This document shows positions 1 through 42,636 of a DNA stretch of 42,636 nt, in pieces. Positions within the stretch are counted from its first letter, which is position 1. The number at the start of each line of letters is the position of its first letter. The translations under genes were made by a program, and so were the position numbers. This DNA is from Lentibacillus juripiscarius JCM 12147. GTDB taxonomy: Bacteria; Bacillota; Bacilli; Bacillales_D; Amphibacillaceae. Location: positions 1-42,636 of the forward strand of contig BBCA01000023.1 in assembly GCA_001311805.1 (NCBI GenBank), given 5' to 3'. A model generated the notes under the pieces. It saw only the letters and a list, made by a program, of their open reading frames with translations. It ran no database searches and was not told the DNA's origin.

Positions 1-247
1 GATGGATGAAAATCCCCCCTTCTGCGAGGAGTGCTGTTTCACTGGAAAGCTTTGCAACACGACGAGACCATGCAAAAGCCCCATTGAGTACGCCTCAACC
101 TGCGAGGAATGCCGCTTCACTGAAAAGCTTGCAACACGACGAGCACCAAATGTATTTCCGTAGCTGGGTCATAGCACACAAATTGTTCACTACGTCGCAG
201 TTTATATCAACTGTAATGGAAAAACAATTGCGAGAAGATCCTCCACA
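1..247. mobile_element. Truncated copy of MITE-like element A (copy 1)
   Basis: The window opens inside a non-coding repeat. Its right end (about 191-240) matches the ends of the copies at 13.3, 21.9 and 38.9 kb: a CGCAGTTTATATCAACTG block followed by a GGAAAAACAA tract. Inside, a roughly 44-bp unit is present twice (22-66 and 100-143, 78-bp period), starting CTGCGAGGA and ending GCAACACGACGAG. Short reading frames here have no ribosome binding site and no family resemblance, so I do not call them. Confidence 0.6.
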
Positions 248-289
248 TAAAAATGAAAATTATTTCCCTACATTACCTTAATACAAATG

Positions 290-326
290 GCAGTGGCGCG
301 ATTGAACTCCGTAGCGCCAGTGCTAT
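290..326 (-). terminator. Possible terminator after moaB
   Basis: On the minus strand the moaB stop is followed by a hairpin with arms GCACTGGCGC and GCGCCACTGC (one mismatch, 14-nt loop). There is only a weak T-rich tail (CATTTGTATT). It would close the ytxK-ackA-moaB unit next to element A. Confidence 0.4.
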
Positions 327-853
327 CATTTCGGAGGAGAGCCAGGAATGTCTTTTTTCAATTCACGGACAACATGGGACAGTTCTGGCACAATTAATTT
401 ATTCATCGCCAATTTCACCGCACCAGACGACCCCGGTGCAGCGAAAACAGCCGTATCACCAATAACTCCGCCAATCGCCCTTGAGAGTATGGCTGCCGAG
501 CCGATGTCCTCCTGGTAACTGAGCATACGGAAAAGTTCACCAAAACCGGTTATTTCTTTATCAAGCATTGGCGCCAGTGTCTCTATCGTTACGTCACGAT
601 GCGCGATACCCGTACCACCGTTTAACAGAATAACGTCAACCGCAGTGTTTTCACAGCCGGCTTTCATTTTATTTGCAATGGCACTGCTTTCATCCGACAC
701 AATCTCCTTGGCTGTGACATAATGACCCGCCTCTTCCAGCAGTTGTACCATCAAGCTGCCGCTTTTATCTGTTTCTGCTGTCCTTGTATCGCTGACAGTC
801 ACGACCATGCAATGAACCTGTTCATGTTTGTGCTTATGTTCTTCAACTGACAA
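326..853 (-). CDS. moaB: Molybdenum cofactor biosynthesis protein MoaB
   Basis: MoaB/MogA-family protein of 175 aa. The family adenylylates molybdopterin or acts at the metal-insertion step of cofactor synthesis in the cytosol. The MoCF-binding fold is recognisable from VVTVSDTRT near residue 20, LLNGGTGIAHRDVT in the middle and the PGSSGAVKLAM segment near the end; length is normal. The start is TTG, chosen because a GGGGGAG ribosome binding site lies six or seven bases upstream and no ATG is available there. That site overlaps the ackA stop codon, so translation is probably coupled to ackA. The ackA-moaB adjacency is the same as in B. subtilis. The frame is intact. Confidence 0.9.
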   Translation of the reverse strand: MSVEEHKHKHEQVHCMVVTVSDTRTAETDKSGSLMVQLLEEAGHYVTAKEIVSDESSAIANKMKAGCENTAVDVILLNGGTGIAHRDVTIETLAPMLDKEITGFGELFRMLSYQEDIGSAAILSRAIGGVIGDTAVFAAPGSSGAVKLAMNKLIVPELSHVVRELKKDIPGSPPK

Positions 854-865
854 ACCAATCTCCCC

Positions 866-2052
866 CTATTTGCCAGTAAGCCGGACCGTATCCCTGGCAA
901 TCATGACTTCCTCATTTGTTGGAATGACCATTACTTTAACCGGTGAATGTGGATAGTTAATAAATGCTTCTTTCCCGCGGACATGATTTCGGGAAGGGTC
1001 CCAATACACTCCCATAAATTCGAGTCCCGTTAAAACTTTTTTCCGGACGACCTCGCTGTTTTCCCCGACACCCGCTGTAAAGATAATGGCATCAACACCT
1101 GACATTCTGGCAGCATAGGAACCTAGGTATTTGTGTATGCGTGCCGCGAAAACTTCCAGGGCCAGTTCTGCCCGTTCGTTTTCATCTGTTTTCTGCTCGA
1201 TATCACGCAAATCACTGGAAAAGCCGGATAAAGCGAGCATTCCGCTTTTCTTGTTTAAGACGTGAACCACTTCATCCGCATTTTTCCTGTTTTCTCCATT
1301 ATAAATGGAATAAGAGCGGGGTCAATATTACCCGATCTGGTTCCCATCGTCACCCCAGCTAGGGGCGTGAACCCCATGGACGTATCTATCGACTGCCCTT
1401 TATCAATCGCAGCAATGCTCGCGCCATTTCCCAGATGGCAGGAAATAAGACGAAGTTGCTCAAGCGGCACGCCCATCAGATCAGCGGCGCGCTGGGATAC
1501 ATATTTATGAGAGGTCCCGTGAAATCCATATTTACGAATTCCATATTTTTCATAATATTCGTATGGCAGACTGTACAAGTACGATTTCTCAGGCATCGTC
1601 TGATGAAATGCGGTATCAAACACAGCAACCATCGGAACATTCGGGAGCAACCTCCGAAATGCGCGGATGCCAGTCAAATTGGCTGGATTGTGTAGCGGTG
1701 CCAGATCAGACACATCCTCGATATTCTGGATAACATCATCCGTGATAAGCACGGAATCGCTGAAACGTTCGCCGCCATGAACAATTCTATGCCCGACAGC
1801 ATCAATTTCGTCCATCGATTGAATAACGCCTGATGATGTTAGCTTCTCCAGCAAATGTTTTACCGCTATTTCATGATCCGGTATATCTAATACCATCTTA
1901 TCTTTTTCTCCATTTACTTCCATAGTAAAAACCGATTCAGAAAGGCCAATTCGCTCCAGCAGCCCCTTTGCCAGCACTTGTTCTTCTGGCATACGGATCA
2001 GCTGAAACTTCAAAGAAGAACTTCCGGCATTTATTGCCAAAATATTAGACAT
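866..2052 (-). CDS. ackA: Acetate kinase (one apparent frameshift)
   Basis: Acetate kinase makes ATP and acetate from acetyl phosphate and ADP in overflow metabolism. The N-terminal [11 protein letters not shown], then [30 protein letters not shown] and CHLGNGASI are the family's nucleotide and acetate site signatures. Total length of about 395 residues is normal. The frame breaks near 1280: after TGK the sequence must regain one A in a run of five to read [15 protein letters not shown]. Since all the rest is conserved, this looks like a sequencing error rather than a dead gene. An AGGGAG ribosome binding site precedes the ATG. The gene starts 23 bp after ytxK, so it probably shares its transcript or uses a promoter inside it. 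Confidence 0.9.
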
Positions 2053-2075
2053 TCTTGTCGTCTCCCTCCATGGTG

Positions 2076-3058
2076 TTAACTATTCATGTTCTCTGCAAAC
2101 CAAGCGTTCATTTGCGCCAGAATATCGTCCATCGCTTTTGTTTCTTTAAAAGATGGGACCTGTACAAGCAATGGCTGATTGAATGCCGTCGTATTGGGAC
2201 CTTTCTTTTGCAGAATAAGAATACTCTTTCTGTTCTTCTCTGACTTAAATGCTGTCTCCGGAAGCTGCAGTACTCCGACAATATGTGCATTTTCCTGAAG
2301 ATAAGCATGCAGCTTGTCTGACTGATCACTGTCGAACAGGAATTCCGGAATGACAAAAATCAGATAGCCGCCCGGCGTCGTATATTTCATGCTTTGCTCT
2401 ATAAATAAATGATGGGAATAGGAATGTCCCTCATCTGCTTTCAGTTCAAAATCATTCGCCCGGATGTCATCTGGATAGTAGCCAACAGGAAGATCACTGA
2501 TTACCAAATCGACCGGATCCAGAAGAAACGGGCGGAGACTGTCCTGGTGGAAATACTCAATTTCTTTTTCTGCAGGTTAGCGTTAAGAACGGCAAGGTTA
2601 ATAAGTGTCGGATCCACTTCACTTGCAAATACAGATCCGGCAGTCTCCAGCTGATCAAGAACAGCCATAACCAATTTCCCGTTCCGCTCGCCGGGTCAAA
2701 CATACGGAGGTTCTTCTTCCCGGCAGTCACTTTCCCCGCCAGATAGCCAACAAACAGGGCAACTGTTTCCGGAGTCATGAGATGCTGCTGCTGTGTTGCA
2801 CCTTTCATCCCTTTCAGCATGGCCAGCTGAAGTGCCTTCCGTATTTCAGTGGTTTTATATTTCGAAACATCCAGCTGAGGAATGAAATTTTGGAGTTGTT
2901 CCTGTAATTTCTCGTCCATTCCTTCAGGCGGATGTTGATAAAGATTACTTCAAGTGTTACTGCAAGGCTGTCCAAATACGTTTCGTTACTATATTGTTGG
3001 ACAGTTTCTGTTATATTATCAATTTGTTCAAACAATATTTCTACGTCTGTTTTTCCAT
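2076..3058 (-). CDS. ytxK: YtxK-like class I SAM-dependent methyltransferase (multiple frameshifts)
   Basis: Predicted N6-adenine-type methyltransferase of the YtxK family; the substrate is not established. Recognisable parts are [13 protein letters not shown], the SAM-binding FDPASGTGN and the catalytic-loop-like DLPVGYYP, followed by a conserved C-terminal half ([13 protein letters not shown]). I place the start at the ATG at 3058 because it has a strong GGAGG nine bases upstream, and restoring one A gives [14 protein letters not shown], with total length near 327 aa like the B. subtilis protein. At least four one-base losses are needed to restore the frame: near 3050, 2950, 2675 and 2585, mostly in A or T runs. 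The gene is followed directly by ackA, as in B. subtilis. Confidence 0.8.
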
Positions 3059-3096
3059 CGTGCCAATCCTCCGATCCGTTGTCTAAAAGCGCCTCT

Positions 3097-3126
3097 ATTG
3101 TACCAAAATACCAGCTCCATTGTACA
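3097..3126 (-). promoter_or_regulatory. Putative SigA promoter of ytxK-ackA-moaB
   Basis: On the minus strand TGTACA (3121-3126) is followed after 18 bp by TACAAT (3097-3102), about 40 bp before the ytxK start chosen here. The -10 is good and the -35 is weak. Confidence 0.45.
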
Positions 3127-3222
3127 TCGGAAGAGGCTGGGAGCACAGGTTGCCAGCCATCTGTCAAAAGTTTGGGATTCATTTAAAAGTCCGGGCAAAA
3201 GGTTGAAGAATGGGTTCTCACA

Positions 3223-3256
3223 AAAAATCTCCCCTGTCATACTCGGGACAGGAGAG
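3223..3256 (-). terminator. Rho-independent terminator of tpx
   Basis: Just after the tpx stop on the minus strand: TCTCCTGTC pairs with GACAGGGGAGA around an 8-base loop, followed by TTTTTTG. Confidence 0.85.
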
Positions 3257-3268
3257 AACGAAAAGCCG

Positions 3269-3769
3269 TTATTCTGCTTTCTGTGCTTCTTCTAGTGCAC
3301 GGTCATAGTTGGGATGATTGGTTACCTCACTTACGTATTCCACGTATGTGACTTTGTCATTTGAATCGACTACGAAAATAGCCCGGGCCAGCAAGCGGAG
3401 TTCCTTCATCAGCACACCGTATTTTTCACCGAAATCAGCATCACGATGGTCTGATAATGTATCCAGCTTTTTAATTCCGTTGGCTGCACACCAGCGTGAC
3501 TGGGCGAAAGGAAGATCCATACTGATTGTCAGCACTTGGACATTGTCAAGTTTATCAGCTTCTTCATTAAAGCGTCTTGTCTCCTCGGCACAGACACCCG
3601 TGTCGACAGATGGAACAGCAGCAATCAGTTTTACTTTACCCTTATAGTCGTCCAAGGATACTTCCTTAAGATCGTTGGATAACACGGTGAAATTCGGTGC
3701 CTGATCACCAGCACTGATTTCATTTCCCAGAAGTGTCACTGGATCCTGATTAAATGTGACATTTGCCAT
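3269..3769 (-). CDS. tpx: Thiol peroxidase Tpx
   Basis: Atypical 2-Cys peroxiredoxin that reduces hydrogen and alkyl peroxides using thioredoxin. At 166 aa it has the usual Tpx length. The peroxidatic cysteine is Cys60 in [14 protein letters not shown] and the resolving cysteine is Cys94 in [11 protein letters not shown], the two positions that form the intramolecular disulfide. The Tpx-specific LARAIFVVD segment is present. A GGGAGGATG ribosome binding site precedes the ATG. It follows ytfI and ytfJ and ends with its own terminator, as in B. subtilis. The frame is intact. Confidence 0.95.
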
Positions 3770-3804
3770 AATAAATCATCCTCCCATTTTTTGACTCTAT
3801 CTTT

Positions 3805-3834
3805 ATTATGAATCGGCTTGTAGTATATGTCCAA
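3805..3834 (-). promoter_or_regulatory. Putative SigA promoter of tpx
   Basis: On the minus strand TTGGAC (3829-3834) is followed after 18 bp by CATAAT (3805-3810). It lies at the 3' end of ytfJ, so tpx could be transcribed separately from ytfIJ. Confidence 0.45.
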
Positions 3835-4393
3835 CAATAGCGCCCTCTAAACTTGTTACAGTTTTTCGAACTAACTGTCGTTTTTGCTCACCGGAATCTT
3901 CATTAGACTGCTGGGAATCCTGCTTTTTTTGTTCCTGTTTCTCTTGTTTTTTTTCCTGTCCATCACCATTTTCCGATTGTTTGGACTGCTGCTTCATTTT
4001 ATCCTGCAGTCCCGATTCTTTTAACAGCTGCTGGATTTTTTCTACAGCCTTAGGAGCAACATCCATCATTTTTTCATATATGTGCGTATTCTCATCGAGG
4101 TGAATCATCTTCATGCCTTTTTGACTGACAACTAGAAACGCAACAGGTGTAATGGATACACCACCGCCACTGCCACCTCCAAAGGGCATCGATCCGCCTG
4201 AATCACCCTGGTCACTGCCAGAAGTAAACTCGCTGCCCCCAGCGGCAAATCCGAATCCAAGCTTGGAAACTGGGATAATCACACTCCCATCCGGGGATTC
4301 GACTGGATCACCAATAATTGTATTGACCTCAATCATGTCTTTCAGATTTTCCATTGCTGTCGTCATTAGGCCTTGTATCGGATGTTCATCCAT
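3806..4393 (-). CDS. ytfJ: Sporulation protein YtfJ (GerW family)
   Basis: GerW-family protein (195 aa). In B. subtilis GerW is a forespore protein needed for normal germinant-receptor-dependent germination; its biochemical activity is unknown. The N-terminal HPIQGLMTTAMENLKDMIEVN, the conserved TIIGDPVESPDGSVIIPVSK and the glycine-rich GGGSGGGVSITPVAFLVV define the family. Beyond about residue 125 there is a long hydrophilic tail rich in Q, K and E (about 135-175), which is longer than the core family needs and is low-complexity. It sits between ytfI and tpx, 15 bp downstream of ytfI, so ytfI-ytfJ form a unit. Confidence 0.88.
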   Translation of the reverse strand: MDEHPIQGLMTTAMENLKDMIEVNTIIGDPVESPDGSVIIPVSKLGFGFAAGGSEFTSGSDQGDSGGSMPFGGGSGGGVSITPVAFLVVSQKGMKMIHLDENTHIYEKMMDVAPKAVEKIQQLLKESGLQDKMKQQSKQSENGDGQEKKQEKQEQKKQDSQQSNEDSGEQKRQLVRKTVTSLEGAIVGHILQADS

Positions 4394-4408
4394 GTATAAT
4401 CCTCCTTG

Positions 4409-4987
4409 TCATGTAGTCACTTCTCGTTTGGCAGAAAGTTTCCGAATCATTTTCAGAAATGCATAGATAGCTTGCCCGAATCGGATGGATATCATGCAAT
4501 CAAAGACAGAGCTTATTCTCTGCTGATTAAAGAATGGGGTAACTGAAATAGAAGGTTCACTGGTGAATGTGCTATTGGAAGCAAGCACCCCCATTACCAT
4601 GCCTTTTATCCCCCATATTCCGCCGGTAATCATCCCAGTCGTGTCAGCCTTGCCAGTACCTGCCTCGGTGTTCCAGGTGATTTTATGAAAACGAATCCGC
4701 TCGAATATAAGCGACGTTATCACACGCATATCTCTCATCCTTTGCACAGCACCATTGCTGAATTGGTGCAATAGCGAAAGGGTTTCCTGAAATGATTGTT
4801 CCGGAGCTGGTCTTTCCGTCAGATCAACCGATCGCCGCAGAAGGGGCAGACGGTATAAATAAATCGCCAGATAAAGGGTCTGCTCTTTTTGGTTGAGCTT
4901 GATTGTACAAACTGCTTTAAGCCTTGAACACAACAATATGATGGCAATACCAATCACAATCAACACGATGACCAATCCAATGACCAT
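4409..4987 (-). CDS. ytfI: YtfI, DUF2953 membrane protein
   Basis: Hypothetical protein of the DUF2953/YtfI family, 192 aa. Residues 1-20 form a single hydrophobic segment (VIGLVIVLIVIGIAIILL), followed by a soluble domain containing the family's TWNTEAGTGKADTTGMITGGIWGIKG motif region near residues 105-130. No function is known; conserved linkage to the germination gene ytfJ suggests a spore role (inference). The start at 4987 follows an AGAGGTG site. It is the first gene of the minus-strand unit and is divergent from the NAD kinase gene. Confidence 0.8.
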   Translation of the reverse strand: MVIGLVIVLIVIGIAIILLCSRLKAVCTIKLNQKEQTLYLAIYLYRLPLLRRSVDLTERPAPEQSFQETLSLLHQFSNGAVQRMRDMRVITSLIFERIRFHKITWNTEAGTGKADTTGMITGGIWGIKGMVMGVLASNSTFTSEPSISVTPFFNQQRISSVFDCMISIRFGQAIYAFLKMIRKLSAKREVTT

Positions 4988-5086
4988 GGCCTCACCTCTT
5001 TTTGTCTATGTTTCCGCAAATTTCCTTTTTTATGAATGTCATCCTCTTTGTTTTTTGGCTTTTTACAACGTCAGAAGTATGCACAA

Positions 5087-5116
5087 TTGGGACAATAAAT
5101 GGAAACGTGCTACACT
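5087..5116 (+). promoter_or_regulatory. Putative SigA promoter of ppnK
   Basis: TTGGGA (5087-5092), an 18-bp spacer and TACACT (5111-5116), 36 bp upstream of the ppnK ATG. Confidence 0.55.
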
Positions 5117-5151
5117 TTAAGTGGGCATAAACAAAATCGGAGGTGATTGTA

Positions 5152-5951
5152 ATGCAGACAAGAAATAACATTCATTTTTTCTACAGACATGATGATATCT
5201 CGATAAAAAGCTGCAACCGTTGTTCAAATTGGCCCGAGAGAATGATTTCCATATTGTGGACAATCCTGAGCAGGCAAATATTATTGTAAGTGTCGGTGGT
5301 GATGGTGCCTTTCTGCAGGCAGTGCGTACGACCGGATTCCGACAAGATTGCTTATATACTGGCATTACCAGATCGGATGAATCCGGGTTATATTGTGACT
5401 TTAATATAGATAATTTTGATGAAATGCTGCACACGATGCAGCATGAAGAAATGGAAGTCCGCCGATTTCCGGTTATTGATGTTAAGGTGAATGGGGAATC
5501 GGAATTTCAGTGCTTGAATGAAGTAAGCATACGGTCAACCATTATAAAAACAATGGTCGTGGACGTGTACATCGACGATATGCATTTCGAAACATTTCGG
5601 GGTGACGGCCTGATTGTGGCCACCCCAACCGGAAGCACCGGTTACAATAAATCTACACGTGGTGCTGTCATCGACCCGAAACTTCCTTGCTATCAAGTGT
5701 CCGAAATTGCATCCCTTAACAATAACCGGTACCGGACGCTAGGCTCGTCGTTCGTATTGAACAAGGACCGGACACTGACATTGGAAGTCGTTCAGGATGG
5801 GAATGATTACCCGATTATTGGTATGGATAATGAAGCCTATTCCATCCGCAACATTCAGAATCTCACCGTTACCTTAAGTGACAGCGTAATCAAAACAGTC
5901 AAGCTTAAAAACAACTCCTACTGGGACCGCGTAAAAAGAACATTCTTATAA
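5152..5951 (+). CDS. ppnK: NAD kinase, YtdI/PpnK-B type (one apparent frameshift)
   Basis: ATP (or polyphosphate) NAD kinase, which makes NADP. The diagnostic VGGDGAFLQAV (GGDG motif), CLNEVSIRS (NE motif) and GDGLIVATPTGSTGYNKS are all present, and the C-terminus matches the YtdI subgroup closely (VKLKNNSYWDRVKRTFL). The start is the ATG at 5152 because it has a strong GGAGGTG seven bases upstream. The first 18 codons are out of frame with the rest; adding one A to the run at about 5206 gives ISIKKLQPLFKLAREN and a full protein near 267 aa. An internal methionine at 5220 would remove the N-terminal strand. Confidence 0.9.
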
Positions 5952-5964
5952 GGTAAAAAGGTTG

Positions 5965-5987
5965 TCCTCCTTTTTGAACATGCACTT
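5965..5987. repeat. Solo end of element B
   Basis: Twenty-three bases (beginning TCCTCCTTTTTG, ending ATGCACTT) are identical to the right end of element B at 9043-9065. No other part of the element is visible here, so this looks like a remnant. Confidence 0.6.
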
Positions 5988-6033
5988 AAAGGGATTCTTA
6001 GAAGGCGATTCTTACCTAGAATCCCCCTTTAAC
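5988..6033 (+). terminator. Hairpin after ppnK
   Basis: AAAGGGATTCTTAG and CTAGAATCCCCCTTT form an imperfect stem around a loop of about 15 bases, following the solo element B end. There is only a short T-run in the stem, so terminator function is uncertain. Confidence 0.35.
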
Positions 6034-6111
6034 TATTGCCTTAGTTGCACTTACATTTTCACTTCACCGGGTAATCTTTTTGCTAAAGTTTTACACTTAC
6101 CTAACGTAAAA

Positions 6112-6150
6112 AATAAGCGGGCTACCCTATCCAGGGCAGCCCGCAGCCAT
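6112..6150 (-). terminator. Rho-independent terminator of the SASP gene
   Basis: On the minus strand GCGGGCTGCCCT pairs with AGGGTAGCCCGC across a GGAT loop and is followed by TTATTTTTTA. Confidence 0.85.
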
Positions 6151-6167
6151 TCATATATTGTTGTTAA

Positions 6168-6374
6168 TTACAGCGGTGTGTTACCACCAAATTGCTGTTC
6201 AGCAGTGTTTACAAGGCGTTTTGTGATTTCCCCGCCAACAGACCCGTTCGCGCGGGAAGTTGTGTCAGCACCAAGTTGAACACCAAACTCCTGTGCAATT
6301 TCTGTTTTCATTTGGTCAAGTGCCTGTTCAGCACCAGGTACGACTAATTGGTTTGAACTGTTGTTGCTTGGCAT
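6168..6374 (-). CDS. sspA: Alpha/beta-type small acid-soluble spore protein
   Basis: SASP that coats and protects spore DNA. The 68-residue protein has the family signatures: [18 protein letters not shown], which contains the germination-protease cleavage site (KTEIAQEF), then [15 protein letters not shown] start at the ATG at 6374 because an AAGGAGG lies at good spacing; the in-frame TTG two codons upstream is too close to that site. It lies downstream of thiI in the same orientation, as sspA does in B. subtilis. Forespore SigG control is expected, but I did not find a convincing SigG promoter. Confidence 0.93.
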
Positions 6375-6458
6375 TCTCAATCACCTCCTTGTACCCATAT
6401 ATTGTGTACGAGGAGGGTTTTTTAAAACTGGTATTTGTTGTAAATTACCCATATTGGT

Positions 6459-7659
6459 TCAAAATAAATCATTAAACTCTTCTTCAGCCTCTGCCTTGCC
6501 GGTTAATGTGACGACTTCAATACCATTGACAGCTTCCTCAATCAGCTCGGAAAAATCAGCTTGTGACTCGAATTGGTTGACCTTTTCTCTCGATGGTCTT
6601 GTTTTTGGCGACTTTGGAACAAAAATCGTGCAGCAATCTTCGTATGGCCGGATGGAAATATCATACGTATCAATTGTTCTTGAAATCTTGACGATGTCAT
6701 CTTTATCCATGGCAACCAATGGACGTAAAATGGGATAATTCGTCACCTCATTAATTGCATTCATGCTTTCCATCGTCTGGCTTGCCACCTGCCCAAGACT
6801 CTCACCGGTTGTCATCGATAAAATCGATTCTTTTTGCAGACCTGTTCACTGATTCGCATCATCATCCGGCGCATAATCGTCATCGCGTAGTTTTCAGGCA
6901 TCTCACGGAAAATATGCTGCTGTACATTCGTAAATGGTACAATGTGCACATTCACCTTATTGCCATAGTGTGTCAGTTTCTCCGCAAGATCCAGTACCTT
7001 TTGCCTAGCCCGTTCACTTGTAAATGGCGGGGAATGAAAATGGATTGCTTCCACTTCTACTCCGCGTTTCATCGCCTGAAATCCTGCAACCGGGCTGTCG
7101 ATTCCCCCTGACAAAAGGAGCAGCGTTTTGCCGGATGTTCCAACCGGAAGTCCGCCCAGCCCTGGAATGACACTGGAAGTTATATAGGTCGCTTCTTTCC
7201 TGATTTCAACCTTTATCTCCAGATCTGGTTTATGAACATCGACTGAAAATCCAGTTGTATGGTTTAACAAATGACTGCCAAGTACCTGGTTCATCTGCTG
7301 TGACCGTATTGGAAATTTTTTTGTCAATTCGCTTTACGGAAACTTTAAACGTACGGGCGCTATATTCATTTTGTAATGCCCATAATACAGCTGCTTTTAT
7401 TTCCTCCTCATCGTTGTGAACTTTAATGGCTGGACTGAGGCTTTGGATTCCAAAACATTCTTGCATTTATCTATAATAGCTTCCGGATCATGGCCATTCA
7501 AAAGGACAAACATTCTTCCTTGTGTCCGTTTCACGGTTGCATTTGGAAAATCTTGTAGCTGTAGTTTCAGATTGTTCTGCAGCTGAAGAATAAAACTTTT
7601 CTGTTTTTGCCTTTTAACGCCATTTCTCCATAACGGATTAATATATGATCATATTGCAT
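6459..7659 (-). CDS. thiI: tRNA 4-thiouridine synthase / thiazole sulfur carrier ThiI (four apparent frameshifts)
   Basis: ThiI adenylates tRNA U8 and transfers persulfide sulfur from a cysteine desulfurase; it also serves thiamine thiazole synthesis. Fragments cover the whole family: the N-terminal [18 protein letters not shown], a THUMP domain, the PP-loop [15 protein letters not shown] and the C-terminal [18 protein letters not shown]. No rhodanese domain, as in B. subtilis. Four breaks (near 7604, 7450, 7320 and 6835) lie in A or T runs, three of them one-base losses and the one near 7320 an apparent extra A. The corrected length of about 400 aa is normal. The start at 7659 lies 6 bp after nifZ, the dedicated sulfur donor, so the two are translationally linked. 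Confidence 0.88.
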
Positions 7660-7665
7660 ACCTAT

Positions 7666-8805
7666 CTACTCCATTACTGCTTTTAGTCTGTTGATGGCTT
7701 CTTGCAGTTCCTGCAGGAAAACATGAATATCATTTTCCGTGCTGTCATACGACAGGCTGATTCTTAAAGCCGACGTTGACCGGTCTCTGCCATGGCCGCA
7801 TGCTGCTAGTATCTTGCTCTCATCGGTCTGCTTTGATGAACAGGCTGATTTTGTTGAGATGTAAATCTCCTTCTCTCCGAGCATATGAATCAATACTTCA
7901 GGTTTCAATCCGGGCACAGAGATATTGATTATATGCGGTGCTGCCTGCTCCGGTGTATTGATAAAAACACCATCCATCGTACGGAGTTTTTGCCTGATAA
8001 TTGTCTGCAGATGATACATATGCCTGATTCCGGCTATTTCCCGTTCTTTGATTAAACGCAAAGCTTTAACCAACGACACAGCACCTGCCAGATTTTCAGT
8101 TCCAGATCGTAACGACTTCTCTTGACCGCCGCCGTGGAAGAGTGGAAAAAGGGTTGTACCTTTTTTTACATAAAGAATGCCCGTTCCTTTTAAACCATGC
8201 AACTTGTGACCGGAAATCGTACACAAATCAATCCCACTGTCCGCAAGCTTCATTGGTACCTTGCCCATCCCCTGTACATGATCCACATGGAAAAATAATT
8301 TCGGGTGTTCTTTGGCAATCTCTCCGATTGCCTCTACAGGCTGTACGGACCCAAGCTCATTATTGACGTGCATGATACTAATCAAAATTGTATCATCCGT
8401 AATTGCTTCCCGTAATTCCTCAACAGCCACCACACCGTTCTCATTCACCGGCAAATACGTTACTGAAAAACCCAGCCGCTCCAAGCCGCGGAAAGCTTCA
8501 TGAACGGAAGGGTGCTCCACTTGTGTTGTGATAATATGGCTTCCCCGCTTCTGATGTTCCAGTGCTATACCTTTAATAGCAAGATTATTTCCCTCTGTTC
8601 CACCAGCCGTAAAAACAATTTCATCGGTTTCCACTTGCAGCAACTGTGCCGCTTGTTCCTTTGACCGCTGCAGCAATTTTTCTGCCTCCCCGCCTAACTG
8701 ATGAATGCTGGAAGGGTTGGCAAAAAAGCGTTCAGAGACCTGCTGAAAACTGTTCAGTACCGCGGGGTTCGGCTTTGTCGTTGCACTGTTATCCAAATAA
8801 ATCAT
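7666..8805 (-). CDS. nifZ: Cysteine desulfurase (NifZ/IscS-like)
   Basis: PLP enzyme that converts cysteine to alanine plus a protein persulfide, here most likely feeding ThiI. IYLDNSATTKP opens the protein; TAGGTEGNN, VDHVQGMGK and SGHKLHGLKG (PLP lysine) follow. The active-site cysteine is in STKSACSSKQ near residue 320. I choose the ATG at 8805 over that at 8811 because the GGGAG site is eight bases upstream of the former and only two from the latter. At 379 aa it is full length and intact. It stands between ezrA and thiI, the B. subtilis order; element B has inserted just upstream of it. Confidence 0.92.
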   Translation of the reverse strand: MIYLDNSATTKPNPAVLNSFQQVSERFFANPSSIHQLGGEAEKLLQRSKEQAAQLLQVETDEIVFTAGGTEGNNLAIKGIALEHQKRGSHIITTQVEHPSVHEAFRGLERLGFSVTYLPVNENGVVAVEELREAITDDTILISIMHVNNELGSVQPVEAIGEIAKEHPKLFFHVDHVQGMGKVPMKLADSGIDLCTISGHKLHGLKGTGILYVKKGTTLFPLFHGGGQEKSLRSGTENLAGAVSLVKALRLIKEREIAGIRHMYHLQTIIRQKLRTMDGVFINTPEQAAPHIINISVPGLKPEVLIHMLGEKEIYISTKSACSSKQTDESKILAACGHGRDRSTSALRISLSYDSTENDIHVFLQELQEAINRLKAVME

Positions 8806-8867
8806 ACGCATAACTCCCTGTTGTCATATTTTGGCTAATAAAGGTCACCAAAACAAGAAGGCTGGCT

Positions 8868-9066
8868 TTAAAGGTTGTTCAAAAAGTCCGGTAAAAATGA
8901 CACTTCGAATTTCTTCGTTGGCTTTCTTTTCCGTTCCTTGGAAAAGAAAAGCGCTCTTCCTGCGTGTGATGCGGCTTCCCTTGTGCTCATGTATTATCCA
9001 CTACTAAAAGCATCGCCGCCTTGAACTTCTTGGTCCTTTTTATCCTCCTTTTTGAACATGCACTTC
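8868..9066. mobile_element. MITE-like element B
   Basis: Non-coding element of about 200 bp between nifZ and the ezrA terminator. The ends are imperfect inverted repeats: the left starts TTTAAAGGTTGTTCAAAAAG, and the right, read on the minus strand, starts AAGTGCATGTTCAAAAAGG. Its right end recurs at 5965-5987 and its left end at about 33140-33156. The interior is T-rich (CTTCGAATTTCTTCGTTGGC) with no coding potential. It has no transposase, so any movement would be in trans (inference). Confidence 0.55.
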
Positions 9067-9072
9067 TAGAAA

Positions 9073-9115
9073 AACTCGGCATTCACCTTTCGTCTTATAG
9101 TGAATGCCGGCGTTT
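9073..9115 (-). terminator. Terminator of ezrA
   Basis: CGGCATTCAC and GTGAATGCCG form a perfect 10-bp stem; read on the minus strand it is followed by AGTTTTTC. It lies about 155 bp after the ezrA stop. The stretch between (9116-9268) shows nothing else recognisable. Confidence 0.75.
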
Positions 9116-9268
9116 ATTATAAGGTCATCCTATTTATATACTTTCTGACGTTACAAGGTGAAAAATGTATTGTTATTCTTTCCAAGAAGGCATCCTTTTC
9201 CGTCACTGTTCATATAATTCCAGTTTTTTGAGCAGAACTTCGGTTGAAACTTTCCTTTTTTCACTCAG

Positions 9269-10959
9269 TCAGTTAACTGCCTCCTGGAATGTTTCGATTC
9301 GTTTCAAGGAACCCGGCTCCACCTCTTCTACAGCCTTTGCTGCCTGTTCAAGGGCCAGCTCATAATCATACGACCGAAACAGCCGCTCCGCTTCACCCAA
9401 TTTAGCAGCGAGGGCTGGGTCTTGGCTCCGGTACCGATTGGCATACTGAATAACTTGTTCTGTCAAGCGGGCCTGGTCAAGCATGGCGTCCGTCTGTTCA
9501 GTTACCTCATTGACAGCTGCTTTTGCCTCCGACAGCACCTGCTGGACCTCTGTAATATCAAGTGGCTGCTTTTCAAGTGTTTCAAACACCCGCGCATTTT
9601 TTCAGTAGCAGACTCCATCCTATTCCAAATATGATTCGGAACTCCGGGAATATTACTTTTCTTTAATTTCCGTTTCACATTATACAATTCATCTTTCATT
9701 TCCGCCAGCCTTGCCCTGGCTTCCGTCTCGTCTTTTCGCAGATTTTGAATACGCTCCTTGAATACTTCATGTTGCCCCTGAAGCACATCAAGCTCTTGAA
9801 AACCTTGCTCCAGCTCATTTCGCAATTCTGAGTGTGCCGTGTTATCCTTTTCCAGTCCGTGTATCATTTCTTCCATCTGATTTCTCAAATGAGCGACAGC
9901 CTTGTCCAGATACAAGTACTTCTCCATATCACTGTCTTCAACGTAATAACTTTGCTTTAATGTTTCCATTTCTTCTTTTGTCATATTGAAATTATCTTCC
10001 AATGATTGCAGCTGTTCCCGATAATTCGTTATTTTTGTTTCGACGTAATTCTTTGCGAGTGCTTCCTTTTCGAGGAGCTGATACATTTCTTCAACACGTT
10101 CCTCTATCTCCGGGATAATCTCTTTTGCTTGTGCCACATTGCCTTTTTCCAATGAATTCATACAGTCAACCAAGCGGCGCTGGTAATCGTGTACTTCTTT
10201 TTCAAATCCAAGATGATCAATCCGATAGCCATCCTGTTTCATTTCCCGCAGACCTCTGAAAAGTTCATCAAGCTGCTCCGGAAGTTCATTTTGCATTTTT
10301 TATAAATGGCTGGGAACTCTTCCATCTCCGTCTGGAGGGCGTCAAGCTTCTCTTTTACATTATCGGCCAGCTCTCTCGCCTCTGAATAATTACCAGATTC
10401 AGCAAGTTCGTGGTATTGACTGAGCTCTTCCTCAAGTTCGTCAAGTTCAACCTCAAACCGGACGTCCGCTTTTCCATACGAAAACCGATTATGAACCAAG
10501 TATTTCCGCAATGCTTTTATATCAGGCCCAATCTTTTCCACTTCTTTGCGGGCGGATTCTTCGGAGCTCATCAGCTGTTCAAGTTCACCCAGCATGTTTT
10601 CAATGTCCTTTTCAATCATTTGCATGGTCTGCTCTGCATGCCGCAATATTTTTTTGGAATTCGAGAAACGGTATCTGTCCGCTGCTTCTTCTGCATCCAA
10701 CAAGTACTCTTCAATATCCGGCAGCTCTTTGGCAATAATCTGCTCCCAGCGGGCTTTCCAGGATTCAAATTTATCCTGTGTCTCCCCTGATAGGTTCAGC
10801 TGCTTAATCCGGCCCAGTTCAGATGCCACATTCCGGTTCATGATATCCATTTTCCACGTTTCAAGACGGTCGACGACATCATAAACACGTTTGCGCAAAA
10901 TTAGACCAATAATGATAAGTGCAAATCACAGCCAATATAATTCCAATTACGTATGCCAT
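9269..10959 (-). CDS. ezrA: Septation ring regulator EzrA (three apparent frameshifts)
   Basis: EzrA restrains FtsZ polymerisation away from midcell and takes part in division and PBP1 shuttling. The start has an AGGAGG and encodes MAYVIGIILAVI, a single N-terminal membrane helix. The remaining 530 residues are almost entirely charged, heptad-rich coiled coil (spectrin-like repeats) with tryptophan-poor sequence. Corrected length of about 563 aa equals the B. subtilis protein. Three breaks (near 10925, 10292 and 9595) divide it; the latter two are one-base losses in runs of A. It is located between refZ and nifZ, as expected. Confidence 0.88.
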
Positions 10960-11117
10960 AAAATGCCTCCTGAACATAATCCAAAGTAAAGAGGATTTTC
11001 CATTAGTAAATCAGATGTATGTAATAATGCTATGATACCATGTTATTGGCATTTTTGGCTAAAAATTCAAATAAATATACGATTCGACACTTTTTTATTA
11101 CTCTATCCAAAAAACCT

Positions 11118-11741
11118 TCACTTTACCCCATGTGCACTTTCCCAAACGACAAAATCAAGCCATTTTTCCACAGTACGGGTGTAATTTTTTACAAACTGAT
11201 CATGTGAAAAGTCCCCCACGACCTTGTCCTTCCATTCGTTCTGCATTAGATATGGCGTTGTCAGCATCCCTTTAAATTGCATTAGGAAAAACTGTTTTTC
11301 CTGGTTCCTTTTGGTCTGCTCCGGAAGAATCTGATAGAACGCATTGCTAATAAGATAGTTTTCTTTAGCCAGATAGGTAACGGTCATTTCCCTGACAAAG
11401 ACAGAATCAAGCGAAAGCTCCCGATGTATGAAACATGATAATTGATAGTTGTCCTGTTTATACTGTATAATGACTTCAACAATTTTCTTCAATTTTTCGA
11501 GCGGTGTCAATGATTCATTTTCTTCGATACATGCTTCGATGGTTTCCAGGTAGGCTTCATAATATTGCGTGACAGCATATTCAAGCAGTCCTTGTTTGCC
11601 TTTGAAGTAATAACTTATCAGGGATACGTTGACAGTAGCTTTAGCCGCAATATCCCTTACAGACGTTCCGTGGAAACCGTTTTGAAAAAATAACGATGAA
11701 GCCGCATCTATAACTCTTTGTTTCGTTGGATTCTTTTTCAT
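11118..11741 (-). CDS. refZ: RefZ (YttP), TetR-family FtsZ regulator
   Basis: TetR-type DNA-binding protein of 207 aa. The N-terminal helix-turn-helix is clear (QRVIDAASSLFFQNGFHGTSVRDIAAKATVNVS split over residues 8-40, with the YYFKGKQGLL recognition end). In B. subtilis RefZ binds palindromes near oriC and inhibits Z-ring assembly during sporulation. The C-terminal half is diverged, as in other RefZ proteins. Identity rests mostly on synteny with ezrA and ytsP plus the overall fit; another TetR repressor of ytsP is a less likely alternative. Confidence 0.8.
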   Translation of the reverse strand: MKKNPTKQRVIDAASSLFFQNGFHGTSVRDIAAKATVNVSLISYYFKGKQGLLEYAVTQYYEAYLETIEACIEENESLTPLEKLKKIVEVIIQYKQDNYQLSCFIHRELSLDSVFVREMTVTYLAKENYLISNAFYQILPEQTKRNQEKQFFLMQFKGMLTTPYLMQNEWKDKVVGDFSHDQFVKNYTRTVEKWLDFVVWESAHGVK

Positions 11742-11802
11742 TCATATTCAACTCCTTACCTACTTCTTACGACGAAATGAGCAAGAATCCTCCCATTTTC
11801 GC

Positions 11803-11828
11803 TCGACAAATATCACAGCTATTGTCGA
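11803..11828. promoter_or_regulatory. Inverted repeat in the refZ/ytsP divergent region
   Basis: TCGACAA (11803-11809) and TTGTCGA (11822-11828) are perfect 7-bp inverted arms separated by 12 bp, lying 37 bp before the ytsP start and 62 bp before refZ. A TetR-type operator is plausible given the divergent TetR-family gene (inference). Confidence 0.4.
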
Positions 11829-11864
11829 ACAGATGACTATTTTTATGAAAGAAAGGAAATGATT

Positions 11865-12347
11865 ATGTTTCAAGCAACCGCCTATTCAGGTAACAAAACA
11901 AACGATTACGAATTGCTGATAAAACAATTAGTGGCACTGTCTGAAGAGGAAACAGATACCATTGCCATTTTATCGAATGCATCGGCATTATTAAACCAAT
12001 TTCTCGATAATGTGAACTGGGTCGGATTCTATTTATGGAAAGATGATGAATTAGTGCTCGGGCCCTTCCAGGGACTCCCTGCCTGCATCCGGATCGCTTA
12101 CGGAAAAGGCGTCTGCGGTGCTGCAATTAAGGAGAATGCAACACAGCGGGTTCCGGATGTATTCGAATTCCCTGGGCACATTGCCTGTGACAGTGCAAGC
12201 AGATCTGAGATTGTCGTCCCTTTACTCAAAGATGGGGAAATCTTTGGTGTCCTTGACATTGACAGCCCAAGCACCAACCGCTTTGATGAAACAGATCAAA
12301 TCTATCTTGAGAAGTTTGCAGCGGAATTGAAACGATTCATTAGGTAA
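11865..12347 (+). CDS. ytsP: YtsP, GAF-domain free methionine-(R)-sulfoxide reductase
   Basis: Single GAF domain of about 160 aa that reduces free Met-R-sulfoxide (fRMsr family). The three family cysteines are visible in PACIRIAYGKG, GVCGAAIKE and HIACDSASRSEIVVP, as are the WVGFYLW and GVLDIDSP signatures. The ATG at 11865 is preferred to that at 11859 because the AAAGGA site is seven bases upstream of it. It is divergent from refZ and upstream of rpsD, as in B. subtilis. The frame is intact. Confidence 0.9.
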   Translation: MFQATAYSGNKTNDYELLIKQLVALSEEETDTIAILSNASALLNQFLDNVNWVGFYLWKDDELVLGPFQGLPACIRIAYGKGVCGAAIKENATQRVPDVFEFPGHIACDSASRSEIVVPLLKDGEIFGVLDIDSPSTNRFDETDQIYLEKFAAELKRFIR

Positions 12348-12358
12348 ACAATCGATTA

Positions 12359-12387
12359 TTGACTTCCTGTTTCATAGCCTATATACT
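12359..12387 (+). promoter_or_regulatory. SigA promoter of rpsD
   Basis: TTGACT (12359-12364), a 17-bp spacer and TATACT (12382-12387): a near-consensus promoter about 260 bp upstream of rpsD. Confidence 0.8.
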
Positions 12388-12394
12388 ATTGGTT

Positions 12395-12645
12395 GTGTAA
12401 AATAAAAAGGTAGCCTATGTGAACCGGCATTGCACCCATTTTGTTCCTCTTACAACGATGCAATGACAAAACGAAACAATGAATCAATCCGACACTCTAT
12501 TTGACAAGCTAACAGAAGAATTTCTGAAGAGGTGTATCACGTAACTCTCTGCTGCTGGAGCGATGGTACATGAAAACAAAATGGACAATGATCAGGAACA
12601 CGGTCGTTTATTTTATGCAAATAAACTATAAGGAGGAAATGTCCT
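12395..12645 (+). promoter_or_regulatory. Long 5' leader of rpsD (probable S4 autoregulatory leader)
   Basis: About 250 nt of untranslated leader separate the promoter from rpsD. It contains a hairpin CATTGCA/TGCAATG (about 12429-12467). In B. subtilis S4 represses its own translation through such a leader; I infer the same here from position, but have not folded it to the published pseudoknot. An AAGGAGG lies at the end, before the start codon. Confidence 0.5.
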
Positions 12646-13250
12646 ATGGCACGATTTACCGGATCAGACTGGAAAAAATCACGCCGCCTTGGCATTTCAT
12701 TAACCGGAACAGGCAAGGAACTTGATAAACGTCCTTACGCCCCGGGAGAGCACGGACCTAATCAGCGCAAAAAAAAAATGTCTGAATATGGTCTGCAGCT
12801 ACAGGAAAAACAAAAACTTCGCTTCATGTATGGACTGAACGAACGTCAATTTCTCAGTTTGTTTAATGAAGCCGGCAAAATGAAAGGTGTTCATGGCGAG
12901 AACTTCATGATTTTGCTTGAATCCCGCCTGGACAACATCGTTTATCGCCTTGGTCTTGCGCGCACACGCCGTCAGGCACGCCAGCTGGTCAACCATGGTC
13001 ACGTAACGGTTGACGGCGGACGCGTTGATATACCGTCCTACCGCACGAAGCCAGGTCAAGTCATTGGATTGCGTGAACGTTCCCAAAACCTCGACACCAT
13101 TCAGGAAGCAATCGAAGTAAACAACTTCGTACCGGAATACCTGACGTTTGATGAGGATAAAAAGAAGGAACGTATGCACGTTACCCTGAACGTTCCGAGC
13201 TTCCAGCCGAAATTAACGAACCGCTTATCGTTGAGTTCTACTCTCGTTAA
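12646..13250 (+). CDS. rpsD: Ribosomal protein S4 (one apparent frameshift)
   Basis: Primary 16S rRNA-binding protein of the small subunit. It begins [19 protein letters not shown] and carries the S4 RNA-binding domain ([32 protein letters not shown]). The last 15 codons are out of frame: restoring one C at about 13204 gives [18 protein letters not shown] and a stop at 13250, for exactly the usual 200 aa. Without that base the frame runs on into the terminator. Because S4 is essential, the break is almost certainly an error. A terminator follows 13 bp later. Confidence 0.95.
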
Positions 13251-13263
13251 GGTCAGCACTTAT

Positions 13264-13311
13264 AAAGCTCCCAAACCTTTACTATATAAAAGGTTTGGGA
13301 GCTTTTTCATG
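13264..13311 (+). terminator. Terminator of rpsD
   Basis: AAAGCTCCCAAACCTTT and AAAGGTTTGGGAGCTTT form a perfect 17-bp stem around ACTATATA, followed by TTCA. It could also act on the other strand, against transcription arriving from element A. Confidence 0.92.
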
Positions 13312-13463
13312 CAAAGGTTGTTTTCGAAAAGATTGTTGCTATTCGCATCAAGAGGTTAGGATGAACCTTACTTAACATTCTATATAAACTGCGACGTATT
13401 GAAAACTCTCATTAGCGAGGCTATCTCCTGTTCTGATTACCATTAAGTTCTCAGCGATGCTCC

Positions 13464-13578
13464 GGCAATATACTTCGCTTTCCATGGGCACGGCCTCAGC
13501 CTCCTCGGAAAGCAAAGACCGCTTTCCTGTGGGGTCTTCAGACACGTGCTGTTCCCATAGGAGTCTGCGTATATTGCC
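13464..13578 (-). repeat. 115-nt structured core of element A (copy 2)
   Basis: Closed by a perfect outer stem GGCAATATAC (13464-13473) / GTATATTGCC (13569-13578). Inside are CCATGGGCACG pairing with CGTGC..CCCATAGG, and a small hairpin CCGC/GCGG within the GACCCCGCAG block (minus-strand reading). The same core at 22309-22423 differs at only a few positions. It resembles an abundant intergenic repeat of Bacillaceae genomes (ACTCCT..GGGAA, GACCCCGC, GAGGAGGCT, CCGCGGAAAGCGAAG; from memory). Strand of any transcript is unknown. Confidence 0.65.
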
Positions 13579-13703
13579 TCCGCTGGCACTGAAATTCTGC
13601 ATATTGAAAAGATGAAGCCCAAGAAAAAGAATTCAGCAGTCTTTTCTCTCACTTGGACAGAACACAACACCAAGCTGCAGAAAAATGCGACTCCTGCGGG
13701 AAA

Positions 13704-13760
13704 GGCAGGCTAAAACCGCGACGTCCTGTCGCAACGCCTGCATTAGCACGTCCTGTGCGT
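13704..13760 (+). ncRNA. Bacillaceae-1-like RNA motif (paired RUCCU hairpins)
   Basis: Two adjacent hairpins have GTCCT in the loop: GCGAC-GTCCT-GTCGC (13718-13732), itself enclosed by GCAGGC/GCCTGC (13705-13710, 13736-13741), and GCAC-GTCCT-GTGC (13746-13758). Paired hairpins with RUCCU terminal loops are the hallmark of the published Bacillaceae-1 candidate ncRNA. Its placement inside a repeated element is what I add. A covariance-model search was not possible. Confidence 0.55.
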
Positions 13761-14062
13761 CGAACAGTCTGAAGACCCCGCAGTGAGGGACGAACGAGGA
13801 GGCTGAAGCGTTCCCCGCGGCAAAGAAGACACTGCGAATGCGACCAAAGGAAGCTTGAGCAGATGTCGCGCTTGTACCCGGAGTGGTGAAAGCGAGTATT
13901 TTTCCGCAGCGATGAACTAGCACTCAGTCCTGATAGAATTAGGGAGAGACATCTAAAAAGTTGTGTCGCAATTTATATCAACTGCGAAAAACAACAACAT
14001 ATGCGAAAAGAGCCAATGCAAAAGATGTGAAATGGGAGCCGCTTTCGTAAACTCTACCTGAC

Positions 14063-17000
14063 TCATGCCTGTTGTGGCCAGTCTTTATACTGTTCTTCTG
14101 CTTCCTTCATGATTGCCTTTGTAATAAACTGCAGCTGCTGACCCTTTATACCTTCCCGCATCAGCACGTGCTTGACCGACATACTCACTTTCGCATAGAT
14201 ACTTTTTCGATGTTCACTGGTCCAATCCTGGCTTAGATTCTTTTTGAGCTCTTTGACTACTTTATGGATCAAGTCAGCCAGAAACTTATTGTCAAAAGCG
14301 TCCATTTCCAGTGATGTGACAGCTTTATAGAATTCCGCTTCTTCGTCAGACAGTCCAAGCTCTTTACGAAAATCCGCTTCGGTGTCGACACCTTTTTTCA
14401 TATCCACCATTACCCGGAGCACATCAGCAGCCTGAATGATCCGGTTATGATAATCGGAGAGTGTTTTCTCGAGCAATTCCCGCATTTCTTTTTCTTTCGG
14501 GCTGTTCTTTTTAAAATTTACCTGGATATGGTCTTCCAGCAGTTTCTTCAACAGTTTCAGCCTTAAATCTTCGTGCTGCTCCTTCTCTTCCATATCTTTT
14601 AAGAAATCTTCATCCAAAATGCTGATATCAGGTTTCTCAATGCCCGCCACCTGATAAATATCCACCGGGGCTTTCGTTTCCAGGTGCTGATCGATCATGG
14701 CATTGAGACGCTCTTCCACCGTCTGACTGGCTTTGGGACTGCTTTGTTGGGAGGTCAGATACTTTTTCACTTGAATCCGCACCATCTGATAGAGTGTCAC
14801 CTCATCGGCAAAAGGCAGAACGCCGTCAGTATGTTTCACTAGTTTATAGGCTTTTTCCAGCTTCGTACACGCTTCCACAAAATTTTCCGATTCACCGTTT
14901 AACTGCTGGTTGACGAGATCCCCGATTAAATCATCCCGATTCACCTTGGAAAGCGACCGCCAGTCATCACGATGCTCAAGCTCGCCGAAATAGGTTCGTA
15001 CTTCTTCCAGCTTCTCATGGAAAATTCCGATTGCCTGATCAATATCAATGTCCATATCATTAGCGGAGCCGTCGCCGGTATATTGATTGGTAGCTTCTTT
15101 CAGGGACGTGGCGATTCCGATAAAGTCAACAATCAGCCCGCCTTCTTTGCCTGGAAAAACACGGTTAACCCGTGCAATCGCCTGAATCAGGTTGTGTCCT
15201 TTCATCGGTTTATCGACATATAAAACGATAAGTTCGGCACATCAAAACCGGTCAGCCACATGGAGACGACGATGACCAATTTCAGCGGATCCTCTGTGTC
15301 TCTCAGACGGCTTTTGACTTCTTCTTGTTCTTCTTTCGTTTTAATATGGGCATAGTTGCTGCCCGGATTTTGCTCCCGCCATGATACCGGATCCTTGGAA
15401 ACATTACCGGTCATGATAATTTCCACTTCCGGACAGTCATCGTGGCTTTTCAACTCATCATATAAACGAACAGCAATGGAACGGCTCATGCAGACAATCA
15501 TGCCTTTTTGAACTGGATCTGCGGCCTGATTAAAATGATCCACAATGCTTCGCGACAGTCTGTTCAACCGTTTCGGTGTCCCTACAACTTTCTCAAGTGC
15601 TGCCCATTTCACCTTATACGACTGGGATTCTTCATCTTCCATGCCCACTTCATCGACTAAATTGGCGTATTCGCTGTCAATATCTGCTCCGTCAAAATCA
15701 AGCGGGATCATCCGGCTTTCATAATACAGGGGCAAAACAGCTTTATCTTCAACAGCCTGTGCCATATCATACTGGTGGATCACATGGCCGAAGATTGCTT
15801 CGGTGTTGTTGCCTAGCAAATTAACCGGTGTTCCGGTGAAGCCGACGAATGAAGCGTTGGGCAGTGCGTAACGAAGCTGGGCTGCATAGCCGCCGTCAAA
15901 ACCGCTCTGTGTCCGATGCGCCTCGTCAGAAATCACAATAATATTGCTTCTGTCAGACAGGACTGGGTGTTTGGCCTCGCCTTCTTTCAAGCGGAACTTT
16001 TCAATCGTCGAGAAAACGATCTGGCCGCCCTCCCCTTTCAAAATATCACGCAGTTCATCCGCCTTTTGTGCATGATGAATGTGCCCGATCAGGCTATATC
16101 CTTCCGAAAAATGTGTCATGCAGCTGTTCATCGAGGTCATTCCGATCCACCTGTACCACAATCGTCGGATTACCCAAATCCCGATGTTTCGATAAAATCG
16201 TCGCATAAAACAGCATGCTGATACTTTTCCCGGAACCGGTTGTATGGTACATGACCCCGATTTTCCGGTCACCATCTGGATTTGTTGCACGGACAGTTTC
16301 CTTCACGGCAAAATTAACCCCGAAATACTGGTGGTATTTGGCGCCGATTTTCACCTTAGATTCGCCTTTATCCAAGTAAACAATGAAGTTGCGAATATAG
16401 TCCAGCAGCCGCTCCTTTTGAAACAGTCCTTGGATTAACGTCCGCATCGTATTGGCAACGTTATTATCGACGTTGACCCCATCAATCGTCTTCCATGAAG
16501 CAAAGAAATCATAGGCTGCATCCGGCATGCCGTGCATCGTTTCGATACCATCGGAAATGACCGTGAACGCGTTGTATTCAAACAGCTGGGAGATGTCATG
16601 CGTATAATTGCGGATTTGCCTGTAGGCATCATAGACCGTTACATTTTCGATATTTGGATTCTTCAGTTCAAAAACAATGAGCGGCAAGCCATTCACATAA
16701 ATAATCACATCAGGTCTTCGCGGCATACGCCCTTCGATGGCCAACTGATTGACGACGAGAAAATCATTGTTTTCCGGCGTTTCCCAATCAATCGGATAGA
16801 CGTGCTGCACCTTTTCCTCTCCGTTCTTGTCTTCGTAAACAAACTCGACACCTTTAACGCTCTTTTGGTGGAAGTTAAAATTCCGCTCTTGCCAGCCAAC
16901 GCCTTCATTTAAAATAAACATATTTGCCAGTCCGCTGATCTCGCTGTCGGGAATCATGGAATACGTCTTTTGCAAAAAGGATTCCAGTCGCCCCCTCAAA

Positions 17001-17128
17001 ACAACTTCCTGATTCCGCTCGCGTTCCCCACGCTGGTACAGTTCCTGACCATGTGCATACGTATAGCCCAGATTCTCCAGCCGCTCGATCGTCGTTTCCT
17101 CAAAATCCGATTCCATTAACCGCCCCAT
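14063..17128 (-). CDS. hsdR: Type I restriction enzyme, R subunit HsdR (two apparent frameshifts)
   Basis: Motor and nuclease subunit of a type I restriction system (about 1,020 aa when corrected). The N-terminal nuclease site is visible as PDVIIYVNG and IVFELKNPN (D...ExK type). The helicase core follows with Walker A HTTGSGKSISM, VISDEAHRTQSG (DEAD-like), FVGFTGTPVN, and the motif VI region HNLIQAIARVNRVFPGK, then a long helical C-terminal part for HsdM contact. Breaks lie near 16128 and 15215, both conserved on either side. The ATG at 17128 is chosen: the GAGGGGG site directly after the hsdS stop fits it better than the ATG at 17134. Last gene of the M-S-R operon; no clear terminator seen. 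Confidence 0.92.
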
Positions 17129-17144
17129 GTTCATCCCCCTCTCT

Positions 17145-18374
17145 TTACTGCAACGCGCTTTCTACCGTTTCCTTGGCTTCGGATACGTCTATTTCGCCGG
17201 ATAGGAGTTTTGGCAGAAGGTAGTCGCGGGTTTGTTGTAGTATTAAACTTTCTTCGGTATTACATTTTATTTGTTTATCCCACTTACTGGCTAGTTCCTC
17301 GAATTTCTGAAGAGTACTATCCTCAGGAACAAGAACTTTTAAATTCTCCACATCTTTTTTATTTATAGAGTTAAATACAGTTCCCGAACCCATACTATCT
17401 ATTACTTTAAACACATCTCTTAGTTTATAATATAAAAAGGCCTGGTGACCGGACTTGGATCTAAGTCCACATAAACCACGACCAATGACTATTGATTGAT
17501 CAGCAACATTCATTCTTCCAACCGGAGCCCTGACACTTAACAAAATATCCCCACTATTAGCCACTTTCTTTTCAATCGTGGAAAAAGTTTGGTGTGATGG
17601 AAATCTAAAGCCAAAATCCTTTATGCCTTGGTGAAAAGGTAATCCGTTACCTTGGTTGTTATAATACTCAGATTTAGGTGACTGTCCCATATTTATATCA
17701 GCAAATTGATTAAGGGATACAACTTCCCACCCTTTTGGAATCATTCCTAACTCTGACTCTACAAACTCACTGTCCTGGAATGATCCAAAATCAACAACCA
17801 GTGTTTGTAAAGCGTCATGGCTATTTGTTCAAGTGTATGGTTGATTTTAGTATTAGTTTCAATTTTTTTGTCAATCGACCAAAGAATTGAAGTGATTTTG
17901 TTTTGTATATCCATAGGAGGTAATTTGATTTTAAATCTTTTTGCATCTGGTACACGAATATGACTTACTGTCGAGCCAGATCCTTCATGTGCTTTCATCT
18001 GATTTTGTAAAAATGGGCCCCTTAAGGAATAATATAAAAATTTGGGATCAACTTTCCTGTTATTTGCCCTATATTGCATCAACCTTTGTCCCAAAAAACC
18101 TTTTCATCTGTAGTTATTATTCCGACTTCTCCTAAAGGTGCCTCTCTGGTTAAAATCACATCATCTTTTGCGGAATCGATCTTCTTGTCCATTTTTGGTA
18201 TGTCTCTTTTGTTACATGGTTAACATTCGAAAGATTTATTCTTCCATCTCTTACATTAGTTGTACGAACCATTTTATAAGGTGTTTCATAGTTTACTTTT
18301 GGGGCCGTTTTATTCACACAATCTACTATCTCATCACAAACTTCATCCAATTTGAAATCTCTCCACTCACTCAC
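17145..18374 (-). CDS. hsdS: Type I restriction-modification specificity subunit HsdS (three apparent frameshifts)
   Basis: DNA-recognition subunit shared by the methylase and restriction complexes. Two target-recognition domains can be traced: one from WRDFKLDEVCDEIVDCVN to the helix DIQNKITSILWSIDKKIETN, and the second from PKGWEVVSLNQFADINMGQ to LQKFEELASKWDKQIKCN, each followed by the coiled spacer that contacts HsdM. Total of about 409 aa is normal. Three one-base losses in A/T runs (near 18192, 18077 and 17815) break the frame. Start is a GTG that overlaps the hsdM TGA as GTGA. The recognition sequence cannot be read from the protein. Confidence 0.88.
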
Positions 18375-19914
18375 AACACCCCCTCCAAATCCTTCTTAAT
18401 CTTCCCCTGGAGGCGGTTGGATTCTTCAAACTGCTCGAACAGCTTCGTCCTTAATTCTTCCATTTTTTCTTCAAATGGCACACCATCTTCTTCTACTTCT
18501 TCTGTACCGACATAGATTCCCGGTGTCAGTTTATAGTCGTTTTCTTTCACATCATCTATTGTTGCGACTTTGCAGAAACCGGGGACATCCTCAACTTTTT
18601 TCTCGTCATACTTAAACGTACGATAAACGTTGGCAATTTCATCGATTTCCTCTTCCGACAAGGCTTTTTGCTTCCGGCTTACCAGTGATCCTTTCTGCCG
18701 GGCGTCAATAAACAGAATGTCATTTTTCCGTTCGCGGTACTCACTTTTGCCATCACGGTTTTTACTCAGGAAAAAGAGACAGCACGGAATGCCGGTTGAT
18801 AAAAATAATTTTTCCGGCAAAGCAACGATACAATCAATATGGCCATTGTCCACAAACCATTCGCGAACAGGTTTTTCTCCCTTAGCATTCGTTGTCATCG
18901 CGCCATTTGCCATCACATAGCCGGCTGAACCTTCCTCATTCAAATGATGGAAGAAGTGCTGCATCCACATATAGTTGGCATTCGAATCCGTAACAGGGCC
19001 GATTAAACGCGGGTCATCATTGGAAACCCGATCTGCTCCCCAGCCGTCCTGATTAAACGGCGGATTAGCAATGACATAGTCTGCTTTAACATCCGCGAAC
19101 TGATCATCCAGAAGCGAATTGCCAAGGCGTATATCGGCGTTCATTCCATGCAGGAGCACATTCATTTTACCAAGGCGGGCGGTGGTTGTGACGTTTTCCT
19201 GCCCGTAAAAAGACAGCTCGTGCCGCCTCGGTGAATATTCTTCAGACTGGATGAACATACCCCCGGATCCGCACGCTGGGTCGAGCACCGTCCCTTTAAT
19301 CGGCTCAAGCATACGCACAAGCAGGCTAACGACGGAATATGGCGTATAGAACTCGCCCCCACGCTGACCTTCCGTCGAGGCAAATTCCGAGATGAAATAT
19401 TCATAGACCCTTCCAAGCACATCGACACTGCGTTCATCCTGGGCACTGAACACATCACGGGAGAAGATTTCAATCAAGCCGGAGACATTTTCAGCAGGCA
19501 AATTACTCCCCTGAAAAATACGCGGCAACATACCATCCAGATCTGGGTTTCCTCCTCTAAACGGTTCATCGCATTATCAAGAATTTCTTTGATATTCGGC
19601 TGTTTGGCATTCTTTAATATGTAGGACCAATGCGATTCTTCCGGTACGACATACACATTTTCCGCCATGTACATATCCGGATCCTCTTTCATAAATTGCT
19701 GTGTATCCTCATCAGGTACATACCAGTCACTCTTCGGATCCTTTACTAAACTATCAATTTCATCCCTGCGGAGTTCAAAACGATTCGATAAATAGCGCAG
19801 GAAAATTAAAGGCAACACATAATGTTTATAATCAGCCGGTGCCACACTGCCACGCATATTCGTAGCGGCATCGAACAAGTCTTTTTGAAAATTAATATCT
19901 GCTTTGGCAGGCAT
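18371..19914 (-). CDS. hsdM: Type I restriction-modification methyltransferase HsdM (one apparent frameshift)
   Basis: N6-adenine DNA methyltransferase subunit (about 515 aa). The N-terminal helical domain (FLRYLSNRFELRRDEID) is followed by GEFYTPYSVVSLLVRML, the SAM site LDPACGSGGMFIQS and the catalytic ANPPFNQDGWG (NPPF). The conserved GIPCCLFFLSKNRDG follows. One A is missing near 19547; restoring it joins EEENPDLDGMLPRIFQ. An AGGTG site precedes the ATG. First gene of the operon, transcribed away from the small plus-strand gene at 20.1 kb. The operon sits between rpsD and tyrS, which are neighbours in B. subtilis, so it was most likely acquired. Confidence 0.93.
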
Positions 19915-20116
19915 CGTCTTTCACCTCAAATAGTCGTTATAGTCAAATTTTATCATAATCAGGCACAAAGGACGATGAAAACTATCAAAAATATGCTGGT
20001 TTGAACTAGAAAGAAGACCGGCCGAAATTAGACAAACACTTTCAGTTAACTGCCTTTCCATTTTACATTCATCTCGAATAATGTATTGTAAACATAAAGA
20101 ATCATTAGGGAAAGGA

Positions 20117-20422
20117 GTGATAACGATTGAGAATACAAACTATGAACAGAGAAGTCATGAGTCAAGGTTATACGAATTAGAGGCTCGGCTGAACGTATTA
20201 GAACAATCATTAGAATCAAAGGCAGATACAAAAGATGTTATCCTAAAAATCGATGACTTGATTAAAGAAAAAGAGCTTATCACCAAATCGGAATTAAACA
20301 ACTTTCAAAAGAAAATGGAAGCAATGCTGCACGCCTATCAGGTTAAACTATTAAAATGGATAGTAGCTTCCGGGATCAGTTCTGTAGCTGCCATCGCAGC
20401 AATCATTCGTATCTTTGTTTGA
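20117..20422 (+). CDS. Small coiled-coil protein with C-terminal membrane helix
   Basis: Unrecognised protein of about 100 aa. It begins with a charged heptad-rich segment (RLYELEARLNVLEQSLESKA, then KIDDLIKEKELITKSELNNF), predicted coiled coil, and ends in a membrane helix (LLKWIVASGISSVAAIAAII) with a two-residue tail. The layout recalls phage XhlA-type or related coiled-coil anchors, but I cannot assign it. The start is ambiguous: the GTG at 20117 overlaps the AAAGGAG site, while the best-spaced codon is an ATT at 20126, and an ATG further upstream (20081) lacks a site. It is divergent from hsdM and convergent with tyrS, and absent from this position in B. subtilis, so it probably came with the restriction island. 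Confidence 0.6.
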   Translation: MITIENTNYEQRSHESRLYELEARLNVLEQSLESKADTKDVILKIDDLIKEKELITKSELNNFQKKMEAMLHAYQVKLLKWIVASGISSVAAIAAIIRIFV

Positions 20423-20479
20423 ATGATTAATATTTCCTTCTCGATTCGATCTTTCTCCTTAGTGCCCCCTCTTCTACCT

Positions 20480-20562
20480 CTATAATCGAAATAAATCAAC
20501 AAAAGGGGCATGAAATAATAATAAATTTCATGCCCCCAAATCCAATTTCTTTTCGATTATAG
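20480..20562 (-). terminator. tyrS terminator nested in a two-tier palindrome
   Basis: Inner arms GGGGCATGAAAT (20505-20516) and ATTTCATGCCCC (20525-20536) form a perfect 12-bp stem, followed on the minus strand by TTTTGTTGATTT, a good terminator 45 bp after the tyrS stop. A second perfect 12-bp inverted repeat, CTATAATCGAAA / TTTCGATTATAG (20480-20491, 20551-20562), encloses it. Confidence 0.75.
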
Positions 20563-20581
20563 TTATAAAGGAAGTCTCAGT

Positions 20582-21852
20582 TTAACCGAAACGCACGAGG
20601 AAGTATTTCTTTTTCCCGCGTCTGATAATAGTAAATTGATCATCAATGCGGTCTGTTTCATCTACAGCATACTGCAGATCCTGCTGGCGTTCACCATTAA
20701 TATAGATTGCGCCGTTTTTGATATCTTCCCTTGCCTGTCGCTTGGAAGATGAAATAGACGCTTCAACGAGCAATTCAATCAGACCGATTTCCGCTTTGGA
20801 AGCTTCATATGTTGGCACATCTTTAAACCCTTGCTCGATATCGCCTACGGAAAGATCTTTCAAATCTCCGCTGAACAGTGCATCCGTTATTTTCTGCGCC
20901 TGCTGCAAATCTTCCTTGCTGTGAACCATTGCTGTCATTTCTTCAGCCAGCCGCTTCTGTGCCAGCCGTTGTTCCGGACGGTTTTCCAGTTCATTTTGAA
21001 GTTCATCCAACTCGTCTTGCTCAAGAAATGTAAAGTAGTGTAAAAACTTCATGACATCTCGGTCATCGGTATTAATCCAGAACTGGTAAAATTCGTACGG
21101 TGTTGTTTTTTCGGATCCAGCCAGACAGCACCACCTGCCGTCTTGCCAAATTTGCTGCCATCCGCTTTCGTAATCAGCGGTACAGTCAAACCGAAAACAT
21201 GAACTTCCTCTTCTTCATTTTCCCGGGAGCGGCGGATAAGTTCCATGCCTGCCGTTATATTCCCCCACTGGTCACTGCCGCCAATTTGCAGGGTGCAGTT
21301 CTCCTGCTCATGCAATTTTAGAAAATCAAGCGACTGCAGAATCATGTAGCTGAATTCGGTATAGGAGATGCCCTCTTCAATCCGGGCTGATACCGATTCC
21401 TTACCCAGCATGTAGTTGATTCCAAAATGTTTGCCGGCATCACGGAGAAAATCAATGACCGACATGTTCCCAAGCCAGTCATGGTTATTCCGGGCACGTG
21501 CTGCATTGGAGCCGGAATCGAAATTAAGCAGCCTGGCCAGCTGCTGCCGTATTTTGTCACTATAACCGTGAACAACGGATGCCTCATTCAAGGAACGTTC
21601 TGCTGAGCGGCCGCTTGGATCGCCAATCATCCCTGTTCCGCCGCCAATCAGAGCAATCGGTCTATGGCCGGCTCGCTGGAAACGTTTCAGCATAATAATC
21701 GGCAGCAAGTGCCCGATATGCAGGCTGTCGGCCGTCGGATCAAAGCCACAGTATAAAGTCACTTGATTTTCGTTTAAATGCGTTTGTAATCCTTCTTTGT
21801 CTGTCGTCTGCTGTACTAGACCGCGTTTTTCAAGATCCTGTAAAATGTCCAT
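20582..21852 (-). CDS. tyrS: Tyrosyl-tRNA synthetase (one apparent frameshift)
   Basis: Charges tRNA-Tyr. [19 protein letters not shown] contains the HIGH signature, [15 protein letters not shown] lines the tyrosine/ATP pocket, and [13 protein letters not shown] is the KMSKS loop. The C-terminal S4-like domain is present ([21 protein letters not shown]). Adding one A near 21105 joins [20 protein letters not shown] and gives about 423 aa, the family length. I use the ATG at 21852, which has a GGAG eight bases upstream; the longer upstream reading frame has none. Its T-box leader is intact but lies about 700 nt upstream, beyond element A copy 3. Confidence 0.95.
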
Positions 21853-21890
21853 TGCTTTCACTCCAATTTTTAGTGTTTTACATAAAAATA

Positions 21891-22542
21891 AAAGGCTATT
21901 TTCTAAAAGACTGGTTGCTTTTTGCCTCACTCTAGTGAATAAAACCCTGCTGAACAATTTATATAAAATGCGACATAACCTTTTGAATGCCTTTCCCCAA
22001 TTCTATCGGGACTGAGTGCTAGCTCGTCGCTGCGGAAAAACACTCGCTTTCACCACTCCGGGTACAAGCGCGACATCTGCTCAAGCTTCCTTTGGGTGCA
22101 TTCACAGTGTCTTCTTTGCCTGGAGCAGCAGCTCAGCCTCCTCGGAGCAAAAAACGCTCACTGCGGGGTCTTCACTTGCTGCTCTTCCCCTAGGGGTCTC
22201 GCATTTTTCCGCAGCTTAGTGTCGTGTTCTTTCCTAGCGAGAGAAAACTCTTTAGAACTAATTTCATTGGTTTCAACATTCAATATGCAGAACTTCATTG
22301 CCAGCGGAGGCAATATACGCAGACTCCTATGGGAACAGCACGTGTCCGAAGACCCCGCAGGAAAGCGGTCTTTGCTTTCCGAGGAGGCTGAGGCCGTGCC
22401 CATGGAAAGCGAAGTCTATTGCCGTAGCGTCTTTGAGCACTTAACAGTAATTAGAACAGGAGATAGCCTCGCTAATGAGAATTTTCACTATGTCGCAGTT
22501 TATATCTACTGCACTGAAAGACAACAAAGCTTACGAAAAGGC
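21891..22542. mobile_element. MITE-like element A (copy 3), inside the tyrS leader region
   Basis: A 652-bp non-coding element, the reverse complement of copy 2 over most of its length. Ends: AAAGGCTATTTTCTAAAAGA on the left and, on the minus strand, GCCTTTTCGTAAGCTTTGTT on the right, each followed inward by ATATAAA(A/C)TGCGAC. The 115-nt core is at 22309-22423; the block 22018-22093 matches 13848-13925 inverted. It lacks the RUCCU hairpin pair of copy 2, having different sequence at the corresponding place. It lies between the T-box terminator and tyrS. Confidence 0.75.
22309..22423 (+). repeat. 115-nt structured core of element A (copy 3)
   Basis: Outer stem GGCAATATAC (22309-22318) against GTCTATTGCC (22414-22423), which has one mismatch relative to copy 2's perfect stem. 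ACTCCTATGGGAACAGCACG, GACCCCGCAGGAAAGCGG, GAGGAGGCTGAG and CGTGCCCATGG follow in order, all able to pair within the unit. Confidence 0.6.
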
Positions 22543-22549
22543 AAAATAA

Positions 22550-22835
22550 AAAAACGCCCCTCGCAAAAGCTAAGGGACGAGTATGTACTCGCGGTACCAC
22601 CCTTGTTACACATGTATACCTGTGCCACTTCAGGGTTTCTAACGGTGATGCCACCGTCTTCCCCCGGAAACAATCCGACCCCGGCCAAAATCTGGCTGTT
22701 TCCAAAAGAAGATAGCTCCAGATTGTAATTCGCCTGCAAATGTGTACTGACTCCCACCGCCCGTCAGCTCTCTGTTAACAGCGATTTGCGTAGCTACTCC
22801 GATCCTTCAGCGCGTATGATATAACATTATTCTCT
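22550..22835 (-). promoter_or_regulatory. T-box riboswitch leader for tyrS
   Basis: On the minus strand the T-box sequence AGGGTGGTACCGCG (22590-22603) is exact and is followed by a terminator: CGTCCC pairs with GGGGCG, then a run of seven T (about 22550-22580). Upstream, Stem I features are visible (GAGCTGAC / GTCAG enclosing GGGCGGTGGGA), and a GAATTACAATC segment supplies a UAC tyrosine specifier. Uncharged tRNA-Tyr pairing would favour the antiterminator. It points at tyrS, with element A copy 3 in between. Confidence 0.9.
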
Positions 22836-22906
22836 ATTCATACCACAACTGTAACACAAATGCAATATTCAAACGTGAATTTTCTATGCCACAGTTTCTG
22901 CTGCTA

Positions 22907-22915
22907 TGCTATAAT
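22907..22915 (+). promoter_or_regulatory. Extended -10 promoter of the PBP gene
   Basis: TGCTATAAT is a consensus extended -10 (TGnTATAAT), 28 bp before the GTG start; no good -35 is seen, which such promoters tolerate. It is divergent from the tyrS T-box promoter. Confidence 0.6.
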
Positions 22916-22942
22916 AGGCTTGATTCAGGGGAGGTTTTTATA

Positions 22943-25900
22943 GTGAATTTCAAGCAATCATTAGAAAAATACATACACAAACTAAAAACAGCCTGGGGGA
23001 AGCTACGTTCACATCGATACGCGGAAAGAGTGCAATCAGCATGGCAGACAGGGAAAATCCAACAAACTTCAAGGATTAGCTATGATGTTGTTTGGAATAT
23101 CATCTTATTTTTCCTGATCATTGGCGTTATCGGGGCATTCTTTGCTGGAGGTATAGGTGCAGGCTATTTCGCATCACTTGTGAAAGATGAACCGGTACGG
23201 GCGTATGAAAGTATGAAACAAAACGTTTATAACTACGAGGAAACCTCATCGCTCTACTTTGCCGGTGATAAATACATTGGCGACGTGCGCTCCGATTTGT
23301 ACCGCGAAGAAGTAGCACTGGATAATATCCCGGACGTGTTGAAAAATGCTGTTATTGCAACAGAGGATGAATATTTTTACGAACATAACGGGATTGTGCC
23401 AAAAGCCATCGTCCGGGCCCTTATGCAGCAAGTAACAAGTGCCCCGACACAATCAGGTGGAAGTACATTGACCCAGCAGCTTGTCAAAAATCAAATACTG
23501 ACAAATGAAGTATCCTTCGAACGAAAGGCAAAGGAAATTTTAATCGCAATGCGACTGGAGCGTTTTTTTTGACAAAGATGAAATCCTGGAAGCGTATCTG
23601 AATATTGTCCCGTACGGACGTGACGCTTCAGGCGGCAACATCGCCGGCATTCAGACCGCAGCACAGGGGATATTTGGCATTGATGCATCAGAAGTGAATC
23701 TTCCTCAAGCAGCTTATCTTGCCGGCATGCCGCAAAGCCCGTCATACTATACACCGTTTACAAATGCAGGCGGACTGAAAAGCGAGGAAGGAATCCAGCC
23801 CGGCATCAACCGGATGAAAACAGTATTGGACAGAATGCATGAGGCGGGTTATATCACGAAGGAAGAATATGAGAAAGCACGAAATTATGATATCGCAGCT
23901 GACTTTACTGACGAATCACCATCACCGATTGAAACATACCCAGACCTGACATTTTTAGCCCAGAAACGTGCCAAGGGGATTATCAAGGAGCACCTGGCTA
24001 AAGAAGACGGCTATACAATGGAAGACCTTCAAAACAACGAAAAGCTAATGGAAGAATACGCCATACGCGCCGATCGTGCTCTAAGGCAGAATGGGTACGA
24101 AATCCATACAACCATTGATAAAAACGCACGATGCCTTTAAAAAAACTGCCAAAAACTACGAGCATTATGGGCCTGACTGGACAGGATATGAGACAGATGA
24201 AGAAACCGGCGAAAAGAAAAAATCACCCAGCAAATCCAGACAGGCGGCATCCTGATTGAGAATAAAACCGGCCGGATCATCAGTTTGTCGGTGGCCGGGA
24301 CAATAGTATAGATAGCCAGTTCAATTATGCCACATCGGCAACAAGACAAAACGGAAGTACCATGAAGCCTATCCTGACCTATGCACCTGCATTTGAAAAA
24401 GGTGTCATACAACCAGGGACGCCAATTGCCGACGTCAGAAAAAGCTATTCAACACCACAGGTCCCTATGTACCGCATAACTATGGTGGTGGTTATCACGG
24501 AATCGTACCGGCCCGGAAAGCACTGTATAATTCATATAACATTCCGGCCATTGAGATTTATGATCGGATTAGGGGACAGGATCCAGTCAGTGAATTCTTG
24601 GAACCAATGGGAATCACAACTATCGGAGAAAATGAATATGCCAACCTTTCCCTAGGAATTGGCGGTCTTACGGAAGGGGTCACCGTTGAGGAAAACGTGA
24701 ATGCATTTGCGACATTTGGCAATCAGGGTAAATTTGTTGACGCCCATATAATCGAGAGGATTACCGACCAGGAAGGCAATGTTATCTTTGAATATGAGCC
24801 GGATCCAGTTGACGTATTTTCACCGCAGACAGCGTATCTAACTCTGGATGTGATGCGCGATGTGCTCGACCGCGGAACGGCAACCTACCTGCAGTCGCAG
24901 TTGAAATACAATCATGTTGACTGGGCGGGTAAGACTGGTACATCAGATGACTATAAAGATGCCTGGTTCGTCGGTGTGAATCCAAATGTGTCCATGGGAG
25001 TCTGGATCGGATATAGGGAAGGGAAAAACATCCAATGCCCTTCCTGTTCGCTAAGCTACAGCCAGCGGAACCAGACACTTTGGGCGGAGCTAATCAATGC
25101 AGCATCCGACATTAATCCGGAATTAGTAGCACCAGAGAAAAGTTTTGAACGGCCGGACGGAATTGTGTCCCGCAGTTATTGCGCCATCTCGGGTAAGCTG
25201 CCATCGGAACTTTGCCAAGAAGCAGGATTGGTAAAAACAGATATTTTCAATGCAAAATATGTACCGACAGAGAAAGATGACAGTCTCATAAGAGGATCCT
25301 ATGTAATGGTTGACGGAAAAGCTGTCATAGCAGGAGACAATACACCTGATGAGTTTATCGAAGGAGACGGAATCACCTTCAATCCGGAGTTTCTGGAACA
25401 AAAAGGATTTGACCGTCTCGGCGATCTTTCCAGTCTATTCCCGCGCACCAACCGGGATGCATGGGAGAAAATAGGTCTGCCGCAATCAGACATCAGTAAT
25501 CAGACAATTGAAGATGATGGTGAACGTCCATCTGCACCTGGTTCGGTTTCCGCTTCCGGCAGCAAACTATCTTGGAATGCATCAGGCAGCAGCGATGTTG
25601 TCGGTTACCGCATTTATCGTGCTGGAAATCCGGATGGTTCATTCAGCCTTATCGGTAGTACAACAGGAACAAGTTTCACCTTCTCCGAAAAGAAAGGTGT
25701 CTATCGAGTCAAAGCAGTGGATTACTTTGGACTCGAATCGAGAGCATCAAAACAAGCAGTTGTCGGGAATTTTTCCAAAACCGAATCAGATAAAGAGAAC
25801 GGTGATAATACAGAGTCCGACAATAACAACAGTGATAGCAATGATAAACAGAATGACAATAAGCAAGACGAAGGCGGAAACAATTCCAGCGACAATGGTA

Positions 25901-25986
25901 ACGCCGATAAGCACAAAAATAATGATCAAAATGACAGCAGCAAAGACAAAGACAAAAAAAAGGACAGTGAGAACGAAGGGGGTTAA
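22943..25986 (+). CDS. Class A penicillin-binding protein, PBP1A type with FN3 domain (at least five apparent frameshifts)
   Basis: Bifunctional peptidoglycan glycosyltransferase/transpeptidase, about 1,015 aa when corrected. Membrane helix at about residues 48-75 after a basic cytoplasmic tail. Glycosyltransferase motifs: ATEDEYFYEHNG (catalytic Glu) and SGGSTLTQQLVKN. Transpeptidase motifs: NGSTMKP (SxxK serine), YNSYN (SxN) and WAGKTGTSDD (KTG). Near the C-terminus lies a fibronectin type III-like domain (PSAPGSVSASGSKLSW...GYRIYRAGNPDG), then a roughly 70-residue tail of N, D, K and S, as in B. subtilis PonA. Start is the GTG at 22943 behind GGGGAGG. Breaks occur near 23570 (one extra T), 24128, 24228, 24285 and 24445. 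All catalytic motifs survive, so the gene is probably functional. Confidence 0.9.
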
Positions 25987-26009
25987 TTCCCCCTTCGTTT
26001 TTTCACTTT
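25971..26009 (+). terminator. Terminator of the PBP gene
   Basis: AACGAAGGGGG and CCCCCTTCGTT pair across TTAATT and are followed by TTTTC; the stop codon is inside the hairpin. Confidence 0.9.
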
Positions 26010-26048
26010 TAATTTCTGTTATCACTAAAAAATAAGACTATTTTCCTG

Positions 26049-26054
26049 TATAAT
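26049..26054 (+). promoter_or_regulatory. Putative -10 of the acuABC promoter
   Basis: A consensus TATAAT about 48 bp before acuA. The -35 region is A-rich and poor, so the promoter may need an activator. I saw no convincing catabolite-responsive (cre) element. Confidence 0.4.
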
Positions 26055-26101
26055 AAGATGTAAGAAACACCAGTGAGCAGCTATAACAAGGCGGTGAATA
26101 A

Positions 26102-26755
26102 ATGGAGCACGTGAAAACCTACTACTCCAATGTACGCGATACTCCAGACGGTCCTATTGTTATTGAAGGGCCACTTTCATCAGGGGCATTGACCAAATAC
26201 TATTTCCATGAACACCTGACTGCATTCCGACCTGCATCAAAACAATTTGAAGCAATCCGCAGCATTGCTGACTTTACCGAGGGCAGGATTATCATTGCCA
26301 GGACAGAAGATACCATCATTGGTTATGTTACGTACCTACACCCTGATCCAATGGAACGCTGGTCGAAATTCAATATGGAAGATCTGATTGAACTGGGGGC
26401 GGTTGAGGTCATTCCAAAATACCGCGGTGCAAAAATAGCCTCAGGCCTGCTGGAAGTTTCCATGATGGATGATTACATGGAAAACTATATCATCATCTCT
26501 ACTGAATACTACTGGCACTGGGACCTTGATGGCACAAGACTAAGTGTGTGGGATTACCGGAAAGTCATGGAGAAAATGATGGCCGCAGGGGGGTTGCTGC
26601 CTGCACCGACCGATGATCCAGAAATTATTTCCCATCCGGCAAACTGCCTGATGGTCCGGACCGGCAGCAGCGTTCCGGAAGCATCCGTTAAACAGTTTGA
26701 TGAACTGCGTTTTTTGCAGCGGCACCAATACCGTAACATGAGGGAGGGGCTATAA
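26102..26755 (+). CDS. acuA: AcuA, protein acetyltransferase of acetyl-CoA synthetase
   Basis: GNAT-family acetyltransferase (217 aa). In B. subtilis AcuA acetylates the catalytic lysine of AcsA and turns it off. The GNAT core is visible from GRIIIARTEDTIIGYVTYLH to LGAVEVIPKYRGAKIASGLL, where KYRGAKIASG is the acetyl-CoA pyrophosphate loop; the conserved EYYWHWDL segment follows. The AAGGCGGTG site precedes the ATG. First gene of acuABC; acuB starts at the base after its stop codon. The frame is intact. Confidence 0.93.
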   Translation: MEHVKTYYSNVRDTPDGPIVIEGPLSSGALTKYYFHEHLTAFRPASKQFEAIRSIADFTEGRIIIARTEDTIIGYVTYLHPDPMERWSKFNMEDLIELGAVEVIPKYRGAKIASGLLEVSMMDDYMENYIIISTEYYWHWDLDGTRLSVWDYRKVMEKMMAAGGLLPAPTDDPEIISHPANCLMVRTGSSVPEASVKQFDELRFLQRHQYRNMREGL

Positions 26756-27405
26756 ATGCTCGTCGAAGAAATTATGAAGACAAATGTGTTAACACTTCCC
26801 CCAACAGCAACAATTGCAGATGCCTTGAAGCTGCTGCGGGAAAATCATATTCGGCATATTCCCATCGTGAGGGAGAGCAATCAGGTTATCGGCATTGTTT
26901 CTGACCGTGATGTTCGTGATGCGTCCCCTTCTATATTTGATGATGGAAGCAATCAGTACCAGCTAAATAATGAAATACAGTCCATCATGAGCCAGCCAGT
27001 TTTAACGGTTCATCCATTGGATTTTGTGGAAGAAGTTGCCCGGATTTTTACGATGAGACAATCGCCTGCCTTCCTGTTGTCAGCAATAACACCTTAACTG
27101 GAATAATTACTGAAAAAGAGATGCTCTACACTATGATTCTATTGACAGGAACCAATGTCCAAAGTTCCCAGATCGAAGTGAAAGTGCCCCATAAGCCGGG
27201 AATACTTCCGGAAGTAGCAGCCGTTTTCGGACAGCGCAAAACAAATATAACATCTGTTCTCATGTACCCGTTCAACGATGATCCGAATTACAAAATACTG
27301 GTCTTTCGCATCCAGACCATGAATCCTGTGCCACTGATTCAGGACTTACGGGATGCCGGCTATGAATTGATGTGGCCGAATAACATAGCGGAGCCTAAAC
27401 TATGA
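26756..27405 (+). CDS. acuB: AcuB, CBS-CBS-ACT domain protein (one apparent frameshift)
   Basis: Protein of about 216 aa with two CBS motifs (residues 1-60, MLVEEIMKTNVLTLP to VSDRDVRDASP; second from IMSQPVLTVHPLDFVEEVARI) and a C-terminal ACT domain (IEVKVPHKPGILPEVAAVF). It belongs to the acuABC operon and is thought to sense nucleotides, but its exact role is unsettled. One T is missing near 27050; restoring it gives IFYDETIACLPVVSNNT across the second CBS motif. Its TGA overlaps the acuC ATG as ATGA, indicating translational coupling. Confidence 0.9.
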
Positions 27406-28568
27406 CATGCCGTTCATCATTTATATACGCTGATGACTTCTTAACCTATCACTTTCATTCGGATCATCCGTTCAATCAGCAGCGGGTTTCGTTGACAAAA
27501 GACCTGCTCGAAGCAAGCAATCTCTTGTTGGCTCAAGATATACAAGAGCCACGGACGGCAACTGACAAAGAAATCGCGCTGTTTCATGCCCCCGAATACA
27601 TTCAAGCAGTCAAAAGAGCGGGACATGGGCACTTGTCGGAAGAGGAAGGGCTTGAGCATGGCCTGGGAACCGAGGATACACCCATGTTTGCCCATATGCA
27701 TGAGGCATCAAGCCATCTTGTCGGGGGCACATTAACTGCAGTAGATGAGGTGCTGCAAGGCAAGTCAGACCATGCCCTCAACCTGGGAGGTGGGCTTCAC
27801 CATGGTTTCAAACGGAAAGCGAGCGGGTTCTGTATTTATAATGACGGAGCCATTGCCATCAAATACATCCGAGAGAAATACGATTTAAAAGTATTGTATG
27901 TTGATACGGATGCCCATCATGGTGATGGTGTACAATGGGCCTTCTACGATGACCCTAATGTATGCACCCTTTCCATTCATGAGACTGGACGCTACCTGTT
28001 CCCGGGTACCGGTAGTATCAGCGAACGCGGTATCAAAGAAGGTCATGGCCATTCCTTCAACATTCCTATTGATGCGTTTACTGAAGATGAATCATTTCTG
28101 TCTGTTTATGAGTCGGCCATCAGAAAAGTGGCAGCTTTCTTTCGACCTGAAGTTATTTTGACACAGAATGGGGCCGATGCACATGTGCTTGATCCACTCA
28201 CACATTTATGTACCACTGCAGCAGCATTTGAGCGCATTCCGCAAATTGCCCATGAACTGGCACACCAGTACTGTAATGGACGCTGGATTGCCCTCGGTGG
28301 AGGCGGATATGACATGTGGCGAGCTGTACCACGTGCTTGGGCACAAATTTGGAGTGTCATGAAAACTGGTGATATACAAAGAACATCCCTCCCGGATAAA
28401 TGGCTGGCGAAATGGCAGGCTGAATCCCCTGTTAAACTGCCGGATACATGGGAAGACCCTAAAGACATTGTTCCGAATATTCCCAGAAAGGCTGACATCA
28501 CGGAAAAGAATGAAAAAGCTCTGCTCAGTGCAATGAAATATGCTCAGGACCGATCGGCTAATATATAA
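27402..28568 (+). CDS. acuC: AcuC, histone-deacetylase-like protein deacetylase
   Basis: Zinc-dependent deacetylase of the class I HDAC-like family, 388 aa, that removes the acetyl group AcuA puts on acetyl-CoA synthetase. Catalytic features: LNLGGGLHHGFKRKASGFC (paired histidines), VDTDAHHGDGVQWAF (zinc-binding Asp and His), and LTQNGADAHVLDPL (second zinc Asp), with GGGGYDM near the C-terminus supplying the tyrosine region. Overlaps acuB by four bases. Intact. A strong terminator follows. acsA itself is not in the window. Confidence 0.95.
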   Translation: MTCRSSFIYADDFLTYHFHSDHPFNQQRVSLTKDLLEASNLLLAQDIQEPRTATDKEIALFHAPEYIQAVKRAGHGHLSEEEGLEHGLGTEDTPMFAHMHEASSHLVGGTLTAVDEVLQGKSDHALNLGGGLHHGFKRKASGFCIYNDGAIAIKYIREKYDLKVLYVDTDAHHGDGVQWAFYDDPNVCTLSIHETGRYLFPGTGSISERGIKEGHGHSFNIPIDAFTEDESFLSVYESAIRKVAAFFRPEVILTQNGADAHVLDPLTHLCTTAAAFERIPQIAHELAHQYCNGRWIALGGGGYDMWRAVPRAWAQIWSVMKTGDIQRTSLPDKWLAKWQAESPVKLPDTWEDPKDIVPNIPRKADITEKNEKALLSAMKYAQDRSANI

Positions 28569-28612
28569 AAAGCAAGTGCTACCCTTAAGGGATGGCACTT
28601 GCTTTTCTTTTA
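28566..28612 (+). terminator. Terminator between acuC and motS
   Basis: AAAAGCAAGTGCT and GGCACTTGCTTTT pair around a short loop, followed by CTTTTATT. The symmetry would let it serve both convergent genes. Confidence 0.85.
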
Positions 28613-28649
28613 TTATGCTCAGCATCATTTTGCACAGAATTTCACATCG

Positions 28650-29428
28650 TTATTGGGAGGATTGACCATCCTTCTCCATAATAACCATTTCCACCCGTCT
28701 ATTCTTTTTCCAATTAGCCTCAGATGTATTCGGGACAATCGGTCTGGTATCCCCGAAACCTGCTGCTGTAAAACGTGACGGGGCAAAATCATTCCGGGAA
28801 ATCAGATAGCGAATGACAGTGCTGGCTCTCGCACCTGACAATTCCCAGTTGGATGGGTATCGGTAACTGGAAATCGGCCGATTGTCCGTATGCCCTTCCA
28901 CCCTCACATTATTTGGTATATTCGCTAGAAGGTTGCCGATTTTATCCAAAATGGTTTACCGGAATCAAGTATTTCCGCTTCCCCTGTTTCAAACAAGATA
29001 CTTTCCTGTAAAACAAGAACGACACCGCGGTCGGTCCTGCTCGCGGAAATGACATTATTCAGTTCGTTGTTGTGCAAATATTGCTTTACACTTTCCATCA
29101 GGTCGTCCAATGAATCCTGTTCCGTTTCTTTTGTCTGACCGGTACGCTCACGCTGCGCCGGTTTTTCGAATTCATTGGTGTTTTTTCCACTTTCCTCGTC
29201 ACTTGTATGTTCAGTCGGATTTTCCATCGGTACCGGAGATGGATGAAAGTCAAAGATCATCCGATTCCTGAACGATTCGGAAAGGGCATCAAATTTAACC
29301 ATGTCGATTTGAGACATGGAAAAGAGCAAGATAAAAAAGACCAGAATCAGTGTCACCATATCCGAATACGTGACCATCCATTTTGGCGCCCTGCCATTGT
29401 CCCGTTTTTTCAGACGTCTACGTTTCAT
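28650..29428 (-). CDS. motS: MotS, Na+-type flagellar stator subunit (one apparent frameshift)
   Basis: MotB-like stator protein, about 259 aa. Basic N-terminus ([17 protein letters not shown]), one membrane helix containing the ion-binding aspartate (MVTYSDMVTLILVFFILLFS), a linker of about 90 acidic residues, and a C-terminal OmpA-type peptidoglycan-binding domain (VRVEGHTDNRPISSYRYPSNWELSGARA). Linkage to ccpA and motP identifies it as MotS (sodium-coupled) rather than MotB. One T is missing near 28953 (KPFLDKIGNLL). The ATG at 29428 fits the GGGG site best; the alternative is six bases upstream. It overlaps the corrected end of motP. Confidence 0.92.
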
Positions 29429-30235
29429 TGACATGTTCCCCAGTCATTTTAGTGTCCTCATTCGGTTCCTTCGCGGTTTCATTGGAAAGGAATGCACGCA
29501 ATTTTCCTCCAGGATCCTTGGATTTTGCCCGGACTGAACACCAATAACACCTTCAATGATGATTTGTCTGATAAACATTTCCTCTTCCGTCTTCTGCTCC
29601 AACTTATTTTTCATCGGAATAAAGACAAGATTGGCCAGGACAGTTCCATACAATGTCGTTAAAAGGGCAACCGCCATATTCGGCCCAAGTGTTGCTGGGT
29701 CAGTAAGGCTATTAAGCATGAGGACGAGCCCGACCAACGTTCCAATCATCCCCCAGGCCGGTGCGTATTCTCCTGCCTTTTCAAGAATCGCCCGTCCACG
29801 ATAATGACGCTCCTCCATGGCTGTAATTTCCGCATTCATGATATCTGAAATCACTTCGGGCTCTATTCCGTCGACAGCCAGCAGAATTCCTTTTTTCAGA
29901 AATTCATCATCCACTTCGTCCATTTCATTTTCCAACGCTAAAATACCTTGCCGGCGGGCACGTTCCGCCAAATGGATAAACTTCTCAACAAGTTCCGTCA
30001 TCCGCTGATCGTTCTTATGGAATGTTTCCTTGATGACGTTACCGGTTAATTTAATTTGCTCCATTTTAAAATTAATCAGGAGTGATGCAGTCAATCCGCC
30101 GATAACCACAAAAATAGAAGCAACATCCAAAAAGGAAGAGACTCCTTCCGTTCCTCCCTTGGAAAGGATTGCTAGCATTATCATAATAAACCCAAGTGTA
30201 ATGCCGATTGGTGTCAGTATATCTGTTTTTCGCAT
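29418..30235 (-). CDS. motP: MotP, Na+-type flagellar stator subunit (frameshift near the end)
   Basis: MotA-like stator protein with four membrane helices: [37 protein letters not shown], then [20 protein letters not shown] and [20 protein letters not shown], with a charged cytoplasmic loop that engages FliG. In Bacillus MotPS uses sodium and supports motility at high pH or salt. A missing A near 29506 changes the tail; corrected ([20 protein letters not shown]), the frame ends with TAG at 29418, overlapping motS by about ten bases. GGGAG ribosome binding site. It follows ccpA in the same direction. Confidence 0.92.
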
Positions 30236-30300
30236 TGTCTCGCTCCCCGGAACCTTGTTGAAACCTATGAGACAGGTTACTTCTTATATCGGCATATTGA

Positions 30301-31294
30301 TCAGTTTGTTGAGTTTCTTTCGACAATCCGATGCGGAAGAATGACTTTTTCTCCTCCACTTCTTCCTTATTCATATATTTGGTCAATAGACGCATGGCAA
30401 CAGCACCAATATCATACATTGGCTGTACGATGGTAGACAGTGTCGGGCGTACCATGGTTGCCAGTCTTGTATTGTCAAACCCGAAGACCTCAAGATCTTC
30501 CGGTACTCGAAAGCCCCTGTCCTGGGCCCCATGAATGACTCCCAATGCCATTTCATCTGAGGCAACAAATACGGAAGAAGGCTGTTCGTCTTTGGCTAAA
30601 AGCTGTTCCGCCGCCTCCAGACCTGAGTCATAGGAATAATCACCTTTAAGAATGTACGCATCATCAAGAGTGACAGACTTTTCTTCATGTGCCCGCACAT
30701 AGCCATTATATTTCTGTTTATTGATTAGCGTATCATCGACACCAGAGATGAACGCAATTCTGGTGTTTCCTTTCTCAATCAAATAAGAAGTTGCCTCAAA
30801 TGCTGCAGCTTCATAGTCAATATTCACCGATGGAATTTTGTCCGTTTCATCATAGGTTGCTGCCAGAACAACCGGTACGGATGAACTTTGGAACTGCTCC
30901 ACATGTTCCTCTGAAATATCGCCACCCATGAACAAAATTCCATCTACCTGCTTCTCCAGCATGGCATTAATAAGGCGCAATTCTTTATCTTTGTTCTGAT
31001 CAGAGTTACTCAAAATAATATTATACTTATACATCGTCGCAATATCTTCAATGCCCCGCGCCAGTTCAGCAAAAAAGATACTGGAAATATCTGGAATAAT
31101 GGCACCTACCGTTGTTGTTTTTTACTTGCCAATCCGCGGGCAACCGCATTTGGACGGTACCCAAGTTCCTGAATCGTTGCCAGAACCTTCTTGCGTGTTA
31201 CCGGTTTTACATTCGGATTACCATTGACAACCCGTGAAACAGTTGCCATAGAAACATTCGCTTCTCTTGCTACGTCGTATATTGTTACTGTCAT
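30301..31294 (-). CDS. ccpA: Catabolite control protein A (two apparent frameshifts)
   Basis: LacI-family global regulator of carbon catabolite repression that binds cre sites with HPr-Ser-P. N-terminal [20 protein letters not shown] / [11 protein letters not shown] is the LacI helix-turn-helix; [11 protein letters not shown] is the hinge helix. The effector domain follows ([37 protein letters not shown]). One A is missing near 31122 ([20 protein letters not shown]) and one base near 30340, where correction restores [13 protein letters not shown] and a stop at 30301. Corrected length of 331 aa is typical. GGAGG precedes the ATG. It sits between aroA and motPS, the conserved Bacillus order. 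Confidence 0.94.
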
Positions 31295-31397
31295 GCTTGA
31301 CCTCCTAGCCAGATTACTAATTCGATTCCTTTTCCCATTATAATACTCTACAATGCCATAAACACAAAAATTAAAGGCTGTACACTTGTGAGGACAA

Positions 31398-31440
31398 TAA
31401 CGGTATCTGTCCCGCTTTTTGGAGGGCAGATACCGCAGAC
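31398..31440 (-). terminator. Hairpin between aroA and ccpA
   Basis: On the minus strand CGGTATCTGCCC pairs with GGGACAGATACCG across about ten bases, followed by TTATTGT. The stem is strong but the T-run is poor, so it may only attenuate transcription between aroA and ccpA. Confidence 0.45.
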
Positions 31441-31459
31441 ATAAAATTGTCATTTAATT

Positions 31460-32547
31460 TCATACCATGGAAGCACTGCGTCCAGATTCGGAAAATGCTT
31501 GCAGTTCATCCATGAATTTCTCGAAAGTCGGAATGTCCATTTGCTGTGCAGCATCGGACAAGGCTACCGCCGGATCCGGGTGAACTTCTGCCATAACTCC
31601 ATCAGCACCAATGGCCAGAGCTGCTCTTGCCGCTGGAAGCAGGAGATCACGCCGGCCTGTTGAGTGCGTAACATCGACCATGACAGGTAAATGTGTTTCC
31701 TGCTTCAAGATCGGAACCGCTGAAATATCTAGTGTGTTTCTGGTAGCTTTCTCGTAAGTCCTTATTCCTCGTTCACAGAGAATGATATTGCCATTCCCTT
31801 TTGCGATAATATATTCGGCAGCATTCAGAAACTCAGAAATGGTTGCAGACATACCGCGTTTCAAAAGAACAGGTTTATCTACCTCACCTGCAGCCTTCAG
31901 CAATTCAAAGTTTTGCATGTTCCGGGCACCAATCTGGATAACATCAAGATAGTCGGCTGCCTTTTCGATATCTGCAGGATTAACTATTTCACTGACAACT
32001 GCAAGCCCGGATTCATCAGCAACCTTTTTCAATACTTTCAGCCCTTCCAGTCCAAGTCCCTGGAAATCGTATGGTGACGTCCTCGGTTTAAATGCACCAC
32101 CGCGAAGCAGATTGACTCCCTTGCTTTTTACTGCTTTAGCTACTTCTGACACCTGGTCATAGCTTTCAACGGCACACGGTCCCATCACATGGTGTACATT
32201 TCCGTCGCTATTTTTTCCCCTTTTATATCAATGATCGTGTTTTCCGGCTTTTTCTTGCGGGAAACGAGTAATGCTTTGCGGTGGTCATCTTCCTGCAATT
32301 CGAGACTTGCTTTAAATATTTCTTTAAAGATATGTTCGATCGTTGAATTTTCAAAAGGACCTTCATTTTGCTTTGTCAATTCATCCAGCATCTTACGCTC
32401 CCTGACCGGATCAAAGCGATTGATGCTCTGTTTATTTTTCACCTTTCCTATCTCCTGTGCAATTTCAGCACGCTGATTGATTAAGCCCAGCAGTTGTTCG
32501 TTGATGCTGTCTAACTGCTCTCGAAGCTGCTCTAATTCGTTACTCAT
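31460..32547 (-). CDS. aroA: Chorismate mutase / DAHP synthase fusion AroA (one apparent frameshift)
   Basis: First enzyme of aromatic amino-acid synthesis in Bacillus, with an AroQ chorismate mutase domain (about residues 1-90: [35 protein letters not shown]) that also confers feedback sensing, fused to a type I-beta DAHP synthase ([53 protein letters not shown]). About 362 aa. One A is missing near 32212 between the domains. GGAGGGG precedes the ATG at 32547. It is the first gene of an aroA-ccpA-motPS arrangement. Confidence 0.94.
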
Positions 32548-32608
32548 GGAAACCCCTCCTGCTACGGTTTTATTCTGAAAATAGACCACATTTGAATAAT
32601 TAGAGACC

Positions 32609-32637
32609 ATTATATAGTAAAGTCTTTTCTTTGTCAC
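32609..32637 (-). promoter_or_regulatory. SigA promoter of aroA
   Basis: On the minus strand GTGACA (32632-32637), a 17-bp spacer and a perfect TATAAT (32609-32614), about 60 bp before the start. Confidence 0.8.
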
Positions 32638-32688
32638 CCCTAAATTCATTATTTTTTATTTTATAGAACAAACGGGCTCTTACATAAC

Positions 32689-32716
32689 AAAACCGGTGAA
32701 TCATTCACCGGTTTTT
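32689..32716 (-). terminator. Terminator of ytxGH
   Basis: AAAACCGGTGAA and TTCACCGGTTTT pair across three bases; TTTTGTT follows on the minus strand. It separates ytxH from the aroA promoter. Confidence 0.88.
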
Positions 32717-32720
32717 CTTT

Positions 32721-33125
32721 CTACTGATCTGCTATGTCATTAGCTGCGGCAGATTCGCTCTGTCCGTCTCCGCCAGTTTCTGTATCCTGTACAGGTGATA
32801 GTTTTTGTGCTTTTTGCACAAGTCTGGTTGTGGAGTCATTAGCTTTCTCTTTCCACTCAGACCCTTTCACATATGCCTTGTCCTTCCATTCGGATCCTTT
32901 ATCAACGGCTGTTTCTTTCCATTCAGATCCCTTCACATATGCTTTGTCTTTCCAGTCACTCGCACGATGCTTCAATTCCACTGTTCCAGAGTTAAGATCG
33001 CTGCGCAATTCAGTACCGGTCTTTGGTGCCAGCAGCAGCGCTGTCAAAGCGCCGCCAAGGGCACCAATGATAGAGCCAAGAACAAAATCCTTCCCGTTGA
33101 AACTTTTTGCTTCGTTGTTTTCCAT
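32721..33125 (-). CDS. ytxH: YtxH-family protein with 11-residue repeats
   Basis: General-stress protein of unknown biochemical function, 134 aa. The YtxH signature is the N-terminal hydrophobic glycine-rich segment VLGSIIGALGGALTALLLAP, followed by KTGTELRSDL. Unlike the short consensus, residues 58-98 carry four 11-residue units starting WKDKAYVKGSE, WKETAVDKGSE, WKDKAYVKGSE and WKEKANDS, giving an amphipathic, lysine/glutamate-rich stretch reminiscent of LEA-type 11-mers. The tail is acidic. It follows ytxG, as in B. subtilis; no ytxJ homolog is seen next to it. Confidence 0.85.
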   Translation of the reverse strand: MENNEAKSFNGKDFVLGSIIGALGGALTALLLAPKTGTELRSDLNSGTVELKHRASDWKDKAYVKGSEWKETAVDKGSEWKDKAYVKGSEWKEKANDSTTRLVQKAQKLSPVQDTETGGDGQSESAAANDIADQ

Positions 33126-33139
33126 CCGAATTCCTCCTC

Positions 33140-33157
33140 TTTAAAGGTCGTTCAAAA
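33140..33157. repeat. Solo left end of element B
   Basis: TTTAAAGGTCGTTCAAAAAT matches the left end of element B at 8868-8886 with few changes, lying between ytxH and ytxG. Possibly a relic of excision or decay. Confidence 0.4.
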
Positions 33158-33171
33158 ATAATCAATGTAGC

Positions 33172-33580
33172 CTATTTGTTCTTTTTCTTTCTCCAGAAAT
33201 CAACAATTGCATTTCCCCATTTCAGTACTTCCGAGGCCTTCTCCTGATCGTGTGCAGCTGCTCTGGAAACACTGTCTGACCATCTCCGTAATGAACCATT
33301 CAGGTTATTTGCTGTTTCCCCAATCCCTTGAGCACTATCAAATAAACCATTCAATTTTTTCCGATTTCTGATTTACATCATCGGCCAATTTATTTGTTTT
33401 CTTTAACAGTTCGGCTGTTTCTGTTGTGACCCCCTGCATCTGGACTTCCAGATTCTCCAGCGTATCGGTCGCATTGGTCATGGTGCGCTGCATAGCTTTC
33501 AGCGTTATAACCGTGTAAATAACAAGCACTGCCAAAGCAACTGCGGCAATTAATGCAGCAATGTACAACATGATTTCCAT
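33172..33580 (-). CDS. ytxG: YtxG, DUF948 membrane protein (one apparent frameshift)
   Basis: DUF948 general-stress protein, about 136 aa. An N-terminal membrane helix (LYIAALIAAVALAVLVIYTV) precedes a predicted coiled coil (TDTLENLEVQMQGVTTETAELLKKTNKLADDV) and a basic end (DFWRKKKNK). One extra A near 33357 breaks the frame; corrected reading is KSEKLNGLFDSAQG. The ATG at 33580 lies eleven bases after a GGAG; the internal ATG at 33571 is an alternative. Upstream of ytxH in the same operon. Confidence 0.87.
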
Positions 33581-33653
33581 TACACTATCAGCTCCTTCAT
33601 TTCAGCAATCGGTAGGTGGAATGGCAGACACATGCAAAGAGACCTTTTCAGCT

Positions 33654-33679
33654 ATTCCCCACTGCCAATGATTAAAAAC
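33654..33679 (-). promoter_or_regulatory. Candidate SigB promoter of ytxGH
   Basis: On the minus strand GTTTTT (33674-33679), a 14-bp spacer and GGGAAT (33654-33659) approach the SigB consensus (GTTT...GGGTAT). B. subtilis ytxGH belong to the SigB regulon, which supports the call. The start codon is about 70 bp downstream. Confidence 0.5.
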
Positions 33680-33786
33680 ATCACCCGGATCGTCCACGCA
33701 TTCCATACACCCATTTATCCCTACTATAACGGATTATTTCTTTCATTTCGACAAATATGCAGGAAAATCCTTTCAAAAACATTAGA

Positions 33787-33829
33787 AAACTTGGCTTGTC
33801 GCCAGGTTTAATGGCGACAAGCCAAGCTG
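33787..33829. terminator. Strong hairpin between ytxG and murC
   Basis: CTTGGCTTGTCGCC pairs with GGCGACAAGCCAAG across eight bases. On the minus strand it is followed by TTTTCTAATGTTTTTG. It lies some 70 bp beyond the murC stop, after another terminator, so it may be a second barrier. Confidence 0.6.
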
Positions 33830-33865
33830 CACTTATCAGGTCATCCATACTTATAACTTCTGACA

Positions 33866-33893
33866 TTATAAAAAAAGCCTGGGGTACAGGCTC
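33866..33893 (-). terminator. Terminator of murC
   Basis: On the minus strand AGCCTG pairs with CAGGCT around TACCC, followed by six or seven T, immediately after the murC stop. Confidence 0.8.
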
Positions 33894-33898
33894 TTTCT

Positions 33899-35233
33899 TT
33901 AAGCGTTCATTATATCATTTCTCTGAGATGCCAATCTCTGTGATGCTAACTCCTGTTCGTAAGCCTCCTGGAATTTCTGGATATCCCCTGCTCCCATAAA
34001 AAGCAGTACACTGTCTTCTGCATTCAGCAGCACTTCTGTATTAGACAGCTCCAAAATAGCACTTCCATCAATTCGTTCCTGCAAATCGTGAATCGTCAGT
34101 TTTCCGCTGTCTTCTCTTGCGGAGCCGAATATATCACATAGATAAACCTGATCGGCCAGATCTAGACTGTCGGCGAATTCCTGCAGAAAGGTTTTCGTTC
34201 GGGTGAATGTATGCGGCTGAAAGATAGCAGTAATTTGTTTATCGGGAAATTTCTTACGAGCTGTATCAATCGTCGCTGTTATCTCCTTTGGATGATGTGC
34301 ATAATCATCAACCAGAATCTGACTGCCGATCTGTTTTTCCGTGAACCTGCGTTTAACACCCTCAAAGCTGTTAAGTTTTTTAATCGTTTCGGTTTTCATA
34401 TCCTCATAGTGGCAAATGGCAATCACGGATAGTGCATTCAGCACATTATGCTCGCCATACATCGGGATTTCAAATGTATCATAATACGTATTGCGGACGA
34501 ATACATCAAACTCCGTGCCTTCAGCTGTTTCCCTTACGTGCTGTGCCTGGAAATCATTCGTACTGGAAAACCCGTAGTATACCACTGGTACTTTGGCCTG
34601 TATTCGCTGCAGCTGTTCGTCATCCCCACAGGCAATGATACCTTTTTAACTTGATCCGCCATTTCCTGAAAGGCGTGAAAAAACGTCATCAATACTTGTG
34701 AAATAGTCTGGATGATCAAAATCTATGTTTGTCATGATCGCATAATCCGGTTTGTAGCTGAGAAAGTGGCGGCGGTATTCACACGCCTCAAACACGAAAT
34801 ATTTACTGTCCACATGACCTTTGCCGGTACCATCACCAATCAAATAGGAAATGGGATAGGACGCATCAAGAACATGGGCCAGTAAACCAGTCGTCGATGT
34901 TTTTCCATGTGCTCCTGTGACAGCAATACTCGTATATTGCTTCAGCCATTCCCCTAAAAATTCATGGTAGCGATAAAAAGTTAATCCTTTTCGTTGTGCT
35001 TCTTTTATTTCCGGATGATTATCTGAAAAAGCATTACCCGCAATGATGGTGCAGCCGTTCTTGATGTTTGTTTCTGAAAAAGGGAAGATTGGAATGTTTT
35101 TTCCTCTAATGCTTTTGTGTGAAAAATCGCTTCTCAACATCAGACCCCTGCACTTTTTCCCCGGAATCATGAAGGATATGGGCAAGTGCACTCATTCCGG
35201 TTCCCTTTATACCAATAAATGGTAAGTTGTCAT
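33899..35233 (-). CDS. murC: UDP-N-acetylmuramate-alanine ligase MurC (several apparent frameshifts)
   Basis: Adds L-alanine to UDP-MurNAc in the cytosolic peptidoglycan pathway. The ATP-binding [18 protein letters not shown] is clear, followed by [28 protein letters not shown] split over the central domain and [22 protein letters not shown] in the C-terminal domain. The start at 35233 has a GGAGG nine bases upstream; adding a T then gives [20 protein letters not shown], the expected Rossmann N-terminus. Further one-base losses are needed near 35120, 35105, 34690 and 34640. Corrected length of about 445 aa fits. Essential, so errors are the likely explanation. Confidence 0.9.
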
Positions 35234-35383
35234 AAAAAAGAACCTCCAAAAATATGTCTGAAACAATTTCCGCAACTAGCGTTGACGCTAACAGCTATTC
35301 AGCTATTATAGCAAATTGCCGCAAAGAATGAAACAACAGCCAGAGCAACAGGACCAAATGCCTGGTTTATTTTATACCGTCAT

Positions 35384-36504
35384 TCATTCGTCAGCATCCT
35401 GCGGGAAGTATTCGACTTTTTCCATCCGCTGATTAGGCCTGTAGCGCCGTCCTTCTTTAGCCTCGGGAACACCATTGAACAACACATTATCCCCGGTGAA
35501 CCCTATGTTGATTCTCAGCAGGCTGCCCCCGACGCCATACATGTCGACAGGTACACCTTTTTCCTCAAAATAGCTGATCCGGTTTTCCGTAAATCCACCG
35601 CTAACCATAATCTTCACATGGGAAAAACCCTCATCATCCAGTGCTTTCCTCAAGGCAAAAACGAGTTCGGGATTAGTGCCTCTCGGATCAAAGGTGCCCA
35701 TTAAATGATGGTTCCGCAAAAGTATTTATCAACAAGTGTTCTGGATGTATCGATACGTACTGCTTCAAGTTCCTCCCCAAAGGCGTGGGCCACTTTTAGC
35801 GAATCTGTGATCACATCATTGTTATAGTCCACCAGTGCAACCAGTTCATCTTCGGGGTATATTTCATGATAGGCTTTTGACGCTGCAACGACATCGCCGC
35901 GAAACATCTGAATCATAGCATGCGGCATGGTGCCCATCCCTTCTTTTCCCCACCACTCATTCATTGCATGGGTTGCCTGTGCAGTTGAGCCGCCAATGAA
36001 TGCTGCATAACCATCACCGGCCTGCTGTGTATAATGGTCATCACGGTCACCCATGAAAATAACCGGTTTCTGTTTTCTTGATGAATTGGCCGCTTTTACC
36101 ACATTATATACATTCGTAGCCACTGATGTTCTTCTTGCCAAAATTCCATCAATAATTCCTTCTAAAAACCCGAACTGCTGGTAAGCGCCGGAGATGGTCA
36201 GTACTGTTTCATACGGGCCGATTTTATCTCCATCTTTCAATGAGTGAATTTCCAGCTTTTCCGGCTCATCAGCGAAGGTATGTACGAGTGCTATCGCTTC
36301 GTCTGTGCCACACAGCACCGCTTCACTGGTTTTTGAAAAAACTGCATGGTCACATGATTATTTGGCTGCTTTTTTCTGCTATTTCTTTCGTTTTCAGAAA
36401 GTAAACAGCTGAAAACCATCCTTCTTTAATCCGTTCATCGAACTTGAATGTTTTATTCGTCAAGCGCTTAATGTCGCCATTCAATTTTTGGTGATTTCCT
36501 TCAT
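35384..36504 (-). CDS. pncB: Nicotinate phosphoribosyltransferase (several apparent frameshifts)
   Basis: NAD-salvage enzyme of the shorter (about 370 aa) NAPRTase group. Recognisable segments are RTSVATNVYNVVKAANSSRK, GGSTAQATHAMNEWWGKE, VDYNNDVITDSLKVAH, HHLMGTFDPRGTNPELVFAL and the phosphate-site GGFTENRI...YGVGGSLL. I start at the ATG at 36504, behind GAGGAG, giving MKEITKKLNGDIKRLTN once an A is restored. Other one-base losses lie near 36357, 36337 and 35712. It lies between sftA and murC, a position not shared with B. subtilis as far as I recall. Confidence 0.87.
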
Positions 36505-36591
36505 ACCGTTTCTCCTCGTATACAAAAAGATTTTTAAAAAATACATTCTCCCTTATCATATAAAAAGAAGGGGAACTAGACAAGTGGCTTT

Positions 36592-38781
36592 TTAGTTTTC
36601 TATTTGCGCAGCAGTCACAAGAACTTCGCGCGGTTTGCTGCCGTTTTGCTGTGCGATAATGCCTTGGTTTTCCATAGCATCCATCAGTCTGGCAGCTCGG
36701 TTGTAGCCAATTTTGAACTGCCGCTGCAGGAGCGACGTGCTCGCACTGTCATGCTGCACAACAAAATCAATCGCATCCTCAAGCAAGTCATCTGTTTCGT
36801 CATCCTTCGTTATCTGAGCCAGCAGCTGATCCTGCTCAAATTGGTATTCCGGCTCAGCAATGGATCGTGCATAGTCGGTCACCCGATCAATTTCATCATC
36901 CGAAACAAATGCGCCTTGTATTCGTACACTTTTGCCTGCACCGTTTTCCGTGAACAGCATATCGCCATTACCAAGCAATTTTTCGGCACCGCTGGCATCC
37001 AGAATCGTTCTGGAATCGACTTGTGACGACACACTAAAGGCGATGCGAGTCGGAATATTTGCTTTAATCAGGCCTGTAATAACGTCAACGGACGGGCGCT
37101 GAGTGGCAAGCAGCAAATGTATGCCACAAGCACGTGCTTTCTGGGCAATCCGGCTAATGGCATCTTCCACGTCCTGTGGTGCAGCCATCATCAAATCGGC
37201 AAGTTCGTCAATTACAATGACGATAAACGGCATTCTTTCCTCTTGACGATGTTCCCGGGCCATTTTTGGTTGAATCGTTTGACGTCCCGGACACCTTCCT
37301 GAACAAACTTATCATATCGTTCTTCCATCTCGCCTACCGCCCATTTCAGAGAAGCTGTTGCCGCTTTGACATCCGTAATCACAGGTGATAAAAGGTGCGG
37401 AATGCCATTGAACGGTGCCAGTTCAACCATTTTAGGGTCAATCATTAAAAATTTCACTTCGTCATGGTTTGCTTTATACAAAAGGCTGATCAAAATAGCG
37501 TTGATACAGACACTTTTACCTGATCCGGTTGCGCCTGCGATTAGCCCGTGCGGCATTTTTTGAATGTCCGTTACTTGCGGCTCCCCCTCAATGCTTAACC
37601 CAAGACCGACCGTCAACGAAGATGTGCTCGCTTGAAAAGGTTCCGAATCGAAAATCTCCTGCAGCCCCACTTTTTGTGCATGCTGGTTAGGGATTTCAAT
37701 CCCAATCGTACTTTTCCTGGAATTGGTGCTTCCATCCGAATGTCTTTTGCCGCCATATTCAGTTTCAGGTCATCACTCAGGTTTTTAATTTTACTCACTT
37801 TTACTCCCGGTTCCGGCTGCACTTCAAACCTTGTTACCGATGGCCCCTGGGTTGTGTGAACCACCTTTGCCCGGACATGGAAATGCTTCAGCGTCTTTTC
37901 GAGAAGTTCTTTTTCATTGCTCATCCATGCTTGGTCCTGGGTATTTTTCGGCTCCGGATCATCCAGTAAATGGTATGGAATGGTGCTTGCTTCTGCCGGT
38001 TCATCTTTTGGTACAGGTGAACGGACAGGCTCTGGCTTTCTCCGACTTTGTGTCTGTTTCCGTTTATCGTTTGCCGACATCATAACGTTGAATGGCAGTG
38101 GTTTTTGACTGTTCGGCTGGTCGTCTTTCTGTCTGCGGTTTTTTGCCGTTGCGGCTTCGGCTGCCTTGTTTGGTTATCCGGCTCACGTTTTTCTGTTTCC
38201 GGTTTAGCTTGTTCTTCCTCCTCCTGATTAGTTTTAAAAGGCAAATCATCACTCGAGACGGCGGTATTTTCTATAACGGCTTCAGATGGTTCCGTTTGTG
38301 GTTGTTCCACCGCCGGTTCTGAAGGTACCTCTTCTTCTAGCATTGATGATGAACGCTCACGCTCCTGTTTTCGCTGAAACGCTGGAATTTCGTTATATTC
38401 TTCTTCCGATTTGTCACGCTTCTGAAAACCGTAAATCGGTGACGGTACATCACTAGGGGTGAACGGCTCACCATAATCCGGTTTATAAACTTTCCTGTCC
38501 TGCTGTGTTTCTTGCTCCGGCTGCTGCTCCGGATTAGCCTTTTCCTTGCTTCCTGATTGTTTTCGGGAAAATGCTGGTTTTTCCGACTCCGAATCATTTG
38601 ATTCTTTAGAGGAAGCATCAGGGATGACAGGAAAACGGAATGGCTTCCTTGCCGGATATTGGTATGTCATTTTGGTGCGCAATTCCTGTTTGCTGTCGTT
38701 CCATTCCACTGGTGCTTCATCTTCTTTATCATCAATTTCCTCAAAAAGGTTGCTGAGTTTCTTTTTCAATCGATCCCACAT
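36592..38781 (-). CDS. sftA: DNA translocase SftA (FtsK/SpoIIIE family; three apparent frameshifts)
   Basis: Soluble FtsK-family pump that clears chromosome DNA from the division septum; about 730 aa. There is no N-terminal membrane domain. Residues 1-230 are charged and low-complexity. The alpha/beta motor follows ([20 protein letters not shown]), with Walker [19 protein letters not shown], Walker [15 protein letters not shown] and the [20 protein letters not shown] segment. The C-terminal gamma winged helix ([19 protein letters not shown]) would read KOPS-like sequences. Breaks near 38085, 37712 and 37262; the latter two are clear one-base losses in A runs. The absence of membrane helices separates SftA from SpoIIIE. 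Confidence 0.92.
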
Positions 38782-38989
38782 ATGTATCCACTCATTTCTA
38801 TCAAAATAGCACTGTCTTCAGTTTACCAATTTTTGTGTCGAATGGGAGGATAAAAAGGGCTGTTTTCTAAAAGATTGTTGTATCCAGAGAATGAAGCCCT
38901 GCTGAACAATTTGTATAAACTGCGACACAGCAGACCACTCCGGGCAGTCGCTTTCACCCATAGGGCATAAGCGCGACGTCTTCTCCGAC

Positions 38990-39030
38990 GAACAGGATGT
39001 TCCAGGGTCGGCGTTGTCATAGGACTTGAC
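38990..39030 (-). ncRNA. Bacillaceae-1-like hairpin pair (minus strand)
   Basis: Read on the minus strand: GTCA-AGTCCTA-TGAC (39016-39030) followed by GAAC-ATCCT-GTTC (38990-39002), that is loops containing GUCCU and AUCCU, both fitting RUCCU. The arms differ from copy 2 while the loops are kept. Confidence 0.5.
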
Positions 39031-39113
39031 GAATATAGCGACGTCCTTTTCACAGCGTCTTCTTTACCGCGGGCACGGCTTCAGCCTCCTCGCGGAAAAG
39101 CGAAAAAGCTGCA

Positions 39114-39262
39114 GAAAAGTCCGTGAGAAGGTTTCTCAAGGCCATAAACCACCCAAAAGTGGGCCGAAAAGTCCGTGAGAGGGCTTCTCAAGGCCATAAA
39201 CCATCCAAAAGCGGGCCGAAAAGTCCGTGAGAAGGCTTCTCAAGGCCAAAAGCCCGCCCGAT
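39114..39262. repeat. 52-bp tandem repeat, three units, in element A copy 4
   Basis: Units begin GAAAAGTCCGTGAGA at 39114, 39166 and 39218, the last one incomplete. Each holds a small hairpin GAGAAGGTTTCTC (changed to GGCTTCTC in later units) and a GGCC...GTGGGCC palindromic segment. Units differ by a few bases. Confidence 0.8.
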
Positions 39263-39369
39263 AATAACGTGACGTCCTGTCGCATTATCGGCACTAGCAC
39301 GTCCTTGAAAAAGAAAATCGCTTTTTCTTCGCGCGATGTGTTGCTGTCAAAGCCTTCCCTGTCCTGTGC
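39257..39369 (+). ncRNA. Bacillaceae-1-like hairpin pair, interrupted by a 60-bp insertion
   Basis: First hairpin: GTGAC-GTCCT-GTCGC inside GATAAT/ATTATC, intact. The second, expected as GCAC-GTCCT-GTGC, is split: GCACGTCCT ends at 39305, and after 60 bp a second GTCCT (39361-39365) is followed by GTGC. The 5-bp GTCCT is thus duplicated at both edges of the insert. Confidence 0.5.
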
Positions 39370-39403
39370 GTCGTAAATTCCTGATTCGTTCAACTAACAT
39401 TCA

Positions 39404-39480
39404 GTCTGGGAGGAAGGGGCAGGCTAAAATCGCGAAGTCCTTGTCGCAACGCCTGCACTAGCACGTACTATGCGTCGAAC
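39404..39480 (+). ncRNA. Degenerate Bacillaceae-1-like hairpin pair
   Basis: GGCAGGCTAAAATCGCGA, loop AGTCCTTG, then TCGC and GCCTGC match the copy 2 motif at 13704-13741. The second hairpin has GCACGTACTATGC, with a GTACT loop, so it has drifted. Confidence 0.45.
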
Positions 39481-39555
39481 CCCCCACTTAATGAATTTTC
39501 ACTTTCTATCTACATCTGTACTGGAAAAACAACCAAGTTTACGAAAGGAGCCATA

Positions 39556-39596
39556 AAAAAACAACCCTTGTCAAAAAGACGCAGGTTGTTTTTGTT
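39556..39596 (-). terminator. Terminator of ytpR
   Basis: On the minus strand ACAACCTGCGTC and GACAAGGGTTGT pair across TTTTT with small internal mismatch, followed by TTTTTTT. It directly adjoins the end of element A copy 4. Confidence 0.82.
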
Positions 39597-40197
39597 TAAA
39601 ATTCAAATGGCTGACCTGTTTCATAGGATTCGTCTAGGACATATATGCCTTTTTCCTCAGGGGCACCGGGCAGTCCGAGTTCTTTCTGCGAGCATATCAT
39701 ACCATTGGAAGGCACACCGCGGAGCTCTGTTGCTTTGATTTTCATTCCGCCTGGCATGACAGCTCCAACCTTCGCAACTACGACTTTCTGTCCTGCTTCG
39801 ACATTTGGTGCCCCGCAAACAATCTGCAGCTGTTCATCCCCTGTATCCACCTGGCAAACACTCAGTTTATCGGCATTTTCATGCTGTTCTTTTTCCTTAA
39901 CATAGCCAACAACAAACGATGAACTTAAGTCAAAATCAAGCGAATCATGCAGATTATTTTTGTGAAAGCTTCTTTCAGCTGATGGAGCAATGATTCGTTC
40001 ATCGCTATTTTGCCGGTAGCGTTCAAATCAACATAGGTGGAAGCAGAAAATAGATTATAGCCCAGTATATCACCTTGTTCATCGGTTATTTTTGTTACAT
40101 CGCCATAGTTTTCATGTCTGATGGTGTAACGGTCGCCATCTTTTATTGGAATAATGAGTACATCTCCGGCAGCTTTTGGGTTGTAAAAGATATCCAT
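39596..40197 (-). CDS. ytpR: YtpR, tRNA-binding-domain protein (one apparent frameshift)
   Basis: Protein of about 200 aa with an N-terminal DUF4479 part ([20 protein letters not shown]) and a C-terminal EMAP/Trbp111-type OB-fold like the N-terminus of PheT ([39 protein letters not shown]). Its role in the cell is not established. One A is missing near 39960; corrected reading is [17 protein letters not shown]. The ATG at 40197 is preferred: AAGGA lies nine bases upstream. Third gene of ytpP-ytpQ-ytpR, as in B. subtilis. Confidence 0.9.
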
Positions 40198-40227
40198 TCG
40201 ATTCAATCCTTTCTGGTTGTTGCAATT

Positions 40228-41035
40228 CTATTTATTTTCCGGCCGGTTTTTTGCAAGGATGAAAACCGGTTCCAATGTTTTGTCTTCATAGATGAATGGC
40301 AAGGATGTGATTGGTATCCGGCCTTCCGCAAAAACTTCATCGTCATTTGTGCCAGTATATCGTATCCGGCCTTGTTCTGGATATCCGCAAAATCAGCACA
40401 TCCTGGTGGGGAACAGCTACAGCCAATTCCCCCTTCGCATTCGCCAGCATTTCCTCAAGGAACGCTTCATTTAAAATCCTGCTGGCATCGTAGCCATCCT
40501 GTTTTGCTACAAAGTAAAAATCATTATCCGCTACAGTATCTTGTTTATAATCATTTGACAGTGACCGCACATTGAACGACGCAATTTCATCAATCCAGCC
40601 GTACGACCAGCCTTCCTGCTCCAGCATTGGTTCATCAATAAGCCGATAAGACTTTCCTAGGTCCAAAGCATAAAAAACACGCGTCTCGGCTGTATGCTCT
40701 TTAAAAACAAGTTTCGATCCTGCATTCGTTTCTGTCGGGAATGATGTGGCGCGGATAACGGGATAAATTTGCTTTTCCTTGCCTGATAAATCATGCTGTT
40801 CATGCATGATTTTCATAGCCTCCTGCACATGTTCCTCCAAATCGTCTAAAGCAGCTTCTCCACGCTCATTATATTTGGCAACAACGTTAGGAAGCGTAAT
40901 CGTCATCCCCTGTCCCGTATCTTTCCACTCAATACGGAATGTATCTTTATCCCGGTTGTACGATGTTCGGAATTCCGGCTTGGCCAGCCGACCTTCTATC
41001 ATTTTTTTCATTTTAATGCTGGTCATTTTTGCCAT
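40228..41035 (-). CDS. ytpQ: YtpQ, DUF1444 protein (two apparent frameshifts)
   Basis: DUF1444 family, unknown function, about 269 aa. Begins [17 protein letters not shown] and contains the conserved [20 protein letters not shown] split region and [16 protein letters not shown]. Two missing T residues (near 40395 and 40332) hide the true end; corrected, the tail reads [37 protein letters not shown] and stops at 40228, matching the family's usual C-terminus. GGGGGTG lies seven bases before the ATG. Sixteen bp after ytpP and thirty before ytpR, so one operon. Confidence 0.88.
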
Positions 41036-41051
41036 TTGCTGGCACCCCCTT

Positions 41052-41369
41052 TTAGCCGTTCACTTCTTCTATAAAGGTCATAATTTCTTCCTTCGTTTTC
41101 CTGTCCTTGCTTACAAATCGGCCTGCTTCTTCACCATTTTTAAATGCAATAAAGCTGGGTATGCCAAATACGCCATATTCTTGACAGAGATCAATAAACG
41201 TATCCCGGTCGATGGAAAGAAATGTCCAAGTGGGATAAGCTGCTTCTATTTCCGGCAATACCGGCTCAATTACCCTGCAGTCCGGGCACCAGTCAGCTGA
41301 AAATACAGTAATAACATTTCCATTATGAATATGATGATGGAATTGCTCCACAGATTCAAGTTCTTTCAT
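41052..41369 (-). CDS. ytpP: YtpP, thioredoxin-like protein
   Basis: Thioredoxin-fold protein of 105 aa with the redox motif FSADWCPDCRVIEP (CPDC) and the cis-proline loop GVFGIPSFIAFKNGEE. The partner is unknown; the family is grouped with atypical thioredoxins in Bacilli. The ATG at 41369 is chosen because GGAGG lies eight bases upstream; the longer frame would start inside that site. First gene of ytpPQR. The frame is intact. Confidence 0.92.
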   Translation of the reverse strand: MKELESVEQFHHHIHNGNVITVFSADWCPDCRVIEPVLPEIEAAYPTWTFLSIDRDTFIDLCQEYGVFGIPSFIAFKNGEEAGRFVSKDRKTKEEIMTFIEEVNG

Positions 41370-41455
41370 CTTATCTACCTCCATTGTCCATTACCATCAT
41401 ATCTTTCATTCCAGTTTGATTCAATTATCTTGATGCAGAACTCCGGCTCACAGCA

Positions 41456-41491
41456 AAAACGGCAGAATGAACATTCATTCCGCCGTTTTGC
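41456..41491 (-). terminator. Terminator of the lipoprotein gene
   Basis: AAAACGGCGGAATGA and TCATTCTGCCGTTTT pair on the minus strand, followed by TTGCTG. It separates the lipoprotein gene from ytpPQR. Confidence 0.82.
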
Positions 41492-41512
41492 TGATAGGCT
41501 GTTTTCTTTGCC

Positions 41513-42052
41513 TCATTCGCTTGCCGATTCCCTGTTTTCAAAGGCAATGGATCGGGACATTTTCATCATTGCCTCAGCATCATCTTCCATGCTGCTTTTT
41601 GGTGTGTAGGTAGTGATTTTCACCCCGCCCACACCCAACTGCAATTCATACTTGTCTTCTTCATCAGCAGGCATAATCCGGATATAGCCAAATTTATCTT
41701 TATCTTCAAAGGTTTCCAGGAGCAAGGCCTCGTCTTCCTTTGCAGCGGCTGCCTTATAGCTCAGTTTGCTTTTCGGTCCTTCCAGTTCATTATAAAAAAC
41801 GATATAAGTCTGACTTCCATCTTTCAGAATGATATTGCTCGCCTCTTCTTTGTCCACCTCTAATCCAGCAGGTACATACATGGACAATATATCCAGCTCC
41901 TGGTTGGCTTCGGCGGCATCGTCTGCATGAAACTGCTTTTCAGCCGCCTCCCCGGCATGCTGAATTGCTTCCTCCTCTGACTGAATCATGCTGCAGCCCG
42001 TCAGCACAAGTATACCGAATAAAACAATCATTACTACATATATCCTTCGCAA
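41513..42052 (-). CDS. Predicted lipoprotein of unknown function
   Basis: Secreted lipid-anchored protein of about 179 aa that I do not recognise by family. A short basic start (MRRIYVVM) leads to a hydrophobic stretch and a clear lipobox LVLTGC, so the mature protein begins at that cysteine. The mature part is acidic (many E and D) with an even mix of strand-like segments (QTYIVFYNELEG, KFGYIRIMPADEEDKYELQL, GVKITTYTPKS), suited to a small beta-rich domain. I start at the TTG at 42052, which has GGAGG seven bases upstream; the ATG at 42070 lies upstream of that site, with only a GAGG ten bases before it. Divergent from ytoQ. Confidence 0.8.
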   Translation of the reverse strand: MRRIYVVMIVLFGILVLTGCSMIQSEEEAIQHAGEAAEKQFHADDAAEANQELDILSMYVPAGLEVDKEEASNIILKDGSQTYIVFYNELEGPKSKLSYKAAAAKEDEALLLETFEDKDKFGYIRIMPADEEDKYELQLGVGGVKITTYTPKSSMEDDAEAMMKMSRSIAFENRESASE

Positions 42053-42110
42053 CGTTCTTCCTCCAAGCATAGTACTTTTTCCTCATTACATCATACTACG
42101 ATTTTAAATT

Positions 42111-42140
42111 TTGACAAGGAAATATTTTTCCAGCTATACC
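42111..42140 (+). promoter_or_regulatory. SigA promoter of ytoQ
   Basis: TTGACA (42111-42116), an 18-bp spacer and TATACC (42135-42140), about 70 bp before the start codon. Confidence 0.65.
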
Positions 42141-42208
42141 CTTTTCATTTGCGTTGCCTGTAAAAACAGATAAGATGGAAATAGATACTACTAATGGAGG
42201 GGATTTTC

Positions 42209-42636
42209 ATGGAATTGACGGTTTATCTGGCAGGACAAATTCACGATGACTGGCGGGAACAGCTCAAAGCAAAAGTCAGGGAAAAAAAGCTCCCGCTGAC
42301 ATTTGTGGCTCCACAGACAAATCATGAACGTTCCGATGACATCGGTGAGGCCGTACTGGGCAAACAGCCGGGGAATATTTACAGGGATGATGCAGCATCC
42401 GCCATTAACAACTTCCGTACAGAAGTACTGCTTCAGAAAGCGGATGTCGTCATTGCCTTGTTCGGGGAAAAATATAAACAGTGGAACACGGCAATGGATG
42501 CCAGTGCAGCCATTACCATGAACAAACCAACAATTCTTGTACGACCTGAATCATTGATCCACCCGTTAAAAGAATTATCCAATAAAGCGAATGTCACTGT
42601 TGAAACAATCGACCAGGCACTTGATGTTCTGAACTA
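42209..42636 (+). CDS. ytoQ: YtoQ family protein (cut by window end)
   Basis: YtoQ-family protein, which has a nucleoside 2-deoxyribosyltransferase-like fold; function unproven. MELTVYLAGQIHDDWREQL, NNFRTEVLLQKADVVIALFG, EKYKQWNTAMDASAAITMNK and RPESLIHPLKELSNKANVTV are close to B. subtilis YtoQ. A GGAGGGG lies before the ATG. About 142 of an expected 148 or so residues are present; only the very end is missing. The frame is open throughout. Confidence 0.9.
   Translation, partial: MELTVYLAGQIHDDWREQLKAKVREKKLPLTFVAPQTNHERSDDIGEAVLGKQPGNIYRDDAASAINNFRTEVLLQKADVVIALFGEKYKQWNTAMDASAAITMNKPTILVRPESLIHPLKELSNKANVTVETIDQALDVLN

Follow-up and report, generated by a model that had tools for sequence, protein, structure and literature searches.

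The 42,636-nt stretch of Lentibacillus juripiscarius JCM 12147 DNA that we analysed (contig BBCA01000023.1; hereafter the window) carries a family of gene-less repeats that are non-autonomous members of the IS1595 family of transposons, which they match both in their terminal inverted repeats and in the 8-bp length of their target duplication. We propose that such IS1595-derived elements act as carriers of small palindromic inserts, and that one of these inserts, the Bacillaceae-1 hairpin unit of Rfam, represents a second mobile layer; we put the probability of this reading at roughly three in four. An earlier note, made from the sequence alone, had described a family resembling MITEs, in which constant ends with terminal inverted repeats enclose exchangeable, structured RNA-like cargo. 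Its interpretation is partly supported: the family, its ends and its exchangeable palindromic interiors are as described, and the modules recur in unrelated contexts, but the RNA-like character of the hairpin module did not survive our analysis.

Gene-less copies in the window and their ends

Three complete copies and one truncated copy had been reported, and we located all four. Copies 1, 2, 3 and 4 of the earlier numbering are D, A, B and C, respectively, in the following list.

1..241, unstranded: copy D, right part, cut by the window start; outer end placed by eye
45-66 and 122-143, within copy D: a unit duplicated about 77 bp apart, with an inner repeat at 194-213
13316..14014, unstranded: copy A, complete, 699 bp, non-autonomous; 8-bp flanks CATGCAAA and AATGCAAA, matching at 7/8 positions
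13382..13608, + strand: interior block 1 of copy A, comprising the core palindrome and the inner repeat ATATAAACTGCGAC; complementary at 93% to positions 22279-22505 in copy B
13694..13759, + strand: Bacillaceae-1 module of copy A (RF01690, 62.2 bits, cut-off 35)
13795..13984, + strand: interior block 2 of copy A, 87% complementary to 21955-22144 of copy B; its last part is the inner repeat GTCGCAATTTATAT
21894..22543, unstranded: copy B, complete, 650 bp; flanks AAATAAAA and AAATAAAA by eye; interior inverted relative to copy A
22570..22819, - strand: T-box leader of tyrS (RF00230, 107.8 bits), directly upstream of copy B in the direction of tyrS
38858..39552, unstranded: copy C, complete, 695 bp; flanks ATAAAAAG and ATAAAAAA, matching at 7/8 positions
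38989..39052, - strand: Bacillaceae-1-like module of copy C (31.3 bits, under the cut-off of 35)
39111..39266, + strand: three tandem 52-bp units of copy C
39258..39305, + strand: third, partial Bacillaceae-1-like hairpin of copy C, by eye; no Rfam match
39410..39474, + strand: Bacillaceae-1-like module of copy C (28.1 bits, under the cut-off of 35)

All window copies lie between genes, and the four longest ORFs tested inside them (96, 210, 81 and 85 aa) had no Pfam match at E 0.001, in agreement with the earlier description of them as intergenic and free of a transposase. The earlier description also held for the common ends, for the core shared by A and B and the hairpin module shared by A and C, for the tandem units in C and for the unit that D has in duplicate. 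The likeness of A and B went further than had been noted. An alignment of copy A with the reverse complement of copy B matched in 493 of 614 columns, and the left-type and right-type outer ends of the two copies were swapped in it; thus, the common interior, which is bounded by the inner repeats ATATAAACTGCGAC and GTCGCAnTTTATAT, is inverted relative to the ends. Recombination between these inner repeats probably produced the inversion. The Bacillaceae-1 module of copy A is absent from the same spot in copy B and from a related stretch in locus L120, which provide two empty counterparts.

Copy A lies 3' of the rpsD terminator, as judged by eye. Copy B separates the tyrS start codon from the T-box terminator upstream of it, and is one case in which an insertion of this kind was seen in a tyrS T-box leader. 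The distance from T-box to tyrS is 750 nt in the window versus 50-185 nt in 50 of 52 measurable relatives (80 loci; the start codon was placed by distance alone in 3 of the 52). Subtracting the 650 bp of copy B and the 8-bp duplication leaves 92 nt, which matches the expectation for an empty site. In the other two of the 52, both from Lentibacillus genomes, the distance is 248 nt (L002) and 524 nt (L026); by eye, each bears its own insert immediately downstream of the terminator of the tyrS T-box, where copy B lies in the window. The RNA fold of copy A gave a z of −7.4, to which we attach no weight, since folding is expected of palindromic DNA in any case.

Type I restriction-modification genes (T1RH-like and N6_Mtase) adjoin copy A at window positions 14063-19914, between rpsD and tyrS. 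Genes for ribosomal protein S4, a type I restriction subunit, tyrosyl-tRNA synthetase and a LacI-type regulator appeared by eye to be frameshifted or split, and split-looking genes were seen at 12646-13359, 15202-17134, 21049-21957 and 30072-31034, among other places. Splits in conserved genes suggest uncorrected indel errors of the assembly; therefore, indels within the window elements should be read with caution. AcuC encoded in the window is 76% identical to that of Virgibacillus subterraneus, which places the DNA near Lentibacillus and Virgibacillus.

The ends of the family are GGCTnTTTTC...TTGTTG terminal inverted repeats of about 25 bp. A first scan of genome contigs with the exact pattern gave no match. 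With up to three mismatches allowed, the end motif was present in 36 of 41 related Bacillaceae genomes, at up to 168 matches per genome (G013 168, G021 145, G018 78, G026 74, G005 72), versus 0-2 matches per strand for a reversed-motif control. At least one match occurred in 173 of 299 genomes class-wide, but in most of these the number was small and close to that of the control; high counts were limited to a handful (G241 196, G013 168, G238 86).

We then compared the 8-bp flanks of 48 end pairs that had been picked blind to their flanks. The mean match was 6.25 of 8 positions versus 3.49 in shuffled pairs (maximum 4.35 in 2000 shuffles), and 25 of the 48 pairs matched at 7 or 8 positions (shuffled mean 0.98, maximum 6). 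The 8-bp register alone was enriched, registers 6, 7, 9 and 10 having no such peak. Copy B was outside the 48 pairs, its right end having been missed by the pattern, and its 8/8 flank match needs the right end at 22543, placed by eye. One further element with GGCTnTTTTC-type ends (L126, 1501-2331) has an interior of 12.1 tandem 51-bp units.

The combination of fixed ends and swapped interiors had been called unusual. It is known from the BOX elements of Streptococcus, for which the excerpted text of PMC3049150 describes fixed ends (boxA and boxC), variable inner modules, terminal repeats and duplications, structure if transcribed and, in S. suis, two end types with a common boxB. Judged from that text, BOX is the nearest architecture to the window family. 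The window family differs from BOX in its genera, in having at least one palindrome that also occurs alone and in other repeats, and in that its transposase family has been identified.

Bacillaceae-1 modules and their sites

The hairpin that the earlier note had labelled 'RUCCU' is Bacillaceae-1 (RF01690), a two-hairpin unit of about 65 bp. It was found in 33 of the 41 related genomes, with at least 75 copies in the richest, and class-wide in at least 67 of 299 genomes (up to 16 candidates scored per genome). For B. subtilis 168, PMC8208703 gives a number of no fewer than 8 copies. Across the 41 genomes, the copy numbers of module and end motif were uncorrelated (Spearman rho 0.07, p 0.67). 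Five genomes (G010, G015, G022, G024 and G034) combined 30 or more modules with no more than one end, and two others (G032 and G036) had at least 30 ends and no module. The module also has other hosts, which we classified with loose motif limits and without a shuffled control. Nineteen loci of G003 fell into seven near GGCTnTTTTC ends, eight in an unrelated AAAGTGAA repeat and four in neither; among 19 loci of G034, five were near GGCTCTGTTAA ends, seven were in a GCGCAGGCG repeat (one in both), seven had the core only and one had none. No host could be assigned for 18 of the 29 other loci classified. Because the modules spread independently of the ends, the GGCTnTTTTC element is better regarded as one of several hosts than as the sole collector. 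That is, the earlier suggestion of an element that collects structured units stands insofar as the element carries exchangeable palindromes, but it does not hold for this element as the only one doing so.

Bacillaceae-1 was also found in the spacers of rRNA and tRNA genes. It directly abuts 5S in L096, L100 and L102, overlaps the 5' end of 23S by three bases in L107, and ends 2 bases before tRNA-Val in L101. With each of 30 genomes represented by its best 5S-region locus (L288-L317), six of these loci contained the module; adding spacers L318-L337 gave 17 matches at 15 distinct places in seven genomes (G001, G002, G003, G012, G021, G033 and G039). All 17 matches were in sense orientation and just 5' of 5S, and the copies beside the tRNA (L101) and 23S (L107) genes had the same placement. 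Operons of a single genome differ in this respect. Among the aligned 23S-5S spacers of G021, the module is present in L100, L319, L321, L322 and L323 and missing from L318, L324 and L325 (L320, outside that alignment, has it too), and the flanks of L319 and L318 align at 92%. In G033, two of seven spacers had the module.

A match to the joined flanks, resembling an empty site, was obtained for 88 of 107 Bacillaceae-1 copies under loose limits (18 nt per side, at most 25 gap positions) and without a shuffled control. Many of these sites are clean; others replace about 20 bp, as in the comparison of L196 with window 22309-22434. The palindromes were probably inserted at such sites rather than lost from them. 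Alternatively, exchange between repeats, through homologous recombination or gene conversion, could account for the spread of the modules without any insertion. The repeats are indeed abundant and similar, A and B have long blocks in common, and several of the empty sites look like replacements; however, the flanks of Bacillaceae-1 in rRNA spacers, in the tRNA spacer and in the repeat families look unrelated, and therefore offer little homology to recombine. We regard spread by recombination as unlikely. Insertion of the palindrome, our preferred reading, raises the question of by what means a unit of 65 bp enters rRNA operons.

DNA-like evolution of Bacillaceae-1 stems

An RNA helix tolerates G-U pairs on its own strand, whereas a DNA palindrome treats G-T and A-C equally. 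In an alignment of 23 gap-free Bacillaceae-1 copies, 98.0% of the cells pair (slid controls 31-40%) and 13 of 17 pairs show double changes, while no pair shows a one-sided standard change and there is no G-U. To keep this alignment gap-free, 13 of 36 rows were left out (L101, L110, the three window modules and eight rows whose second stem is longer); the excluded rows except L100 were rescored in an alignment of 107 matches. We obtained a similar picture from 98 distinct copies, aligned with a model built from the 23: the stems are 96.5% paired, with 396 double versus 9 single-side changes, and the cells comprise 1555 Watson-Crick, 10 G-U, 24 A-C and 33 other combinations. The controls gave 984 Watson-Crick, 160 G-U, 3 A-C and 3 other cells for 5S (32 sequences), and 1936, 323, 12 and 99, respectively, for the T-box (72 sequences, from L001-L080 and the window).

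A structured RNA is expected to have G-U well above A-C in its stems, and in the 98 copies it was not. Because nearly all changes in the stems are double changes from one Watson-Crick pair to another and G-U does not exceed A-C, we concluded that Bacillaceae-1 evolves as a DNA palindrome and not as an RNA, contrary to the RNA-like nature attributed to the hairpin module. A family of orphan 'RNAs' is thereby connected with mobile DNA, and the count of G-U versus A-C in stems is a simple test that could tell DNA palindromes apart from RNAs in families defined by covariation. The stem pattern would follow from selection acting on a DNA hairpin as well as from template switching in which one arm serves as the template for its partner, and the data fit both equally; the sense orientation next to 5S is explained by neither.

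Weinberg et al. 2010 mark Bacillaceae-1 with a 'Y' in Table 1 (PMC2864571), which in that table means certainly RNA, and list it as probably not cis-regulatory. The module of copy A scores above the cut-off of this family, but the module differs from the family as filed in its DNA-like stems and in being a dispersed insert, with the copy number given above for the richest genome, that also enters rRNA and tRNA spacers. Could it nevertheless be a functional small RNA, duplicated along with its host repeats and kept in structure by its RNA function? The covariation is strong, and the sense orientation against 5S in every match of the seven genomes, repeated at a tRNA and a 23S gene, agrees with such a role, as does the published mark. 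In contrast, the near absence of G-U, which is no commoner than A-C, is unlike 5S and the T-box of the same genomes, and the module is missing from some rRNA operons of one genome. On balance we consider a functional small RNA unlikely.

The placement beside mature RNA genes also bears on the DNA reading, since sense-only 5' insertion at 5S, tRNA and 23S is not predicted for a pure DNA parasite. A claim bolder than that of the window family itself is that Bacillaceae-1 is itself mobile DNA. The palindrome of about 65 bp would then represent a novel type of minimal mobile unit, one for which no transposase is known, and would insert into transposon-borne repeats and, one way round, at the 5' borders of the mature 5S, 23S and tRNA sequences, with IS1595-type elements as its vehicles. 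We advance this only tentatively, and on present evidence would not bet on it. Among known sequences, it is comparable to REPs and Rickettsia palindromic elements in being a small dispersed DNA palindrome; the CGTC-tagged palindromes, some Rickettsia palindromic elements among them, likewise have no assigned transposase in the excerpted text of PMC3733652. It differs from them as a two-hairpin unit nested in transposons, with no RAYT link found. In searches of open-licence papers, no title or abstract opening pointed to a treatment of Bacillaceae-1 as mobile DNA, or of elements of this type from Bacillaceae.

IS1595 relatives and candidate movers

End pairs 1.6-2.1 kb apart in the class-wide motif search pointed to full-length elements. 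An uninterrupted transposase ORF, the same ends and exact 8-bp duplications were found together in L358, in L338/L363 (1893 bp) and in L340/L362 (2133 bp). The duplication is TAAAATTT in both L338 and L340, and ATAATTAA in L358, an element of 1880 bp in the Ornithinibacillus halophilus genome (G038) with ends that have 0 and 1 mismatches to the motif used. The transposase belongs to the IS1595 family (NF033547.1, E 4.2e-64; PF12762, E 7.8e-14; the assignment was tested on L338, and PF12762 on L341 too). A coding transposon with the same ends, for which the earlier note had suggested looking, thus exists. Seven of 18 IS1595 loci (L358-L375) have GGCTnTTTTC-kind ends, L370 among them with 2 mismatches at each end; three have GGCTCTGTTAA-kind ends with exact duplications, and the remainder have weaker or no recognisable ends. 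By eye, the GGCTCTGTTAA ends seen at module loci, and likewise the ends of those Pontibacillus elements in which the same modules occur, are similar to a second IS1595 subgroup (L361, L367 and L375). An archaeal MITE derived from ISHwa6, also of the IS1595 family, is listed in the excerpted text of PMC3852290 at 165 bp with an inverted repeat of 25 and a direct repeat of 8, which agrees with our assignment.

We compared five coding elements with A, B, C and 18 elements of G013, and found that gene-less and coding copies have the terminal 21-53 bp alone in common (B gave no match at E 0.01). The left end of copy C matched L358 at 95.8% over 24 bp, and the left end of copy A matched the right end of L362 at 92.3% over 26 bp. 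Because homology is limited to these termini, the gene-less copies are not simple internal deletions. The earlier note had named two outcomes that would speak against it, namely that the modules never share ends or that they are remnants of one ordinary coding transposon; the modules do share ends, and it is the ends alone that match the coding elements.

The same comparison bears on the possibility that the window copies are ordinary MITEs, derived from one IS1595 element by internal deletion and with decayed interiors. Ends and duplications identical in kind to those of IS1595 elements are what such an origin predicts. Yet the homology stops after the termini, none of the five autonomous elements compared has an interior like those of the window copies, discrete interior modules are common to unrelated repeats, and the interior common to A and B lies in opposite orientation to the ends; we therefore judge this origin distinctly improbable. 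The window family resembles IS1595 insertion sequences and their MITEs in its ends of about 25 bp, its 8-bp duplication, the existence of transposase-bearing elements with the same ends and the further ORFs of these. It departs from IS1595 MITEs in that its interiors are mosaics of palindromic modules and not short deletion derivatives, and in that up to 168-196 end motifs occur per genome, often without any IS1595 transposase. Of the 52 genomes searched for the transposase gene, 14 had it, 13 of them with a score above the cut-off. It was found in none of ten end-rich genomes (G001, G005, G013, G018, G021, G025, G026, G032, G036 and G241), where the elements may no longer be mobile.

For carriage of palindromes by IS1595-derived elements, we envisage the following mechanism from the sequence comparisons. 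An IS1595 transposase acting in trans would recognise the terminal repeats and insert the element into A+T-rich sites with duplication of 8 bp; mobilisation in trans is thus the probable route for the gene-less copies. The interior between the ends would be free to vary, holding further ORFs in autonomous relatives and DNA palindromes in gene-less copies. Palindromes, of which Bacillaceae-1 is the clearest, would have as insertion targets not only these elements but also at least two further repeat families and the spacers of rRNA and tRNA genes, and the interior would be reshuffled by inversion between inner repeats and by tandem duplication. Many intergenic repeats of halophilic Bacillaceae would then be explained as IS1595-derived vehicles with exchangeable palindromes.

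As movers of Bacillaceae-1 itself, three candidates found no support. IS1595 was set aside because end and module copy numbers are uncorrelated. A reverse transcriptase was not favoured by a search of 21 of the 41 genomes, in which RVT_1 was missing from 7 of 13 module-rich genomes and present in 7 of 8 module-free ones. The third candidate was a RAYT (Y1) transposase, with the hairpin modules as REP-like sequences. Both REPs and modules are small DNA hairpins, and Y1 genes, many RAYT-like in length, occur in 36 of the 41 genomes; but Bacillaceae-1 lay within about 1 kb at 0 of 20 sampled Y1 loci, several of which have other hairpins beside the gene, Bacillaceae-1 and Y1 numbers do not track each other (rho 0.05), and G001 (at least 51 copies) and G024 (at least 70) have no convincing RAYT by match length and score, all of which makes movement by RAYT very improbable. 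The other hairpins at the RAYT-like Y1 genes (L268-L287) are short palindromes of their own, for example GGGACAGAGGGTCTGACCCTCTGTCCC or GTGCCTGGCACGC, as seen by eye.

For the outer ends, our first guess had been the ISL3 family, which has GGCTCTT ends of similar start and, in these genera, 8-bp duplications (exact in 15 of 28 loci), but this attribution now has next to no chance: 0 of 28 ISL3 loci have GGCTnTTTTC ends as their own, the best end-motif match has at least 5 mismatches in 27 of the 28, the 2-mismatch match found at L243 lies apart from the exact-duplication ends of that locus, which are of another kind, and IS1595 elements with these very ends exist.

The further ORFs that stand beside the IS1595 transposase differ among L338, L339, L340, L342 and L358, all of the same end type. 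L339 has a metallophosphoesterase ORF (Pfam), L342 has a broken transposase, and L358 has an XRE-like ORF, as judged by eye.
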